Part shown: positions 1-64,000 of the stretch, piece by piece | Position numbering within the stretch: position 1 is the stretch's first letter | Layout of the letters: each line of letters begins with the position of its first letter | NCBI RefSeq assembly: GCF_004765815.2 | Contig: NZ_ML974128.1 | Span: 563,077 to 627,076 of the forward strand | Direction of reading: 5' to 3' | DNA from: Halorussus salinus | GTDB taxonomy: Archaea; Halobacteriota; Halobacteria; Halobacteriales; Haladaptataceae | Length of the DNA stretch: 64,000 nt | Translations under genes and position numbers: made by a program | The notes under the pieces: generated by a model | The model's input: the letters and a program-made list of their open reading frames with translations, nothing else | What the model was told of the DNA's origin: nothing | Databases searched by the model: none

Positions 1-390
1 AGGAGTCGCGGCCGAGTCGGGCGACGAGTCGTGGTAGAACGAGAGTAGTTCCTCCAAGAGTACCGCGTCGCGGTCCGCGGGGTCGTAGTGGTGGTCGATG
101 AAGTCCTCGGCGTCTTGGACGTTCCCGCGGAGCGCGTGTTTGCGGACGAAGAGAACCGATTCGAGGAAGGAGAGCCCCTCGCCCTCCGAGGGACCGGCGT
201 CGCGGATGAGCGCGTCCTCCAACTCCTCGAAATCCAGCGTCTCCGGTTCGAAGTCCGGGTCGAGTTGCGCGAGGACGTACTCCGAGCAGAAGCGGTGGAA
301 CTCCGATTTGCTCTCGACGACGCCCTCCTCGACGAGTGCTTCGATTTCCTCGACGACGGGTTCGGGAAATCGGACGGTACTCTTGACCAT
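1..390 (-). CDS. Ribbon-helix-helix (CopG/MetJ-type) DNA-binding protein, C-terminus cut by window edge
   Basis: The reverse strand reads from an ATG at 390 through the left edge without a stop, giving 130 residues so far. The first 45 residues have the ribbon-helix-helix pattern: a short beta strand (MVKSTVRFPEPVV) followed by helices with the turn ESKSEFHRF. RHH proteins of this size in haloarchaea act as dimeric transcription regulators. The remainder is acidic and helical and matches nothing I know. A TATA-like box at 414-424 lies about 25 bases before the ATG, so the transcript is probably leaderless. It diverges from the AN1 zinc-finger gene. The target genes cannot be read from this window. 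Confidence 0.8.
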   Translation of the reverse strand, partial: MVKSTVRFPEPVVEEIEALVEEGVVESKSEFHRFCSEYVLAQLDPDFEPETLDFEELEDALIRDAGPSEGEGLSFLESVLFVRKHALRGNVQDAEDFIDHHYDPADRDAVLLEELLSFYHDSSPDSAATP

Positions 391-413
391 GTGTCTACAC
401 TATTCTCAAGGCT

Positions 414-424
414 GTTAAATAAAC
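414..424 (-). promoter_or_regulatory. TATA box for the RHH gene
   Basis: On the reverse strand this reads GTTTATTTAAC, about 25 bases before the ATG at 390. That spacing places transcription start at or next to the start codon, as in haloarchaeal leaderless mRNAs. Confidence 0.55.
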
Positions 425-560
425 CTTGGCAACAGCTGACTCGGGTGGCCGAGAGATGCCGTTCGCTGGCCCGCTGGGGCTTTTCCCGGCGCATCTGGTT
501 TCGGGAAGGCCCGAAAAACCTGACCCATACTTCCTTGGTTGTGCATTGTCTACATCACTC

Positions 561-731
561 ATGGCCACCTGCAAGGAGTGCGGCGAGAAACTGGTCGGCA
601 CGCGTGGCTGTTCGTACTGCGAAGGCACGTTCTGTCCGCACCACCAACTCCCGGAGAATCACGACTGTCCGGGTATCAAGCACCTGAACAAGACCGGCAA
701 CCGCTTCGACAGCGGCTTCGACGGGTCGTAG
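561..731 (+). CDS. Small AN1-type zinc finger protein
   Basis: A 56-residue protein starting MATCKECG. Cysteines and histidines follow the AN1 spacing: CKEC, a second pair in GCSYC, then FCPHH and a final histidine and cysteine in the NHDCPG motif, which bind two zinc ions. Archaeal AN1 mini-proteins are widespread, and their role is not settled (ubiquitin-like/proteasome links are known only for eukaryotic relatives). An upstream in-frame ATG at 426 exists, but the intervening residues look non-coding and homologous proteins begin at this methionine. The gene stands alone, divergent from the RHH gene. Confidence 0.85.
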   Translation: MATCKECGEKLVGTRGCSYCEGTFCPHHQLPENHDCPGIKHLNKTGNRFDSGFDGS

Positions 732-997
732 TCGGCAGTTGCCGGAGTTGGAAACCGCCGGAATCGGAGAATCCCGGAATTGGAGGGGAACCGAAATCGG
801 AAATTCCGGGACCGGAAGTCGCTGAAACCGGAGACAGTCGGTTCGGAATCGCGATTTCGACTCCGAGGCTCCGAGGAGGAGGTCCCGACGAGCGGCGACA
901 GTTCCGACACCACCGACCCGCTCAATAGCACTCTCGAACCACCGTAGAAGAACGAAAATATTGCTTTCGACTCACTCTCTCATTCCGACGGCCGCGC

Positions 998-1810
998 TCA
1001 GAACCGCTCGGCGAGTCCGTCCAGCGCCTCGTGATGCTCGGTCGTGTGGGGCGCGGTCAGCGGCGAGACGCTTATTTTCCCCTCAAAGACCGCCCGGCGG
1101 TCGGTGCCCTCGGGGTCCGAGAGCGCGTCGCCGTCCATCTGCTCCCACGTCCGGTCGTGGAGCGTCACCACGCCGTCCTCCTCGGTCGCGTCCATGTCGT
1201 AGACGTGGGAGGGCCGCGTGACTTCCATCGGCGTGCGGTTCCCGGTCGTCGCCTCGCGGCCACCGTCTTCGACCGCGCTCGCGTCGTTCGGCAAGGGGCC
1301 GTTGACGTTCAGATACTCGGCCTCCTCGAAGACGCCCGCCTCGGGCGCGCGCTCCACGAGGTAGCGGACCGACTCCGCGACTTCGGCGTACTCCTCGACG
1401 GTCGTGTCGCGGGGCCACTCGCTTTGGGGGATGTGGAGCGACGCCGCGATTGCGGGGACGCCGAAGAACGCCGCCTCGACCGCGGCGCTGACGGTGCCCG
1501 AGCGGCCGAGGACGTACGCGCCGATGTTCGCGCCCTCGTTGATGCCCGAGACCACGATGTCGGGGTAGGGACCGAGTTCCGCGAGTCCCGCGACCACGCA
1601 GTCGGAGGGCGTGCCCTCGACGGCGTAGCCGAGTTCGTGTTCCTCGACGGGGACCTCGTAGGTCATCGCCCGGCCGACCGCGCTCTGGTCGTCGGCGGGC
1701 GCGACCGTCGTGACGTTGCCGACCTCCGAGAGGGCGTCGTAGAGCGCGCGGATGCCGGGGCTGTCTATCCCGTCGTCGTTCGTCAGCAGGATTTCGAGGG
1801 ATTCGCTCAT
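998..1810 (-). CDS. surE: 5'/3'-nucleotidase SurE
   Basis: A 270-residue acid phosphatase of the SurE family, which dephosphorylates nucleoside monophosphates with a divalent metal. The family hallmarks are present: NDDG at residues 11-14 (metal-binding Asp pair), a conserved Ser in the ADDQSA segment, GTPSDC near 66-71, SGINEGAN near 88-95, and SGTVSAA near 104-110. I start at the ATG at 1810 (MSESLEILLTNDDG); a GTG/ATG nine codons upstream adds an unlikely tail. Length is normal for the family. It is transcribed towards the low-complexity gap at 732-997 and appears monocistronic. Confidence 0.93.
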   Translation of the reverse strand: MSESLEILLTNDDGIDSPGIRALYDALSEVGNVTTVAPADDQSAVGRAMTYEVPVEEHELGYAVEGTPSDCVVAGLAELGPYPDIVVSGINEGANIGAYVLGRSGTVSAAVEAAFFGVPAIAASLHIPQSEWPRDTTVEEYAEVAESVRYLVERAPEAGVFEEAEYLNVNGPLPNDASAVEDGGREATTGNRTPMEVTRPSHVYDMDATEEDGVVTLHDRTWEQMDGDALSDPEGTDRRAVFEGKISVSPLTAPHTTEHHEALDGLAERF

Positions 1811-1918
1811 GTGTCCGTGGTTGCGGGGGCCGGTCAAAAGTCCTACCGCTCTCGGTGCCGCGCTCGCGGGACCTCGAATCGCTCGCCGACCGAATCGGAA
1901 AAGAGACGCCGCGAGAAC

Positions 1919-2659
1919 TCAGAACCGGACGTAGACCATCACGAAGATAATCGCCAACTGGAGCGCGCCCTGCACGCCCGCCAACTTCGCGTTGCGCATC
2001 CCGATAGCGCCGATTAGCTCCTCGTCGGGGTTCGCGGTCGTCATCTCCCGATACATCCGAACCTCGCCGGGGAGCAACACCCCGAAGCCGAGAATCGACA
2101 GCGCGGTCACGATGCCGAGCGCCGCGGCAATTTCGTGGTCAGTCATGGCAAACTCGGGGAGCGTCCGGAACAGCCACGCCGCGTGTCCGACCCCCGCGAC
2201 GCCGAAGACCGTGAGCGTGCGACGGTCGGTCAGCGCGCCGAACTGGCGCGCGACCAGCAGTATCACCGGCAACGAAATCGCGGTACTCATCAGCGCGATC
2301 CACGGCTCCGCGTGCGGGAACTTGCCGAGTCGCTCGGCTAACGTCACCCCGCCGAAGACGGTGACGAGCGCCAGCGACGGCATCAAGAACGTCGTCTTCG
2401 GGGTAAGCCGCCGGAACACCGACGCCTTCTCCTCGGTAGAGAGGCCGCCGATGACCGGCCCGAGGACCAGTCCGAGAAACAGGTCGATACCGGTCCACAG
2501 GACCCCGGCCATGACGTGGACGTACATCAGGTGGCGGAGCGGCCCGGCTGTCACCCCGTAGGCCAGCGCGACCAGCGGGACCGCGACGACGCCCGCCGCG
2601 AACGCCGGGTTCGCCCGGTCGGCCATACCGCCGACGAAACTGCGCGATGCGGTTGCCAT
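1919..2659 (-). CDS. Integral membrane protein, CopD/DUF2269-like
   Basis: A 246-residue protein with about six or seven hydrophobic helices. The HVMAGVLWTGIDLFLG segment near residue 48 and a central GGVTLAERLG loop recall CopD/DUF2269-type membrane proteins, some of which bind heme or copper through helix histidines. No catalytic motif is evident, so the function is unassigned. A very AT-rich stretch (2689-2708) lies 30-50 bases upstream of the ATG and should contain its TATA box. It is followed on the same strand by surE, about 110 bases away. Confidence 0.75.
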   Translation of the reverse strand: MATASRSFVGGMADRANPAFAAGVVAVPLVALAYGVTAGPLRHLMYVHVMAGVLWTGIDLFLGLVLGPVIGGLSTEEKASVFRRLTPKTTFLMPSLALVTVFGGVTLAERLGKFPHAEPWIALMSTAISLPVILLVARQFGALTDRRTLTVFGVAGVGHAAWLFRTLPEFAMTDHEIAAALGIVTALSILGFGVLLPGEVRMYREMTTANPDEELIGAIGMRNAKLAGVQGALQLAIIFVMVYVRF

Positions 2660-2750
2660 ACTCTACCAGAGGCCGCGCACGGGCGGATGTTAAAAATTAT
2701 TGTTATTTACATCTGAAGCACCGTTTTGGGAGAAGTGGGCGCGACCGACC

Positions 2751-4112
2751 TCAGTCCCACGCCGGATGGTCGTCGGCCAATCGCGTCCGCCCTTCCTCCT
2801 CGAACAGGTTCTCGCGCAGGGTCTCGCCCTCGTACTCGTCGCGCACCAGTCCGCGCTCGCGCAGTTCCGGCACCACCATGTCCACGAAGTCCCGGAGGGT
2901 GCCCGGCCGGACGACCTCCTTGACGTTGAACCCGTCCACGCCGACCTCCTCGTACCAGTACTGGAGTTCGTCGGCGACCTGCTCGGGACTCCCGACGATG
3001 ACGGGCGACGTGGACCCCAATCCAGCGAACTCGGCGACTTCGCCCACCGTCCAGTCGCGGTCGGGGTCGTTCTGCGTGAAGGCGTTGACCGCGCCCTGAA
3101 TCGCGTCGGTCTCGATGTGTTCGACCTTCTGGTCGGGGTCCAACTCGGAGAAGTCGATGTCAGTGAAACCGGCAAGTAGTGCCAGCGTCGCCTCGTAATC
3201 GACGTTCTCGGCGTAGGTCTCGTACTTCTCGCGGGCGACCGCCTCGGTCTCGCCGACGACGGGAACGACGCCGGGGAAGAAGCGCAGTTCGTCGGGGTCC
3301 CGGCCGCGCGCTTCGGCGCGCTCGCGGAGGTCCGCCACGTAGTCCCGGACGCCCTCCTCGGTCGGTTGGCTGACGAAGACGGCTTCCGCGTTGTCCGCGG
3401 CGAAGTCCCGCCCGCGGTCCGAGGAGCCAGCCTGATACAAGACGGGCGTGCGCTGTGGCGAGGGTTCGCAACTGTGGGCGTCGGGGACCTCGAAGTACTC
3501 GCCCTCGAAGTCGATGCCCGAGACCTCCTCGGGATCAGTGTAGACGCCGGACTCCCTGTCGCGGACTACTGCGTCGTCGCTCCAGCTCTCCTCCCAGAGC
3601 CGATGACACACGTCCATGAACTCGTCGGCGCGGTCGTATCTGGTCTGGCGGTCCATGCGCTCGTCCAGCCCGAGGTTGCGGGCCGCGCTCTCCAGATAGG
3701 AGGTCACGATGTTGAACGCCACTCGGCCGTCGGTCACGTGGTCGAGCGTCGAGAGTTCGCGGGCCAACTGGTAGGGGTGGACGTAGGTCGTCGAGCGCGT
3801 CACGGCGAATCCGAGGTTGTCGGTCACGGTCGCCATCGCCGGGACGAGGGCTTGCGGGTCGTTGGCGGGCGTCTGGACCGCGTTCTCGATGGCGGTGTCG
3901 CTGTCGCCGCCGAACACGTCGTAGATGCCCCGCACGTCCGCGAAGAACACGGCGTCGAAGCCGCCGCGCTCGGCGGTCCGGGCCACGTCGAGCCAGTACT
4001 CCACGTCGGTGTAGCGGTGGGACTGGTCGCCCGGCGTCCGCCAGTTGCCGGTCGTGACGTGTTCGACCGAGTTCATCGTGAAGAGGTTGAGGTGGATGTA
4101 GTCGCTACTCAT
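2751..4112 (-). CDS. Luciferase-like flavin-dependent monooxygenase (NtaA/SnaA/DszA family)
   Basis: A 453-residue TIM-barrel flavoprotein. The opening MNSVEHVTTGNWR, FDAVFFADV near residue 55, the RSTTYVHPYQLARE segment near 125 and VTDGRVAFNIVTS near 145 are typical of the FMNH2-dependent NtaA/SnaA/DszA subgroup, which oxidises nitrilotriacetate, pristinamycin precursors, dibenzothiophene sulfone or similar compounds with reduced flavin from a partner reductase. No reductase gene is adjacent. The substrate cannot be read from sequence. The next gene upstream on the same strand (ATP-grasp, 4248-5564) is separated by about 135 bases. Confidence 0.85.
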   Translation of the reverse strand: MSSDYIHLNLFTMNSVEHVTTGNWRTPGDQSHRYTDVEYWLDVARTAERGGFDAVFFADVRGIYDVFGGDSDTAIENAVQTPANDPQALVPAMATVTDNLGFAVTRSTTYVHPYQLARELSTLDHVTDGRVAFNIVTSYLESAARNLGLDERMDRQTRYDRADEFMDVCHRLWEESWSDDAVVRDRESGVYTDPEEVSGIDFEGEYFEVPDAHSCEPSPQRTPVLYQAGSSDRGRDFAADNAEAVFVSQPTEEGVRDYVADLRERAEARGRDPDELRFFPGVVPVVGETEAVAREKYETYAENVDYEATLALLAGFTDIDFSELDPDQKVEHIETDAIQGAVNAFTQNDPDRDWTVGEVAEFAGLGSTSPVIVGSPEQVADELQYWYEEVGVDGFNVKEVVRPGTLRDFVDMVVPELRERGLVRDEYEGETLRENLFEEEGRTRLADDHPAWD

Positions 4113-4247
4113 TGTCGAGTCGGTGGGGTCGCCCGCGGGAAAAGACCGGGAAACCGGCGAGACGTGCGGCCGACCTCGGACGCTCCCGACTCGAACGCTT
4201 CCACCTCGGAGGCGTCCGACTCGGCCGCGACCGACGAGAGCGGTCGG

Positions 4248-5564
4248 CTAGCAGGAACAGTAGTACTCGCTCGTCCCGAACTCTGTCGAGAGGAGTTGGT
4301 ACGCCGGAGCGGGGTCCGATGGCCGATAGACGCCGGTCGTCAGGTCGGCGCTCGACTCGAAGTCGCCGGACAACAGCGAGAGCCAGTCGTCGCGGGCCAG
4401 CACGTCCGCGAAAGTCTCGTCCGACGAGAGCAGTTGCAGGTAGTCGGCGAGGTAGACCCAACTCGCGTCGCGGACCTCGTCGGCCTCGTAGCTCTCGCCC
4501 ACGGCGTCGCTGTAGGCCGCCAGCGGGAGGTTCGCTCCGGCCTGCACCGGCAGGGAAATCCACTTCCACGGGCGAGTGTTCACGTCGATGAGGACGTACT
4601 CCTCGCGGTCGCCGTCGTAGAGGAACTCGGCCTCGCTGATGCCATAGTAGTCGGTCTCGTCCAAGACCGCGAGCGCGTTCTCTTCGACCTCGTGGGCGGC
4701 TTCGCCCGTGGCGCGCCGGACGACGCAGGAGGTGCCGTAGCCCAGCGGGTATCGGACGCGGGCGTTCCCGACGAACGAGACCGCCTCGCCGGACTCGGGC
4801 ACGTAGGAGGCGAGCGAGCAGTCCTCGCCCTGTACTGCCGGGACCTTCTCTTGGGCCATCACGCGGATGCCCTCCGCGGCGGCGTTGGCCACCACGTCTT
4901 CCAGTTCGCCCTCGTCGGCGACTTCGATGACGTTCGTGCCGACGGCTTCGGAGAACTTCCGCTTGAGCGCGGGCTTGATTACGAGCGGGAAGCCCAGTCG
5001 CTCGGCGGCCTCGGCGGCGGGGACGCTCTCGCGGCCCGCGTCGCCCGGTCCGGCCTCGCGCCCGGCAGGCCCCTGCTCGCCGCCGGTTTCGGCGGGGTCG
5101 GTCTCGGCGATGCGGTAGGTCTCGGGGTACGGAACGTCCAGCTTCTCGGCGACGGTGTACAGCGATTCTTTGTCCAGCACGCGGTCGATGGTCGCGCGCT
5201 CGGCGAACGGGAGCCGGACGCCCTCGGGTTCGGTTCGGGAGAAGGCGTGGACCCACTCGTCCATGCACCCGAAGGCGACCGGTTCGTGGTCCACCGCGGC
5301 GGCGAGGGCTTCCACGTCCTCACGGAAGCCCTCCTCGTCGTCCAGCGGGTAGGTGACCTGTCCCGCGAAATCGACCGCGTCGGAGTAGGGCGCGACCCCC
5401 TTCTCGTTGCGGTCGATAGCGATTACCGGCACGTCGCGGGCTTGAAGCGCGCGAGCTACGCTCAGGCCGGTGACGTGGGCGTTACAGACGATTGCTGGCG
5501 GTCGGTCGAACTCGGCGTCCGCGAGCGCGTCGCGGAGTCCCTCGAAGGAGCGGAAGGTTGCCAT
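4248..5564 (-). CDS. ATP-grasp superfamily protein (carbamoyl-phosphate-synthase-like)
   Basis: A 438-residue protein with a Rossmann-like pre-ATP-grasp domain (residues 1-120), then an ATP-grasp fold. FPLVIKPALKRKF near 192 supplies the ATP-binding lysines, and the Mg-binding acidic motif is in LIDVNTRPWKW near 330. Such enzymes ligate a carboxylate to an amine or thiol through an acyl-phosphate, or carboxylate/carbamoylate a substrate. The substrate is unknown. The start is the ATG at 5564; the open frame continues upstream for 100 codons but enters a dispersed DNA repeat and is not protein-like. The protein ends in YYCSC, an unusual cysteine-containing tail. Confidence 0.85.
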   Translation of the reverse strand: MATFRSFEGLRDALADAEFDRPPAIVCNAHVTGLSVARALQARDVPVIAIDRNEKGVAPYSDAVDFAGQVTYPLDDEEGFREDVEALAAAVDHEPVAFGCMDEWVHAFSRTEPEGVRLPFAERATIDRVLDKESLYTVAEKLDVPYPETYRIAETDPAETGGEQGPAGREAGPGDAGRESVPAAEAAERLGFPLVIKPALKRKFSEAVGTNVIEVADEGELEDVVANAAAEGIRVMAQEKVPAVQGEDCSLASYVPESGEAVSFVGNARVRYPLGYGTSCVVRRATGEAAHEVEENALAVLDETDYYGISEAEFLYDGDREEYVLIDVNTRPWKWISLPVQAGANLPLAAYSDAVGESYEADEVRDASWVYLADYLQLLSSDETFADVLARDDWLSLLSGDFESSADLTTGVYRPSDPAPAYQLLSTEFGTSEYYCSC

Positions 5565-6072
5565 ACCCGTGGTTGTCGTCTCGCGCGCTAAAAGTCGTCC
5601 GAGTCGGCAAAGCCGTCCGGAGACTGCGACGACTCGGGGTGTCGGGGGTTTCCGGGAACTCCTCGGCGTTCGACTCACGTGGACTTCGAGATACTGACCT
5701 CTCGGCGCGTGCGGGCGTCTGCGCGAACGGACGTGAGCGCACGGCTCGTCGGACGCGGTTTGCCCGACGGTGCGGCCCGCGAGTGGCCGCGCCCTTCCGC
5801 GCGAGGGATGAGGCTTGCGAGACACGACGCGTCTCGCCCATCTGCGAACGTCGTTCGCAGACATCGCAACGCAGTGAGAAGCGCAATCGGATGGGGAGGA
5901 CGAGGTGCCGTGCGGACGCGGTGCGGTAGACTCCTCTGCTCAAGCCTGAAACTAGCTTTTCGATGTCAACAACAGTCTTCGAAGTACCGAGACCACCGGT
6001 TCCCGAGCAAAGAACCTGTTTCTCACGGAGACCAGCCACAACCGGCAAGTGTGGGACCGCCGAACTGAGACC
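5565..6072. other. Divergent intergenic region with a dispersed repeat
   Basis: 508 bases between the divergent ATP-grasp and aldo/keto reductase genes. The middle (5797-5957) is copy A of the dispersed repeat described separately. The remainder must hold two promoters. I see no supportable gene; long frames here are produced by the repeat. Confidence 0.6.
5797..5957 (+). repeat. Dispersed hairpin-rich repeat, copy A
   Basis: About 161 bases beginning CCGCGCGAGGGATGAG and ending CAAGCCTGAAACTAGCT. It shares these ends and several internal blocks with copies at 38653-38777 and 47899-48080. Internal inverted repeats are GCGAGAC/GTCTCGC (5817-5836) and TCTGCGAA/TTCGCAGA (5841-5861). It lies between two divergent genes. 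There are no terminal transposon-like inverted repeats or target duplication that I can see. Confidence 0.75.
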
Positions 6073-7272
6073 ATGCTTCGACAGCGACTCCAGACCGAGG
6101 AGCCACGCGAAGAACCGAGCGACGGCGGCGTTCTCCGGAAGGGCCTGCCCTTCGCGTTCGCCTTCGCCATGGGCTTTCTCCTCGGCCGACAGCGGGGCGA
6201 CGGGGCCGAGGCCATCGAGGGCGACGAGTTGAGCGAGGCCGCCAGCGAGGTCCGGGAACGCGCGACCCCTGGCGAGAGCGAGGCGGAGGCCGAGGGAGAG
6301 TCCGAAGCGCCCGAGCGCGGGGAGGCCGACCGCGAGGAGATGGACGCAGAGAGTCAGGTCGAGTCCGAGGACGTGGAGGCCGTCGAAGGGACGGAAGCCG
6401 AAGCGGACGAGACCGAGCAAGCCGAAACCGAGACCGACGAGGAGGTCGCCGCGCTCTCGCCGCCGACCGCTCACGGGATGCCGATGCTCGGTCTCGGCAC
6501 GTACCAGATGGAGGAGTACGACGAGTGCGTCGATGCGGTCCGGCGAGCGGTCGAGATGGGCTACCGGCACGTCGATACCGCCGAGGGGTACGAGAACGAG
6601 GAGGCCGTCGGCGACGCCATCGCGGAGGCCGACGTGGACCGCGAGGACCTCTTTTTGGCGACGAAGGTCAGCCCGGACAATCTCGACTTCGACCACGTGC
6701 TGACCAGCGCCGAGGAGAGCTTGGACCGACTCGGCGTCGAGTCGGTGGACCTGCTGTACGTCCACTGGCCGCTCGGCGAGTACGAGGCCGAGGACACGCT
6801 GGATGCCTTCGCGGAACTCCGCGAGGAGGGAATGATAGACGAAATCGGCGTGAGCAACTTCACCGTGGACCTGCTGGAGGAGGCCATCGAAGTATCGGAG
6901 GAACCCATCTTCGCCAATCAGGTCGAGATGCACCCCCTGCTCCCCCAGACCGAACTCCAGCAGTTCTGTGCCCAAGACGACGTGGACGTGGAACTGGTCG
7001 CCTACTCACCCATCGCCCGCGGCGACGTGTCGGACGTGGACGCGCTACAGGAGGTCGCCGAGAAGCACGACGCGACGCCCCAGCAGGTCAGCCTCGCGTG
7101 GCTCCGCGAGAAGGAGGTCACGGCCATCCCGAAGGCGACCGGCGAGGACCACCTCCGGGAGAACTGGCTCAGTCTCGGCGTCGAGTTGGACGACGAGGAC
7201 GTGGAGAAAATCGACGCCATCGACGAGCGCCGCCGCATCGTGGACCCCGACGAAGCGCCGTGGAACGAGTGA
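6073..7272 (+). CDS. Aldo/keto reductase fused to an N-terminal membrane anchor and acidic linker
   Basis: A 399-residue protein in three parts. Residues 1-40 contain one hydrophobic segment (GLPFAFAFAMGFLLG, 24-38). Residues 41-128 are a highly acidic low-complexity linker. Residues 134-399 are a full aldo/keto reductase barrel. The catalytic tetrad is intact: Asp168 and Tyr173 (HVDTAEGY), Lys198 (ATKV) and His231 (YVHWPL). Family members reduce carbonyls with NAD(P)H and normally start at about HGMPMLGLG with no anchor. I use the ATG at 6073; another at 6049 would add eight residues. The membrane side is uncertain, but NAD(P)H use argues for the cytoplasmic face. Confidence 0.88.
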   Translation: MLRQRLQTEEPREEPSDGGVLRKGLPFAFAFAMGFLLGRQRGDGAEAIEGDELSEAASEVRERATPGESEAEAEGESEAPERGEADREEMDAESQVESEDVEAVEGTEAEADETEQAETETDEEVAALSPPTAHGMPMLGLGTYQMEEYDECVDAVRRAVEMGYRHVDTAEGYENEEAVGDAIAEADVDREDLFLATKVSPDNLDFDHVLTSAEESLDRLGVESVDLLYVHWPLGEYEAEDTLDAFAELREEGMIDEIGVSNFTVDLLEEAIEVSEEPIFANQVEMHPLLPQTELQQFCAQDDVDVELVAYSPIARGDVSDVDALQEVAEKHDATPQQVSLAWLREKEVTAIPKATGEDHLRENWLSLGVELDDEDVEKIDAIDERRRIVDPDEAPWNE

Positions 7273-7383
7273 GTCGGCGATGGGGCAGAACGACCGCCCT
7301 CCTCGGCGACGGGGAGGGACGAACGCGCTCTGCGACGGGTGTGTGAACTAAGGGCATATTACGACTTTTATCATGAAAGACCA

Positions 7384-7394
7384 TTATCTTTAAC
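7384..7394 (+). promoter_or_regulatory. TATA-like box upstream of the 36-residue ORF and acetyltransferase
   Basis: TTATCTTTAAC sits in a short AT-rich island (7355-7395) in otherwise GC-rich DNA. Its centre is about 33 bases before the ATG at 7422, which fits a near-leaderless transcript starting at the small ORF rather than at the acetyltransferase start at 7529. Confidence 0.4.
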
Positions 7395-7421
7395 TCCCGG
7401 AACGTCCTCGGTCGGGTCGCA

Positions 7422-7532
7422 ATGGGACGACGACCCACGTCGATAGCCCCGTACAACTCGCTTCGCATCGGACCGACCGACGGTCCGCTCTCGGACCCGC
7501 TCGGTCTGCGCGGCCGCGCCGGAGGACGATGA
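7422..7532 (+). CDS. Possible 36-residue leader or small protein
   Basis: The short frame MGRRPTSIAPYN... runs from an ATG at 7422 to a TGA that overlaps the acetyltransferase start by four bases (ATGA). A TATA-like box at 7384-7394 is placed so that the mRNA would begin a few bases before this ATG. It is not in frame with the acetyltransferase, so it is not an extension of it. It is basic, unlike most haloarchaeal proteins, and I recognise no family. It may be a translated leader coupling expression of the next gene, or a chance frame. Confidence 0.3.
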   Translation: MGRRPTSIAPYNSLRIGPTDGPLSDPLGLRGRAGGR

Positions 7533-8158
7533 GCGCGGACGCCACCGACGCCGAACTGGACGCGGCCAACGCCGAAGCGAACGCCACTGACGCCGGGAGC
7601 GACGCCACCGGGGACGAGGTAGGCGGCGACGAGTTCCCCGCGCCGCCCCGGACGTTCACCGACGGCGAGGAGCGCGTACTCCGACTGCTCGCCAGCGAGG
7701 CGTCCGCGGCGTCCGACAACGAGTCCCCGAGCGATTCTCCCTCCTCGGACCACCACGAGGAGCTAGCGGCGATGTACGACGCCTTCGAGTCGGGCGACCG
7801 CGCGCAGGGCATCCCGCCCGCGAACCCCCGACGCCGCGGCGAGTGGCTCGACAGGCTCCGCGAGGGCATCGAGGTCGTCGCCTGCCACGACGAGCGCGCG
7901 GTCGGCCACGGTATCCTGCTCGACGGCGGGCCGGGCCACGAACTCGCGCTGTTCGTCCACCCCGACTACCGCGGGGCAGGAATCGGGACCGCGCTCGTTC
8001 GGGCACTCCTCGGCGAGGGGCGGTCGGCGGGCGTCGAGCGCGTCTGGCTCTCGGTCGAGCGCACGAACCGCCCGGCGGTCAGCCTCTACCGCGGGGCCGG
8101 GTTCGAGCCGACCGACAGCGGACTCGGCGAACTGGAGATGGCGCGCTCGCTCCGGTGA
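7529..8158 (+). CDS. GNAT family N-acetyltransferase with acidic N-terminal extension
   Basis: A 209-residue protein. The C-terminal half is a GNAT fold, with the acetyl-CoA loop RGAGIG at residues 148-153 following the LFVHPDY strand, and the final NRPAVSLYRGAGFEP motif. Residues 1-75 are acidic and low in complexity, with poly-Ser/Asp. The substrate is not predictable. An ATGA overlap with the upstream 36-codon frame and a GGAGGA just before the ATG suggest translational coupling. The end lies about 50 bases before tyrA on the same strand. Confidence 0.8.
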   Translation: MSADATDAELDAANAEANATDAGSDATGDEVGGDEFPAPPRTFTDGEERVLRLLASEASAASDNESPSDSPSSDHHEELAAMYDAFESGDRAQGIPPANPRRRGEWLDRLREGIEVVACHDERAVGHGILLDGGPGHELALFVHPDYRGAGIGTALVRALLGEGRSAGVERVWLSVERTNRPAVSLYRGAGFEPTDSGLGELEMARSLR

Positions 8159-8208
8159 CGCGCTCCGTAGCGAACCCCTTTTGAGACCCGACCGGCTACC
8201 TCCTCTCG

Positions 8209-9057
8209 ATGAAGCTACTGGTCGTCGGCGCGGGCGAGATGGGCCGGTGGGTCGGCGGCGTCGTCGCCGCGGAACTCGACCCGGCGAGCGTCGCGTTCGC
8301 CGACACCGACCCCGAGGTCGCCCGGCAGGCCGCCGAGGCGGTCGGCGGTCGCGCCGTCGCGCTCTCGACCGACGAGCGATTCGACGCGGTCTGCGTCGCG
8401 GTCCCGATGTCGGTCGCCGAGGAGACCATCGAACGCCACGCTCCCAACGCCGACCGGGCGCTGGTGGACGTGACCGGTCGGATGGCCGACCCCGTGGCCG
8501 CGATGGCCGAGGCCGCGCCCGACCGCGAGCGCGCGAGCCTCCACCCGCTGTTCGCGGCGTCGAACGCGCCGGGCAACGTTGCGGTCGTGACCGACGAGTC
8601 GGGTCCCGTCACCGACCGACTTCTGGACGCGCTCGACTCGGCGGGCAACCGACTGGTCGAGACGACCCCCGACGAACACGACTCGGCGATGGAGACCGTC
8701 CAAGCCGGGACCCACGCCGCGGTACTCTCGTTCGCGCTGACGGCCGAGGAGGTCCCCGAGGGGCTGACGACCCCGATTTTCGAGGAGCTAGCCGCGGTCG
8801 CCGAGCAGGTCACGGGCAACGACCCGGCGGTCTACGCCGAGATTCAGACGACCTTCGACGGCGCGGACCGGGTCGCCGAGGCGGCGGCCCTCCTCGCCGA
8901 CGCCGCGGCCGACGACGCGGACGACGGGGACGACGAGACGTTCGCGCAGTTGTACCGCGAGGCGACCGAGACGATGCAGGACGCGGCCGACGAGGCCGTG
9001 ACTGACGAGGACGCGACCGCGAGCGAAGCGACCCCGACGGAGGCAGACGATTCATGA
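8209..9057 (+). CDS. tyrA: Prephenate dehydrogenase
   Basis: A 282-residue protein with an N-terminal NAD(P)-binding Rossmann fold (GAGEMG, residues 8-13), then the TyrA-type segment with HPLF and a helical dimerisation domain. Prephenate dehydrogenase converts prephenate to 4-hydroxyphenylpyruvate, the committed step to tyrosine. The tail from about residue 225 is Asp/Ala-rich and probably disordered. The stop overlaps the start of the downstream methyltransferase by four bases, so the two are co-transcribed. aroA and aroC, earlier steps of the pathway, lie 5.5 and 9.5 kb further on. Confidence 0.85.
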   Translation: MKLLVVGAGEMGRWVGGVVAAELDPASVAFADTDPEVARQAAEAVGGRAVALSTDERFDAVCVAVPMSVAEETIERHAPNADRALVDVTGRMADPVAAMAEAAPDRERASLHPLFAASNAPGNVAVVTDESGPVTDRLLDALDSAGNRLVETTPDEHDSAMETVQAGTHAAVLSFALTAEEVPEGLTTPIFEELAAVAEQVTGNDPAVYAEIQTTFDGADRVAEAAALLADAAADDADDGDDETFAQLYREATETMQDAADEAVTDEDATASEATPTEADDS

Positions 9058-10466
9058 ACGACGAACTACGACAGCGGGTCCGGGAGAACGCCAAGTATCT
9101 CCGGGAAGTCCGACCCATCGACGCCGACGAGATTTCCGAGTACATCGACAGTCAGCCACATCCCGGCGTCGTCCGCCAGATTCTCCGCGAGGAGGCCCCG
9201 TCGCTCGGGCTGGTCGAGCGCGAGGACCGGACCTTCGAGCCGGTCGCCGAGGGGCCGATAACGCCCTCGCTCCGCGGCGTCGAGGCGTTTCCGCCGGAGT
9301 ACGGGATGGAACTGGAAGACCTGCTGGTCGAGCGGTTCGGTCCCGACTGGCACGAGGGCGAGTCGGGCAACCGACTCCGGAACACCATCCAGCGGCTCAA
9401 GTCCGACTACTTCCGGAACAACCCCGTCGAGTACGACGAGGAGGCCGCGCTCGGTTACGCGATTTACCACCTGCCGGACAACTACGCCGCGGTCCAGTAC
9501 GTCGTCCACGAACTCGCCGAGGAGGGTCTCCTCGACCGGCGACTCCGGATTCTCGACGTGGGCGCGGGCGTCGGCGGCCCGGCGCTCGGTCTGGCCGACT
9601 ACCTGCCCGACGACGCCCTCGTGGAGTACGACGCGGTGGAACCGAGCGCGTCCGCCGACATCTTCGAACACATGCTCGCGGACGCCGACCGGAACTTCCA
9701 CGCCGAGGTGCATCGGGAGCGCGCCGAGGAGTTCGAACCTGACTCCGACGAACCGTACGACCTCGTGCTGTTCGCCAACGTCCTCAACGAGTTGGACGAC
9801 CCCGCCGCGGTCGTGACCCGGTACCTCGATTTCGTGGCCGAGGACGGGTCGCTCGTCGCGCTCGAACCCGCCGACCGCGAGACCAGCATCGGCCTCCGGA
9901 GCGTCGAGCGCGCGGTCGTGGACGACGCGCGGGCGGCCACCGTCTTCTACCCGACGCTCCGGCTCTGGCCCGGCGAGCGCCCGACCGACCGCGGGTGGTC
10001 GTTCGACGTGAAACCCGACGTGGAGGTGCCCGCGTTCCAGCGCAAGTTGGACGAGGCGGCAGGCGCGTCCGGCGAGTTCGTCAACGTGGACGTGCAGTTC
10101 TCCTACTCGATTCTGCGCACCGACGGGACCCGGAAAGTCGAGTTCGACCTCGACACCGAACACGTCGCCAAGATGGCCGACATGGACCGCCACGTCACCG
10201 GGCGCATCGACCTCGTGGCGCTCAAACTCAGCCACTCGCTGTCGGAGGGCGACCGGAATCCCTTGTTCAAGGTCAGCGACGGGAGCGAGGAGACCGACCA
10301 CTTCGCGGTCCTGACCCGCGAGACGGCGATGAACGCCGACCTCGCGGGTGCGGAGTACGGGGACCTACTGTCGTTCGAGAACGTGCTGGTACTCTGGAAC
10401 GACGACGAGGAGGCCTACAATCTCGTCGTGGACGAGGACACCGTCGTGGACCGGATTCCGGTCTAA
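9054..10466 (+). CDS. Rsm22-like small-subunit ribosome-associated methyltransferase
   Basis: A 470-residue class I SAM-dependent methyltransferase. The SAM-binding motif I is DVGAGVG at residues 168-174; the acidic end of the next strand is VEPSAS; the motif IV region is LFANVLNEL. The overall order (a helical N-terminal 150 residues, central Rossmann domain, C-terminal beta region) is that of Rsm22/mitochondrial METTL17 relatives, which associate with small ribosomal subunits. Enzymatic activity of the family is not firmly shown. It overlaps tyrA by four bases and converges with the gene ending at 10463, overlapping that by four bases as well. Confidence 0.8.
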   Translation: MNDELRQRVRENAKYLREVRPIDADEISEYIDSQPHPGVVRQILREEAPSLGLVEREDRTFEPVAEGPITPSLRGVEAFPPEYGMELEDLLVERFGPDWHEGESGNRLRNTIQRLKSDYFRNNPVEYDEEAALGYAIYHLPDNYAAVQYVVHELAEEGLLDRRLRILDVGAGVGGPALGLADYLPDDALVEYDAVEPSASADIFEHMLADADRNFHAEVHRERAEEFEPDSDEPYDLVLFANVLNELDDPAAVVTRYLDFVAEDGSLVALEPADRETSIGLRSVERAVVDDARAATVFYPTLRLWPGERPTDRGWSFDVKPDVEVPAFQRKLDEAAGASGEFVNVDVQFSYSILRTDGTRKVEFDLDTEHVAKMADMDRHVTGRIDLVALKLSHSLSEGDRNPLFKVSDGSEETDHFAVLTRETAMNADLAGAEYGDLLSFENVLVLWNDDEEAYNLVVDEDTVVDRIPV

Positions 10467-11059
10467 TAGCGCGTCGAGACGGTGACGGACTCGTCGCCCT
10501 CGCCGCTGGCGTCCACCACGGCGTCGAACGGCGACTTCAGCGTCGCGATGGTCTCCCGGTCGTGGGCGTATGGGTCCATGTGGAAGTGCGCGAACCCGTC
10601 CACCGCGTCGAAGCGCCGCGTCACGACCCGGAGGAACCGGTACATCGTCGAGCGGTCGGCGTACTGGAGGAAGTCGGTCACCGAATCGAAGCAGACGACG
10701 GTCTCGGCGTCGCTGTCGGCCCAGTCGGTGATGCAGTCGGTGACCGCCATCCCGACGCTGGTGAGGTCCGCGGGCTTGACCGTCGTCACCGAAACGTCGT
10801 CGCCGTACCCCGCCGGAGTTCGCGTCGTCTCGTCCATCGCGACGATGGTAACTTTGTTCGGGAGGCCGTCGTAGTGGCGGTCCAATCGGGCCAGCCAACG
10901 CTCCGGGTCCTGAAACGTCAACACGAGGAGGTTCTCCTCGTCGAGCGACCGCTTGGCGATGAGGTGGTCGTGGATGTCGTCGGTCTTCGAACTCAAGGAC
11001 GGCGCGAGCATGAGGACGTTGCGCGCCCCGGAAAGCTTCTCGATCACTCCGTCGGTCAT
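10463..11059 (-). CDS. DUF7504-like regulatory protein without DNA-binding domain
   Basis: A 198-residue protein with a RecA/KaiC-like pattern but no Walker A motif: strands VLMLAPSL and NLLVLTF, then TVVCFDSVTDFL (Walker-B-like position) and helices. The order of blocks matches residues 30-190 of the protein at 21139-22035, so the two are paralogues. In this one the C-terminal winged helix is absent. It overlaps its upstream partner (11056-11472) by four bases, so the two form an operon. Probably a signalling or regulatory component; no function is established. Confidence 0.65.
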   Translation of the reverse strand: MTDGVIEKLSGARNVLMLAPSLSSKTDDIHDHLIAKRSLDEENLLVLTFQDPERWLARLDRHYDGLPNKVTIVAMDETTRTPAGYGDDVSVTTVKPADLTSVGMAVTDCITDWADSDAETVVCFDSVTDFLQYADRSTMYRFLRVVTRRFDAVDGFAHFHMDPYAHDRETIATLKSPFDAVVDASGEGDESVTVSTRY

Positions 11060-11472
11060 CGGTCGGCCTCCGCCGTCTCGGTCAGCGCGTCCACGACGCC
11101 GTTCGCGCTCACGTCGGGTTCGACCGAGACGTAGATGCCCTCCCGTTCGCCCACGTACCTGACGAGCGTCTCGTCGTCCAAGTAGACCGCGAACGCGGCC
11201 AGTTCCCCGAGCGGTCCGTAGAGGTCGGCGTACATCTCCCGCTCGTTGAAGTCGAGTTTGTAGTTGTAGTGGAGCCTGTCGGCGAACTCCTCGAGCGTCG
11301 CCTCGTCGCCGAACTCTTGGACCACCCGCTCCGCGATGTAGAGGAGATTGTACGTCTCGTCGTCGTACTCGACGAACGCCCGGAGGCCGTCGCCAGCGAC
11401 CTCCTCGACGGCCGAGAGCGCCGACGAAGTGTCGAAATCTGTCAGATGGGGCTCGTTACTCACTGCGTTCAT
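11056..11472 (-). CDS. Uncharacterised haloarchaeal protein, partner of the DUF7504-like gene
   Basis: A 138-residue acidic protein with no signal peptide or membrane helix. The ATG at 11472 gives MNAVSNEPHL; the frame extends 21 codons upstream but that part is basic and not protein-like here. A central block (EYDDETYNLLYIAERV followed by a FADRLHYNYKLDF helix) and a final strand VRYVGEREGIYVSVEP look like one compact alpha/beta domain. I do not recognise a characterised family. The four-base overlap with the next gene implies that both are made together, perhaps as a sensor/effector pair. Confidence 0.65.
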   Translation of the reverse strand: MNAVSNEPHLTDFDTSSALSAVEEVAGDGLRAFVEYDDETYNLLYIAERVVQEFGDEATLEEFADRLHYNYKLDFNEREMYADLYGPLGELAAFAVYLDDETLVRYVGEREGIYVSVEPDVSANGVVDALTETAEADR

Positions 11473-11568
11473 GGAACGACTTGGAAAACGCCCGGACATA
11501 AAACTAGCGTCGGAAAGTTGTCGTTCTAATGTCACGACAGCGGTAACGTCCGGGGCTTTCGAGGCGAC

Positions 11569-12744
11569 TCACTCCAGTTCCAAGTGAATCGGGTAGTCGG
11601 TCAGGTTCTCGTAGCCGTCTTCGGTCACGACCACGAGGTCCTCGATGCGGATGCCACCCACGTCCGGGTCGTAGAGGCCCGGCTCGATGGTGATGACGTG
11701 GCCCGGCTTCAGTTCCTCGCCGCTCGGGCTGACCGACGGCTCCTCGTGAACGTCCAGTCCGATGCCGTGGCCCGTGCTGTGGATGAAGCCCGTCTCGGCC
11801 GAGGAGTCGCTCCGGAGGGTGTCGTAGCCGCGCTCCTCGTAGCAGTCGCACACCGCGTCGTGGACCTCCTTGCCCGTCGCGCCGGGTTCCACCGCGTCGA
11901 GTGCGGCCTCGAAGGCGTCGTAGGTGTCGTCGTAGCGTCGGCGAACTTCGTCGCTGGCCTCGCCCTTGACGAACGTCCGGGTCATGTCGCCGTGGTACTT
12001 CGTCTCCTTGTCCCGCGGGAAGATGTCGATGACGATGGTCTCGTTCGCCCGGAGCGGTCCGCTCCCGCGGTTGTGCGGCCCCGCGGCGTCCGCGCCGCAG
12101 GCGACGATGGTCTCGTCCAGCGCACAGCCCTGCCGGAGGAGCGTCACCTCTATCTCCTCTTTGACGCGCTCGCTGGTCAACTCCTCGCCGTCGTGGTACA
12201 GCACGCCGTCCTCGACCGCGGCGGCTTCGATGAGGTCTTCGGCCGCGCGCATGGCCTCCTCGTTGGCCTGCTGTGCGGCGTGAACGTGATCTACCTCGTC
12301 GTCGGTCTTGACCGCGCGAATCTCGGCCAGCGCGTCCTCGTCCAGCACCTCGACCGAGACGCCCTGCTCGCGCAGGTCGTCGGCGGTGCCCAGCGGGAAC
12401 CGCTCGGGCGCGGCGACCGACTCGACGCCGCGGTCGTCCAAGAACGCCGCCACAACGCGGTGCTTGCCCTCGGTGCGGCCGTACTCGGCGACCTTCTCCT
12501 GATAGCCGTACTCCGAGAGACGGGCCACCGAGTCCGCGCGACTCTCGTCGGTCGCGCGACCGTATTCGAGTCCGGAGACCAGCAGGTGCGTCCCGTCGGG
12601 GGTGTAGAGCGTGACGAAGGGGTCGGGCGCGTCGAAGCCCGAGAGGTACAACTGGTCGGACTCCTCGGAACTGGCGTCCAGCAGGTAGCCGTCTACCTCG
12701 GTCGCGTCCAGCGCGTCCGCCAACGGCGACAGGTCGGGGTTCAT
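11569..12744 (-). CDS. M24 family metallopeptidase (Xaa-Pro dipeptidase-like)
   Basis: A 391-residue protein with an N-terminal creatinase-like domain (about 1-150) and a C-terminal pita-bread domain. The five metal ligands are visible: Asp in VIDIFPRD, Asp in YHGDMTRTF, His in STGHGIGLDVHE, Glu in TIEPGLYD and Glu in GIRIEDLVVV. Such enzymes cleave dipeptides or N-terminal residues before proline with Co/Mn. I start at ATG 12744 (MNPDLSPLADAL); the much longer open frame upstream lies in a non-coding palindrome region. Transcribed alone. Confidence 0.88.
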   Translation of the reverse strand: MNPDLSPLADALDATEVDGYLLDASSEESDQLYLSGFDAPDPFVTLYTPDGTHLLVSGLEYGRATDESRADSVARLSEYGYQEKVAEYGRTEGKHRVVAAFLDDRGVESVAAPERFPLGTADDLREQGVSVEVLDEDALAEIRAVKTDDEVDHVHAAQQANEEAMRAAEDLIEAAAVEDGVLYHDGEELTSERVKEEIEVTLLRQGCALDETIVACGADAAGPHNRGSGPLRANETIVIDIFPRDKETKYHGDMTRTFVKGEASDEVRRRYDDTYDAFEAALDAVEPGATGKEVHDAVCDCYEERGYDTLRSDSSAETGFIHSTGHGIGLDVHEEPSVSPSGEELKPGHVITIEPGLYDPDVGGIRIEDLVVVTEDGYENLTDYPIHLELE

Positions 12745-13055
12745 ACCGACAGCAAGCCTCGCCGAGGAGAAAACGATACGGGTTCCGGAACGCGGGAACC
12801 GGGCCAGATTGTCCGACGTGCGCTCCGTGACGCAGACCACGAGGATGGGCTGAGTGTCACAGACCACAGTTTGGGTGGGCTGAAAGGGGCCGCCCGCTCG
12901 CGTTCGCCGTGGTCGTCTCGGCGTGGTCAGTATTTCGGGCGCGCAATTCTGCGCGCCCGAAATATCCCGCCGAGCGACCGCGAGCGGGCGGGGGCTTTCT
13001 GAGACCTCACTGCTACCATCACAGCAGTTTTCCACACGACCGATAATCCAGTCCC
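12745..13055. other. Intergenic region holding a large imperfect palindrome
   Basis: 311 bases between two minus-strand genes. The centre (12888-12990) is an extended inverted repeat, entered separately. The rest should include the promoter of the M24 peptidase near 12770-12790. No gene is supported. Confidence 0.6.
12888..12990. repeat. Nested inverted repeat with a perfect 15-bp core stem
   Basis: The core reads TATTTCGGGCGCGCA, a four-base loop ATTC, then the exact complement. It is flanked by CTCGGCG/CGCCGAG arms and an outer CCGCCCGCTCGCG/CGCGAGCGGGCGG pair. The left arm is about ten bases longer than the right. No run of T follows on either strand, so it is not an ordinary terminator. 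Confidence 0.8.
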
Positions 13056-13571
13056 TCAATCTCTTGTCCTCGACCTCCCCTCGCGTCGAACCAGCGAGTC
13101 CGGTCCCACGAAGTACGTCGCGTACTGCGTGAAATAATCGGCGTGAACGGTCGTCTCGCCCGCGCCGGAGTTCACCCACGCCGAACACCACGCGACGACC
13201 CGGAACTCCTCGCCGTACTCCCGCACCGACTCGACGCCGCACTCCCGATGCACCGAACTCGACTCGCCGCGGTACAGTTCGTTGTACACCCACCGGCGCT
13301 CGAAGTCGGCGACGAACTCCCGGACCGATTCGGCGGTCAGGTCGGCCGGGCGCTCGGGTCGGGACTTCGGTCCCTCCGGGAACTCGACGGAACCCTCCGG
13401 AAGCGAGGTATCGACGCCGAGCGCGTGGGTCGTCTCGGCCTCGGCGTCCGTCGTCGTCGCGTCGGTGGCACTCGTGCCGGACTCGCCGTCCAACGCCCCC
13501 GCGCATCCGGCGACGGACCCGGCGAGCGCGGCCGCGCAGAGTCGGAGGGCAGTTCGTCTCGACGGTGGCAC
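13056..13571 (-). CDS. Probable secreted lipoprotein (Tat/lipobox), unknown function
   Basis: From a GTG at 13571 this encodes 171 residues beginning VPPSRRTALRLC, with a twin-arginine, a hydrophobic stretch and the lipobox AGSVAGC, so it is likely exported by Tat and anchored by a lipid on the cysteine. A linker rich in Thr/Asp/Ala follows, then a folded part with two cysteines (HRECGVE and VAWCSAW) that may form a disulfide. The longer ATG frame (to 13769) would overlap the divergent gene at 13657, so I prefer the GTG. Family unknown. Confidence 0.65.
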   Translation of the reverse strand: MPPSRRTALRLCAAALAGSVAGCAGALDGESGTSATDATTTDAEAETTHALGVDTSLPEGSVEFPEGPKSRPERPADLTAESVREFVADFERRWVYNELYRGESSSVHRECGVESVREYGEEFRVVAWCSAWVNSGAGETTVHADYFTQYATYFVGPDSLVRREGRSRTRD

Positions 13572-13656
13572 GTCCGGCGACTCTCGCGGGCGCGGTAAAA
13601 ATTTTCTCCGGGGGTCGGACCGAAGGTTTTCGACCCCCGACTCCGAACCCCGGAAC

Positions 13657-13941
13657 ATGTCACTCGAAGACGACTCGTCGCGCGCCGCCGACCGTGACTC
13701 CTCCAGTGGCCCCGAACCCTCTGGTGCCTCCGAACCCTCAACCGCCACGCGGGTCGCGCTCGGGGTCATCGCGGCCCTCGTCCTGCTCTACAGCGTCCTC
13801 GTCGCTACCCGGCCACTCCTCGGCGTGCTACTGGTGATTCTGGTGTTCGGCGCGTACCTCGCGTGGCGGTGGTTCCTCCTCGGCGTGCGGTTCGTCGCGG
13901 CGGTAGAGCGCATCGCCGACGCGATGGAAGCCGACGGCTGA
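13657..13941 (+). CDS. Small membrane protein with two hydrophobic helices
   Basis: A 94-residue protein. Residues 1-30 are Ser/Asp/Pro-rich and acidic. Two adjacent hydrophobic segments follow (VALGVIAALVLLYSVLVA and LLGVLLVILVFGAYLAW) and the end is an amphipathic helix. The start at 13657 is chosen because the upstream extension is antisense to the divergent lipoprotein gene. An AT-rich TAAAAATTTT at 13600-13609 lies between the two divergent starts and could serve both. No function can be assigned. Confidence 0.65.
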   Translation: MSLEDDSSRAADRDSSSGPEPSGASEPSTATRVALGVIAALVLLYSVLVATRPLLGVLLVILVFGAYLAWRWFLLGVRFVAAVERIADAMEADG

Positions 13942-13992
13942 GCGCGGGACCTAGCCGCAATCCAGATTGTCCGTCGCGTCGAAGTATCTCGC

Positions 13993-14478
13993 ATGAAGTA
14001 CCTCGTCGCGGTCGATGGCTCCGAACCGAGCATGGACGCGCTCCGGTACGCGGTCGAGCAGGCGGCCGCGACCGGGGCCGACGTGACCGCGGTCAGCGTC
14101 GTCGTGCCCGAGCAGTTCTTCACCGGCGGGGACGACCCGCCGACGAGCTACGCCGAGGCCGCCGACGAACTCGTCGCCGAGGACGTGCAAGATGCCGAGG
14201 AGGATGCCCAAGCCGCCCTCGAAGACGCCGCCGAGGTCGGCGACGAGGCGGGCGTCGAGGTCGAGACCGGTCTCCTGTACGGCGAACCGGTCGAAGTCGT
14301 CACCGAGTTCGCCGAAGGGCGAGGCCCTTCGAGCAGTCGGATGGGGTCCGACGACGAGGAGTACGACGCCATCTTCGTCGGCCACCGCGGCCTCTCGGAC
14401 CGCTACGAGGGGCTGGTCGGTTCGACCGCGAAGGAGATCGTCGGGCGCGCGACGGTGCCCGTGACCGTCGTCCGGTAG
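13993..14478 (+). CDS. Universal stress protein (UspA family)
   Basis: A 161-residue single Usp domain. It begins with the typical KYLVAVDGSEPS strand-loop and ends with the nucleotide-binding signature FVGHRGLSDRYEGLVGSTAKEIVGRATVPVTVV, whose G-x2-G-x9-G(S/T) pattern marks ATP-binding members. A charged insertion (GRGPSSSRMGSDDEEYD) sits before the signature. Usp proteins are stress-related nucleotide sensors; the partner is unknown. It stands about 100 bases before aroA on the same strand. Confidence 0.9.
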   Translation: MKYLVAVDGSEPSMDALRYAVEQAAATGADVTAVSVVVPEQFFTGGDDPPTSYAEAADELVAEDVQDAEEDAQAALEDAAEVGDEAGVEVETGLLYGEPVEVVTEFAEGRGPSSSRMGSDDEEYDAIFVGHRGLSDRYEGLVGSTAKEIVGRATVPVTVVR

Positions 14479-14583
14479 CCCGCTCGGGGTCGCAGTCGTC
14501 GGGTAAGGAGACCCTACCTCTCGCGGGACGAATACTTCGCCACCTCCGGTATTCTGATACGCCCCCGGACCGTCGGCCGGGAT

Positions 14584-15906
14584 ATGGACGTAACGATAAC
14601 TCCTTCGACGCTCTCGGGGGCGGCGCGCGCGCCCTCCTCGAAGAGCTACACGCACCGGGCAATTCTGGCCGCGGGCTACTCCGGCGGCGCGCTGGTCTAC
14701 GACCCGCTGGTGAGCGCCGACACGAAAGCGACGATGCGGGCCGTGGACGCCTTCGGCGGCGATGTCACCCGCGAGTCGGACCACCTCGACGTGGACGGCT
14801 TCGACGGCCGCCCCGAGGTGCCCGGCGACGTTATCGACTGCGGAAACAGCGGGACGACGATGCGCCTCGTGACCGGAGCCGCCGCGCTCGCGGACGGCGG
14901 GACGGTCCTGACCGGCGACGGGTCCCTGCGCTCGCGCCCTCACGGTCCGCTCCTTCGGGCCATCGACGAGTTGGGCGGGAGCGCCCGAAGCACGCGCAAG
15001 AACGGGCAGGCTCCGCTCGTCGTGGACGGCCCCATCTCCGGCGGAACCGTCTCGATGCCCGGCGATGTCTCCTCGCAGTTCGTGACCGCCCTGCTGATGG
15101 CCGGGGCCGTGACGGACGAAGGGTGCGAGGTCGAACTCGAAACCGAACTCAAGTCCGCGCCCTACGTCGATATCACGCTCGAACTACTGGACGAGTTCGG
15201 CGTCGAAGCCGGGAAGCGCGGCGTCGGCGCGGACGGCGACGACGGTCCGAGCGGCGGCACCTACCACGTCGAGGGCGGCCAGTTCTACGAACCCGAAGAC
15301 GGCGAGTACCACGTCCCCGGCGACTTCTCCTCGATTTCGTACCTGCTGGCGGCGGGTGCGATGGCCGCCGACGACGGGAGCGAGGTCCGCGTGCGGGGCG
15401 CGTACCCGAGCGCGCAGGGCGATTCGAAGATAGTCGGCGTGTTGGGTCGGATGGGTGCGGACGTGGACTGGAACCGCGACGACGGCGTGGCGACGGTCGA
15501 ACGCTCCGAACTCTCCGGCGTCGAGGTGGACGTGGGCGACACGCCCGACCTCCTGCCGACCATCGCGGTGCTGGGCGCTGTCGCCGACGGCGAGACCCGC
15601 ATCGTCAACTGCGAACACGTCCGGTACAAGGAGACCGACCGCGTGAGCGCGATGGCCGAGGAGTTGGAGAAGTTGGGCGCGGAGACCAGCGAGACCGAGG
15701 AGACCCTGACCATCCGCGGCGACGAGTCGGCGTTGACCGGTGCGCAACTCGACGGCCGGGGTGACCACCGCGTCGTCATGTCGCTGGCCGTCGCGGCGCT
15801 GGCGGCCGACGGTCCGACGACGATTTCGGGCGGCGAACACGTTGACGTGTCGTTCCCCGACTTCTTCGACGTGCTGTACGACCTCGGCGCGACCGTCGAA
15901 CGGTAG
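14584..15906 (+). CDS. aroA: 3-phosphoshikimate 1-carboxyvinyltransferase (EPSP synthase)
   Basis: A 440-residue two-domain enzyme that joins shikimate-3-phosphate and phosphoenolpyruvate, the sixth step of the shikimate pathway. Lys20-Ser21 of the substrate site ([10 protein letters not shown]), the [10 protein letters not shown] motif at 85-94, the later RYKETDR motif, and [14 protein letters not shown] near the end are all present. An acidic insertion near residue 215-235 (DGDDGPSGG) is a halophilic feature. It is followed 53 bases later by the phosphodiesterase gene on the same strand. Confidence 0.96.
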
Positions 15907-15959
15907 TCTCTCTCACACCTTCGAAACGTACTTTCGCCGACGAATCAAATCGCCAGCGA

Positions 15960-17255
15960 ATGCTCCGAACCGACGTGGCCGAGAACCTCCGTCGGGAGTT
16001 CGAGGAGGACGGCTATCTGTTCCCCGACTACGAGGGGTACTGCTTCGGGAACGTCCCTCACACCGTGACCGACGCGCTGGGCGTCGAGACCGGGCGGACC
16101 TTGCCCGACGACGTGCTGGCTGGAGTCTCCGACGAGTTCGAGCGAGTCCTCGTGGTGCTGGTGGACGGCTTCGGCTTCCGGCAGTGGCGACGCGAGCGAG
16201 ACCACCACGCGCTCCTCGACCGCCTGAGTTCCGCGGGTCGGGTGACGCCACTCACGTCCATCTACCCGAGCGAGACCGCCGCGGCGATGACGACGTTCCA
16301 CACCGGGACGCTCCCGGTCGAACACGGCGTGGTGGGGTGGAACGTCTACGAACCGACCGCGGACGAGGAGTTCGAGTCGCTTCTCTATCGGACGAAAGAC
16401 GGCGACGAACCGTCGGTCCCGCGCTCGGAGGTGGCCGACGCCGACCCGCTCTATCCGAAGTTGGCCGACGCGGGCGTGTCGTCTCACCACGTCGTCCCGT
16501 TCGAGGACGCCGAACCGGGCGCGACGACGCGCTCCTACGAGTCGCTGGACGAGTTCCCGGCGGTCGTCGCCGAAGCGGTCGCGGACGCCGCCGACCCCGC
16601 CTACTGCTTCGCCTACCTCGACCACGTGGACGCCGCGGCCCACGAGTCGGGCACCGAGTCGCCGAACTACCGCGAGACGGTCGGAGCGGTGTTCGACGCG
16701 CTGGACGGGGCCGTCTCGGCGCTCGACGCGGACGGCACCGCCGACGAGACCCTGCTGGTCGTCACGGCCGACCACGGCCACGTGAACACCGACCCCGAGC
16801 GCAACGTGAACCTCGACCGGCGCGAGGACCTCCTCGCGGCGCTCCGGCGGCGCGCAGACGGCGCGCCGGTCAAGTTCGCCGGGAGCATGCGGAACGTCCA
16901 CCTCCATCTGCGCGACGACCGCGCCGAGGAGGGCCAGCGAGCCGACGCCGCCGAAGCGGTGGTCGCGGACCTGCGCGCCGACTTGGACGCGCGGGTGTTC
17001 GAGAAGGGCGACCTCCTCGGCGGCGAGGCGTCCGGCGGCGAGGCGTTCGACGGGGACCTGTTCGGTGACGCTCCGGCGTCCGAGACGTTCCGGCGGCGAC
17101 TCGGCGACGTGGTCGTCTGCCATCGGGACCTCGGGGTCTGGTGGGGCGACGAGGAACCCGGCGAACTCGCGTACGTCGGGATGCACGGCGGTCTCCACCC
17201 CGACGAGATGCTGGTTCCGTTCGCCGCCGTTCGCGCGGACGAACTGGTTGAGTGA
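15960..17255 (+). CDS. Alkaline phosphatase superfamily phosphodiesterase/nucleotide pyrophosphatase
   Basis: A 431-residue cytoplasmic-looking protein. Metal ligands of the superfamily are visible: Asp in VLVDGFGF, the nucleophile Thr/Ser region PSETAAAMTTFHTG, Asp and His in YLDHVDAAAHESG, Asp-His in VVTADHGHVN, and a late MHGGLHPDEM histidine pair. Members hydrolyse phosphodiester or pyrophosphate bonds in nucleotides or activated sugars. No signal peptide is visible. It lies 53 bases after aroA and may share its transcript, though the role is not obviously linked. Confidence 0.82.
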   Translation: MLRTDVAENLRREFEEDGYLFPDYEGYCFGNVPHTVTDALGVETGRTLPDDVLAGVSDEFERVLVVLVDGFGFRQWRRERDHHALLDRLSSAGRVTPLTSIYPSETAAAMTTFHTGTLPVEHGVVGWNVYEPTADEEFESLLYRTKDGDEPSVPRSEVADADPLYPKLADAGVSSHHVVPFEDAEPGATTRSYESLDEFPAVVAEAVADAADPAYCFAYLDHVDAAAHESGTESPNYRETVGAVFDALDGAVSALDADGTADETLLVVTADHGHVNTDPERNVNLDRREDLLAALRRRADGAPVKFAGSMRNVHLHLRDDRAEEGQRADAAEAVVADLRADLDARVFEKGDLLGGEASGGEAFDGDLFGDAPASETFRRRLGDVVVCHRDLGVWWGDEEPGELAYVGMHGGLHPDEMLVPFAAVRADELVE

Positions 17256-17404
17256 GTCTTCGCACGTACGAATGTTTCGTAAAGAACGGTAAATAAGTCT
17301 CTACTGCGTCGGCGACGCCGGGCCGTCGGCAATCGGACGTTCCACGTTCGCCGCGACGGAACCCTGCCGAGACGGTCGGAGTGTAACGAGACCCGCGGGG
17401 CCGA

Positions 17405-18499
17405 CTACCCGACTATGCCGAGGAGTCCCAGAATCCACCGCAGAATCTCCGACAGCGCGAACAGGCCGCCCTCGGCGCGCGAGAGTCTGCGCCCGGACCA
17501 CAGCGCCGCGACGAAAACGCCGACGACGACGGTGAGCCACGCCAGACTCTCCAGCGCCGCGGCCGGAACCGCCAGCGGGCGGACGAGCGCGGCCAGACCG
17601 AGGACGCCGACCATGTTGAAGACGTTGCTCCCGACGACGTTCCCGACCGAGACGCCGACGCTCCCCCGGCGCATCGCCACCAGCGAGACGGCGAACTCGG
17701 GCGTCGAGGTCCCCGCGGCGACGATGGTCCCGCCGACGACCCACGGGGAGACGCCAGCCGCGAGCGCGAGTTCGGTCGCCGCCTCGACCATGAAGTGACC
17801 GCTCACCAACACGACCGCGAGTCCGGCGACCAGCGTGCCCGCGTTCCGGGCGGTCGAGGAGGTCCGCTCGCCGTCGTCGGCCAGCGTCTCCGCGCGGTCG
17901 GCCGGCGGCTCCGCGTTGGGGGTCGCGGTCTCCGCGCGGTCGGCCGTCGTCGCCCTGTCCGCCCCTCCGGCGACGGGGACGGTCTCCCGGTCGTCCGGGG
18001 CCGCGCCGGTCGGGGACCGACCGCCGTCGCCCTCCTCGGGGTTCGACTCCGAGCGAATCAGATACCACGTGTAAGCGACGAACGAGGCGATGAACACCAG
18101 TCCCTCGACGCGTCCGATAGTCAGGTCGGCCATCGCGGCGACCCCGGCCAGCGTCGTCGCGGCGAGCGCGAGGCCGTCGCGGTGGACCAGCGACCGCTCG
18201 ATGGGAACGACCCGGACCAGCGAGACCACCCCGAGGATGAACGCGACGTTGTAGATGTTCGACCCGACGACGTTGGCGACCGCGATGTCTCCCGCCCCGG
18301 CGAGCGCGGCGTCGAGGCTGACGGCCAACTCCGGCGTCGAGGTGCCGACCGCGACGACGGTGAGTCCGATGACCAGCTCCGAGAGTCCGGCCCCGCGGGC
18401 GAGTCGAACGACCGAATCGACCAGCAGTCGCGCGCCTATCCAGAGACCGACGACGGTCGCGACGAGGAGACCGACCTGCACGACCAACTGTCCTGCCAT
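17405..18499 (-). CDS. Sodium/calcium exchanger family protein (CaCA)
   Basis: A 364-residue membrane protein with two homologous halves of about five helices. The ion-binding alpha repeats are clear: GTSTPELAVSLDAAL with VANVVGSNIYN in the first half, GTSTPEFAVSLVAM with VGNVVGSNVFN in the second. The halves are joined by a long acidic cytoplasmic loop (about residues 155-225). It exchanges Na+ or H+ for Ca2+, probably expelling calcium. The start is the ATG at 18499 (MAGQLVVQ); the longer frame overlaps the divergent aroC promoter. Confidence 0.9.
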   Translation of the reverse strand: MAGQLVVQVGLLVATVVGLWIGARLLVDSVVRLARGAGLSELVIGLTVVAVGTSTPELAVSLDAALAGAGDIAVANVVGSNIYNVAFILGVVSLVRVVPIERSLVHRDGLALAATTLAGVAAMADLTIGRVEGLVFIASFVAYTWYLIRSESNPEEGDGGRSPTGAAPDDRETVPVAGGADRATTADRAETATPNAEPPADRAETLADDGERTSSTARNAGTLVAGLAVVLVSGHFMVEAATELALAAGVSPWVVGGTIVAAGTSTPEFAVSLVAMRRGSVGVSVGNVVGSNVFNMVGVLGLAALVRPLAVPAAALESLAWLTVVVGVFVAALWSGRRLSRAEGGLFALSEILRWILGLLGIVG

Positions 18500-18582
18500 G
18501 AGGTTCGTGGGTTCGCTACCGGCCGGAACGGCAAAGAATCGTCGGCGACCCGCCGCCGACGCCGATTGCGGCATCTCCAAAC

Positions 18583-18592
18583 CATAAATACC
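18583..18592 (+). promoter_or_regulatory. TATA box of aroC
   Basis: CATAAATACC is centred 27 bases before the aroC ATG at 18615, so the mRNA should be leaderless. It sits in the gap to the divergent exchanger gene. Confidence 0.6.
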
Positions 18593-18614
18593 CGCGCCGA
18601 CCAACACTCCTGCA

Positions 18615-19781
18615 ATGAACGGAAACAGCTTCGGACGCCTCTTTCAGGTGACTACCTTCGGCGAGAGCCACGGCGAGGCGATGGGTGTCACCGTCTCGGG
18701 CTGTCCGGCCGGACTGGAACTGGACGAGGAGGACGTACAGGAAGACCTCGACCGCCGGAAGCCCGGCCAGTCGATGATAACGACCAGCCGAGGCGAACCC
18801 GACCACGTGTCCATCAAGTCCGGCCTCCAAGACGGCTACACCACGGGGACGCCCATCGGGATGGTCATCGACAACAAGGACGCCCGCTCCGAGAAGTACG
18901 AACCCTTCATCACCGCGCCGCGGCCCTCCCACGGCGATTTTACCTACTCGGCGAAGTTCGGCACACGCAACTGGGGCGGCGGCGGCCGGTCGTCCGCGCG
19001 CGAGACGGTCAACTGGGTCGCGGCCGGAGCGATAGCGAAGAAGATTCTCGCCAGCGAGGGGGTGCAACTCAAGGCCCACGTCAACCAGATCGGCGACATC
19101 GAGGCTCCGGCGGTCTCCTTCGAGGAGCTACTCGAACACAGCGAGGAGAACGAGGTCAGGTGCGCTCACCCCGAGACCGCCGACGAGATGCGCGAGCGCA
19201 TCGACGAGTACCAACAGGAGGGCGACTCCATCGGCGGCTCTATCTACTTCGAGGCTCGCGGGGTCCCGCGCGGACTCGGCGCGCCGCGGTTCGACTCGGT
19301 GCAGGCCCGACTCGGGCAGGCGATGATGAGCGTGCCCGCCGCGACGGCCTTCGAGTTCGGTCTCGGCCGCGAGGCTCGCGAGTACACCGGGAGCGAGCGC
19401 AACGACGAGTGGAAATTCACTGACCCGGAAAACCCCGACGAGAGCGACCCCGTACCCGTCGAGAACGACCACGGCGGGCTACAGGGCGGCATCACGACCG
19501 GCGAACCCATCTACGGCGAGGTGACGCTCCACGCGCCGACCTCGATTCCCAAGACCCAGACCACCGTCGATTGGGAGACCGGCGAACAGAAAGACGAACA
19601 GGTCATCGGCCGCCACGACCCGGTGTTACCTCCTCGCGGCGTCCCGGTCGTGGAGTCGATGCTCGCGCTGACGCTCGTGGACTTCATGCTGCTGGGCGGT
19701 CGCATCAACCCCGACCGCGTGGACGACCGACCCGGCGAGTACGACACCGACTACCACCCGAGCAGTCCGCACAACGAGTAG
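18615..19781 (+). CDS. aroC: Chorismate synthase
   Basis: A 388-residue enzyme that makes chorismate from EPSP using reduced flavin as a cofactor, the last common step to the aromatic amino acids. Family signatures: TTFGESHGEAMGV near residue 13-25, GGGGRSSARETV near 119 and GGLQGGITTGEPI near 285. The length is typical. A TATA box at 18583-18592 implies its own leaderless promoter. With aroA (14584) and tyrA (8209) it forms a loose cluster of aromatic biosynthesis genes. Confidence 0.97.
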   Translation: MNGNSFGRLFQVTTFGESHGEAMGVTVSGCPAGLELDEEDVQEDLDRRKPGQSMITTSRGEPDHVSIKSGLQDGYTTGTPIGMVIDNKDARSEKYEPFITAPRPSHGDFTYSAKFGTRNWGGGGRSSARETVNWVAAGAIAKKILASEGVQLKAHVNQIGDIEAPAVSFEELLEHSEENEVRCAHPETADEMRERIDEYQQEGDSIGGSIYFEARGVPRGLGAPRFDSVQARLGQAMMSVPAATAFEFGLGREAREYTGSERNDEWKFTDPENPDESDPVPVENDHGGLQGGITTGEPIYGEVTLHAPTSIPKTQTTVDWETGEQKDEQVIGRHDPVLPPRGVPVVESMLALTLVDFMLLGGRINPDRVDDRPGEYDTDYHPSSPHNE

Positions 19782-19887
19782 CGTCCTAGCGAGGTCGGGA
19801 AGCGTCTCGGCGAGGTCGAGAGACCGTGAAAATGGCAAAAGAGACGGTTCGGTCGAACCCCGATTCGGCGCGGTCCTGTCCGGAACG

Positions 19888-20526
19888 CTACTGTCCGGAA
19901 CTGTTGTTGCCCGCGCCGCCGCCACCGCCCGACACCGACACGTCGCCGACCATCGTGTTCGGGTGGACGATGCAGATGTACTGGGCCATCTCTTGGGTCG
20001 CGGTGAACCGGACGGCCTGTACCGCGCCCTGCTCGGAGATTATCTCCGTCTGCGCGACGAGCGATTCGGTGGACTGCTGGCCGCCGCCACCGGTCGCGTT
20101 GCCGCCGGTCCCGTTACTGACGCCCGTGACGTTGCCGCCCGATACGTCCAGCGTGACGTTCTGTCCCGCTTGGGTCTGGTTGATTTGCTCGAAGACATCC
20201 GGCTGGACCGACAGCGGTTCGAGGACTTGGAGGTTGTTACCCTGCGAGTCCTGAATCGCGAAGTTGTGGCCCACCCCGTCGCCGTTCTGCCACATCAGCG
20301 TGTAGGTCGTCCCCGCCTGTAGGTTCAGGGTCGGGTTCGCGCTCCCGGTCGCCTCTGCGCTTCCGGGGAGCCGATACCCCTGCCACGCTCTCGTGTATCC
20401 GCCGAGGAGGATGACCTCCTCGTTCCCGCTCTGGCCTTGTGCGAGGACCGTCGCGTTGATACCCGCCAATGCGCCTGTCGCTGCCGTCGCTTTCAGGAAA
20501 CGACGACGGGATGACTGTTGTGTCAT
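19888..20526 (-). CDS. Tat-exported cupredoxin-like (halocyanin/plastocyanin-type) protein
   Basis: A 212-residue protein. The N-terminus has a twin-arginine signal (SSRRRFLK, then a hydrophobic region). The mature part shows copper ligands of a type I site: His87 (GVGHNF), Cys185, His188 and Met192 (YICIVHPNTM). Residues between about 130 and 155 are Gly/Asn-rich and probably flexible. Cupredoxins are small extracytoplasmic electron carriers; here there is no lipobox, so the protein is soluble or held by its signal. I start at ATG 20526, directly before the Tat motif. It converges with aroC. Confidence 0.82.
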   Translation of the reverse strand: MTQQSSRRRFLKATAATGALAGINATVLAQGQSGNEEVILLGGYTRAWQGYRLPGSAEATGSANPTLNLQAGTTYTLMWQNGDGVGHNFAIQDSQGNNLQVLEPLSVQPDVFEQINQTQAGQNVTLDVSGGNVTGVSNGTGGNATGGGGQQSTESLVAQTEIISEQGAVQAVRFTATQEMAQYICIVHPNTMVGDVSVSGGGGGAGNNSSGQ

Positions 20527-20792
20527 GAAACCCCTCACTCTCTAGTCCTCCGCCAACGGATTAAATGGGGTCAATCGTTGTACGCTCTCAGTCGCCGGGA
20601 CAGTCGTAATGAAACCTTTCCAATCGACGAAAACAGTTTTGCGGTGCCGAGCGTCCCACCGTTGCTAAAATTACTGTTCTATTACGCAGGGGGACCCGAT
20701 TCAGTCGAGCGATTCGCCCGCTCGACCCTCGCGAGCCATCTGCCCGTAAATTTATTGGACCTTCGTGATGAATACGACGTAGGGTCGGAAAC

Positions 20793-21125
20793 GTGTCTAA
20801 AAGTAACATGGGAAACGATACCAACGAAAATCCGGGGCTGACCGAATCGCCCGACCGTTCCGGCGTCTACCGCGCGACGTACGACCCGGACGGCCCGGCG
20901 ACGCTGAGCGATGTCGTCATCGAAGCTATCGCCGAAGTCGCCGACGTAGACCCGACGGAGACGGTCATCCCCATCGCCGAGAGAATCGACCCGGATGCAC
21001 TCGACTCGCTGTTCGCCGACGACGAGGGCAAGGCCCGGACCGCGTTTCGGGTCTGCGGTCTCGAAGTCCTCGTGCGGAGCGACGGCCGCGTCCGAATCGT
21101 AGACGAACCCGTTTCAGACGACTGA
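20793..21125 (+). CDS. HalOD1 output-domain protein
   Basis: About 110 residues from a GTG, or 105 from the ATG at 20808. After a short polar N-terminus the protein is a single HalOD1-type domain (TLSDVVIEAIAEVADVDPTE, then a DPDALDSLF helix and a VRSDGRVRI hairpin). HalOD1 is a haloarchaeal output module often attached to or next to signalling proteins; its molecular action is unknown. An AATTTATTGG box at about 20748 can act as promoter. The next gene starts 13 bases downstream, so the pair is probably an operon. Confidence 0.8.
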   Translation: MSKSNMGNDTNENPGLTESPDRSGVYRATYDPDGPATLSDVVIEAIAEVADVDPTETVIPIAERIDPDALDSLFADDEGKARTAFRVCGLEVLVRSDGRVRIVDEPVSDD

Positions 21126-21138
21126 GGAGGTGAGTGGT

Positions 21139-22035
21139 GTGCAAGATACGAAACTCGTCCGGACCTGCATCGACTGCGACCCACACAAGTTGGTCCTGCG
21201 CCGGACGAACGACGACGATTCGCGATTCGACGTACTGCTCGATTTGCTGACCGAAGACCCCACGGAGGCGGTCGCGGTGACGTACAGACAGTCCGAACGC
21301 TTCCTCCACGAGTGGCGCGAGCGCGTGGACCGGCCGCCCCGAAACGTCGGCGTCGTCAGCGTCGGCGAACAGATGCGCTCGTCGGCCGCCGCGAGCGCGC
21401 CGTTGCCTGCCGACCGGACGCCGCTCCGCGGCGTCGCGGACCCGACCGACACCGACGGGATGCGCGCGGCCGTGACGAACTACCTCGACGGGTGGCCGTC
21501 CGGCGGCGACACGATGGTCTACTTCGACTCGCTGTCCGACCTCCTCGCACGCGAGGACTCCTCGGCGGTCGCCGAGTTCCTCGAGGAGTTCCTCCGTGCG
21601 CTGGACACCCGCGACGCCGTCGGCTACTTCTGTCTGCGCCCCGCCGCCCACGAGCGTCGGGTCGTCCGCGAGGTCGCCTCGCTGTTCGACACCGTGGTCG
21701 AGACCGTCGAAACGGCGGCTCCGTCGGTGACTCGCCCTTCGGTGGACGACTGTTTCCACGTCGTCGCCGACCCCCGACGCCGGTGCGTCCTCGACGCGCT
21801 GGCCGACGGCGACCCGCGCTCGGTCCCGGCGCTGGCCGACCGAATCGCCGACCGGAGTTCCGTGGACCGCGACCGGGCCGCGACCTCGCTTCGCCACGTC
21901 CACCTGCCGAAACTCGCCGAGTACGGCGTCGTCGTCCACGACCGCGCGGCCGACCGCGTCGAACCGGGCGACTACTTCGAGCGCGTCGAACCGTACCTCC
22001 GGCGGCTCCGCGGAGCCGACGACGACCGATACTGA
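21139..22035 (+). CDS. DUF7504-like protein with C-terminal winged-helix domain
   Basis: 298 residues from the GTG at 21139, which has GGAGGTG (21126-21132) at good spacing; a GTG at 21130 would overlap that site. Residues 10-190 form the same RecA/KaiC-like domain as the gene at 10463 (key block TMVYFDSLSDLL). Residues 205-298 are a winged helix of the type seen in haloarchaeal regulators (HVVADPRRRCVLDALADGD, then LRHVHLPKLAEYGVV and a final YFERVEPYL). It is probably a transcription regulator receiving a signal through the first domain. It follows the HalOD1 gene closely. Confidence 0.75.
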   Translation: MQDTKLVRTCIDCDPHKLVLRRTNDDDSRFDVLLDLLTEDPTEAVAVTYRQSERFLHEWRERVDRPPRNVGVVSVGEQMRSSAAASAPLPADRTPLRGVADPTDTDGMRAAVTNYLDGWPSGGDTMVYFDSLSDLLAREDSSAVAEFLEEFLRALDTRDAVGYFCLRPAAHERRVVREVASLFDTVVETVETAAPSVTRPSVDDCFHVVADPRRRCVLDALADGDPRSVPALADRIADRSSVDRDRAATSLRHVHLPKLAEYGVVVHDRAADRVEPGDYFERVEPYLRRLRGADDDRY

Positions 22036-22183
22036 GCGGCGTCGCTCCTCGGTCCGATTCGCCGTAGCCGGACTCTCCGCCCAGTTCGATTTGTACCTCC
22101 GACCTGTTCCGACCAGTCCGTCGCTCCGCCCGGTCGGCTTCGCTCCGACCGGTTTTTATCTCGCGCGCTCCTCGATACCGACG

Positions 22184-22816
22184 ATGGACGCGAACCAGCA
22201 GACTCCGGCGAACCCGTTCGGGATGGACGCCGACTGCGAGAACTGCCCGGCCCTCTGTGCGACCCGCGAGCAGGTCGTTCACGGGTACGGCGACGTGGGC
22301 GCGGACTTCCTGTTCGTCGGTGAGGTCCCCGGCCGGGGTGCCGACCGGACGGGCGTCCCCTTCACGGGCGACGAGCGGGGCGAGGAGCTTCAGCACCTCC
22401 TCGGCCTCCTCGGTCTCAACAACTCCCTGCCGAGCGACGACGAGCCGGAACTCGAAAACGCCTTTCTGACGTATCTGGCGCGGTGTCGAGACCCCGAGCG
22501 TCCGCCGACCGACGACGAGATTCGGACCTGCGAACCCTATCTCAACGCCGAGATTCGGATGATAAACCCCGAAATCCTCGTGCCGGTCGGCGGGCGTGCC
22601 TTGACCGAGATAGCGACCGAGTACACCACGACGCCCGCCGAGGAGTTCGACGTAACTGCGGACCACGCGACGACGATTCGCGGCCGGGGCTTCGAAATCG
22701 TCCCGATGGCCGACCCGCTCGACCTCGCCGAAAGCGAGCGCGAGGAGTTCATAGACCACTTCGAGTCGCTGATGGACCGCGACTACCGCCAGACGAAGGG
22801 GCGGCGAAGCCGCTGA
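22184..22816 (+). CDS. Uracil-DNA glycosylase superfamily protein (4Fe-4S type)
   Basis: A 210-residue protein of the family 4/5-like UDG fold. Four cysteines fit an iron-sulfur cluster: CENC near residue 15-18 and the later CRDPERPPTDDEIRTC pair. The glycosylase motif 1 region is GEVPGRGADRTGVPFTG. The usual motif 2 (HP-S/A) appears as ADPL, so a catalytic histidine expected in true UDGs is missing. It may be a divergent glycosylase or may have lost the activity. The start is the ATG at 22184; the frame upstream is antisense-like. It converges with the small membrane gene two bases later. Confidence 0.75.
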   Translation: MDANQQTPANPFGMDADCENCPALCATREQVVHGYGDVGADFLFVGEVPGRGADRTGVPFTGDERGEELQHLLGLLGLNNSLPSDDEPELENAFLTYLARCRDPERPPTDDEIRTCEPYLNAEIRMINPEILVPVGGRALTEIATEYTTTPAEEFDVTADHATTIRGRGFEIVPMADPLDLAESEREEFIDHFESLMDRDYRQTKGRRSR

Positions 22817-22817
22817 G

Positions 22818-23021
22818 CTACCCCCAGTAGGGGTTCGACAGCTCGCGATTCGGCGACGACCCGAAGCGACTCGCCGCGGCGACCGCGACGACGAGGAGGG
22901 CGACGACCGCGAGCGCCGGGATGCTTCCGAGAACTACACCGACCAGTCCGACGAGCGCGCCGACCGCGACGAACGCGACCGTCGCGACCGCCAGCGCGCC
23001 GAGGAGTCTCGACCAGTTCAT
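22818..23021 (-). CDS. Small two-helix membrane protein
   Basis: A 67-residue protein starting MNWSRLLGAL. Two hydrophobic helices (LLGALAVATVAFVAVGALVG and IPALAVVALLVVAVAAA) are joined by a short turn, and a polar tail ends in SNPYWG. I chose the ATG at 23021; longer frames overlap the divergent gene's start region. It shares a 61-base divergent gap with the DUF2064 gene. No function is known. Confidence 0.6.
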   Translation of the reverse strand: MNWSRLLGALAVATVAFVAVGALVGLVGVVLGSIPALAVVALLVVAVAAASRFGSSPNRELSNPYWG

Positions 23022-23082
23022 ACGCGAACGAAGGGTGGCGCGGATTAAAAGCTTCAAGGGTCGCGCCCACCGAGAGGGAGGT

Positions 23083-23859
23083 ATGACCGTCATCGCCGTC
23101 TTCGCCGACCCGCCGCGACCGGGACTGGTACTGCCGAACCTCGCCGACTCCTCGCCGGTCTCCGACGAGGAGGCGGCCGACCTCTACGCCGCAATGGTGA
23201 AAGACACGATGCGCGCGGCCGAGCGCAGCGGCGGCGAACTGCTGGTCAACTACCGCGACGACGAGACCCTGCCAGACGAGTTCGCCGACGCGGGCGAGGA
23301 GAGCGCCGAAGCCGAGGTCCGCGCGCTCGCGGCCGACGCGCTCGAAGACCCCGACGAGGCCCGCTTCGAGGTGCAGGTCGGTTCGACGTTCTCGGCGCGC
23401 GCCGGAAACACCGTCTCGCACCTGCTCGGCGAGGAGGACGCCCAGTCGGTCGCGGTCGTGCCGGGGACCGCGCCGATGCTCACGCGCAAGGAAATCGACA
23501 GCGCCGCGATGAAGCTCCGGCGCAACGAGGTCGTCCTCGGCCCGAGCGAGCGCGGCCGGGTCCACTTCGCGGGCTTCACCGAGACCGTGGACTTCGAGGA
23601 GGCCTACGCCACGCCAGCCATCGAAACGCTGACCCGGCGCGCCGCGGACGCGGGCCACGAGGTCGGGTTCCTGCCGACCGCGACCAGCGTGGCCACGGGC
23701 GCGGACCTCGTCTCGCTGGTGCCGGAACTCAACGCCCGCGTCACGGCCGAGCGCATCGTGCCGGGACACACCGCGGGCCTCCTCCGGGAGTGGGGCCTGC
23801 GCGTCGAGGAGGGCGACGCTGGCCCCGAGTTGACCCGAACGCAGACCGACAGTTCTTAG
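23083..23859 (+). CDS. DUF2064-like (glycosyltransferase-fold) protein
   Basis: A 258-residue protein. MTVIAVFADPPRPGLV at the start, the VVPGTAPML block near residue 125 and VVLGPSERGRVHFAGF near 150 match DUF2064/cofC-like nucleotidyl- or glycosyl-transferase folds. Relatives act in sugar or cofactor activation, but the substrate here is open. The ATG at 23083 is preceded by GAGGGAGG, a strong ribosome site that decides this start over longer frames. Its stop lies 25 bases before the 48-bp att repeat, so it is the last chromosomal gene left of the integrated element. Confidence 0.7.
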   Translation: MTVIAVFADPPRPGLVLPNLADSSPVSDEEAADLYAAMVKDTMRAAERSGGELLVNYRDDETLPDEFADAGEESAEAEVRALAADALEDPDEARFEVQVGSTFSARAGNTVSHLLGEEDAQSVAVVPGTAPMLTRKEIDSAAMKLRRNEVVLGPSERGRVHFAGFTETVDFEEAYATPAIETLTRRAADAGHEVGFLPTATSVATGADLVSLVPELNARVTAERIVPGHTAGLLREWGLRVEEGDAGPELTRTQTDSS

Positions 23860-23884
23860 ACGGGCGAGGCGAAATTTAGGACTG

Positions 23885-23932
23885 CGCGGTGGGATGGCAG
23901 AGCGGCCTATTGCGCCTGCCTTGAAAGCAGGT
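23885..23932 (+). repeat. attL: 48-bp copy of the tRNA-Ser 5' part
   Basis: Identical to 38311-38358 over 48 bases, from just before the acceptor strand through the anticodon stem. After the repeat, ATCC-TCAC-GGAT could be a tRNA-Ser variable arm, but no T arm or 3' acceptor strand follows (no GTTCAAAT, no TCCCACC), so this copy cannot fold as a tRNA. Confidence 0.9.
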
Positions 23933-24082
23933 ATCCTCACGGATTCCTGTGGCCCCGTGAAATCACCCGATAAGCGCCTTCTACCTTGTGTATAGTTGAT
24001 TCGCACTTATAAAATTATAGGTTCATAAGTCTGACCTATGTTGTTCCTATCTTTAACTCGGTAAGCGTAATTTAGGGGTGGA

Positions 24083-24214
24083 TTGCCGGTCTGGTTTATA
24101 TGTGTCCATAGGTTTGGACTGAATAGCCACCAAATCCCGTCGCCGTCCGTTGCTATTGCACTCGAAGACGGCCACGTAGAGAACTTCCGCTGGCGTGACC
24201 TGCGTCCACCGTGA
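24083..24214 (+). pseudogene. Possible 3' remnant of a small gene
   Basis: The plus-strand frame ending at the TGA 24212-24214 reads IPSPSVAIALEDGHVENFRWRDLRPP, which looks like real protein, with codon use like its neighbours. No ATG or GTG occurs in frame before it, and the upstream DNA is AT-rich non-coding. It may be the remains of a gene cut when the element was assembled. The extent to the left is a guess. Confidence 0.35.
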
Positions 24215-24295
24215 CGCCCTTCAGATTCCGAGACACTGGCAACCAGCGTGTCCAACGCCGAAGGATAATTGTCGGCGTGCTACCAACAGATAGGC

Positions 24296-24442
24296 ATGAG
24301 CCACGACCAGAACCCACCTCTCCGTATTCCCGAAGATATGGATGGTGTCTACGAGATTGCCGAGGAAGAAGAGGAAGACGGAATGACCGATGAACAGCGT
24401 CGTAATCTCGCTGAAGCACAGGTTCGCCTTCGGGGATTCTGA
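24296..24442 (+). CDS. Small acidic protein (48 residues), unknown
   Basis: MSHDQNPPLRIPEDMDGVYE followed by an acidic run and the helix DEQRRNLAEAQVRLRGF. The composition is haloarchaeal and the frame ends 35 bases before the next small gene. The first part (LRIPEDMDGVYEIAEEEE) looks like a small accessory protein seen next to zinc-ribbon mini-genes, but I cannot name a family. Confidence 0.5.
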   Translation: MSHDQNPPLRIPEDMDGVYEIAEEEEEDGMTDEQRRNLAEAQVRLRGF

Positions 24443-24476
24443 CCCGGACGAGTAGCCCGACGACGCCCACCGACCC

Positions 24477-24629
24477 ATGACCCCCGACGAATCGTCACTC
24501 GGTCGCTGTCCGGACTGCGGCGAGCCTATTCCCTCTGCGTGGCTCCTTGTCGAGTACGAACGGGCCGACGGTACCGAGGGCGTTTGGGCGGAGTGTCCAT
24601 CTTGTGAGGATGTTGTAGCGCCGGAGTAG
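24477..24629 (+). CDS. Small zinc-ribbon protein (50 residues)
   Basis: Two CPxC knuckles, CPDCGEP (residues 11-17) and CPSCED (40-45), are separated by a beta region (AWLLVEYERADGTEGVWAEC), a minimal zinc ribbon. It resembles haloarchaeal mini-proteins listed as putative zinc-binding DUF families, which are widespread in plasmids and proviruses. Function unknown; regulation or RNA contact is possible. The ATG at 24477 is the only good start. Confidence 0.65.
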   Translation: MTPDESSLGRCPDCGEPIPSAWLLVEYERADGTEGVWAECPSCEDVVAPE

Positions 24630-24685
24630 TCGGAGACAGCAGAACCAAGTGTTCTCCCTGTGCTACCTCGTCCAAGACCTCACTG

Positions 24686-25099
24686 ATGGAAATTTCCGAC
24701 CAACTGCGCTGTCTGTTCTCTGCCACTGTCGAAGAGCAAGACGAGTCGTTTGTCGTTGAAGTCCCCGAGCAAGAGATTCGCCTTGGCGACCTTCAGGCGG
24801 GCGAGACGTACCGTGTGGCCGTTCTGCCGTCACCTGCGACTGACGACACCAGCGACACGTACACTGAATCAGAGCGCGAGCGTGGCCCACCGAAGCCACC
24901 GGTTGAGGAAGGTGAAGAGCGAACGGTTGAAATCGAGGATATAGGTGACCAAGGCGACGGTATCACTCGGGTCGAGCGTGGTTTCGTCGTCATTGTTCCC
25001 GACACCGAACAGGGCGAGCGCGTTACCGTCGAGATTACTGATGTTCGTGAGAACGTCGCCTTCGCGGAAGTTATCGAGCGCATGAGTTACTACGAATAG
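24686..25099 (+). CDS. TRAM domain protein
   Basis: A 137-residue protein. Residues about 76-137 are a TRAM domain (EIEDIGDQGDGITRVERGFVVIVPDTEQGERVTVEITDV...FAEVIE), a small beta-barrel that binds RNA and is fused to tRNA/rRNA modification enzymes or occurs alone in methanogens and haloarchaea. Stand-alone archaeal TRAM proteins have been proposed to act as RNA chaperones. The N-terminal 75 residues include a polar, poorly conserved linker. It converges with the HEPN-candidate gene two bases later. Confidence 0.85.
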   Translation: MEISDQLRCLFSATVEEQDESFVVEVPEQEIRLGDLQAGETYRVAVLPSPATDDTSDTYTESERERGPPKPPVEEGEERTVEIEDIGDQGDGITRVERGFVVIVPDTEQGERVTVEITDVRENVAFAEVIERMSYYE

Positions 25100-25101
25100 T
25101 A

Positions 25102-26022
25102 TCAGCGTTCGAGTTCCTCAGTAACATCCATTTTCTGTAGTTCGATGGCTGTTTCAATCACAAAATCAAGGCAGAACTCAACATCATCTTCAGTAATTTC
25201 CACCTCGTCTGGCAGGTCCGGAACATCAACACCGCCACCAATGCTACGTAGAACTCGCGGAGTTAGCGAATCGAACTTTGAATACCGTCTGTAATCTATT
25301 CCAAGACTAAGAACCTGAATCGCGTCTTCGATGGCGTCTATCGAACTATTCACTCTCTCAACAAACTTTTCCATATCTCTACCGAACTCGCGCATATCTC
25401 TGCTTGAAGGCGAGATTCCAACAGAATCATCGATAGAAAATGGTTGGTATCCAAACTCTTCTTGCATTCGTTGATTGTATTCAAAGAATAGGTTATCGTA
25501 GGCGATAGCGAGTTCCTTTATTGCTTCTTTCCTCTGTCCATCTGCAAGATACTCTTTTGCCTGCTGTAGTGTCTCTCTTGTACTGTCGTATTCGACCAAA
25601 GATACCATTGAAATATCGGTGTACTCAATTCCAAATACCTTCGGAGTGTTCTCTTCGAAGAAATCTCGAACAGCCACGCTAAAAGACTGAATATCTGCTG
25701 AATTGGGCCTTGTACCTTGATGTTTTAGGTTCACTCTCGAATCATTCAAACGACGCATTGCTGGTTTCTGCCCGAGTTCTTGTTCATCCGGAAGTTCGTT
25801 ACCAATGATTTCCCAATATTCCATGAAGTTCACATGGCTCTTTCCGGCACGGTGTGAGTTCAGGTACTCAGCGGCGTGTTGTAGAAACAACTCAACTGCG
25901 TCGTGAAACGATAAAATAGCCGTTGCCGCCATTGGCTGTGGTTCCTGTGCCTGTTCTTCACCCATCCTGACGAGGTATTTATTGAACGACAGCCGTTCAA
26001 TAGTGGTTTTGTTGAGACTCAT
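25102..26022 (-). CDS. Candidate HEPN-type protein, unknown function
   Basis: A 306-residue, mostly helical protein with markedly lower GC than its neighbours. The segment RVNLKH at residues 96-101 fits the RX4-6H active-site pattern of HEPN ribonucleases, placed after two predicted helices (AATAILSFHDAVELFLQHAAEYL and the FMEYWEIIGNEL helix) as in that fold. The remainder has no motif I recognise. HEPN nucleases often serve in toxin-antitoxin or virus defence. The call rests on one motif plus context, so it is tentative. Located alone on the minus strand. Confidence 0.55.
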   Translation of the reverse strand: MSLNKTTIERLSFNKYLVRMGEEQAQEPQPMAATAILSFHDAVELFLQHAAEYLNSHRAGKSHVNFMEYWEIIGNELPDEQELGQKPAMRRLNDSRVNLKHQGTRPNSADIQSFSVAVRDFFEENTPKVFGIEYTDISMVSLVEYDSTRETLQQAKEYLADGQRKEAIKELAIAYDNLFFEYNQRMQEEFGYQPFSIDDSVGISPSSRDMREFGRDMEKFVERVNSSIDAIEDAIQVLSLGIDYRRYSKFDSLTPRVLRSIGGGVDVPDLPDEVEITEDDVEFCLDFVIETAIELQKMDVTEELER

Positions 26023-26118
26023 TTCAATCGGGTCAAAAGGAATACCGTAGGTCTGAATATTGAATGTACTGGCGTTTGAGAGATTATCGAATCAATTACT
26101 CGCACGAATCACGTAGTT

Positions 26119-26502
26119 ATGTACATGGCCTTCAGGCTCTCCGAAGACGATATCCCCGACGAAAAACCACACCGTGACCGCGAGTTTCTGTGGAAGTGCT
26201 ACCACGAACGCGGGCTGTCCTCTCGAACTATCGCCTACGAACTCGGTGTCTCAAAGAGCCGCGTGACGGTTCACGCCGAGCGCTTGGGGGTACTCCGACC
26301 GTGGCGTCATGAGGAAACCCTAAGGCGTCTGTACGTCGAAGAAGGCCTGTCAGCGGACGAGATAGCGGCCCGCGACGGGTTCGACTGTAGCCCCGTGACG
26401 GTGCGAAAGTACCTCTCTCAATACGGCCTGACCAATGAAGACTCCGACGACGTGACCTATGGCCGATTGGACGAACTCGGACGAGGTGTGACGAGTCAGT
26501 AG
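26119..26502 (+). CDS. Two-HTH DNA-binding protein
   Basis: About 127 residues (125 from the second ATG at 26125). Two helix-turn-helix units are visible: GLSSRTIAYELGVSKSRVTVHAERLGV (split across residues 34-60) and GLSADEIAARDGF followed by a recognition helix VTVRKYLSQYGL (75-103). Such tandem homeodomain-like units resemble resolvase C-terminal or phage regulator domains. It diverges from the HEPN-candidate gene and may regulate it and the following unknown gene. Confidence 0.7.
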   Translation: MYMAFRLSEDDIPDEKPHRDREFLWKCYHERGLSSRTIAYELGVSKSRVTVHAERLGVLRPWRHEETLRRLYVEEGLSADEIAARDGFDCSPVTVRKYLSQYGLTNEDSDDVTYGRLDELGRGVTSQ

Positions 26503-26544
26503 CAAACCAGTAATTTCAACACGGTAGTATGTTATTCGTGGCGT

Positions 26545-27102
26545 ATGTCCGAGACACCTGACAGCAGTGTTAGAATCTACGTCAATATCCCGGTTTACAA
26601 ACAAGACGAAATGGAAGGTGTTCACGAGGTTGAGACAGGCGAAGCAGATGGTCTGATTAGTACTCGCGGAGACGCTGAATTTCCTGATGAAACAGTTCAA
26701 GTACAGAGGGAAGCCGACCAAATAGGTCGATTCACCACTGATATTTTCATTGGACAGACCCCAAACCCGCTCAAGTACTTGGGCCTCTCGGCTATGGACG
26801 AAATGTCACGGTTAGATGTAAACCAGAAACACAATATCCTATCCGTTTACGCTCCGGATACGGAGTGGAAGTACGACCAGTGGAATGAGCAATTCGATGA
26901 AACAATCCATGTCCGAGGAACGGCTGAAGACCTGTTGAAGTGTGCGAAAAGCCGAGCCGAGGAAGAAGATGAAAAAGAAGTAGACGACGTACTCCTTGTT
27001 TGGGAAGCACATCCCCACTTCAACTCGGAGGAAGTTCGTGGTGCGCTGGTTGAATATGATAAAGGATATGCCGACCAGTTTTCTGACGCCGATTATCGCT
27101 AA
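26545..27102 (+). CDS. Uncharacterised acidic protein
   Basis: A 185-residue soluble protein of low GC content, with no signal or membrane segment. It opens with a beta strand RIYVNIPVY, has a central helical block and ends with an acidic region after LLVWEAHPHF. I recognise no family. It starts 42 bases after the HTH gene on the same strand and is probably co-transcribed with it. The next supported plus-strand gene is more than 3 kb away. Confidence 0.55.
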   Translation: MSETPDSSVRIYVNIPVYKQDEMEGVHEVETGEADGLISTRGDAEFPDETVQVQREADQIGRFTTDIFIGQTPNPLKYLGLSAMDEMSRLDVNQKHNILSVYAPDTEWKYDQWNEQFDETIHVRGTAEDLLKCAKSRAEEEDEKEVDDVLLVWEAHPHFNSEEVRGALVEYDKGYADQFSDADYR

Positions 27103-28039
27103 TCACATCCCGCCGAATAACTCGATTCACCACCGTTCGGGCAAGGTAAAGAGCGAGTCGCCCACGCTGACAACATAAGAATACTAAAGAGCCATGCCCC
27201 AACGACGCCGCCACAACCGCCTTGTTCAGACGACCCTCGCCAACCTATTCTCGGCTCGCAGTCCATCGCTCTCGCCCTCGAATTACGACTCTGCCGTGTG
27301 GCCCACACCGACGAGGACGACGCTCACGACGACTATGCGGTCCGTATGAGCCGCTATCGGGCTTCACGAGCGCATGAAACTACTGCCGATTCACCCCCTC
27401 TGAAAATGACTGTCAGAGTCAGAGCCGGAGCCGTTCAGACTTTTCGACACCGCTCGAACCCCACCCTACCCCCGGCTCTCCCGGCCCGACCGACCCGGAA
27501 CCCCGTCCTCTACCGGGCCAGCCACCCGCCCTCTCGCACCCCTACCAGCCCACCCGCTCCTACGGGGTACCCCACTGGCCCCCTCTGTAGAGCGTTCGTG
27601 CGGTACCTGTACCTGCTGTGCGAGTGTGTAGGAAAGTGGACGAGTCGGACTGGCCCCACCAGAGAGACGGCCCCTGTGGCCCGTAGCAGGCCGCTACTTT
27701 CTGCTAATTCTGCCTTAGAAAGACTTAGCGGGCCGTAGAGGGGTAGAAATGCCCTGTTCTACGGGTGGGTTTCGAGTGAAGGATACCGCGATAGCCGACG
27801 AACCAAAAATGACCAATCCACCCTCTCCCCATCCCCCATTTAGGAATGACACGGGATACGTCGCTCACAAACCCTGAAGGGGACTCCGACACCTTAATCC
27901 GAGAGTCGCTACCGTCAAATAACTCTCGGTAATCCCCACACCGACTTCTATTAACAGGGTCGAACGCACCCTCTAATAACAACTATGAGTAGGGCTGTTC
28001 GGACGCTATAATATATTCTGATATGGGTATCACTGTGAG
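27103..28039. other. Gene-poor stretch with a C-rich top strand
   Basis: 937 bases without a convincing gene. From about 27430 to 27590 the top strand is very C-rich, so the complementary strand carries many GGG/GGGG runs. From 27840 to 28020 it becomes AT-richer, with the inverted arms CCGAGAGT/ACTCTCGG (27898-27933) and an AT-rich CTATAATATATTC (28007-28019). The block lies at the 3' side of the helicase-like gene and could hold replication or transcription signals; this is inference. A GTG frame at 27298-27738 ends in Pro-rich sequence that looks non-coding. Confidence 0.5.
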
Positions 28040-29836
28040 TTATTCTGCGTCGTTCCACACATACGCCGCCGCGTCGGGAAGGTCGTCGTACTTGGTCACG
28101 AATCCGTTTTCTGCGAGTGCTTCGGTCTTCTTTCGGGCGCTTCGTTTCCGGACACTCGTTTCGGTAGCGATTTCGTTCACTGTACCACCTGCGCCCCCTT
28201 CGTCCTGAAGATACTCGGCTACCTCTCGGGCGTCTTCGCTGAACAGAACGAGGTGTGCCGCTTTACTCGGCACCCAATCGGGAAGCGCCGCCGTGTTCAC
28301 GTAGACCGTCGTAGGTTTGGTATCTCGTCCGAACCGAAGCACGTCCTGAAGCGTCTGCCGCCTCATATGTCGGTGAATCTTGTTGCCGAACTCGCCGTAA
28401 CTCTTCGCTGTCCCGCGCCTACCGTTTGACACGACCGTCTCACCCGCATACGCCCCCCACTTCTTGATGTATGGGTCGCCGTAGTGCCGAGAGCCGGAGA
28501 CGAACCCGAGGTGCTTGTTCTTGAAGCCTTGGTAACTCAAGACGTTGCTGAAGTTCCGAGGGGTACCAACGTAGTCGAACAACTCCCCGTCGTTGGACTC
28601 CGGGTACACGTTGTCAATCGCCTTCTTGCTCGTGATTAAGCCGGGGTTCTCGCCTTCTCTCCGGTGTATCCAATGCGCGATTTGGGTATCTTTCGGAGCC
28701 GTGATACGCCCGTCTGCGTCGTTCTGGTAGGGTTTCAGGTCGTCATTCGTCCGAATGATGGTGTGGTTCAGCACGTCCGAGACGTACTTTCGCTTCTCGT
28801 GGTCTTCGAGAACGTCACAGTGCGTAAGGTCAAGGCCGGTCGCTATTCGCCACATCGCGGGCGTCGGAGTGCCGTCCAATCCGAGGAAGCCGTCAGCAAT
28901 CTCGAAGTTCGGTGGATTGAGAAGGTACATCGTATCTTCGTCTCGGTCGCGCACGCAGATGGCGTTCGAGTTGATACCCGAGGCGTCGATACCATGCAAG
29001 TCAGCCCAATCCGAGACGGGTAGCCGTTCCCACCCGTTCCCCAACTCATGCCCTGCCAGTAGCACGAACGTCAAAGTCGGGGCGAGCGCGTGGTACTCTT
29101 CGTTCGGAGATTTGAGAACGTTGTTGGTGTCCTGATAGAGGCCGTGTTCTCGGAACCAATCGAGGGCGTCGGCGTACCTGTCGCTGTCGGACTGTGCGTT
29201 CAGCACGTCCTGATAACTGTCGTAGCGTAGGGTGACATTCTGAAGGAAGCGGTCAACGACCTGTTCCGGGTTCTCGAACTCGGTTTCAAACTCACTCACC
29301 GAAAATTCGTCTTTGACGGCGAAGCGCCCCTTCAGGTACTCGTCCCGGTAGGCATGGCTCGGGTCGCCAATCAGAACGTCGGGTGCTGACGGGTCGAAAT
29401 CAAGCAAGTCAAGATACCTACAGTCCTCGCCGCACCGTATATCGTCAAGTCGGTCATGGATTTCCTGACCGCCGACGCCGTTCTCGTATGCCTTCACAGC
29501 CCGCCAGTCGTAGTGGTCTTGGTCGCTCTTATCGAACGCAGGACAGTGTTTGTGCGGGGTCGGGATACACTTATGAGTGAGTCCGAACTGGTCGCACAAC
29601 TCTTCAGCGTCCCTCTTTAGGTAGTCTCGGGACGCAAGATAGAGTAACAGCGTTTCTGTCTCACTGGCAACGTTCAGGGACGAATAGGACTTCCCCGAGA
29701 CGGGCAGTGCTTCGAGTAACACATTCCCGTGTCCGTTGTAGATTCCTCTGATTGCTTGTTCCACGCGGTGTCGAACGTCAGACAAGGTGGGTGGCCGATA
29801 CGGTGGATTCTTACTGACAGCGTTCGTACTTTGCAT
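28040..29836 (-). CDS. Helicase-like replication protein with C-terminal winged helix
   Basis: A 598-residue protein. A Walker-A-like loop ALPVSGKS lies at residues 43-50, and VLIGDPSHAYRDEY near 154-167 sits where helicases carry DEAD/DEAH. Four cysteines between these motifs (C90, C98, C135, C139) recall the metal-cluster insertion of XPD/DinG helicases. The C-terminus (about 535-598) has a winged helix (TVNEIATETSVRKRSARKKTEALAENGFV). I infer a plasmid-type helicase or initiator. The protein is the only replication candidate in the element. It stands alone on the minus strand, with a long 5' gap. Confidence 0.6.
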   Translation of the reverse strand: MQSTNAVSKNPPYRPPTLSDVRHRVEQAIRGIYNGHGNVLLEALPVSGKSYSSLNVASETETLLLYLASRDYLKRDAEELCDQFGLTHKCIPTPHKHCPAFDKSDQDHYDWRAVKAYENGVGGQEIHDRLDDIRCGEDCRYLDLLDFDPSAPDVLIGDPSHAYRDEYLKGRFAVKDEFSVSEFETEFENPEQVVDRFLQNVTLRYDSYQDVLNAQSDSDRYADALDWFREHGLYQDTNNVLKSPNEEYHALAPTLTFVLLAGHELGNGWERLPVSDWADLHGIDASGINSNAICVRDRDEDTMYLLNPPNFEIADGFLGLDGTPTPAMWRIATGLDLTHCDVLEDHEKRKYVSDVLNHTIIRTNDDLKPYQNDADGRITAPKDTQIAHWIHRREGENPGLITSKKAIDNVYPESNDGELFDYVGTPRNFSNVLSYQGFKNKHLGFVSGSRHYGDPYIKKWGAYAGETVVSNGRRGTAKSYGEFGNKIHRHMRRQTLQDVLRFGRDTKPTTVYVNTAALPDWVPSKAAHLVLFSEDAREVAEYLQDEGGAGGTVNEIATETSVRKRSARKKTEALAENGFVTKYDDLPDAAAYVWNDAE

Positions 29837-30198
29837 TGTCGTTCACGTCCACGACAGGGGAACGGGCCAGCCCGCCAAGGTCGCCCTTCCCTCTTCCTCG
29901 CAACTAACTGATTAGCGGTGCGTTTCGTGTGGTTGGTTCACCTTCCTTCTCCGTACATTAAAACTGTCGCACAGGCGTACCTCAAGGCTTCACGCTCGCG
30001 TGTAGAATTTCGCGCTGGTAGGGATAATAGCGAGTATCGGACTCTCGATAGGGGTATCAGAACACTCTCTGAATTGACCGACTAGCCGAGAGAGGAAACA
30101 CGCAGATAGGTTCGACAACCTCGCGTCGGTGTCAAGTGGGGCCGCCGGAATCCTTTTGATATTTCTTGCCGATAATATGACATAGAGGTGGCCCGCCA
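29837..30198. other. Divergent gap between helicase-like and HAD genes
   Basis: 362 bases. A TTTTAATG-type box for the minus-strand gene is at about 29958-29965, and AT-rich GATATTTC/ATAATATG (30157-30180) precedes the plus-strand gene. No gene is supported. Confidence 0.5.
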
Positions 30199-30798
30199 GT
30201 GAGCAACGCTGTAGATACGACGACTCGGGTCGTGTTGTGCTTCGACCGTGACGACACCCTTTCGGTCAACCCGCACCCGGAACACCGAGCGGTGCCGATA
30301 GGGTACGTCCAATGGTACGCGCACGAACTCGAAATTCCGGTTTTCGCAACGGGCAACCAGCATTTACGCACCGAGGCGAAGATTCCGGGGATTCGAGAAG
30401 CCGAGCGGCTGTGGGAAGAACTCGAAGGGGACGAGTACGAGTACGAAAACTCGGAGTTCGAGAACCACATCAAGCCACGCCGCCGGGACGGTCTTCGACT
30501 GATTCAGGACGTGTATCAAGAAGCGTTCCCCGACGAGGACTTCCGGTTTGTCGTCGTTGACGACGCGGATGTGAGCGACTTGGAAGAGGAAGGGCCGTGG
30601 ACGTATTACGCTCCGTGGGAGTTCGTGGCCGCTGTCGAATCCGGCGACTTCGCACTCGAAGAACCCCCATCGGACGCCTACCGGAACGACGGTGTGCCGT
30701 TCAACTCGACTGACCAACCGGATTTCGAGTACGACCAGAAGCGGGAACTCCGGCAGATACAGAAGAGGTTGCGTACCCCCGTCGGTTCAGGCCAATAA
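30199..30798 (+). CDS. HAD-superfamily phosphatase-like protein
   Basis: A 199-residue protein from a GTG. All HAD motifs are visible: Asp16 and Asp18 (CFDRDDTL), Thr51 (FATGN), Lys92 (HIKPR) and Asp121-Asp122 (VVVDDADV). The family transfers phosphate through an aspartyl intermediate. The cap region is very small and acidic, so a macromolecular or large substrate is conceivable. It lies 160 bases before the type IIG gene on the same strand. The protein is well conserved in its core, which argues for an active enzyme; substrate unknown. Confidence 0.7.
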   Translation: MSNAVDTTTRVVLCFDRDDTLSVNPHPEHRAVPIGYVQWYAHELEIPVFATGNQHLRTEAKIPGIREAERLWEELEGDEYEYENSEFENHIKPRRRDGLRLIQDVYQEAFPDEDFRFVVVDDADVSDLEEEGPWTYYAPWEFVAAVESGDFALEEPPSDAYRNDGVPFNSTDQPDFEYDQKRELRQIQKRLRTPVGSGQ

Positions 30799-30958
30799 AT
30801 AGAGCGACCTACCAGTCGGGCCTGAACAGGGCAGGTATGTTTCGATAATCTCGCTTTCCTCGTTGACCGACGTGTAGTAATTCAGCGTTCGCCACTTGTT
30901 CCAAATCTTTAACCCGATTTGCTTGGTTGGGTTGAAACATCCCTTCGGTGTACGTCAT

Positions 30959-33900
30959 ATGCCACCTGCCACTACATCTACCTCGCAAACTGAGTTCGTT
31001 CAGGAAGCCTTCGAGACGACCGTCGAAGCCGACGACGAGAAGCGGCTTCTCGAAGCCATAGACAACGCTGTATCCCGACTCCGCGAACAGATAGACGACG
31101 ATACCCTCGAAAACATCCTACGGGCTGACGCCGGGTCCTATCGGCTTCGGGGCGGCATGACCCGCGACGGGCTTCAGCCCGAACCCTTCACACAGCAGGC
31201 GGTTATCGAACCACTGCTTTCGGAGTTGGGTCATTCCTTCGATACCGAGGCTGGCGGCTTGTCCGGTGGTCGGACGATGGTCGCGGACTACACTGTCTCC
31301 CTGCGCGACTTCGACACGGATTCGACCCGGCTCCTTATCGAAGCCGAACCCATCAACAAGGACCTTGACTCCCGTGAACACGGTATCGGGCAGGTTCGGG
31401 ACTGGTTGAGCCAACGTGAGTTTGAGTCTGATTTCGGGTTCGCTACCGACGGGCTTCGGTGGGCGTTCGTCCGGTACGACCCCGATTCGTACAGTCACAA
31501 CGTAATCGAAGAGGTGGACCTTCAGCCCGTCTTCCTCGCGCTCTTCGAGAATCAAGTCGGGGCGCGGGAATCTGTCGAAGAAGCCGTCTTCGACGCCGAC
31601 CGCGAACGTGTCGCCAATCTTCTCCGCACCTTCGAGTTCGAGAACTTCGTTTCCATCGCCGTCGAGGCCCGGCAGGTAATCAAGCGAACTCAAGAGGAAA
31701 TCACTGACGAGTTCTACGACGACTACATTCGCTACGTCTTCGGTATCGTGGACGAGGATGAAGAGACGCCGCGCTCGCTGATTGGCGACGGCGTTGTCAA
31801 ACCCGACGGCGCGACCGAGGACGACGCCCGACTGTTCGCCGTCGAATTGATGAATCGGCTCGTGTTCATCAAGTTCCTTGAAGACAAGGCAATCGTTCAC
31901 CCCGACCTGCTACAAACACTCACGGACGCCTACGAAGACGGTATGCACACTGGGTCGCTCTACGACGATTTCATCAAGCCGCTGTTCTACGACGTGATGA
32001 ACGAGAAGCCCGACCAGCGACCGCCGACGGTCCAAGACATTGAGGTGTTCGAGGACATTCCGTACCTGAACGGTGGGCTGTTCCGTCCGTCGCTCGGTGG
32101 GGACGAGTTCGATGAAGAGGACTTCGACGTGCGGAACTCGGTGCTGAAGTCTATTATCGACCTGCTGGAACGATACAGTTTCTCGGCGGGCGGCTCACCG
32201 ACCGACCTTGACCCGAGTGTTCTCGGTAACGTCTTCGAGAAGACGGTGAACTACATCACCAGCGACAACGCGGATACGAACAAGGAACTTGGGGCCTACT
32301 ACACGCCGAGCGAGATTACGCGCTTCTGCGCCGAAGAGACAGTTCGTCCGGCACTACTGGACCGCTTCGGTCGCGTGCTGGTCGAAGAGCGTGACTGGCC
32401 CGAGCCGGAAGTCGAGAACTACGATTCGGTGTACTCGCTCATTGAGGACCTGCCGGGGAATTGGGGGCTGATTAGCGCCCTTCTCGCAGAGGTAGACGAG
32501 TTCCGCGTCGTGGACCCTGCCTGTGGGAGTGGACACTTCCTCACGTCGGTTCTCGAAGAAATCGTCAACGTCCGCAAGGCGCTGTACGCGCAGAACGAGA
32601 ACTACCCGCAGGAATATCGGCTGAAGAAGACAACGGTTCTGAACAATATCTACGGTGTGGACCTGATGGGACCAGCCGTCGAAATCGGCAAACTCCGGCT
32701 GTGGTTGTCCATCATATCGGAGTTGGACGAAGACGTAGTGGACGACCTTGACGACGACGAACTCGCCCTACCGAACATCGTCTTCAACCTGCGTGAAGGC
32801 AACAGCCTAATCGGGTACACTGGTTTCCCCGAGACGACTGACGACGGCGAATACACGCTCGGGAGTTTCACCGAAGACAGCGTTCGGGACCGTTATCAGG
32901 GTATCATAGACGAAATCGAGAAGCACGAGCAAGCGGTGGACACTGACGTTGCCGAAGACCACCGGCAGAAAGCGTTCGAGAAACTACGCGAAGCACGCGA
33001 GGACCTGATTAGCGATATTCACGCAGACTTCGTTGAGGCCGGTATCGAAGGGCTGAATCAGGAGACGGTCGCGGAAATGCAACCGTTCAACTGGGTGCTT
33101 GAGTTCGCTGAAGTCTACGCAGATGGTGGGTTCGACGTGGTTGTGGGGAATCCGCCGTGGGACCGTATCACGCCACAGCGCGACGACTATTTCACCCGGT
33201 TCGATTCCGATTTCCGAACTCTGCTACCCGAAGCAAAACAAGAGCGTCAAGAGGAACTGCTGGAAGACTCCGATATTGCGGAAGGGTGGGAAGAGTACAA
33301 GCGCCAAGTCGAGATTCAAGCGGACTACTTCAATAATTCCGAAGAGTATGAACTTCAGCGTCCAAAGGTAGCCGGTCGAACCTCGGCTACAGAAAATGAC
33401 CTGTCCGCCCTCTTCCTCGAACGAGTCTTTCAGATTGCCCGTGACGATGGTTACGTTGCCCAAGTTCTTCCGGGGGCAATCTTCAATGGCTCTTCCACGA
33501 AAGACCTGCGGCTACACCTTCTCGATGAAGCCGAGATTCAATCGCTCGTGACCTTCGAGAACAAGGGTATCTTCCCCGAAATTGACAACCGCTACAACTT
33601 CGGTACCCTCGTCTTCGAGAACCGTGGGGCCACTGACGAACTGCGTGGAATCTTCCAACAACACGACGTGGGAGTCTTACAACAACTCGAAGAGAGCGCC
33701 CTCTCTATCCCCCGTCGTGTGCTTCGTGACTATTCGCCTGAAGCGGCTATCTTCCCATACGTAGATTCGCAACAGGAAGTCGGTATCCTAAATCAGATTC
33801 TTCAGCACCCGTCAATCTCTGAACGGGTCGGAGAGAGATGGTATGTTGAGCCATATCGGGAACTTGACAGGGGGAATGATGTGGACCGCTTCGTTGAATC

Positions 33901-34807
33901 GGAAGACGAGGGAGAGTACCCGGTTCTCGGCGGAAGCAACATCTACCAGTTCATGTACGACCCGTCGTTCTTGGACGACTTGGAAGGGCCGAAGTTTTGG
34001 GGCGTACCAGAGGACGAAGACCCCGAGTTGAGCGCCAAAAAGCGGATTCGGGAGAAGAGCCTGCCGAAACTCAAACGCGGGATATACGACGCCTTCGATG
34101 GGTCCGGTTCGCAAGTCGGGTTCGTCAATGAACTGCTGGAAGAGCGACGGGGCGAACCACTGTCAGAGGACGACGTACTGCTTGATTGCACGGAATATCG
34201 TATCTCATACCGTGACATTGCCCGTGCCAGCGACGAGCGCACGATGATTGCCTCGGTGCTACCGAAGGGAGTAGTGTGCCACGACAAAGCCCCGACGCTT
34301 CGCCCGTACCGAATCGAACCTGAAGAGGACGACCTTGAGGAACCAACTCTACATGGTGCCTACGAACGGGTCTATTCGGACGAAGAACTGTTCGTCGCCG
34401 TCGGGTTGCTTAACAGCCTGCCGTTCGACTTCCTTATGCGAACGAAAATCGACTCGACTGTCGTCTTCTACAAACTGAAAGAGTCGCAGGCACCCCGCCT
34501 GACGGCTGGTGACGAGTGGTTCGACTACATCTGGAAGCGTGCCGCTCGGTTGAACTGCTACGGCGACGAGTTCGAGGAAATGCGCGACCGGCTCGGTGGT
34601 ATCGAACCGGCGACCGACATGGACGAACGTCGGGAAGTTCAGGCTGAACTCGACGCCGCCGCGTTCCACGCCTACGGCCTTGACCGCGACCAAGCCGAGT
34701 TCGTGCTTGAGGACTTCCACCGGGTTCAGAGTCCCCGTATCATGGACGAGGCGTATTTCGAGACGGTCTTGGACAAGTACGACGAGTTGGCTGAATCGTC
34801 GTCCTAA
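30959..34807 (+). CDS. Type IIG restriction-modification enzyme (Eco57I-like)
   Basis: A 1282-residue protein that joins endonuclease, N6-adenine methyltransferase and target recognition. The methyltransferase SAM motif VDPACGSGHFL is near residues 517-527 and the catalytic NPPW near 730-733. The N-terminal region has a nuclease-like RLLIEAEPINK segment near 125-135, with Glu-Ala-Glu in place of the usual E-x-K. The C-terminal 400 residues should read the DNA site. I start at the ATG 30959; a TTG 21 codons upstream is unlikely. No separate specificity gene is needed or present. It abuts a convergent zinc-protein gene. Confidence 0.88.
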   Translation: MPPATTSTSQTEFVQEAFETTVEADDEKRLLEAIDNAVSRLREQIDDDTLENILRADAGSYRLRGGMTRDGLQPEPFTQQAVIEPLLSELGHSFDTEAGGLSGGRTMVADYTVSLRDFDTDSTRLLIEAEPINKDLDSREHGIGQVRDWLSQREFESDFGFATDGLRWAFVRYDPDSYSHNVIEEVDLQPVFLALFENQVGARESVEEAVFDADRERVANLLRTFEFENFVSIAVEARQVIKRTQEEITDEFYDDYIRYVFGIVDEDEETPRSLIGDGVVKPDGATEDDARLFAVELMNRLVFIKFLEDKAIVHPDLLQTLTDAYEDGMHTGSLYDDFIKPLFYDVMNEKPDQRPPTVQDIEVFEDIPYLNGGLFRPSLGGDEFDEEDFDVRNSVLKSIIDLLERYSFSAGGSPTDLDPSVLGNVFEKTVNYITSDNADTNKELGAYYTPSEITRFCAEETVRPALLDRFGRVLVEERDWPEPEVENYDSVYSLIEDLPGNWGLISALLAEVDEFRVVDPACGSGHFLTSVLEEIVNVRKALYAQNENYPQEYRLKKTTVLNNIYGVDLMGPAVEIGKLRLWLSIISELDEDVVDDLDDDELALPNIVFNLREGNSLIGYTGFPETTDDGEYTLGSFTEDSVRDRYQGIIDEIEKHEQAVDTDVAEDHRQKAFEKLREAREDLISDIHADFVEAGIEGLNQETVAEMQPFNWVLEFAEVYADGGFDVVVGNPPWDRITPQRDDYFTRFDSDFRTLLPEAKQERQEELLEDSDIAEGWEEYKRQVEIQADYFNNSEEYELQRPKVAGRTSATENDLSALFLERVFQIARDDGYVAQVLPGAIFNGSSTKDLRLHLLDEAEIQSLVTFENKGIFPEIDNRYNFGTLVFENRGATDELRGIFQQHDVGVLQQLEESALSIPRRVLRDYSPEAAIFPYVDSQQEVGILNQILQHPSISERVGERWYVEPYRELDRGNDVDRFVESEDEGEYPVLGGSNIYQFMYDPSFLDDLEGPKFWGVPEDEDPELSAKKRIREKSLPKLKRGIYDAFDGSGSQVGFVNELLEERRGEPLSEDDVLLDCTEYRISYRDIARASDERTMIASVLPKGVVCHDKAPTLRPYRIEPEEDDLEEPTLHGAYERVYSDEELFVAVGLLNSLPFDFLMRTKIDSTVVFYKLKESQAPRLTAGDEWFDYIWKRAARLNCYGDEFEEMRDRLGGIEPATDMDERREVQAELDAAAFHAYGLDRDQAEFVLEDFHRVQSPRIMDEAYFETVLDKYDELAESSS

Positions 34808-35080
34808 TCAGGGCCGACTCCGGTCAACGGTCTTGACACCAACCAGCCGCGACCGCCAATACACGGCTTCAACGAGTGCTTCGTCAGCCCCGTCGGTCGG
34901 CAGTCCGATAGTACGACTTCCGCAGTCACACATCACGCGCCGGACGACCCATCCATCGGCGTCGTAGTAGGTCGCGTAGACTACAGCCTTATCGCCCGTC
35001 CTGATACCCCTATTACACCGGTCGCATATGTGGCCCACCTGTACGCCGTTCAGCGCCGCCGCCGGAGACGGTCGGGTCAT
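34808..35080 (-). CDS. Small zinc-binding protein
   Basis: A 90-residue protein with ICDRCNRGI (residues 18-26) and MCDCGS (about 50-55), a split zinc ribbon with CxxC and CxC knuckles. The rest is polar with a C-terminal helix. Function unknown. Its start overlaps the end of the SWIM gene by four bases, so the two are translated together; its stop directly abuts the end of the restriction-modification gene on the other strand. Confidence 0.65.
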   Translation of the reverse strand: MTRPSPAAALNGVQVGHICDRCNRGIRTGDKAVVYATYYDADGWVVRRVMCDCGSRTIGLPTDGADEALVEAVYWRSRLVGVKTVDRSRP

Positions 35081-35502
35081 TCGTCTTCACCCGGCAGGTC
35101 ACGGCGACCGTCGTTGTAGCAGTCGAAACACGGGAAGTCGTGGTCGTCGCACCAGCAATCGTGTTCGTCGGTGTCCTTGGTAGCGAACTCTTCGAGGGTG
35201 ACACCACCGTCAGCACGGACAGGCTGTTCCCCGCTGGCCGCTTCGAGGACTGGCTCTCGAATACCGACGGCCACCATATGCTTACACGCGCCGGGCTGGT
35301 ACTCCCACGCAGGACACGTACAATCCGACGGGATACTGTCCTCGACGTGGACAGTGTACGTGTGGTCGTCGGCGTCCGCGTGGGAGTCGTTGACTACTTC
35401 TACGTCGCCGTCACCGACAACGGTGAACTCGAAGGCCTCCCACTGCGCTCGTTTCTCTACCTGTTCGTCGGACTCAAGTACTTCTAATGCTGATTTGGAC
35501 AT
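35077..35502 (-). CDS. SWIM zinc finger protein
   Basis: A 141-residue protein. The SWIM motif CxCx(n)CxH is CTCPAWEYQPGACKH at about residues 60-74. A second cysteine cluster near the end (HDCWCDDHDFPCFDCYND) could bind another zinc. SWIM domains bind DNA or proteins and are found in MULE transposases, SNF2 proteins and many haloarchaeal mini-proteins. It heads a two-gene operon with the small zinc protein at 34808. Role within the element unknown. Confidence 0.8.
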   Translation of the reverse strand: MSKSALEVLESDEQVEKRAQWEAFEFTVVGDGDVEVVNDSHADADDHTYTVHVEDSIPSDCTCPAWEYQPGACKHMVAVGIREPVLEAASGEQPVRADGGVTLEEFATKDTDEHDCWCDDHDFPCFDCYNDGRRDLPGEDE

Positions 35503-35976
35503 GGCTTTCGACTCCCGAAGGCCACCGCTCGCCTGTACCAGCAGGCGGGCTTTTCGACGCGAATCAAGCCCGAGAAGCGGTCGCCCTCTGTTGATTATTG
35601 GTTCCGTGGTACTATAATACTTGGTAGTTATAATTCTATAAAATAAAATGCGCTACAAGAATTGTTCTCTTTCACACAGCCGCACAGAGCCGCAGAGCGC
35701 ACGTCAAAAAACGACGGTAATAACCACTCGCTCCGCGACGAACGCACTCAAGGCCCTGCTGACGCCGCTCTCACGGCTCACTGGCCTATCTACTACCGTC
35801 GAAAGTTGTGGTAGGAGTGTTCTCTTTCCGGCTTAGGGAATGAATGGGGGCCAGTCCTCGTCGTCAGAGCCTCTGTTGGCTGAGTCGAGGGGTTCCCAAA
35901 CGGTTACATTCGAGTTGACTTTCGTGTTGAAATATACACAAAATCTTTTCCACCATATTATCATTATATCTGGACA
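35503..35976. other. AT-rich gap between divergent genes
   Basis: 474 bases between the SWIM gene and the zinc-ribbon membrane gene. A strongly AT-rich core (35612-35650) contains ACTATAATACTTGG and TTATAATTCTATAAAATAAAA, suited to a minus-strand promoter. Another AT-rich patch at 35926-35970 precedes the plus-strand gene. No gene supported. Confidence 0.5.
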
Positions 35977-36375
35977 ATGGGGAACAAGTACGACGAATTG
36001 GATGAAGATGAAATGGTTGAAGAACACGGAAGATGGGGTGCGTTGAAGAAGTTATTCGGCATGATGGCAGAGGACGCAGATGAAGCACTGGGGGTGTCTG
36101 AACGGGTTGAAGCCCACAAGCGGAAGGCCAACGACAACCCCGTCCACGCTAAATGTTACGAGTGCCATAGTGAACTTGAACACGCCGATGTAGGCCGCTG
36201 TCCTCACTGTGGGTACGACGCGTCATTCACCGGGTCACGGGTGCTGTACTCGGTACTAACCGGACTGTTCGCCATTACGATTATCGGGATCCCCGCCGCC
36301 GTGTTGTTCTACCGCAAAGCACAGAAACTACGGAAAAAAGAGGCTCGTGGTGTAGCAAACAAAGAGTGGAAATAA
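35977..36375 (+). CDS. Zinc-ribbon protein with one or two membrane helices
   Basis: A 132-residue protein. After an acidic helical start it has CYECH...CPHCGYD (about residues 60-80), a zinc ribbon, then a hydrophobic stretch (VLYSVLTGLFAITIIGIPAAVLFY, split by a turn) and a basic Lys/Arg tail. It is likely membrane-bound with the ribbon in the cytoplasm. Function unknown. Expression probably starts from the AT-rich patch just upstream (ATATTATCATTATATC). Confidence 0.65.
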   Translation: MGNKYDELDEDEMVEEHGRWGALKKLFGMMAEDADEALGVSERVEAHKRKANDNPVHAKCYECHSELEHADVGRCPHCGYDASFTGSRVLYSVLTGLFAITIIGIPAAVLFYRKAQKLRKKEARGVANKEWK

Positions 36376-36662
36376 CATCCGCTCCGTTGCGCGTTTGACT
36401 TCTTCGGCTACGAGGGATTAACCTCCTTTCACGAATCTACGTTCAAGTCGTACACAACAACCCGTATTGCTGACTGTTCGGTGGGTGGTCAATGAACAGA
36501 ACTCCCGATTCTACGGAACCCACATAATCCAATTTCGACCGAACAAATAGGAGTTTTTCATTGCTCTGTCTATCGTAATTCGGTACACTACGCCGATTTT
36601 ATTCGATATTTTCATTACCTCGGCTAATGATTTATACGTCCGCCAGTTCTGCTGGTGGATGT

Positions 36663-36968
36663 ATGATACCTGAATACTCGAAGCCCGGTGATACGGTCGT
36701 GAAATGCCCCCGTGGCGGCTATATGTGGCCCTACAGCGGAAACAGTCAGCGTGCCACCTGCCCGTCCTGCGGATACAAGTGCAAGGTACCAGAGAATCAG
36801 AAGGGAATGGTTCTGTCCTGCGAGGACGAGATTCTGGTGGATGTGGATAGGTTCGACCGCACAGTGCGGAGAGCGCTTTCACTCGGGCTGAAGAGAGGCG
36901 ACCGAAACTACCGCAACGGTATCGCAGACGTGTTCCCGAAGAAGGATGGTGGTTCTCGTGAGTTTTGA
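36663..36968 (+). CDS. Zinc-ribbon protein of the plasmid/provirus type
   Basis: 101 residues from the ATG at 36663. The N-terminal half is a zinc ribbon: KCPRGGYMWPYSGNSQRATCPSCGYKCKVP, with CPSC intact, while the first knuckle reads CPRGG where relatives usually have CPxCG, so one zinc ligand may be missing. The C-terminal half is basic and helical. Related haloarchaeal proteins are common in mobile elements and of unknown function. A TTTATA box at 36631-36636 lies 27 bases before the ATG. The downstream mini-gene overlaps its end. Confidence 0.65.
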   Translation: MIPEYSKPGDTVVKCPRGGYMWPYSGNSQRATCPSCGYKCKVPENQKGMVLSCEDEILVDVDRFDRTVRRALSLGLKRGDRNYRNGIADVFPKKDGGSREF

Positions 36969-37062
36969 AGCGCAGTGTCCGTTCTGTGGGACCGCAGGGG
37001 GAGAGTACGACCCGGAGTGCTGGAAATGCGAAACAACGCTATCGCCACCGAACAACGCGTAG
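36946..37062 (+). CDS. 38-residue zinc-knuckle mini-protein
   Basis: From the ATG at 36946 (or a GTG at 36958) the frame reads through QCPFCGTAGGEY to DPECWKCETTL, two CxxC knuckles that would bind one zinc like a rubredoxin-type minimal ribbon. It overlaps the preceding gene by 23 bases in another frame and stops 15 bases before the convergent integrase end. GAAGAAGG before the ATG is a possible ribosome site. The regular knuckles argue that it is a real gene in spite of its size. Confidence 0.55.
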   Translation: MVVLVSFEAQCPFCGTAGGEYDPECWKCETTLSPPNNA

Positions 37063-37077
37063 CGTCCAATTTCGTTA

Positions 37078-38178
37078 TCACCCCATTCTGTCGAGGGCGT
37101 CCCGGCGGTCTTCAACTGGCGCTTGGTCATACTTGGCGGTCGTTCCAATACTCCGATGGCGGAGTTGCGACTGCGCGGCGGCAAGGCCCTCTTCACGCGC
37201 CATGTAGGTCCCGGTCGAGTGCCGAATGGCGTACCAACTTACGTCGCGCTCAATATCCGCGAGGTCACACACAGCGTCGAGGACATACCGGAGCGACGAC
37301 GCACTGTAGGGATTCGAGTGTCGCGTGAGCCAAAGACGGTCGGTGTCCTCGTACTTCTCGTACATCCCACGTTCTTCGAGCCAGCGGGCGAGGTATTCAG
37401 TCGTCTCCCGGCGTAGGCTCACTGTCCAATTATCCTCGTTCTTCGAGGACTCCGCCTCGGGAATACGGAGGGTGGCGTTCTCTACGTCTACCCAATAAGT
37501 TCGGGCGCGACCTACCTCGATAGGTCGAAGGCCCGCGTCGAGCGCGGTGTGGATGATACTCGGATACTTGAAGCCGTTCGCACGCTCCCAATCATCGCGT
37601 GACACTTCGGATGTGGGTTTCCCATACCGACGGGCGAGGAACCGCTTCCACTTCGTTCGTTCCTCGGGTTCGAGCGCGGCATACGCCGGGACAGTCCCGT
37701 ATTCAAGCGCGGCCTCACGAAGCGCGGTTCGCTCGTCGTCCGAGAGGAAGTCTCGGGGTTGTGAGACACCCGACGACGAACTGATGGATATGTCCGGCTC
37801 CCACTCGTCACCTTGGAATCGGAAGTAGGCAAGCAGGGCCAGTTTCGTGTTGTGCAAGTGAGTGCGTGAATACTCGTCGTCGGCCAAGAGCAACGACCGA
37901 AGGTATTCCTCGGCGTCTTCGTGGCTCACATCAATCGTGTACCCGTCTTGCTCCCACAACCCCCGCAGGAACCTGTCGATAATGCCAGCGTAGTTCTGCG
38001 CGGTGTGGTGGGCGTAGCCTTCGAGCGCGTCCGGGTTCTTCCCCTGTCGCGCGAGCCACTTCAGTAACTTCCTGCGATGGCTCTCGTAGGCGACCCGTTG
38101 GCGCTCATTGAGGTAATCGCGTGACGGGCCGGGAATAAGAACGATACCTTCAACTTTCTCGGGTTTGTTCGTACTCAT
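37078..38178 (-). CDS. Tyrosine recombinase (integrase) of the element
   Basis: A 366-residue integrase. Residues about 30-130 are a SAM-like core-binding domain, and 150-366 the catalytic domain. Active-site residues: Arg218 (GLRPIE), Lys246 (SSKNED), Arg319-His320 (WYAIRHS), His341 (LRHRSI) and Tyr350 (AKYDQ). The first histidine of the HxxR motif is replaced by Tyr316. It lies at the right end, reading away from the tRNA, with a perfect 12-bp inverted repeat between its start and attR. It should catalyse integration and excision at the tRNA-Ser repeat. Confidence 0.9.
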   Translation of the reverse strand: MSTNKPEKVEGIVLIPGPSRDYLNERQRVAYESHRRKLLKWLARQGKNPDALEGYAHHTAQNYAGIIDRFLRGLWEQDGYTIDVSHEDAEEYLRSLLLADDEYSRTHLHNTKLALLAYFRFQGDEWEPDISISSSSGVSQPRDFLSDDERTALREAALEYGTVPAYAALEPEERTKWKRFLARRYGKPTSEVSRDDWERANGFKYPSIIHTALDAGLRPIEVGRARTYWVDVENATLRIPEAESSKNEDNWTVSLRRETTEYLARWLEERGMYEKYEDTDRLWLTRHSNPYSASSLRYVLDAVCDLADIERDVSWYAIRHSTGTYMAREEGLAAAQSQLRHRSIGTTAKYDQAPVEDRRDALDRMG

Positions 38179-38193
38179 AGTCCCTGTATGACG

Positions 38194-38282
38194 GCGATTT
38201 CAGCGGTTTCGGGGCGATTCAATCGAGGAACAGTGGAACAGGTCAGTTTCATTGGTTTCGGCCTCGAAGACGCTGAAATCGC
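38194..38282. promoter_or_regulatory. Inverted repeat between integrase start and attR
   Basis: GCGATTTCAGCG (38194-38205) and its exact complement CGCTGAAATCGC (38271-38282) flank 65 bases. The left arm is 16 bases from the integrase ATG and the right arm 29 bases from attR. This position suits an arm-type integrase/excisionase site or an operator for the integrase gene. Confidence 0.6.
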
Positions 38283-38310
38283 ATGACGTGACGGGGACGA
38301 CCACAGACTC

Positions 38311-38358
38311 CGCGGTGGGATGGCAGAGCGGCCTATTGCGCCTGCCTTGAAAGCAGGT
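38311..38358 (+). repeat. attR: 48-bp repeat inside the intact tRNA-Ser
   Basis: Identical to 23885-23932. It supplies the whole 5' part of the tRNA, through the 3' strand of the anticodon stem. Confidence 0.9.
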
Positions 38359-38396
38359 GGCGTCAAGCCTCTTGGGTTCAAATCCCAATCCCACCG
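38314..38396 (+). tRNA. tRNA-Ser(UGA), intact, at the element's right junction
   Basis: A full class II cloverleaf: acceptor GGTGGGA/TCCCACC with discriminator G, D arm GCA...TGC, anticodon stem CCTGC/GCAGG with loop CTTGAAA (anticodon TGA at 38348-38350), a variable arm that can pair GGC/GCC, and T arm TTGGG-TTCAAAT-CCCAA. It reads UCA serine codons. The gene is a mosaic: its first 48 bases are the att repeat, so either the promoter and 5' part come from the element or the 3' part does. A TATTTTT run follows at 38397 and can end transcription. Confidence 0.93.
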
Positions 38397-38400
38397 TATT
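38375..38400 (+). repeat. 26-bp 3' tRNA-Ser repeat, left copy (within the tRNA)
   Basis: GGTTCAAATCCCAATCCCAC plus CGTATT, covering the T loop to just past the tRNA 3' end. It is repeated exactly at 38541-38566. Confidence 0.85.
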
Positions 38401-38417
38401 TTTGGCGCTCACAACAC

Positions 38418-38440
38418 GGCGAACACCTCGTGTGTTCGCC
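38418..38440. terminator. Stem-loop downstream of tRNA-Ser
   Basis: GGCGAACAC, a five-base loop CTCGT, then GTGTTCGCC: a perfect 9-bp stem 21 bases after the tRNA. The T run lies before it, not after, so its role in termination is uncertain. Confidence 0.4.
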
Positions 38441-38540
38441 ACCCGTGAGTGCCTAATTCGGTCTCGGATTGAGATTTGAAATAGACGAGTCGCACTCCCG
38501 GAATGGCCCGGAGGGCCACATGCCCGGACCGTCTCGGCGT

Positions 38541-38566
38541 GGTTCAAATCCCAATCCCACCGTATT
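38541..38566 (+). repeat. 26-bp displaced 3' end of tRNA-Ser
   Basis: An exact copy of 38375-38400 without a 5' part, 140 bases beyond the tRNA. It marks a second, 3'-type attachment site and suggests that an earlier element entered here and was almost wholly lost. Confidence 0.85.
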
Positions 38567-38652
38567 CTGACGAAGACGGTACTCGATAGCGACGTTCTCG
38601 ACATGTTTGAACTCTGGCGCGCGGGCGCGGCGCTCCCGTGCGCCGTGCCCAT

Positions 38653-38777
38653 CCGCGCGAGGGATGAGTAGCGCAACGGAGTGAGCAACGCAATCGGGTG
38701 GGGAGGTGTGAGGCCTGCGGCCGCGGTGCGGTGCTGTACGGTCGCGGTGACTCCGTGGCTCAAGCCTGCAGCTAGCT
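38653..38777 (+). repeat. Dispersed hairpin-rich repeat, copy B (short form)
   Basis: Begins CCGCGCGAGGGATGAG and ends CAAGCCTGCAGCTAGCT like the other copies, and shares the AATCGGGTGGGGAGGTGTGAGG block. It lacks the region containing the two internal hairpins of copies A and C, which makes it about 40-55 bases shorter. Confidence 0.75.
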
Positions 38778-38958
38778 CAGCTTGAAGTTCCGTATTCCAG
38801 TCCAGTGAATAGCCGGTTCACTGGTCACCGATATTCTTCGACGTACTGCACCGACGCGTCTCCGACAGACTCGAAGCCGAGGAGAACCACGAAAGACGAC
38901 CCGAAATCACCTGCGCGAGAGAGAAATCCTTTTCCTCTACCCACCCAACGGTTCGGAC

Positions 38959-39279
38959 ATGGACTGGCCCCACGACCCCGACGGCGAGGAGGGAAGCGAA
39001 GGCGGACGCAAGTACGGCATGGCGATTCTCGCCAAGAAACTCGACGAGGACGAGGACTTCCCGCTCTCGAAGGCGGAGTTCGTCGAGGAACACGCCGACG
39101 AGCCGATTCGCATCAACTACCAGCGGGTCGTCAGCGTCGAGGACATCTTCGAACACGTCGAGGGCGAGACCTTCGACTCCATCGTGGAGTTCCACAAGGC
39201 GGTCGGTGCCGGGATGCGCCGCGGCGGGTTCTGGGACTACCACCCCGAGGGCGAGTCGCCCGAGAAGAAGAGCGCCTGA
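38959..39279 (+). CDS. DUF5785 family protein
   Basis: A 106-residue acidic protein beginning MDWPHDPDGEEGSEG, with a helix (YGMAILAKKLDEDEDFPLSK) and a final GGFWDYHPEG motif. It matches the conserved haloarchaeal family DUF5785, whose function is unknown. It is the first chromosomal gene right of the tRNA-Ser and the insertion scars. It is convergent with the uridine kinase gene. Confidence 0.8.
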   Translation: MDWPHDPDGEEGSEGGRKYGMAILAKKLDEDEDFPLSKAEFVEEHADEPIRINYQRVVSVEDIFEHVEGETFDSIVEFHKAVGAGMRRGGFWDYHPEGESPEKKSA

Positions 39280-39342
39280 GTCCGTCAACAGTCGAACACT
39301 TACGTTTTCGACGCCGCGCTCTCGGTATGCGACGCGCTCTCG

Positions 39343-40131
39343 TTACTCGACGCGCTCGCTGTTCCACTTCTCGGAGTCCGCGTCGTCGTCGGTCGTCGTT
39401 CGACCGTCGGTCGCTCGGGACTCGCGGTCGGTCTCGCCCGCGTTCGTCACCGTGAGGCGTTCGGACTCCTCGCGCTCGACGCCCTCGTCGCCGAGCGTCC
39501 ACGCCGACCCCGAGTCGGTGTAGGTCTCCGCGCGGACTTTCTCCTCCAGTAAGTTCACCGCGACGGCGTTGGCACCCTCGGGGATGATGAGGTCGGCGCG
39601 CTTCTTGGTCGGCGCGACGAACTGCTCGTGCATCGGCTTGACCGTCGAGAGGTACTGGTCGATGACGCCCTCCAAGTCCCGGCCCCGGTCCACCACGTCG
39701 CGCTCGATGCGCCGGAGGATGCGCACGTCGGCGTCGGTCTCGACGTAGACGCGGATGTCGAGCATTTCGTTTAGCTCCTCGTCGTGGAGCGCGAAGATGC
39801 CCTCCAAGACGATGACATCGGTCGGTTCGACCGTGACGGTCTCGTCCTTGCGGTTGTGTATCTCGAAGTCGTACTGGGGCATCTCGATGGACTGGCCCGA
39901 CAGCAGCGCGTCCATGTGTTCGCGCAGGAGTTCCCACTCGAACGCCGAGGGGTGGTCGTAGTTGACCTCCGTGCGCTCGTCGTAGTCCATGTGGCTCAGG
40001 TCCTCGTAGTAGTTGTCCATCGGGATGCGCGTGACGGCGTCGGCGGCCTCCTCGGTAATCTCGCGGGCGACCGTCGTCTTTCCGGCCCCGGTACCCCCCG
40101 CGATGCCGACGACGAACGACGGGATAGTCAT
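39343..40131 (-). CDS. udk: Uridine kinase
   Basis: A 262-residue P-loop kinase. The Walker A motif GGTGAGKTT is at residues 11-19, followed by MDNYYEDLS and YDHPSAFEW (substrate binding), and VIVLEGIFAL (Walker B region), which identify the uridine/cytidine kinase family (ATP + uridine to UMP, pyrimidine salvage). The C-terminal 50 residues are an acidic/Thr-rich tail not needed for the fold. The ATG at 40131 directly precedes the beta strand of the P-loop. Confidence 0.93.
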   Translation of the reverse strand: MTIPSFVVGIAGGTGAGKTTVAREITEEAADAVTRIPMDNYYEDLSHMDYDERTEVNYDHPSAFEWELLREHMDALLSGQSIEMPQYDFEIHNRKDETVTVEPTDVIVLEGIFALHDEELNEMLDIRVYVETDADVRILRRIERDVVDRGRDLEGVIDQYLSTVKPMHEQFVAPTKKRADLIIPEGANAVAVNLLEEKVRAETYTDSGSAWTLGDEGVEREESERLTVTNAGETDRESRATDGRTTTDDDADSEKWNSERVE

Positions 40132-40299
40132 TGGTGTGTTGGAGAAGGGACTGGGGTTTGAATCCCTCGGAATCGGATTTTTCGTTCACTCTGCGGGAAA
40201 TGTTCGCGGGAGAACCGTCCCGCGGGTGCGGTCGCGGTGGCCCGTCGTGTCGATAGCGGTCCACACCTCGAAAAGAATCCTCGGGGTCTCCGGGTCGCG

Positions 40300-41058
40300 C
40301 TAGTCGATGACCACGCGGTCGCCGTCGTCCCGGCAGTCTTCGAGCGCGTGCTTGGCCGCCATTCCGGCGTGCTGGGCGTTCGCGGCCTGCCCGACGCCGA
40401 CCTTGAGTTCGACTTCGACGGTCTCCTCGACGTGTCGGATGGCGTCTTCGTAGGCCGCCGCGTCGAGGTCCGGCGAGAGCGCGATGACGTTGTCCCCGCC
40501 GACGAAGAACGACAGTCCCTCGTGGGCGCGCCGGAAGTACCGCATCAACTCGGCGTAGCCCTGCTCGATGTGGATGAACGAGTCGAAGGCGTTCATCTGG
40601 TCGGTGTACTTCCCGGTGGCGTCGTTCACGTCGAAGTGCGCTATCTGCACGTCGTCGTCCGTGCGCTCGTCCGGGTCCAAGGTCGCTCCTCGGAGGATTT
40701 CGGTGCGGTCGGCCGCTTGGGCGCTCCCGGCGTCTTGGATGTGTTCGGTCGCCGCGGAGAGTGCCGCGACGGGACTCGGGTCCACGCCGACGCCGAAACT
40801 GACGGTCACGGGGTAGCGGTTGGCCACCGACTCCTGCACGAGCGCGTGGTCGGCTTCGTCCATCCCGTTCGTCACGGCGATCATGTTGTCGAACCGAGTG
40901 AAGAAGACGTACCCCTCGCGGTTGCCGACCAGTTGCGCGAGGTCGGCGTACAGCCGCGATTGCAGGGTCTGAAGGTCCACTTCCCGGCGCGGTTCGGGCG
41001 TTACGGTCCACGGTCCGTAGTTGTCGATCTGGATCAGGGTGACCTGCGCGTTCGTCAC
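40300..41058 (-). CDS. GTP cyclohydrolase III
   Basis: A 252-residue archaeal GTP cyclohydrolase III, which opens the guanine ring of GTP to a formamidopyrimidine product, feeding riboflavin/F420 synthesis. The opening VTLIQIDNYGPWTVTPEPRRE, the FTRFDNMIAVTNGMD block near residue 54 and the second ferredoxin-like repeat with FVGGDNVIALSPDL near 170 are typical of the family; the FDN/GDN motifs bind metal as in nucleotide cyclases. Length is normal. Monocistronic, with a TTATAAGC stretch (41087-41094) about 30 bases before the ATG. Confidence 0.92.
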   Translation of the reverse strand: MTNAQVTLIQIDNYGPWTVTPEPRREVDLQTLQSRLYADLAQLVGNREGYVFFTRFDNMIAVTNGMDEADHALVQESVANRYPVTVSFGVGVDPSPVAALSAATEHIQDAGSAQAADRTEILRGATLDPDERTDDDVQIAHFDVNDATGKYTDQMNAFDSFIHIEQGYAELMRYFRRAHEGLSFFVGGDNVIALSPDLDAAAYEDAIRHVEETVEVELKVGVGQAANAQHAGMAAKHALEDCRDDGDRVVID

Positions 41059-41313
41059 TGTTGGCAGTTCGTTCGTGACGCTTGCTTATAAGCTGTCCTA
41101 ATTCTGGTAGCGTTTCCAGAACTGAGAACAACGAGCGGTCCGAGTTCGGAATCTGGCTCGTGGCAATTGTCGATACGGACAGAATACTACCGAGAGAAGA
41201 CGAATCCGACTCGAATCGCTGCCGAAGTGACTGTACGGTCGGCCTCTCGCGAAGAAAGTACGAAAGCGGAAAATATACGGCCAGATTTTTGGCCATTTCG
41301 TAGGCGAATCTCA

Positions 41314-41323
41314 CAATACTTAT
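41314..41323 (+). promoter_or_regulatory. TATA box of the cold-shock gene
   Basis: CAATACTTAT is centred about 33 bases before the ATG at 41352, leaving a leader of only a few bases. Confidence 0.5.
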
Positions 41324-41351
41324 CCGTGAGGCGGACATTCGTAGAATTGCT

Positions 41352-41546
41352 ATGGCAGAAGGAACCGTTGATTTCTTCAACGACACAGGCGGTTACGGCT
41401 TCATCGACACCGAGGACGCGGACGAGGACGTTTTCTTCCACATGGAAGATATCGGCGGCCCGGACCTCGAAGAAGGCACTGACGTAGAGTTCGAAATCGA
41501 GCAGGCCGAGAAGGGCCCGCGCGCGACGAATCTGACGCGACTTTAA
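41352..41546 (+). CDS. Cold-shock domain protein (CspA type)
   Basis: A 64-residue OB-fold protein. The RNA-binding motifs are GGYGFID (RNP1 position) and DVFFHMED (RNP2 position), and the protein is acidic as usual in haloarchaea. It binds single-stranded RNA/DNA and acts as an RNA chaperone. Monocistronic, with its own TATA box. Confidence 0.95.
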   Translation: MAEGTVDFFNDTGGYGFIDTEDADEDVFFHMEDIGGPDLEEGTDVEFEIEQAEKGPRATNLTRL

Positions 41547-41866
41547 ATACGCAGTTGTCCGCTTGACGGCGGTACGACTCGCGACTTTCTCTGTGAACTA
41601 CTCCCGAGGAGTCCCGACTGTTCTGCGCGGACTCGGTATTGCACTCCCCGAGCCGCAAGTCTCGCGAGCGACCAGTACGCTGGCCCCGAGAGGGGTCCGT
41701 CCGACGACGCCGCGAGAACCGTCCGACGGGGCCACTCCCTGCTGGCGGTCCACCGCCGAACCGACCGGCGGAGTCGTCGATGGGTAGACAATCTCTAACA
41801 TAAGATTCTTACACCCATAAACTTGCCGGGGATACTTTTTAGAGAACCTATGGCAATCGTTCTCAC
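41547..41866. other. Intergenic region without recognisable gene
   Basis: 320 bases between the cold-shock and CBS genes. The right end holds the CBS promoter. The middle shows no coding pattern and no repeat that I can find elsewhere in the window. Confidence 0.5.
41833..41842 (+). promoter_or_regulatory. TATA-like box of the CBS gene
   Basis: TACTTTTTAG is centred about 29 bases before the ATG at 41867, so the mRNA is probably leaderless. Confidence 0.5.
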
Positions 41867-42493
41867 ATGGAAGGCGAAGTGACTGTCCGGGACGTGATGA
41901 CCCGAGAATACGTCGGCGTCAGCGAGTCCGACACGGTTCTCGGAGCGGTGAGGCTGATGAACGACGAGGGAACCGGGTGCGTGGTCGTCCTCCGAGGGAG
42001 CGAACCGGTCGGCATCATGACCGAATCGGACGTGTTGGCGCTGGTCGCCGACGAGGGCGACCCCGCCGAGACGCAGGTGTCTTCGGTGATGTCCGAACCG
42101 GTCGTCTCGGTAGGTGCCGAGCGCGAACTCTCCGACGCCGCCGGTACCATGTCCCGCGAGGACATCCGGCGACTGCTCGTGACCAACGACGACGAGTTAG
42201 TGGGCCTCCTCTCGGAGCGCGACGTGATTTCGGCGTCGGCGTCGCTGTCGGGCGTCCCGTCGGTCCGCGGCGACTCGCCCCGCGAAGTCACCGGCGGCGG
42301 TCCGATGGCCGACGACCGGGCGGGCGGCGACCCGATGACCGGCGACCGGCCGTCGAATCCGGCCGGGACTGTCGGCGAGAACGGCGACCACGAGTACTCC
42401 GACCGGAGCATCTGTGAGACTTGCGGGACGCTCAGTCGGGAACTCACCAACGTCAACGGGCAACTCATCTGCGCAGACTGCCGCGAAGTGTAG
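41867..42493 (+). CDS. CBS-domain pair protein with C-terminal zinc ribbon
   Basis: A 208-residue protein. Two CBS domains span about 1-130 (VRDVMTREYVGVSESDTV...GIMTESDVLAL and VSSVMSEPVVSV...GLLSERDVIS). A flexible Gly/Asp-rich linker follows (130-175), then a treble-clef ribbon with CETCG and CADC near 184-205. CBS pairs bind adenosine nucleotides and report energy state; the ribbon may contact nucleic acid or protein. It stands alone with its own TATA-like box. Confidence 0.88.
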   Translation: MEGEVTVRDVMTREYVGVSESDTVLGAVRLMNDEGTGCVVVLRGSEPVGIMTESDVLALVADEGDPAETQVSSVMSEPVVSVGAERELSDAAGTMSREDIRRLLVTNDDELVGLLSERDVISASASLSGVPSVRGDSPREVTGGGPMADDRAGGDPMTGDRPSNPAGTVGENGDHEYSDRSICETCGTLSRELTNVNGQLICADCREV

Positions 42494-42661
42494 GCGGCCA
42501 CGGCGGCGACGGTCGTCGTTACCGCGTTCTCCCACTACCCGGCGGGTCCGCCGAATCCGGCCGGGAAGGAGGTGTGAAAAAGCGCAAGACACAAATAGGT
42601 CGGGCTTGCGAGATACGTGATATGGTAGGTTGTGACAAGCAGACATGCGAGGTGGTTCCGT

Positions 42662-44107
42662 ATGCCACCTAGTACCGGGTTGGCCAATGCGGTCGTGACC
42701 GGTCTCGTCACCGGGAGCATCGTCGCGTTGGGCGCTATCGGACTCGCGCTGGTGTACAACATCGCCGAGGTCCCGAACTTCGCGCACGGGGAACTCCTCA
42801 TGCTCGGGGCGTACATGGCGCTGTTCGTCAACAAACCGACGACCGTGCCGGTGTTCGAGCTGTTCACCGAGGCGACGAGCCGCGAACTCAGCGGCGTCGG
42901 GATGGTCGTCCTCTTCGTGTTGGCCGCGGGGTCGGCGCTCGCCGCGGTGTACTTACTCGGCGGCTTACCCGCGCTGAAGGGGTCGTGGTGGCCCGGCGAC
43001 CCCAGTTCGGCGCTCGCGCTCGGCGTCCACGCGGTCGCCGCCGCGGCGCTGGGCGTCGTCGTCACGCTCGGCTTCCCGTCGATTTGGGCCGGACTGTTGC
43101 TCTCGGCGCTGATGCTGGCGTGGATCGCACCGTTCCTCGAAAAAGTCATCTTCCAGAAGTTCCGGGCGAAGGACGCCTCGCTGGCGACGATGCTCATCGT
43201 CACCCTCGGCCTCTCGTTCGTGCTTCGGTTCGGCACGCAGGCGTTCTACGGCGGGCAGGTCCGGACCTACGTCGTCCCGCAGGTCGGCACCGTCTTCGGC
43301 TACGACGTGGGCCTGTCGGCCGCGAAGTTCTTCGACTTCTACGTCACCGGAAGCGGCCTGACTCTGCACGTCATCGACACCGGGCCGGACCCCGACCAAG
43401 CGATGTTCACCGCGGCCTACTCGTGGCTCGCGCTCGTCGCGCTGGTCGTCCTCACGGTCGGGGTCGCGGCCGCGCTCTACCGCTGGCGTCGCGGCGGCGC
43501 GGAAGGCTACGGCACGAGTCACACCGTCGGCCCGAAACTCGCTGCCGCCGTCGGCGGCGTCGTGACGTTCGTCGCGCTCCTGTTCCTACTGGCGGGCGGC
43601 GGGTCGGTGCCCGACTCGTCGGCGTTCGAGACGCGCATCCGCCTCTCGCTGATGCGGTCGTCGGTGTTCTTCATCGCCATCGGGATGATGGCGATGCTCC
43701 ACTTCCTGTTGCAGGAGACCAAACTCGGCAAGGCGATGCGGGCCTCCAGCGACAACATCGACCTCGCGAAGATTACGGGCATCAACACCGACCGCGTGAT
43801 GATGGCGACGTGGATAATCGCCGGGGCGTTCGCGGCGGTCGGCGGCGTGATGCTCGGCGTACTATTCAGCCAACTGACGGTCAACATGGGCTTCTTCCTG
43901 TTGCTCCCGATGTTCGCCGGGGTCATCCTCGGCGGCCTCCAGTCGGTGTACGGCGCGATTCTCGGGAGCTACATCGTCGGCCTGTCGATGGACGTGGGCA
44001 TCTACGCGATTCCGAACATCGGCTCGACGTACCGCATCCCCATCGCGTTCGCCATCCTGTTCGTCGTGTTGCTCGTCAAGCCGGAAGGCATCACGGGGGG
44101 TAGCTAA
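42662..44107 (+). CDS. livH: Branched-chain amino-acid-type ABC permease LivH, enlarged
   Basis: A 481-residue permease; the family is usually near 300. The first helices with SIVALGAIGLALVYNIAEVPNFAHGELLMLGAY and the late coupling loop TKLGKAMRASSDNIDLAKITGIN are diagnostic. The extra length comes from added hydrophobic segments near residues 75-125 and a periplasmic/linker part near 215-310. I start at the ATG 42662; a GTG at 42632 would add ten basic residues. First gene of the livHMGF operon, with livM beginning two bases after its stop. The solute may be a branched-chain or another amino acid, urea or amide. Confidence 0.88.
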   Translation: MPPSTGLANAVVTGLVTGSIVALGAIGLALVYNIAEVPNFAHGELLMLGAYMALFVNKPTTVPVFELFTEATSRELSGVGMVVLFVLAAGSALAAVYLLGGLPALKGSWWPGDPSSALALGVHAVAAAALGVVVTLGFPSIWAGLLLSALMLAWIAPFLEKVIFQKFRAKDASLATMLIVTLGLSFVLRFGTQAFYGGQVRTYVVPQVGTVFGYDVGLSAAKFFDFYVTGSGLTLHVIDTGPDPDQAMFTAAYSWLALVALVVLTVGVAAALYRWRRGGAEGYGTSHTVGPKLAAAVGGVVTFVALLFLLAGGGSVPDSSAFETRIRLSLMRSSVFFIAIGMMAMLHFLLQETKLGKAMRASSDNIDLAKITGINTDRVMMATWIIAGAFAAVGGVMLGVLFSQLTVNMGFFLLLPMFAGVILGGLQSVYGAILGSYIVGLSMDVGIYAIPNIGSTYRIPIAFAILFVVLLVKPEGITGGS

Positions 44108-44109
44108 CC

Positions 44110-46047
44110 ATGGCACTCTCGTCCAGTCTCGTCTCGCTCGGCATCATCGTGGGCATCTACGCGATACTCGCCCTCGGACTGAACATCAAGTTCGGCTACA
44201 CCGGACTGTTGGACATCGGCCACGTGGCGTTCTATCTGGTCGGCGCGTACGTCACCGCATTGCTGGTCCTTCCACCCGCCAGCACTCAACAGTTCGCCAC
44301 GTACATCTTGGGGTGGAACTGGCCGTGGCTCCCGGCCATCGCGGTCGGGACGGTCGTCGCCGGACTCCTCGGGATGTTGGTCGCGCTCCCGGCGATACGC
44401 CTCCGGGAGGACTATCTGGCCATCGCGGTGCTGGGCATCTCGGTCATCCTGAAGCGTGTCGTCCAGTCGGAGGGCTGGCTGGCGAACGGGCCGGGGTCGC
44501 TCCGCGGGTTCAGCCAGCCGTTCCGCGGCTACTTCCCGCTCCCCGGCGACACCCTCGCGGCCGCCGCCCTCCTCGGGTTCGTCGTCCTCGTCCTCTGGAC
44601 GGTGGCGACGTTCCTCCTCGCACAGGTCGGTACCGGCCGCGAGACTGAGGTGGCTGCGGACGGCGGTGAGCGAGCCTCATCGGAGGCCCGCTCCGACGGC
44701 GGTGTCACGGCGGGCCGCACCATCTCGGGCACGCCCGGTATCGGCGGGTGGGTCGTGGACGGCCTGCTCGCGCTGACGACCCTCGGAGTCGGGTACGCCG
44801 CGGCGCGCCGTTCGCGGACGGAGACCAGCGAGTCCGAACAGCGCGTCCTACTGGGTGCGGGTGGGCTGTTCGGTCTCGCGGCCGGAGTCGTCGCATGGCA
44901 GGCCTTCGAGTGGTGGACGCTGTTCGGCGTGAACCTCGACTGGCTGTTCGGCGTGGTCGTCTTCGCCGCGGTCACCACGGGCTTCTACGGCGCGAACCGC
45001 CGCTACGCTCCGATGGCTGGCGCGATTACGGCGACGGCGGCGTTCGGTGGCGCGCTCCTCGCGGGCGACTCACCGATGGTTGCGTTCGTCTTCCTCGCGG
45101 CCATCTCGCTGTTCACGTGGATATTCGGCGCGGTTGCGGTCGTCCGCAAGTACAGCGACCTCTCGGGCCGGGACTTCGGCGTCTCGTTCGTCCTCGCGGT
45201 CGTGTTCGTCGCCTGTTTCGCGCCGCTCATCGTGTTGGGCGGCGGGTCGGGCGACGCGATGAGCAGTATCGGCCTGTTCGTCACGATGGGGATGCTCGCG
45301 GCGTTCCTCTACGGCGTCTACTACGTCGGGTCGAACTGGAGCCGATTCGGCTCGGGCGTCGAGTTCGTCCGCATCGTCGGCGTCGGAGCCATCTGGCTGT
45401 TCGCCATCCGGTACTTCGTGATGGCGAGCATCGAACCGTTCCAGCGCGCTGGCGTGGGCGCGGTCGTGGACAACACGGTGCAGAACCTCATCTGGCTGAT
45501 GAAGTTCCAAGGCGGGACCGCCGAGTTCGACTACGCGCGGTTCCTGCTGGTGTTGACGCTGGCATCGCTCGGGATGCTCTACTACCTCGCGGAGATTACG
45601 GTCGAGTCGCCGTTCGGCCGCGTGCTGAAGGCCATCCGCGAGGACGAGGACGTGGCGACCTCGCTGGGCAAGAACACGTTCGCCTACAAGGTCCAGAGCA
45701 TGATGCTCGGGTCGGCGCTCGCCGGGTTCGCCGGCGGCCTGACCGCCATCTACTTCCAGAGTCTCGTCCACACGATGTTCGCGCCGCGGGTGACGTTCAT
45801 CGCGTTCCTCGCGCTCATCATCGGCGGCACGGCGAACAACAAGGGGATGATTCTGGGCGCGACCATCTACTGGGCGTTCCAGAAGGCGACCGCCGACATC
45901 GCCGGGTTCTTCCCGACGGCCGCGCGGTCGTCGGTGCAGGCGCTCCGGTTGGCGTTCATCGGGGCACTCCTCATCGTCATCCTCTACTACCGCCCCGAGG
46001 GGCTGTGGGGCGAGAAACGAACCGTCGCGGAGGTGGCAGAAGAATGA
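44110..46047 (+). CDS. livM: Branched-chain amino-acid-type ABC permease LivM, strongly enlarged
   Basis: A 645-residue permease, about twice the usual size. The N-terminal IYAILALGLNIKFGYTGLLDIGHVAF and the coupling loop ESPFGRVLKAIREDEDVATSLGKN are diagnostic of LivM. Between them lies an insertion of roughly 250 residues (about 175-430) with a charged Ser/Gly/Glu linker and six or so extra hydrophobic helices. Transport helices after it are normal. Overlaps livG by four bases. It should pair with livH in the membrane. Confidence 0.88.
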   Translation: MALSSSLVSLGIIVGIYAILALGLNIKFGYTGLLDIGHVAFYLVGAYVTALLVLPPASTQQFATYILGWNWPWLPAIAVGTVVAGLLGMLVALPAIRLREDYLAIAVLGISVILKRVVQSEGWLANGPGSLRGFSQPFRGYFPLPGDTLAAAALLGFVVLVLWTVATFLLAQVGTGRETEVAADGGERASSEARSDGGVTAGRTISGTPGIGGWVVDGLLALTTLGVGYAAARRSRTETSESEQRVLLGAGGLFGLAAGVVAWQAFEWWTLFGVNLDWLFGVVVFAAVTTGFYGANRRYAPMAGAITATAAFGGALLAGDSPMVAFVFLAAISLFTWIFGAVAVVRKYSDLSGRDFGVSFVLAVVFVACFAPLIVLGGGSGDAMSSIGLFVTMGMLAAFLYGVYYVGSNWSRFGSGVEFVRIVGVGAIWLFAIRYFVMASIEPFQRAGVGAVVDNTVQNLIWLMKFQGGTAEFDYARFLLVLTLASLGMLYYLAEITVESPFGRVLKAIREDEDVATSLGKNTFAYKVQSMMLGSALAGFAGGLTAIYFQSLVHTMFAPRVTFIAFLALIIGGTANNKGMILGATIYWAFQKATADIAGFFPTAARSSVQALRLAFIGALLIVILYYRPEGLWGEKRTVAEVAEE

Positions 46048-47048
46048 GCGAAACAGTCGAATCAGACCACGAGACGCACGGAACTGGCGAAGCGATACTC
46101 GAAGTCGAGGGGCTGCGCAAGACCTTCGGCGGGATTACCGCCGTGGACGGCGCGACCTTCGAGGTCGAGGAGGGAACCGTCACCGGTCTCATCGGGCCGA
46201 ACGGGGCTGGGAAGACGACGACGTTCAACCTCATCAGCGGCTTCTACGAACCCGACGGTGGGGAAGTCCGGTATCGCGGGACCGACCTCCAAGACATCAT
46301 GCGCCCGAGCGGGACCGAGCAGGGCATCTGGATGAGCGCGTCCGGGATGACCTTCGGCGGTATCGGACTTGCGGCCGCGGCCTCGGCCGGGGTCTCGACG
46401 CTCGCGACCGGCGGCGCGGCGCTCGTCGGCGCGGGACTGGGCGCTGGCGTCTATCAGGCCGAGGAGAAGGTCAAGAACGACTACCTCGAAGTCAAGAACA
46501 AGCGCCCGTTCCGGGTCTCGCAAGAAGGACTCTCGCGGACGTTCCAGTTGACGCGGGAGCTACAGGGGCTGACCGTGCTGGAGAACCTGATGCTCGCACC
46601 ACAGGACCAGCGCGGCGAGAGTCTGACCAACGCGTGGTTCCGCCGCGGCGCGGTCGAAGACGAGGAGGGCGACGTGCGCGAGCGCGCCGTCGAGATGCTG
46701 GAATTCCTCGAAATCGACCACCTCACCAACGAGTACGCGGGCAACCTCTCTGGCGGCCAGCGCAAACTGCTGGAACTCGGTCGGGTGCTGATGACCGACC
46801 CCGACCTCATCCTGCTGGACGAACCGGTCGCAGGGGTCAACCCCGCGCTGACCGAGAAGTTGCTCGAACGCATCGAGAACCTGCGCGAGCAGGGCTACAC
46901 GTTCTGCATCGTCGAACACGACATGGAGGTTATCATGAACCTCTCGGACACCATCATCGTCATGGACCAAGGCAAGAAACTCATGCAAGGCTCGCCCGAA
47001 GAGGTACAGAACGACCAACGAGTTGTGGACGCCTATCTGGGGGGATAA
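46044..47048 (+). CDS. livG: ABC transporter ATPase LivG with hydrophobic insertion
   Basis: A 334-residue ATPase (family about 255). Walker A GPNGAGKTT is at 51-59, the Q loop RTFQ at 165-168, the signature LSGGQ at 235-239, and Walker B LILLDE at 255-260, followed by the switch histidine in VEHDMEV. Residues about 88-158 are an insertion absent from typical LivG, with a Gly/Ala-rich hydrophobic stretch (GGIGLAAAASAGVS... ALVGAGLGAGV) and a charged tail. It could touch the membrane or the enlarged permeases. Translationally coupled to livM; livF follows three bases later. Confidence 0.92.
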   Translation: MSETVESDHETHGTGEAILEVEGLRKTFGGITAVDGATFEVEEGTVTGLIGPNGAGKTTTFNLISGFYEPDGGEVRYRGTDLQDIMRPSGTEQGIWMSASGMTFGGIGLAAAASAGVSTLATGGAALVGAGLGAGVYQAEEKVKNDYLEVKNKRPFRVSQEGLSRTFQLTRELQGLTVLENLMLAPQDQRGESLTNAWFRRGAVEDEEGDVRERAVEMLEFLEIDHLTNEYAGNLSGGQRKLLELGRVLMTDPDLILLDEPVAGVNPALTEKLLERIENLREQGYTFCIVEHDMEVIMNLSDTIIVMDQGKKLMQGSPEEVQNDQRVVDAYLGG

Positions 47049-47051
47049 TTC

Positions 47052-47798
47052 GTGGCGCTACTGGAAGCCCGCGACATCGTCTCGGGGTACGGCGACGCCC
47101 AAATCCTCCACGGCGTGTCGATGGACGTGGCCGACGACGAGATCGTCTGCATCATCGGCCCGAACGGTGCCGGGAAGTCCACCTTCATGAAGGCGGTCTT
47201 CGGCCTCATCGACTGCTGGGAGGGGTCGGTCAACTTCGACGGCGCGGACATCACCGACCTCCGGCCGGACGAGATCACCCGCGAGGGGATGTGTTACGTC
47301 CCGCAGGTGGACAACGTCTTCCCGAACCTCACGGTCCGGGAGAACTTGGAGATGGGCGCGTACATCCTCGACTCGATGCCCGAGGAGGCCCTACAGGAGG
47401 TGTTCGACCGCTTCCCGATTCTCGAGGAGCGCCAGAACCAGAAGGCCGGAACCATGTCCGGCGGCCAACAGCAGATGCTGGCGATGGGTCGCGGGCTGAT
47501 GGTGGACCCGGACCTGATGCTGGTGGACGAACCGAGCGCCGGACTCGCGCCGGACCTCGTGGACGAGGTGTTCGAGAAGATAATCGAGATCAACGAGTCG
47601 GGCACGGCCATGCTGATGGTCGAGCAGAACGCCCGGAAGGCCCTGCGGAACTCCGACCGAGGCTACGTGCTGGAGATGGGCGAGAACCGCTTCGAGGACA
47701 CCGGCGAGGCGCTACTGGACAACGACGAGGTGACGGAGCTGTACCTCGGCGCTGGCGGCGACGCTGGCGAGACCGGTGAAGCGGCGACTGACGACTAG
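47052..47798 (+). CDS. livF: ABC transporter ATPase LivF
   Basis: A 248-residue ATPase of normal size from a GTG. Walker A GPNGAGKS (near 37-44), Q loop VPQVDNVFPNLTV, signature MSGGQQQML, Walker B LMLVDEPSAGLAP and the VEQNARKAL switch are all present. It forms the second nucleotide-binding subunit with LivG. It closes the operon; dispersed repeat copy C starts about 100 bases downstream. The C-terminus has a short acidic tail. Confidence 0.94.
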   Translation: MALLEARDIVSGYGDAQILHGVSMDVADDEIVCIIGPNGAGKSTFMKAVFGLIDCWEGSVNFDGADITDLRPDEITREGMCYVPQVDNVFPNLTVRENLEMGAYILDSMPEEALQEVFDRFPILEERQNQKAGTMSGGQQQMLAMGRGLMVDPDLMLVDEPSAGLAPDLVDEVFEKIIEINESGTAMLMVEQNARKALRNSDRGYVLEMGENRFEDTGEALLDNDEVTELYLGAGGDAGETGEAATDD

Positions 47799-48385
47799 CG
47801 ACCACGTTTTTCGACCGCTTTTCTGACTCTCGAGTTTCGAGTGAGGCTGCTCTCCCCGCCCGGCACGCGCTGGCGGGTCGCCGTAGGCGACGCGCCAACC
47901 GCGCGAGGGACGAGGCTTGCGAGACGCGACGCGTCTCGCTGATCTGCGAACGTCGTTCGCAGACATCGCAGCGAAGTGAGAAGCGCAGGCGGTTGGGGAG
48001 GTGTGAGGCTTTCGCTGTGCGGTGGCGGTCGCGGTGCTGTGCGGTGGCGGTGACTCCTGTGTTCAAGCCTGAAGCTAGCTGCCCTGTCGCCGTTCCGGTG
48101 GTCGTCGCTGACTCTACTGTCCCGGTCACAGTCACCGACTTTCGGTCCCGATAGTCGTCACTCCCGACGCGTGCCGAACTGACGTTCTCGGTTAGCTCAG
48201 CCCTCTCTCAGGTTAGTCGGACTGGCGGTCTCGACTCTACCACGGCCGAAACCGCACGAGGCGTCCGAGCGACCTTCGTCCCGTCTTCGGATTTAAATCC
48301 TCGCGTCGCTGGCTTCCTCGCTCTCGATTCGACCGAAAAATCAAAATCGGTTCGGTCGTCGAGGGTCGCTCCTCCGGTTCCGAAT
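47799..48385. other. Convergent intergenic region with dispersed repeat
   Basis: 587 bases between livF and the first binding-protein gene, which point at each other. It holds dispersed repeat copy C (47899-48080). The remaining part (48081-48385) has no coding pattern; long frames there are antisense or repeat-derived. Confidence 0.6.
47899..48080 (+). repeat. Dispersed hairpin-rich repeat, copy C (longest)
   Basis: About 182 bases, from CCGCGCGAGGGACGAG to CAAGCCTGAAGCTAGCT. It has the hairpin GCGAGACGC-GAC-GCGTCTCGC (a perfect 9-bp stem) and TCTGCGAA/TTCGCAGA, then the GGGGAGGTGTGAGG block and a GCGGTGGCGGT direct repeat (48020-48050). It lies between converging genes. Confidence 0.8.
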
Positions 48386-49756
48386 CTATCCTTGCGTCGT
48401 CGTGGTCGTCCCGCCACCGCCGCCGTTGCCGACCTTGCCGCGGAAGAACTCGCGGGGAATCGTCTCCAGCGTCTCGGTCGAGCCGTCGTCCTGCACCTGC
48501 AGGATGGCGAACTGGTTGAGCGGTTCGAGCGACTCGTTGAGGTTGACGGGACTGGACGCGCCCTGATAGTTGATGTCCTCGCCGTTGGCCAGCAGGTCCT
48601 TAGCCTTCTGGAACTGCCCCACCGTGACGACGTTGGCCTGCTGGCCGCCGCCACCGCCGCCACCGTCGCCCGTGGTGGTCGCCGTCTCTTGGCTCGCGCC
48701 CTCCTCGGGGCGAGAGACCGACCGGATGTTCTGTGCGATGGTGGTCCCGTCGGCCTGTCCACCGGCTTCGATGGCGAGTGCCTGCAGGAAGAGCCCGTCG
48801 TAGGCGTGGGGCGCGAACAGCGTCCCCGCTTGGTCGCCCATCTTCTCCTCGAACGCGGTCTGGCCCGGCGTCTGCTCGGGGTTCGGTGACGCGAGGTACA
48901 TCCCCGACGTGATGTTGCTCAGGCTACTGAGGAACTCCGAGGAGTTCAGGCCCTCGCTGAGGACCCACTCGCCGCCGTAGCCGCCGTTGTTCCACTGGTT
49001 CAGGATGGTCCGGCCGTTGCCGGGGTAGCCGATGAAGCCGACGGCGTCCGGGTCGTTCTGGAACAGCGAGTCGAGCGTCGAGGTGTAGTCACTGGCCCGC
49101 TGGCTGTAGCCGACCATCCCGACCGTCTCGCCTTGGAACTGCTCGCGGGCGCGCTCCGCGAGGCCCTGCCCGTAGGGGTTGTCCACGAAGAGGAACGCCG
49201 CCCTGTCCGCGCCGATGTACTGGTCGTCGCTGAGGATGCGACCCATCACGATGCCCTGTTGGGCGTCGTTCGGAGCCGTCCGGCCGAAGTACTTGACGCT
49301 CCGGTCCTCGTTGTAGCCGATCTCCGAGAGCGCGGGCGACGTACTCGCGTTGCTCATCTGCATCACTTGGTCGGCCGCGACGTTCTGCGCCAGCGGGACC
49401 GAGACACCGCTGGAGGCCGCGCCGACGAACCCGATGATGTTCTGCTCGTTGACCAGCGAGTTGTACTGCTGGATGGCCCGCGAGGGCTGGGTCTGGCTGT
49501 CGGTGTTGGTCATGTTTATCTGGCGGTCGAGCGGGCCGCCAGCGTCGTTCACGTCCTGCACCGCGACGTTGACCGCTCGTTGCATCCCGCTCCCGTACGC
49601 GCTCAGGTTCCCCGTGATGGGGAGAATCGACCCCATCTGGATGGGACCGCCTTGGGCCGCACCCGCGGACGTTGACAGTCCGGTCAACCCGGCCACCCCC
49701 GCGGCCGTCGCGCCCTTTAGATACACCCGTCGCGTCGTTCGATATTTCTCTGACAT
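48386..49756 (-). CDS. ABC transporter substrate-binding protein (LivK-like), paralogue 1
   Basis: A 456-residue type I periplasmic-binding protein. It begins with a twin-arginine signal (TTRRVYLKG, then a hydrophobic stretch) with no lipobox cysteine, followed by PIQMGSILPITGNLSAYGSGM typical of the Liv family. A Gly-run insertion (about 363-375) and a C-terminal Gly/Thr tail are absent from its paralogue. It captures the solute outside the cell for LivHMGF. Located at the 3' side of the transporter operon but on the opposite strand, 170 bases after the paralogue gene. Confidence 0.88.
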   Translation of the reverse strand: MSEKYRTTRRVYLKGATAAGVAGLTGLSTSAGAAQGGPIQMGSILPITGNLSAYGSGMQRAVNVAVQDVNDAGGPLDRQINMTNTDSQTQPSRAIQQYNSLVNEQNIIGFVGAASSGVSVPLAQNVAADQVMQMSNASTSPALSEIGYNEDRSVKYFGRTAPNDAQQGIVMGRILSDDQYIGADRAAFLFVDNPYGQGLAERAREQFQGETVGMVGYSQRASDYTSTLDSLFQNDPDAVGFIGYPGNGRTILNQWNNGGYGGEWVLSEGLNSSEFLSSLSNITSGMYLASPNPEQTPGQTAFEEKMGDQAGTLFAPHAYDGLFLQALAIEAGGQADGTTIAQNIRSVSRPEEGASQETATTTGDGGGGGGGQQANVVTVGQFQKAKDLLANGEDINYQGASSPVNLNESLEPLNQFAILQVQDDGSTETLETIPREFFRGKVGNGGGGGTTTTTQG

Positions 49757-49925
49757 CTCCGACGTGACACACGACGCGATAGTAATAAACTATTGTGTAT
49801 GATTCCGGTGACACGTCGGGATAGTTCAATCGCGTTCGGAGAGCGGCCCGAAAGAAAGCGTCGTCGTTCGGCGGTTTCGCGGTCGGTCGGCGGTCGGTGT
49901 CACCCGCGCGTAAGTGACGAGGCGG

Positions 49926-51194
49926 TTACAGCTTGCCCTCGAACCACGAGCGTTCGATAGTGTCCCGTTCCGTCCGTGCGCCCTGCTCGACCTGCATGAT
50001 GGCGAACTTGTTGAGCGGTTCGAGGTTCTTGTTCATGTCCACGGGACTGGACGCGCCCTGATAGTTGATATTCTCGCCGTCGTCAAGCAAGTCTTTCGCC
50101 CGCTGGAACTGCCCGGCGTACACCTTCGTCCCCTCGCGCGAGACTGACCGGATGTTCCCGGCGATGGCTTCGCCGGTTGCCTCGCCAGCTTTGTGCATGG
50201 CGAGCGCTTGCAGGAAGAGTCCGTCGTAGGCGTGGGGCGCGAACAGCGTCCCCGCTTGGTCGCCCATGCCCTCCTCGAAGGCCGAGGCGCTCTTGTCCGC
50301 GGAGTCGGGACTCGGCGACGCGAGGTACATCCCGTCGGTGATGGACTTCAGACTCTCGAAGAACCCCTTGTCGTTCAGGCCCTCGCTGAGGACCCACTGA
50401 CCGCCGTAGCCGCCGTTGTCCCACTGCTTGAGGATGGTCTTCCCGTTGCCGGGGTAGCCGACGAAGCCGATGGCGTCCGGGTCGTTCTCGAACAGTTTGT
50501 CGAGCGTCGAGGTGTAGTCCGTCGATTTCTTGTCGTAGGGGACCATCCCGACCTCCTCGCCGTCGAACGCGGCTTTCGCCTTCTGGGCCAAGCCCTCCCC
50601 GTAGGCGTTGTTGACGTAGAGGAACGCGGCCTTGTCCGCGCCGATGTAGTCGCTCTTGTTCATGATTTGGCCCATCACGATGCCCTGCTGGCCGTCGTTC
50701 GGGGCCGTCCGGCCGAAGTACTTCGTGTCGCCGTCGTAGCCGATTTCCGCGAGGGCGGGCGTCGTACTCGCGTTGCTCACCTGCATCACGCCGTCGGATG
50801 CGACGTTCTTCGCGATGGGGACCGAGACGCCGCTGGAGGCCGCACCGACGAAGCCGACGATGCCCTGCTCGTTGACGAGCGATTTGTACTTCTGGGAGGC
50901 TTTCGAGGGTTTCGTCTCGCTGTCCTTGTTGGTCACCTTCACGGTACGTCCGAGCGGGCCGCCGCCGTCGTTGATGTGCTTCTTGGCGAGGTTCACCGCG
51001 TCCTGCATCCCCTGTCCGTAAGCACTCAGCGACCCGGTAATCGGGAGAACCGACCCCATCTGGATGGGACTGCCACCGCCGCCACCGCCGCCGGAGATAC
51101 TTCCGATACAGCCCGAGAGACCGGTGAGTCCGGCCCCCGCAACCGCCGCAGTCGTCTTCAGATACGCGCGCCGCGACTTGTCCTTGCCTGTCAT
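49926..51194 (-). CDS. ABC transporter substrate-binding lipoprotein (LivK-like), paralogue 2
   Basis: A 422-residue binding protein. The signal has twin arginines (KSRRAYLK) and a lipobox (TGLSGC), so it is a Tat-exported lipoprotein on the outer face. After a Gly linker the mature part PIQMGSVLPITGSLSAYGQGM is collinear with paralogue 1, sharing the FVGAASSGVSVPIAKNVA and FAPHAYDGLFLQALA blocks. A recent tandem duplication is likely. One copy is anchored and the other is not, which may tune capture of different solutes. Confidence 0.9.
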   Translation of the reverse strand: MTGKDKSRRAYLKTTAAVAGAGLTGLSGCIGSISGGGGGGGSPIQMGSVLPITGSLSAYGQGMQDAVNLAKKHINDGGGPLGRTVKVTNKDSETKPSKASQKYKSLVNEQGIVGFVGAASSGVSVPIAKNVASDGVMQVSNASTTPALAEIGYDGDTKYFGRTAPNDGQQGIVMGQIMNKSDYIGADKAAFLYVNNAYGEGLAQKAKAAFDGEEVGMVPYDKKSTDYTSTLDKLFENDPDAIGFVGYPGNGKTILKQWDNGGYGGQWVLSEGLNDKGFFESLKSITDGMYLASPSPDSADKSASAFEEGMGDQAGTLFAPHAYDGLFLQALAMHKAGEATGEAIAGNIRSVSREGTKVYAGQFQRAKDLLDDGENINYQGASSPVDMNKNLEPLNKFAIMQVEQGARTERDTIERSWFEGKL

Positions 51195-51308
51195 AGTCTA
51201 CCAGTAGGTCTCACAGGGGCTATAAAAAAGTTTGCAAATTGTGAACCTAACTCACACCCGTCGGCGCGCGAACCTAACGCCGGTCTCCGGAAAGTTCACT
51301 CGGAATCG

Positions 51309-51319
51309 AATTTTTATTT
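51309..51319 (+). promoter_or_regulatory. TATA-like box of pgk
   Basis: AATTTTTATTT, about 50 bases before the pgk ATG, in the gap to the divergent binding-protein gene. This predicts a leader of about 25-30 bases. Confidence 0.5.
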
Positions 51320-51367
51320 GTCGGATAGCCCGACACATATTTCCCTCCCGCCGTTGGACACACCTAC

Positions 51368-52567
51368 ATGGCGATAGAGACCCTGGACGACCTCGCCGTC
51401 CAAGGGACCACGCTGGGAGTGCGTATCGACATCAACAGCCCCCTGACCGACGAGGGCGCGCTGGCCGACGACGCCCGTCTCCGCGCCCACGTCGAGACCC
51501 TCTCGGAACTGCTCGACCGCGACGGCCGAGTCGCGATTCTCGCCCACCAAGGCCGTCCGGGCGGCGAGGAGTTCCGGGACCTCCGCCCGCACGCGAACCG
51601 ACTCGACGAACTCCTCGACGCGCCGGTGGGGTACGCCGACGGCACCTTCTCGGGGGAGGCCCGCCGCAAAGTCGAGAATCTGGACGACGGGCAGGCGGTC
51701 GTGCTGGAGAACACGCGATTCTACAGCGAGGAGTACATGGAGTTTCCCGCCGACCGCGCCGGGCAGACCGAACTCGTGGACAAACTCGCGCCGGTCTTGG
51801 ACGCCTACGTCAACGACGCCTTCGCCGCGGCTCACCGCTCACAGCCCTCCATCGTCGGCTTCCCGACCCGGATTCCGGCCTACGCCGGGCGCGTGATGGA
51901 GTCGGAACTCGACGTGCTGGGCGACATCGAATCGACGCCCGAACCCCGGACCTACGTCGTCGGCGGCGCGAAGGTCCCCGACTCGATTTCGGTGGCCGAG
52001 AGCGTCCTCGAACGCGGCCTCGCCGACGAGGTGCTGACGACCGGCGTCGTCGCCAACGTCTTCCTGCTGGCCGACGGGACCGACCTCGGCGACGCCAGCG
52101 CGGACTTCGTGTACGAACAGGGCTACTGGGACGAAATCGACCGCGCGGCCGACCTGCTGGCCGAGTACGGCGACCGCATCCGACTCCCGGTCGATTTGGC
52201 CGTCGAGCGCGACGGCGAGCGCCACGAAATCGCCGTCGAAGACCTACCGCCCCGCGAGGGCGAGGCCGCGATGGACATCGGAGCCGCGACGATAGAGGCC
52301 TACGGCGAAGTCGTCGCGGGTTCCGGGACGGTCGTCCTCAACGGCCCGGCGGGCGTCTTCGAGGACGAGACGTTCGCTCACGGGACCCGCGACCTCTTCG
52401 AGACCGCCACGGACGCCGAGTACAGCGTCGTCGGCGGCGGCGACACCGCCGCGGCCATCCGGGCGTTCGACATCGAGGGCTTCGACCACGTCAGCACCGG
52501 CGGCGGCGCGGCGCTCAACATGCTGACCGGCGAGGAGCTACCCGCGGTCGAGGCGCTCCGAAACTGA
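51368..52567 (+). CDS. pgk: Phosphoglycerate kinase
   Basis: A 399-residue two-domain enzyme catalysing 1,3-bisphosphoglycerate + ADP to 3-phosphoglycerate + ATP. Residues VRIDINSP (17-24), the LAHQGRPGG block near 58, VLENTRFYSEE near 115, NDAFAAAHR near 152 and VGGGDTAAAI near the end are the substrate and nucleotide sites, with Gly-Gly-Gly-Asp-Thr of the ATP lobe. The length is normal for archaea. The acetyltransferase starts directly after the stop. Confidence 0.96.
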   Translation: MAIETLDDLAVQGTTLGVRIDINSPLTDEGALADDARLRAHVETLSELLDRDGRVAILAHQGRPGGEEFRDLRPHANRLDELLDAPVGYADGTFSGEARRKVENLDDGQAVVLENTRFYSEEYMEFPADRAGQTELVDKLAPVLDAYVNDAFAAAHRSQPSIVGFPTRIPAYAGRVMESELDVLGDIESTPEPRTYVVGGAKVPDSISVAESVLERGLADEVLTTGVVANVFLLADGTDLGDASADFVYEQGYWDEIDRAADLLAEYGDRIRLPVDLAVERDGERHEIAVEDLPPREGEAAMDIGAATIEAYGEVVAGSGTVVLNGPAGVFEDETFAHGTRDLFETATDAEYSVVGGGDTAAAIRAFDIEGFDHVSTGGGAALNMLTGEELPAVEALRN

Positions 52568-53125
52568 ATGGTCACCGTCGAGGTCGGCACGACGGCGGAC
52601 GCCGACGCGGTCGCCGACCTGTGGGTCGAACTGGCCGAGGGCCAGCGCGAGTTCGACTCCCACCTCTTACCGGGCGAGAACCGCCAGCAGGTCCGGGAGT
52701 CCGTCGCCCAGCACGCGGTCGCCGACGAACTCCTCGTTGCTCGCGCCGACGGAGCGACTGCCGACGCGGACGGGGAATCGGTATCCACCGAGACGGGCGA
52801 CGCGACCGACTCCGAGGAGGCGACCGACTCCGAACTGATTGGCTTCGTGACCGTCATCGTCGAGTCGAGCAACTACGAGCAGGACGTGGTTCGGGGCGTC
52901 GTCCAGAACATCTACGTCGTGCCCGCGCGCCGGGGCGAGGGTATCGGGTCGGCACTCCTCGACGCCGCGGAAGCCAGACTCGCAGAGGCCGGTGCGGACG
53001 CCGTCTCGCTCGAAGTCATGGCCGCGAACGCCGACGCCCGCCGGTTCTACCGCCGCCACGGCTACGCTCCGCATCGCGTCGAGTTGGAAAAATCGGTCGA
53101 AAGCGATACGCTCACAAAGGAGTAG
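52568..53125 (+). CDS. GNAT family N-acetyltransferase
   Basis: A 185-residue acetyltransferase. The acetyl-CoA loop is RRGEGIG near 124-130 after the strand NIYVVPA; the final part NADARRFYRRHGYAPHRVELEK is typical. An acidic insertion (about 62-90, ADADGESVSTETGDATDSEE) is halophilic in character. It starts one base after the pgk stop, so it is co-transcribed, though a functional link is not evident. Confidence 0.85.
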   Translation: MVTVEVGTTADADAVADLWVELAEGQREFDSHLLPGENRQQVRESVAQHAVADELLVARADGATADADGESVSTETGDATDSEEATDSELIGFVTVIVESSNYEQDVVRGVVQNIYVVPARRGEGIGSALLDAAEARLAEAGADAVSLEVMAANADARRFYRRHGYAPHRVELEKSVESDTLTKE

Positions 53126-53166
53126 CCAGAAGGTGCCACTGCGTCACGACGGTCCGTGACGAGCGC

Positions 53167-53240
53167 GCCAGGGGAGCTTGGGCGGTTCAAGCACCCGACT
53201 TGTAATCGGGAGTTCGTGGGTTCAAATCCCACCCCTGGCT
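53167..53240 (+). tRNA. tRNA-Thr(UGU)
   Basis: A complete cloverleaf: acceptor GCCAGGG/CCCTGGC, discriminator T, anticodon stem CCCGA/TCGGG with loop CTTGTAA (anticodon TGT at 53201-53203), and T arm GTGGG-TTCAAAT-CCCAC. It reads ACA threonine codons. Virus-type genes begin directly after its 3' end, so it is the likely attachment gene of the provirus. Confidence 0.95.
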
Positions 53241-53250
53241 TCGGAATTCA

Positions 53251-53270
53251 GGTTCACAATCCAGTGAACC
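53251..53270. terminator. Stem-loop after tRNA-Thr
   Basis: GGTTCAC-AATCCA-GTGAACC, a perfect 7-bp stem 10 bases past the tRNA 3' end. It may end the tRNA transcript or serve as a recombinase arm site; no T run follows. Confidence 0.4.
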
Positions 53271-53283
53271 GAACCATTCTCAG

Positions 53284-53327
53284 ACACCACCCCACGCCAG
53301 CCAACAGACCGTCAACCGGGGTGGTGT
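53284..53327. promoter_or_regulatory. Inverted repeat before the first provirus gene
   Basis: ACACCACCCC (53284-53293) and GGGGTGGTGT (53318-53327) are exact complements around 24 bases, ending three bases before the GTG of the DUF5817 gene. A related, smaller hairpin (CACCCC/GGGGTG) occurs at 57745-57761 before another provirus gene. Possible operator of a virus regulator. Confidence 0.45.
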
Positions 53328-53330
53328 GGC

Positions 53331-56300
53331 GTGAGCTGGCAGGTCGTTGGCTGCTCGACCTGCAGCGGCCACTGGCTCACCGACGACCTCCGCATCAAGG
53401 AGACCGTCGAGTGCCCACTCTGCTATACCGACCACGACACGAGCACGCTCTCGGTCCGGTTCGAACACGACTCGCGAGAAGTCGCCGCCGAGATCCGGTC
53501 ACGCATCCTCGCCGAACAGGCTGGCGAACTCGACGCCTACGACGCGATGGACGACTACGGCGTCCTCGGCGACCGCGCCCAACAACGCCATCGCGAGCGC
53601 GAGCAACTGCTCGCCGACGAGGCCGACCAAGTCTTCGAGGGCTGGTACTCGCTCTACGAAGACGACGCCGAACGCGTCTTCGAGGAGCGCGACCGCCGCC
53701 TCGAAGACGAAGCCCGCAACGCCCTCTCGCACCTACACAACCGATTCGCCGACCAAGCCGAACGAGTCTTCGAGGAGCAAGACACCCGGTTCGCGGATGA
53801 TGTTTCCCTCGAGCACGACTACGCTGGCGTCGACCACGACGCCCCCGAGGACCTCGGGCGCGAGGGCGGGCTGTCGCTCACCCGCCAACTGCCGGTTAGT
53901 CCAGCAACCACCACAGCCCTTGACAAACCGTTATCCGCTTTATCAAGTACTGTCGTGGACGGTCTCCGAGACCCACTCGTCGCCGCCATCCGCGACCTCG
54001 CCAACGGCCGCAGCGCCCTCGAACTGCAGGCCATCCTCCACGACGCCAACATCACAGTCGAGGACGCCGACCTCCATGGTCTCGCCGCCCGCATCGCCCG
54101 CGGTGACCGACAGGCCGCATGGGAGTTCACCAGCGTCCTCGCCGAAACCGGTGGGCGCGCCACCACCGAGGACCTCCAGCTTGCCCCGCGCCTGCTCGCG
54201 CTCGCCGACCGGACGCCGACCGTCGCCGTCACGCTCACCGACGAGTTCTGGACGCTCCGCCGCAGCCAACGCCAGTCGGTCTGCACCTATCTCGCAGCGC
54301 TCGCCCGCGGGTGCGACCTCCGCGTCGTCGCGTCCGGCATCGAGCAGCGCCGACTCGTCGACGACCATCGCGAGGACCTGCCCGTTAGCCGCGACGACAT
54401 CACACCCCCCGAGGAAAGCCGCGACCAGCGCATCGAACAGGCGACCGACGCCCTCGACCCGGACGGCCGCGACGTCCACGTCCTCCGACTCCTCGCCGAC
54501 GAGGACGCCCAGACGCTCGCCTACCCGGCGCTGGACAGCCAGCTAACGGTCTCACGAAGCCGCCGAAGCCAACTCATCTCGACACTCACCGACCTCGGCC
54601 TCGTCGACACGTTCGGCCCGCAGTCACGCAAGCACGTGGAACTGCTCCCGGCTGGCCGCCAGTATCTCCAGTCTCTCGACGAGGAGATCGCCCGACAGCA
54701 GACCATCGAGGACTGCGTTAGCGATGTGTGCAATGCGTCCGACGATAGCCGTGAAGACCCGCGCACGCACGTGGGGCCGGAGACCGAGGGAGGCCGCAGC
54801 CGCCACCGCCTCCCGGCGCTCCACACCGTCCAGCCACTTCCGCGGTGGGACGCACAGGGGACCGCCGCGTCAGCCGTCGAGCACGGCGTCGCCACCGTGG
54901 ACTACCCCCTCGCGGAACAGTCTGACCGCGGGAGTCCGCGGTGGTACTACGACGAATCGGTGGACCGCCTCGTCGTGGGTGCTGAGTACTCGAATCCGAT
55001 GCAGTACTGGGTGTGCGTTGCCAGAGCGTTAGCCAGCCGCCGCACCTTTAGCTGGATTCTCGAGGAGGGCGACCGGCTTGACGACCACGACGAGGTCGGC
55101 GCGTTCCTCACCGACCACAAGCATCTGCTCCGAGACTCGACGTGTCTCGGCCATCTGCCCGACAGCGTCGAGGACGGCGCAGGCTACCTTGAGGAACTCG
55201 AGCAGGCTGAACGCCACCTCTGTGAGTTGACCCGAGACCTCGCTGGCGGGGAGTTCGAGCAGGTTTCCGAGGCGGAGTATCGCGGCACCGTCACTCGGGA
55301 GGCGATGGGCCTCGCAAAGACGATGCTCGACCTCCTCGAGTTGGTCGGCGTCGATGTCGTCCAGCAGGTGCGGCTCCCCCGCCAGAACGATGGTCGCCAC
55401 GAGATGCTCGCCGAGAAACGACGCAGTACGCTCGTGAAATCGGTCGTTACGGCGGTGAAGCTGCAGGCCCGCCACGGGCGGAGTTCGGTCTACCGCCAAC
55501 TGTTCGAGCAGGACGAGGACCGCCGGGAGACCGCTATCTCGCCGAGCGTGGATGCCTTCGATGTCGCCGAGATGGCGGGGTCGCTGGTCGTGGTCGGCGA
55601 CCTTGGCGGCGTCGAGGCCGACCTCGCCGGGGAACTCCGTGGCCGTCTTGCCGGGTTGGACGACCAAGTGCATGAGGATGCACCGGAGATCGCCGTCCGG
55701 GTGCCGGTCGCCAGCACGGAGGACCTCGACCGAACCCAGTTCGCCAGCGCTGTCGAACGCATGGCCGCCGGGAAAAATCTCGGGGTGACCCGCGAGACCG
55801 TGTCGGCGCTCCGGACGTTCGTCGCGACGCCGCTGGATGCGGCCCGCGCCGTCGCCGCACTCGGTAGTGAGGATGAGCGTCGCGACCTGCGGCTGTCGGA
55901 GGTCCGCTACGGGCTTTCGACACTGCGTACAGGACGCGTCTTGCCGTGGGAATCGGACGGTGTCTCGAAGCTCGTGGCGGCGCTACTTGCCGCCACGGAC
56001 CCGCTCTCCGGCCGGGCAATCGCCGAGCGCGCCGGCGTTTCCCGTGGGACGTGGCAGAATCACAAGGACTGGCTGGCGGCGATGGGGCTCGTCCGGGAGA
56101 CCGCGGCGGGCTGGCGGCTCGCACTCGCAGCCCACTCCGACGAGGAACGCTACAGCGGGGAGTCGCCGTGGTTCGTGAAACCCGACGACGGCCTGCCGTT
56201 CGTCGTGGCGCTCCGGTCGCTCGGGATGCAACTCGCCACCGCCCTCCTCGACAGTGATGGGGAGCGTGGTCGGGCGATGACGGATATTCGTGCAGGGTGG

Positions 56301-56468
56301 GCGACGAGTCCGGAGACGCTCATCGAGTGGTGGCCGCGAGTCGGTCGCTGGCTCGACATGCTTGAGGCGGTGACCGAGGGTGATGAGAGGGCTCCGGAAG
56401 CCGTGGTGTTCGGCCACCAGACTCAGGCGAGTCTTTCTGCTTCGGCGTCGGGAGGTGCGTCGGCGTGA
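53331..56468 (+). CDS. DUF5817 zinc-ribbon protein, large provirus regulator
   Basis: A 1045-residue protein from a GTG. It starts with a zinc ribbon (C8, C11, C28, C31: GCSTC...CPLC) of DUF5817 type. A long charged helical region follows (about 40-165), then several HTH-like parts (for example near 400-440, and VSRGTWQNHKDWLAAMGLV near 905). No polymerase or helicase motif is visible. A short low-GC patch (nt 53917-53957) separates the N-terminal 200 residues from the rest and may reflect a fusion. Related proteins precede structural genes in haloarchaeal proviruses; function unknown. The next gene overlaps its end. Confidence 0.7.
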   Translation: MSWQVVGCSTCSGHWLTDDLRIKETVECPLCYTDHDTSTLSVRFEHDSREVAAEIRSRILAEQAGELDAYDAMDDYGVLGDRAQQRHREREQLLADEADQVFEGWYSLYEDDAERVFEERDRRLEDEARNALSHLHNRFADQAERVFEEQDTRFADDVSLEHDYAGVDHDAPEDLGREGGLSLTRQLPVSPATTTALDKPLSALSSTVVDGLRDPLVAAIRDLANGRSALELQAILHDANITVEDADLHGLAARIARGDRQAAWEFTSVLAETGGRATTEDLQLAPRLLALADRTPTVAVTLTDEFWTLRRSQRQSVCTYLAALARGCDLRVVASGIEQRRLVDDHREDLPVSRDDITPPEESRDQRIEQATDALDPDGRDVHVLRLLADEDAQTLAYPALDSQLTVSRSRRSQLISTLTDLGLVDTFGPQSRKHVELLPAGRQYLQSLDEEIARQQTIEDCVSDVCNASDDSREDPRTHVGPETEGGRSRHRLPALHTVQPLPRWDAQGTAASAVEHGVATVDYPLAEQSDRGSPRWYYDESVDRLVVGAEYSNPMQYWVCVARALASRRTFSWILEEGDRLDDHDEVGAFLTDHKHLLRDSTCLGHLPDSVEDGAGYLEELEQAERHLCELTRDLAGGEFEQVSEAEYRGTVTREAMGLAKTMLDLLELVGVDVVQQVRLPRQNDGRHEMLAEKRRSTLVKSVVTAVKLQARHGRSSVYRQLFEQDEDRRETAISPSVDAFDVAEMAGSLVVVGDLGGVEADLAGELRGRLAGLDDQVHEDAPEIAVRVPVASTEDLDRTQFASAVERMAAGKNLGVTRETVSALRTFVATPLDAARAVAALGSEDERRDLRLSEVRYGLSTLRTGRVLPWESDGVSKLVAALLAATDPLSGRAIAERAGVSRGTWQNHKDWLAAMGLVRETAAGWRLALAAHSDEERYSGESPWFVKPDDGLPFVVALRSLGMQLATALLDSDGERGRAMTDIRAGWATSPETLIEWWPRVGRWLDMLEAVTEGDERAPEAVVFGHQTQASLSASASGGASA

Positions 56469-56656
56469 CCGACGAGTACGTGGACGTCCGCGAACTGCAT
56501 CCGGACTACCAGCGTGCGCCGTGCCGTATCGACGGCTGCCCGCGGTCGAAGCTCGTGCCAGCGAGCGCGCTCGTCAACCGCGAGTATACGCTCTGCGAGG
56601 AGCACGCGCCAGACGTTGACGGCCTCCTCGGTCCGCGGGGAGTGGTGCGGATATGA
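56465..56656 (+). CDS. Small Cys/His protein (63 residues)
   Basis: Starts with GTG in a GTGA overlap with the preceding stop. It contains CRIDGC (residues 20-25) and CEEH (44-47), which could bind one zinc. Its own end overlaps the start of the next mini-gene. Function unknown; typical of early/middle provirus mini-genes. Confidence 0.65.
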   Translation: MTDEYVDVRELHPDYQRAPCRIDGCPRSKLVPASALVNREYTLCEEHAPDVDGLLGPRGVVRI

Positions 56657-56817
56657 CGGCGTGTCCGGACTGCGGCCAGACCGTCGACAAAGACCGCCTG
56701 CTCGAAGAGCGGGTGTGTCCGCACTGCCAGACCCACCTTGAGGACCTCTATCGGCTCGCCGCCGGACTCCCCGTCCGACGCGACCAGTGGCGGTTTCTCG
56801 ATGGAGGTCAGTCATGA
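56653..56817 (+). CDS. Zinc-ribbon mini-protein (54 residues)
   Basis: CPDCGQTVDKDRLLEERVCPHCQTHL carries two CPxC knuckles at residues 4-7 and 22-25, followed by a helix DLYRLAAGLPVRRDQW. It overlaps both neighbours by four bases (ATGA), so it is translated as part of the operon. Possibly a DNA- or protein-binding adaptor; no known function. Confidence 0.65.
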   Translation: MTACPDCGQTVDKDRLLEERVCPHCQTHLEDLYRLAAGLPVRRDQWRFLDGGQS

Positions 56818-57389
56818 ATCCGAGCGGCGAGACGCCGGACTGGCTCCGGGCGATGAAAGCTGATATCGGGGAGAATCCAGCGCGGTTTCTCGACCGGCCC
56901 CTCCCGGAGAACCCGCATCAAGTGCCGTCCGAACATGGGCTGGGGCGGATGATGCAGGACCGGATCGACGGCATCGACCGGATCGAGGTCATCAACGCAT
57001 GGCGGGCGTGCGAACGCCAACTGCAACGCGGCCGAGACATCGAGGCGCTGCCGGACGCGGTCGACCCGGACGACGTCGACTTCTACGAGCACGATATCGA
57101 ACCCGGCAGGCGGCGCGTCCTCCGGGCGCTCGAGGACCGCCGCGAGTATCTCGAAACCCACGGGGAGCGTCCGCGCGATCTCCTCGCGCAGCATCGCCAC
57201 GAACTGCCGGAGCGCTACCGGCCCCACGACCGCGACCTGCCCGCGGCGACTGTCGAGTGGGTGGAGCGCGACGAGTCGGGCGAGGTCGTCGAACGTCGGC
57301 CGTGGAGCGAACGGCCGACGGGCGTGTCGAAGGGCCGTCGATTCGAGGCGGCCACACAGGCGGTCGCTGATGGAGGTGACTCGTCGTGA
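56814..57389 (+). CDS. Uncharacterised provirus protein
   Basis: A 191-residue soluble protein from the ATG in the ATGA overlap at 56814. Mostly helical and rich in Arg, Asp and Glu (RIDGIDRIEVINAWRACE, RRRVLRALEDRREYLE). A WxRAMKADIGENP segment near the start and a Lys/Arg-rich tail are the only features. It overlaps the winged-helix gene by four bases. Family unknown. Confidence 0.6.
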   Translation: MNPSGETPDWLRAMKADIGENPARFLDRPLPENPHQVPSEHGLGRMMQDRIDGIDRIEVINAWRACERQLQRGRDIEALPDAVDPDDVDFYEHDIEPGRRRVLRALEDRREYLETHGERPRDLLAQHRHELPERYRPHDRDLPAATVEWVERDESGEVVERRPWSERPTGVSKGRRFEAATQAVADGGDSS

Positions 57390-57667
57390 GTCGGGATGGG
57401 CGGCCGCAGAAGCTGAACGACGACGAACTGCTCGCGGTCGCCCGGGAGGCGGTCGCGGACGGTGAAACAGACCTCCTTGAGGGCGGCGTGCCTGCGGACG
57501 TCATCGCGGACCGGGTGCCGCTTTCTCCGTCGACGGTGGAGACGCATCTGCGGCGGCTCGTCGAGGAGGACCGGCTGGTCCGGGTCCAAGGTGCGGACCC
57601 GGTGTCGTATCGGCCGCGAGAGAGCTATCTCCCCACAGAGGAGGGGACTTCTACGGTGGATTCCTAA
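57386..57667 (+). CDS. Winged-helix DNA-binding protein
   Basis: A 93-residue protein from a GTG. A winged-helix unit is clear: VPADVIADRVPLSPSTVETHLRRLVEEDRLVRVQG (about residues 33-70), with the recognition helix at STVETHLRRL. Likely a virus transcription regulator acting on the late or early genes. The acidic/Thr tail is short. It ends the overlapping block that starts with the DUF5817 gene. Confidence 0.75.
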   Translation: MSRDGRPQKLNDDELLAVAREAVADGETDLLEGGVPADVIADRVPLSPSTVETHLRRLVEEDRLVRVQGADPVSYRPRESYLPTEEGTSTVDS

Positions 57668-57812
57668 AGATTATGCTTCATCAACTCCGAATCAAGACCT
57701 GTAACACTCGGACTCACGTCCACAGGATAGCCACCCGCTGGGGACACCCCACAACGGGGTGGGTGAACTGGTGGGGAACAGCGACCGGACTCGTCTTCTC
57801 AGGAGGCCGCTC

Positions 57813-58358
57813 ATGAAGGGCCCGCACGCAATCTGTCCCAGCAGCGGCGCGGATCTCTCCGAGGACCGCCATCCGGACGACCGCGGTATCCCGCAACGCG
57901 AACCCCAGACGCCAGACCACGACGTCCTCTCAACCGGGCAGACACACTCGTCACGACGCGCGCTCACCGCATTCTTTGAGCGCACGCACGGCGAGTACGC
58001 CGACGATCCCGAGCGAACGCAGTTGCCGTCGGCAACCCGGTACCTTCGAGCGCTCAAATCCGAGACTGATGCTCGCGACGAATGGGTCTGGTACGCGCTC
58101 GCCGAGCGCCTCCACCGGGACGGCTTCAACGTCGGCTGGATGCGGATGGCCGACGTCGTCCTCGTCTGCCCGCACTGTGGTTCGTGGCTGAAGTATCGAC
58201 CCGCGCCGAAGGGCGAGCTGCTCCCGAAGTGCGGTGTCAACTGCCGCGACCGCGACGAGTTCGTGTTCGGCGACATCCGCCGCGAGATTCGCGAGACATT
58301 TACCGCCGCGTTCGACTCGTCGCTCGACCGCGGCCAGCTCCAGATCACTGAGAGATAG
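57813..58358 (+). CDS. Provirus protein with zinc-ribbon
   Basis: 181 residues from the ATG at 57813, which has AGGAGG (57801-57806) at correct spacing. A longer frame exists upstream but lacks such a site. The central part has CPHCGSWL and then LPKCGVNC (residues about 126-150), a zinc ribbon. An N-terminal Asp/His/Pro region looks disordered. Unknown family. Two bases separate it from the next gene. Confidence 0.65.
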   Translation: MKGPHAICPSSGADLSEDRHPDDRGIPQREPQTPDHDVLSTGQTHSSRRALTAFFERTHGEYADDPERTQLPSATRYLRALKSETDARDEWVWYALAERLHRDGFNVGWMRMADVVLVCPHCGSWLKYRPAPKGELLPKCGVNCRDRDEFVFGDIRREIRETFTAAFDSSLDRGQLQITER

Positions 58359-58360
58359 CT

Positions 58361-58744
58361 ATGTCCACCGACACGTCCTCGAATCATTCGGCCGGTGAGT
58401 CGGTGCCCCGCGACCCATCGGCGTATCGGCCGACGAACCATTTCCGTGACCGATTCCGAGACGCGACTGACGACCCGCCCCGACATCTCGATGGCGACAT
58501 CGTCCGGACGTGCATCACCGAGGGGTGGATTGACCGTCGAGATTCCGACGCGGTCCGGTTCAAGGCTGCGTTCGACGGCGTCACGTACGTCATCGTTGTC
58601 GACCCGGAGAACGGAACGGTCCTCACGGGCTTCCCGACGGCACTCAACTGGCAGACTGCTATCGAGTCCGACCGGTGGACGCGCACCCAGTTGGAGGACA
58701 TCGACGCCCACCTGAAGGCAAAGTCTCGCGACCAGTCCCGATGA
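58361..58744 (+). CDS. Small provirus protein, possibly toxin-like fold
   Basis: A 127-residue protein. Residues 28-95 (HFRDRFRD... IVRTCITEGWIDRRDSDAVRFKAAFDGVTYVIVVDPENGTVLTGFP) show the helix plus four-strand order common to RelE/BrnT/DUF4258-type small proteins, but no catalytic residue can be confirmed. No antitoxin-like partner is obvious next to it. Fold suggestion is weak. Confidence 0.5.
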   Translation: MSTDTSSNHSAGESVPRDPSAYRPTNHFRDRFRDATDDPPRHLDGDIVRTCITEGWIDRRDSDAVRFKAAFDGVTYVIVVDPENGTVLTGFPTALNWQTAIESDRWTRTQLEDIDAHLKAKSRDQSR

Positions 58745-58858
58745 TGCGGCCGTCCGGCGAACGTCCACGAGGCCTCCCACACCCAGCACGTGGCGTCCGC
58801 TGAGGGACTTCTCTCAAACCACCCTTTACTCTCGATTTCAGTACCCCGAGACCCAGCT

Positions 58859-58990
58859 ATGCCCAGCCAGCCACCGATAGAGGCCGCGGTCGGCGCACCC
58901 TTGCAGGTCCGCCACGAAGCCGACGCGGTCGTCGTCGTCGGCATCCGCACCGCGGAGGGTTGGCGTGAACTGAAACGTATCCCTCGATAG
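58859..58990 (+). CDS. 43-residue provirus mini-protein
   Basis: From the ATG at 58859: MPSQPPIEAAVGAPLQVRHE followed by VVVVGIRTAEGWRELKR. A beta-rich, compact mini-protein of unknown family. The frame extends further upstream, but the upstream residues look non-coding. A TTTACTCTCG stretch (58824-58833) lies about 28 bases before the ATG. Confidence 0.45.
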   Translation: MPSQPPIEAAVGAPLQVRHEADAVVVVGIRTAEGWRELKRIPR

Positions 58991-59002
58991 CATCGATGAC
59001 CA

Positions 59003-59386
59003 ATGACACCCCTACCCAGATACCCTCGACAGATGTTCGACCATGACCGAATCGACCCAGCAGCGCTCACCCAGTGGCGCCAGCGTCCCGGCGCCGCCCT
59101 GAAATGCTACTTCTTCGCTGGCGCTCTCACGTTCTACCCCCACGAGTACAACGCCGACACCCGGAAACTCGTCACGATTCTCGTGTTCGCGACGTGGGCG
59201 GTCATCGAGACCGCGACCGCGACCGGCCTCGGACAACCGCCGTCCAGCCTGATGGTCTACCTCCGCCCTGCGGTCTTCCTCATCCTCGGCCAGATGTGGG
59301 GCATCGAAATCGTCAACATGCAAGCGTTCGGCGCCACCCAATCCAGCACTGACGACGACAGCGACGAGGAGGACACGGCGCCATGA
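59003..59386 (+). CDS. Provirus membrane protein (two to three helices)
   Basis: 127 residues (117 from the second ATG at 59033; the choice is open). Hydrophobic segments are ALKCYFFAGALTFY, KLVTILVFATWAVIETAT and SLMVYLRPAVFLILGQMWGIEIV, followed by an acidic Ser/Asp tail. Size and position would suit a holin-like or virus membrane protein, but this is inference. It overlaps the next gene by four bases. Confidence 0.6.
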   Translation: MTPLPRYPRQMFDHDRIDPAALTQWRQRPGAALKCYFFAGALTFYPHEYNADTRKLVTILVFATWAVIETATATGLGQPPSSLMVYLRPAVFLILGQMWGIEIVNMQAFGATQSSTDDDSDEEDTAP

Positions 59387-59937
59387 GCGTCGAGCAACTG
59401 CTCGCGCTCGCCCAGTCGCCGCTCGGCAAAGCACTCGGCGCACTAGTGCTCGGTCTCACCGGCACGCTTGCGCGCTACCGTCAGACCGGCCGCGTCCCCC
59501 TCTCGGGACTCCCGTGGCGTGCGCTCCGCCGCACCCTCTACGCGGTCCGCCGGCGCTGGTTCACAGTCTCGAAACCGGACCGCGACCCGGTCGTCCTCGA
59601 CACCACCATCGAGGACCTCCACGACATGCTCGCCGAGAAGTCCTACAACCCCGGCTGGCCACTCTCCTATCGCTACTACGGCGAGGATTTGAACGCACGT
59701 AGATATTATTTCGACGCGACGCGACCGCATCCGCATCGCCAGCTCCACATCCGTGGCTTCCAAACCGACGACGGCGTCGAAGTCCACGCCCACGAGGAGC
59801 CCGCGCCAGAACACCACCCCAGGGCGCACCTGAAAGAACTCGACATGCATCCGGCGACCGACTGGGTCGAGACCGCGTGGACTAACACCGACTTCGACCC
59901 GCGCACCTTCCCCGCCACGACCAGTAACCCTATTTAA
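59383..59937 (+). CDS. Provirus protein with N-terminal hydrophobic helix
   Basis: 184 residues. One hydrophobic stretch (GKALGALVLGLTGTLARY) near residues 15-32 is followed by a basic linker and a polar domain with many His and Tyr residues (YRYYGEDLNARRYYFDATRPHPHRQLHIRGF). I recognise no family. It precedes the late promoter region and ends in ...TFPATTSNPI. Overlaps the preceding gene. Confidence 0.55.
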   Translation: MSVEQLLALAQSPLGKALGALVLGLTGTLARYRQTGRVPLSGLPWRALRRTLYAVRRRWFTVSKPDRDPVVLDTTIEDLHDMLAEKSYNPGWPLSYRYYGEDLNARRYYFDATRPHPHRQLHIRGFQTDDGVEVHAHEEPAPEHHPRAHLKELDMHPATDWVETAWTNTDFDPRTFPATTSNPI

Positions 59938-59948
59938 ATATTAAATAC
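59931..59948 (+). promoter_or_regulatory. Strong TATA region upstream of the terminase genes
   Basis: TATTTAAATATTAAATAC, with a perfect 10-bp palindrome TATTTAAATA, in GC-rich surroundings. It lies 36-53 bases before the small-terminase ATG and is the clearest candidate for the provirus late promoter. Confidence 0.6.
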
Positions 59949-59983
59949 CCTGCCCCGACGCACCACGACACCTTTCCAGTACC

Positions 59984-60691
59984 ATGAGCAAGAGAGAACG
60001 CCGCGTCCACCTCGCGCTGAAGTGGCATCATCTCGACAACCTCACGCCCGAGGAGATCGTCGAGCGCTTTCAAGAGAACGGGTACAATATCACGTCTGCG
60101 TCGACGGTTCGCGATTATCTGAACGAGTCGCCGAAAGAGGAAATTATCGAGCAGATCGAGCAGAAGCACGCGGATGTCCGGCTGCAGGCGGCCGAACGCT
60201 ACGAGCGGTTGTACCAGCAGGCGCGCGAGGACCTCGAAACGCTTGCGGTGGACGACGAGCCGGTGACGGCGATGGTGCCGAAGATGACGGTGAACGAGGA
60301 TGACGAGGAGGTTCGCGTGTCGGCGTGGGAGCGGGTGCCGCCCAGCGACGAGGAGCGGCGGCCGGAGTGGGCGACCGACCGCGACGTTATCCTCGCGTTC
60401 ACTGACGGCGTGACCTATCTCCCGCCGGGCGAGGAGTATCCGGTTGGGGCCGAGCGTGGGCGGACGCCCGAGTACCGGCAGGTGGTCGTCGGGTTGGAGC
60501 GCGACCAGCCCGACCTCCAGCAACGCCAGTTCGCGCGGAAAGAGATGGCGGGCCACATGCGGGAGAAAGCGGACGTGCTCGGCGTCTACAGCACGGATAT
60601 CAACCTGTCGGGCGAACTCGACGTGAACGAGTCGGTGGAGTTCGACGAGGAGACCGCGGCCGCGGTCCGGGAGGCAACCCTCGATGAGTAG
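59984..60691 (+). CDS. Probable terminase small subunit
   Basis: A 235-residue protein directly upstream of, and overlapping, the large terminase gene. The N-terminus has an HTH (LTPEEIVERFQENGYNITSASTVRDYLNE) suited to recognition of the virus packaging site, followed by a long helix (EEIIEQIEQKHADVRLQAAERYERLYQQ) and a variable region, then an acidic C-terminus. Assignment rests on position and HTH rather than on a close family match. Confidence 0.65.
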   Translation: MSKRERRVHLALKWHHLDNLTPEEIVERFQENGYNITSASTVRDYLNESPKEEIIEQIEQKHADVRLQAAERYERLYQQAREDLETLAVDDEPVTAMVPKMTVNEDDEEVRVSAWERVPPSDEERRPEWATDRDVILAFTDGVTYLPPGEEYPVGAERGRTPEYRQVVVGLERDQPDLQQRQFARKEMAGHMREKADVLGVYSTDINLSGELDVNESVEFDEETAAAVREATLDE

Positions 60692-62303
60692 CACAACGCA
60701 GACCGGCTCCTCGACTCAGTCGTCGGACGCGACCGAGGAGGTCGACCTCTCCCCAACCCAGATTCGGGCGGCGTACAATCCGTTCGAGCACGGGTGCTGG
60801 CTGGATTTTGCGAATAAGCTCACGCAGGGCTACATGGAGGTCGAGCACGACGACTGGCAGCCTTTAGGGGACCATCACGGCCAGTGGCTGCGGCATCTCG
60901 CGGGTGACGCGGACGCTGACGGCGACCTCGCCTTGCTGTGTCACCGCGACGGACTGAAGACGACTATCGTCACGGTGTTCCTCGTTGCGTGCCTCGAATA
61001 CCGGCCGGGATACCGGGCGATCTGGGCGATGAACACGCAGGGGCAGGCGCACTCGAAGGCGGACCGCGAACTGAACCGGATGATCGACCGGAACCCGTGG
61101 CTGATCGAGTTGAACAAGCCCCGCGAAGAGGACTCCAAAGAGACGAAGGTGTTCGCGAACGGGTCGTCGCTCCTCACAAGCTGGCTGTTCGGCGGCATCG
61201 AGGGCGAGCGCGCGCATCTCCTCATCCTCGACGACATCATCAAAGAGCACGGTGACGGCGATACCGAGACGATTCTGAACTGGGTGGACGGTGTCTGCAC
61301 GCCGATGGTCAAGGACGACGGCCGCGAGGTCATCATCGGCACCCGGAAACGTCCGGACGACATCTACTCACACTTCCGAGGCTACGAGGGGTATAGCTTC
61401 CGCGAGTTCCCGGCGATTCTGGATACGTGGGATCGCGAGTTCGCCGACGACTACGATTACGACGAACGCCGCCCCGACCCCGAATACTACACCGAGGTCT
61501 CGTCGCCGTGGCAGGACGGCGAGACCGTGCAGGTCTTGTGGCCGGAGGCCCGCGGCCCCGAGTTCCTCGCGGAGAAGAAGACGAAGATGAGCGACCACCT
61601 GTTCTGGCGCGAATACACGCTCACGATTCAGGGTGCCAGCGGGAATCTCGTTGACCAGTCCGACATCAACGCGCTCGCCAGCGATGGTGGCTGTTCGATC
61701 CGCAACCAGCACCCCCCGGAAGAGCTATCGCCCGGCACAGGAGAGGCGACGGTCGTTGCCCATGACCCGGCGCAGTCGAAGACGGGGGACAACGCGGCGT
61801 TCGTCGCCTTCCACGTCCAGCGGGACGGTCGCCGACGCCTCCTTGACGCGCGCGCCGACACCGGCCTCCAGCCCAGCGAAATTCGTGCGGAACTCCTCGA
61901 CCTCGACCAGCGCTACGACCCCGCGCTTGTCGTCATCGAGTCCAACGGCATGCAGCAGTACGTCGCCAACGACGCCATCGAATTCAGTCCAAGTCTGCGG
62001 TCCAAGATCACGTCGATTCCGACCACCGGCCAGAAACACAGCTGGGAGAACGGCATCCCACGGTTGCGGACGCTTGTCGAGAACGGCGGCATCCAGTTCT
62101 ATCGCGGCCACCAGCCAACCGAAGACTTCGTCCAAGCCGCCCTGTCGCTAGAACTCAAAGACGGCAAGCTGTCGGGACACACCCCTGACCTCATCGCGGC
62201 ATGGTACATGGCCGAACAAGGCCTCCGGAAGTTAGAGGCAGCAGGCCTCCTCGACGCCGACACCAGCCCTGATGACGATTCGAACGGAGTGAGCTACCTA
62301 TGA
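60684..62303 (+). CDS. Terminase large subunit
   Basis: A 539-residue packaging motor. The ATPase half has a degenerate Walker A in CHRDGLKTT (near 86-94) and Walker B LLILDDI (near 179-185). The C-terminal nuclease of the RNase H type shows acidic residues in VVAHDPAQSKTGD (near 357) and VVIESNG (near 416), and a late DLIAAW. It drives DNA into the capsid and cuts concatemers. Overlaps the small subunit by eight bases and the portal gene by four. Confidence 0.9.
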   Translation: MSSTTQTGSSTQSSDATEEVDLSPTQIRAAYNPFEHGCWLDFANKLTQGYMEVEHDDWQPLGDHHGQWLRHLAGDADADGDLALLCHRDGLKTTIVTVFLVACLEYRPGYRAIWAMNTQGQAHSKADRELNRMIDRNPWLIELNKPREEDSKETKVFANGSSLLTSWLFGGIEGERAHLLILDDIIKEHGDGDTETILNWVDGVCTPMVKDDGREVIIGTRKRPDDIYSHFRGYEGYSFREFPAILDTWDREFADDYDYDERRPDPEYYTEVSSPWQDGETVQVLWPEARGPEFLAEKKTKMSDHLFWREYTLTIQGASGNLVDQSDINALASDGGCSIRNQHPPEELSPGTGEATVVAHDPAQSKTGDNAAFVAFHVQRDGRRRLLDARADTGLQPSEIRAELLDLDQRYDPALVVIESNGMQQYVANDAIEFSPSLRSKITSIPTTGQKHSWENGIPRLRTLVENGGIQFYRGHQPTEDFVQAALSLELKDGKLSGHTPDLIAAWYMAEQGLRKLEAAGLLDADTSPDDDSNGVSYL

Positions 62304-64000
62304 CAGACCGTTCAAACGACGATTCAGAACCGACGGTATCGCTGTCCATCTCAACGCCCGGCAACAAGCGAGCGCTGGAGAAAGCCGAAGAATCAACCCA
62401 GCTCGACGAGCGCCGCATCGCGACCGACGTTGGCCGCGGCATCGTCCCACCATACGACCCCGAAACGCTCGCGGCGTTCCAGGAACTCAACGAAACCCAT
62501 CAAGCATGTCTGCGGAAGAAAGCGCGCTACGAGGTCGGCTACGGCTTCGACATCGCCCCTCACCCGAGCGCGGACGACCCCGACACCGGACCGGGGACCG
62601 CCCACCAAACAGTACATGATTTCTGGCACGGCTCGGAGTCACGCTGGCAGATCGGTCCTGAGGGCACGGCCGCGTCAACTCCCGAGGAGGTCCTCGAACT
62701 CAGCCGTCTCGACTACCACGGCGTTGGCTGGGCCGCGCTCGAAATCCTCGTCGAAGGCGACGGCAGCCCCGTCGGCCTCGCACATGTGCCCGCAGCGACC
62801 GTCCGCGTCCGCAAGACCACCACTACCGTCGAAACCGCTGACGGCGAAGAGCAAGAAGAAATCATGAGCGGGCATGGGTACGTCCAGATCCGGCAGGGCC
62901 GCCGCCGATACTTCGGCGAGGCAGGCGACCGCTACGGCGACGACCCGACGTTCGTCGACCGGGAGACCGGCGAGGTCGCCGACAGCGCTGAGGCGCTCGA
63001 CAACAAGCCCGCGAATGAACTCCTCTTCGTTCCGAACCCAAGTCCGATCAGTCTCTACTATGGCATCCCGGACTGGGTCGCGGCGATGCGGACGATGGCC
63101 GCCGACGAGGCCGCGCAAGAGTGGAACCACGACATCTTCGACAACCTCGGGATTCCGCACTACGCCATCAAAGTCACCGGCGGCAAACTCACCGAGGAGT
63201 CGAAAGACCAACTTCGAGAGCTCCAACAGAACCTGAAAGGCGAACCGTACCGAACGGCCATCCTCGAAGTCGACGAGTTCGAGCAGCAGACCCCCTTGGA
63301 GGCTGAGGATGGTAGCGATGTCGAGATCGAGTTCGAGCCCTTAGGAGCGACGGACTCGAACGACATGGAGTTCCAAGCGTTCCGCGAACGTAACGAACAC
63401 GAGATCGCGAAAGTCCACGAAGTCCCGCCACTCCTCATCAACGTCACCAGCACGAGCAACCGGTCGAACAGTGAGGCACAAGTCCGCGAGTTCGCCGAGG
63501 ACGTTATCGCACCCGAGCAAGCGAAGTTCGAGGCTCGGCTGTACCGGATTCTCCATCAGACCGCACTCGGCGTCGACGAGTGGACCATCGACTTCGAGCT
63601 CCGGGGCGCGGACCGCCCCGCCGAAGAAGCGCGGACTGCACGCACGAAGATTCAGGCGGTCCGCGGCGCAGTGCCGGTCGACCGAGCGCTGGAGATGATC
63701 GGCGAGGACCCACTCCCCGACGACCATCCGGTCGACGGCGAGACGCTCGTCGCGAACGTCGGCAGCGACGCCGACGAGACGCTTGGATCAGCGGTGCAGG
63801 CCAGCCGTCCGGAAGATGCGCCACCAGCGGAGAACAAGGTTGGCGAACGCCCCGGTGTCACCGTCGAGTTGGACGACCCGCTCTCGCCGGAGCAGACTCG
63901 CGTCGACATGATGCAGTTCGACTCCTCGAACCTCGTCGCTGGATTGTACGACCGACAGACGCGCGACCTCTATATCCGGTTTCACGGCGACCCCGTCGAC
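62300..64000 (+). CDS. Portal protein with apparent C-terminal KTSC domain, incomplete at window end
   Basis: 567 residues read to the edge without a stop. The central region (LNETHQACLRKKARYEVGYGFDIAPHP, LSRLDYHGVGWAALEIL, PNPSPISLYYGIPDW) is typical of phage portal proteins of the PBSX/HK97-like group; VPPLLINV and the long clip/crown helices follow. At about residue 537 a new domain begins (MMQFDSSNLVAGLYDRQTRDLYIRFHG), which fits the KTSC domain often encoded as a separate mini-protein. The portal forms the dodecameric gate through which terminase pumps DNA. Confidence 0.85.
   Translation, partial: MTDRSNDDSEPTVSLSISTPGNKRALEKAEESTQLDERRIATDVGRGIVPPYDPETLAAFQELNETHQACLRKKARYEVGYGFDIAPHPSADDPDTGPGTAHQTVHDFWHGSESRWQIGPEGTAASTPEEVLELSRLDYHGVGWAALEILVEGDGSPVGLAHVPAATVRVRKTTTTVETADGEEQEEIMSGHGYVQIRQGRRRYFGEAGDRYGDDPTFVDRETGEVADSAEALDNKPANELLFVPNPSPISLYYGIPDWVAAMRTMAADEAAQEWNHDIFDNLGIPHYAIKVTGGKLTEESKDQLRELQQNLKGEPYRTAILEVDEFEQQTPLEAEDGSDVEIEFEPLGATDSNDMEFQAFRERNEHEIAKVHEVPPLLINVTSTSNRSNSEAQVREFAEDVIAPEQAKFEARLYRILHQTALGVDEWTIDFELRGADRPAEEARTARTKIQAVRGAVPVDRALEMIGEDPLPDDHPVDGETLVANVGSDADETLGSAVQASRPEDAPPAENKVGERPGVTVELDDPLSPEQTRVDMMQFDSSNLVAGLYDRQTRDLYIRFHGDPVD

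Follow-up and report, generated by a model that had tools for sequence, protein, structure and literature searches.

How does an element that integrates across the 5' side of a tRNA gene leave a complete tRNA behind, and which parts of that tRNA then belong to the host? The question is raised by a tRNA-Ser(UGA) locus in the genome of the haloarchaeon Halorussus salinus, contained in the window (the whole stretch of 64,000 nucleotides that was analysed, G000:C2:563077-627076). An exact 48-bp direct repeat, CGCGGTGGGATGGCAGAGCGGCCTATTGCGCCTGCCTTGAAAGCAGGT, occurs on either side of an element, and the unit that it bounds measures 14,426 bp. The GC content is mostly 45–59% inside the element and 64–70% outside. 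With the tRNA numbered so that G1 is position 38314 in the right copy and 23888 in the left copy, the repeat covers tRNA nt 1–45 and 3 bp upstream (Table 1). An earlier note on this DNA had read the locus as an integrated 14.4-kb element bounded by 48 bp of the tRNA 5' side, and the coordinates bear out both the exact repeat and the 5'-type arrangement. In canonical 3'-type islands the repeat is the 3' part of the tRNA and the native promoter is kept, whereas here the repeat is nt 1–45 and the promoter motif is stranded.

Table 1. Features of the integrated element and its junctions, in window coordinates
Feature	Coordinates	Strand	Evidence
DUF2064-like gene, conserved left neighbour of tRNA-Ser(UGA) at empty sites	22921..23859	+	Pfam; synteny UDG-DUF2064-tRNA-DUF5785
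Native tRNA promoter motif ACCGACAnnNCTTAG, stranded before the dead left copy	23845..23859	+	Motif at empty sites
Left repeat copy (tRNA nt 1–45 and 3 bp upstream)	23885..23932	+	
Inferred exchange region, tRNA nt 7–19 (D-arm), left junction	23894..23906	+	Mosaics in related elements
Element-borne tRNA-Ser body with foreign variable arm ATCC-TCAC-GGAT at 23933–23944	23907..23949	+	100% identity to complete tRNAs, G046 and L187–L191
Left inner arm motif CCCCGTGAAATCACCCGATAAGCGCCTTCTACC, putative integrase arm site	23953..23985	.	TTCTAC at nt 96–97, 13 elements
TRAM-domain protein, cargo common to KK48 element	24686..25099	+	
Protein with PHROG 37995 match	25102..26022	-	
HTH DNA-binding protein	26119..26502	+	
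598-aa protein, probable plasmid function	28040..29836	-	~35% identity over 97% to proteins of 9–11-kb haloarchaeal plasmids
Type IIG restriction enzyme-methyltransferase, cargo	30896..34807	+	
SWIM zinc-finger protein	35077..35502	-	
Tyrosine integrase, HSTV-2-like family, divergent from tRNA	37078..38178	-	Pfam PF00589; 45% to HSTV-2; tree
Inner arm GCGATTTCAGCG, inverted copy of right arm	38194..38205	.	Right-end alignment
Right arm GAAGACGCTGAAATCGCATGACGTGACGGGG	38266..38296	.	Conserved ~43 nt before tRNA, elements and remnants
Element-derived 5' leader of functional tRNA, without native promoter motif	38297..38313	+	
Right repeat copy	38311..38358	+	
Functional tRNA-Ser(UGA), nt 1 to ~7 element-derived, remainder native	38313..38397	+	ARAGORN, Rfam, relatives

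The site is empty in 34 distinct relatives, where the conserved upstream gene and promoter are joined directly to a complete tRNA-Ser(UGA). The gene order at these sites is UDG, a DUF2064 gene, the native promoter motif and tRNA-Ser(UGA), followed in many by DUF5785 and uridine kinase. Judged by the left flank, L010 is the closest relative with an empty site. The earlier note had named a 48-bp fragment already present in the left flank as incompatible with its reading; no such separate fragment occurs in any empty site. Since the empty sites hold a complete tRNA without this fragment, the insertion is real and the body of the functional tRNA is native. The variable arm of the element-free relatives, GGCGTCAAGCC or GGCGTCATGCC (GGCGTCA(A/T)GCC in most of the genus), is of the right-copy type, so that the comparison proposed in that note finds the native arm equal to the right copy and not to the left. 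A chance or annotation artefact is ruled out by the empty sites together with the family of elements at the same site.

The two copies of the repeat have different fates. Both ARAGORN and Rfam call a single complete tRNA-Ser(UGA) at the right copy, 3' end included as had been supposed, and no second complete copy was found in the genome; neither calls a tRNA at the left copy. Beyond the 48 bp the left copy reads ATCC-TCAC-GGAT-TCCTG, with the continuation TATCCTCACGGATTCCTG. It is 100% identical over 64 bp to a complete tRNA-Ser(UGA) of G046 (L028), a member of another family of the order, and identical over ~62 bp to those of five genomes of the genus Halobellus (L187–L191). The probability that the extra 14–16 bp of match arose by chance is negligible. 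This identity of 62–64 bp to complete haloarchaeal genes confirms that the left copy continues into a tRNA-Ser variable arm, and the match of the foreign arm to the G046 and Halobellus tRNAs that two different tRNA-Ser sequences are joined there. By these comparisons the arm is foreign to the genus and confined to the dead copy. What integration has changed is the 5' leader with its promoter and about the first 7 nt of the tRNA; the variable arm and 3' end are native. The suggestion that the element changes the variable arm or the promoter therefore holds for the promoter and fails for the arm, which the right copy keeps in its native form.

As judged from its predicted genes, the unit is a plasmid-like element with a type IIG restriction enzyme and a tyrosine integrase, integrated at the 5' end of tRNA-Ser(UGA). 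An element of Salinibaculum sp. KK48 is also ~14.4 kb and uses the same tRNA, and its integrase is 95% identical. The left-end genes are partly common to both elements, and the restriction gene is not. The window element looks like an integrated plasmid carrying a defence gene.

Downstream of the tRNA, at 38541–38562, there is a third tRNA-like piece consisting of a T-arm and an acceptor 3' strand. It was considered as part of the element and ruled out, being also present in element-free relatives. A palindromic hairpin occurs downstream of tRNA genes at 38466–38562 in the window and at L065, L012, L168 and L312–L332, sometimes in tandem. In its 3' arm the hairpin repeats the T-arm and acceptor 3' strand of the tRNA concerned, and its 5' arm is the complement. 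Its conserved core is AGTCGCA...GACCGTCT. Twenty of the 21 matches to this core in relatives lie downstream of a same-strand tRNA (Ala, Ser, Gly, Arg, Asn, His or Phe), mostly within 100 nt, and the reversed control pattern gave none. A looser pattern has 11 matches in this genome, compared with 0 for the control. The hairpin has no Rfam match and may represent a tRNA-associated mini-element or RNA not described before.

The integrase shares 45% identity over 97% with that of HSTV-2 and contains PF00589, which places it in the HSTV-2-like family, restricted to haloarchaea in this analysis. Its 366-aa reading frame is intact and lies outside the att site. The element may still be mobile. A search of viral contigs with this integrase found no relatives. 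Of 121 homologs, 98 have a tRNA no more than 600 bp upstream, and the side of the tRNA was labelled by orientation. All 15 of those at tRNA-Ser(UGA) are divergent from the tRNA and face its 5' side; the other 83, at Glu, Gly, Arg, His, Leu, Cys, Met or Asp tRNAs, all share one orientation, with the tRNA 3' end facing the integrase. With 15 facing the 5' end of one tRNA and 83 the 3' end of others, polarity has switched within one family. The integrase tree requires one change of label; a 12-member core of the 5'-facing group has support of 100, and the deep node uniting all 15 has support of only 43. The same genome encodes two more integrases of this family (G000:C1:1500344-1501441 and 1486970-1488085), one of them 3' of tRNA-Glu(CTC).

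The point of strand exchange can be approached through related elements in which host and element alleles differ. In H. persicum the functional copy has the native CCGGTC..AACCGG stem but G7, and the left copy has A7 with a foreign stem, which brackets the exchange there between nt 7 and nt 30. Native sequence runs from nt 19 onward in the functional copies of H. clavatus and G093, making nt 19 the latest exchange point, and from nt 21 in that of G310 (nt 21 at the latest). In G216 and G340 the copy adjacent to the integrase is a tRNA pseudogene whose acceptor 5' strand is not tRNA sequence; tRNA sequence starts at nt 6–7, which puts the exchange at or after that point, and the far copy is complete. 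With native alleles taken from sister species and no later gene conversion assumed, these mosaics place the exchange at tRNA nt 7–19, in the D-arm; its exact point is inferred. The earlier note had the two tRNA-Ser sequences joined at the repeat; the related elements put the junction within the D-arm and not where the 48-bp repeat ends.

The extent of tRNA identity in the left copy varies widely, ending at nt 18 (G093), 22 (G310), 30 (G066), 34 (G279), 42 (G092), 44 (HArc-gm2) and 59–62 (Halobellus, KK48 and the window), and covering the whole gene in G389, G216 and G340. The TTCTAC arm is found at nt 96–97 in 13 elements whatever the length of this identity, and at nt 108 in G389. Since the arm stays in place as the identity varies, only the first ~20 nt seem to be needed. 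The remaining tRNA sequence of the left copy would be element-borne, probably acquired from earlier hosts or gene-converted.

The main alternative is a mirror image of the common anticodon-loop type, in which exchange takes place in the loop and the element restores the whole 5' half, as for pTN3, whose minimal site is nt 2–44 of tRNA-Leu (Cossu 2017, PMC5495485). The window repeat spans nt 1–45, HArc-gm2 shares exactly 44 nt and G279 ends at nt 34, in the loop; moreover, the 3'-type relatives in the family, in which the shared part is nt ~34–75 (to the 3' end), exchange at or near the anticodon loop. The left copy of Halobellus salinus (L134, position 2022) has a chimeric anticodon stem, CCGGTC-TTGA-GAGCAGG, and a loop exchange was first read from this species. 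That reading was dropped after comparison with Halorubrum and Halobellus natives. The chimeric stem needs an older, second recombination in the anticodon region. Against the loop, the native anticodon 5' strand is retained in the functional copies of H. persicum and G093 and a foreign one is found in their left copies, which puts the exchange 5' of nt 30, and G310 and G093 share only 18–22 nt. We regard a loop exchange as unlikely. An integrase-independent route, in which a tRNA fragment on the element recombined homologously with the host tRNA, might be suggested by the 62–85 bp of tRNA homology that several elements carry and by patchy mosaics resembling gene conversion. However, the same site is used by elements sharing only 18–22 nt, the integrase always adjoins the tRNA and the arm spacing is constant, which makes this explanation highly improbable. 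Least credible of all is replacement of the whole 3' part of the host tRNA with a change of variable arm, as the earlier note had envisaged, since a foreign arm does occur in the left copy but only in that dead copy, native arms of the genus equal the right copy, and the empty sites refute it.

The motif ACCGACAnnNCTTAG is present at about -40 in nearly all of the 34 distinct empty sites, which represent several families, and is absent from all element right ends examined; a motif scan of the element right end found no promoter. On this comparison the conserved promoter has been left 14 kb from the functional gene, with element DNA now in front of it. Element right ends have in common a block, GAAATCGC, that lies ~43 nt ahead of the tRNA, and additional blocks as far as the integrase start. 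The blocks persist in G016, G006 and G023, remnants with an integrase that is disrupted or survives only as a stub. Their retention fits a role in tRNA expression without proving one. Decayed 5'-type elements of 2.1 kb, 0.8 kb and ~1.3 kb (L138, L139 and L140) keep the right end beside the tRNA, with a broken or stub integrase, as though tRNA expression were the reason for keeping it. The promoter is not lost in every member of the clade, since G389, G216 and G340 have a complete tRNA-Ser(UGA) as their left copy, behind the native promoter (loci L260, L262 and L261, respectively; the other copy in G216 and G340 lacks the acceptor 5' strand).

Taken together, these observations make it likely that a clade of integrases recombines at the 5' side of tRNA-Ser(UGA), with exchange in the D-arm and the element supplying the tRNA leader. 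The core site would be tRNA nt 1 to ~20, with strand exchange at nt 7–19 and arm sites ~43 nt before and ~97 nt after nt 1. The left product would then be the native promoter and first tRNA nucleotides fused to element DNA with a partial tRNA of an earlier host, and the right product a complete host tRNA that has received its leader and first ~7 nt from the element. Because integration leaves the native promoter on the left and an element leader on the right, transcription of the host tRNA, apparently single-copy, would have to be supplied by the element.

Use of the tRNA 5' side has precedents. The pTN3-like integrases of Thermococcales have been called unique in archaea for their use of the tRNA 5' half, and the integrase promoter is said to drive expression of the tRNA (Badel 2021, PMC8371274). 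As there, the attB in the window lies in the tRNA 5' half, and the tRNA is rebuilt but parted from its original promoter. In contrast, pTN3-like integrases are suicidal, being split on integration, and target tRNA-Leu, whereas the window integrase is intact, belongs to another family and appears to exchange in the D-arm. It also points away from the tRNA, and the pTN3 account of tRNA expression is therefore not directly transferable. In a thaumarchaeal survey (Krupovic 2019, PMC6563490), CalSub-E1 of 'Ca. Caldiarchaeum subterraneum' is described as one case that uses the 5' region of a tRNA-Ser gene; it is a single case from another phylum, unlike the haloarchaeal clade. In mycobacteriophage tRNA-dependent lysogeny (PMC10865867) the host tRNA is not rebuilt and a complete element-borne tRNA compensates for its disruption. 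G389, G216 and G340 are alike in outcome, but in the window the junction restores the host tRNA itself, the right copy being complete and the left truncated. Searches of the main text of open-licence papers turned up no 5'-type tRNA att site in haloarchaea. Such sites are already known from pTN3 and CalSub-E1, and the haloarchaeal variant is new.

As a tentative proposal, to which we give rather less than an even chance, the clade may have switched from the 3' to the 5' side by exchanging in the D-arm and so taken over the promoter supply of a single-copy tRNA; disordered loss of the element would then be lethal, and the left junction would record the tRNA alleles of former hosts. Of the elements that target tRNAs, nearly all leave the host promoter in place, but the tRNA-Ser(UGA) clade does not. 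The locus is in this sense a natural test of the expression of an essential tRNA whose conserved promoter has been moved 14 kb away. With sister integrases on the 3' side of other tRNAs, the switch in polarity can be studied within one protein family, and the element-borne tRNA pieces offer a sequence record of past hosts.
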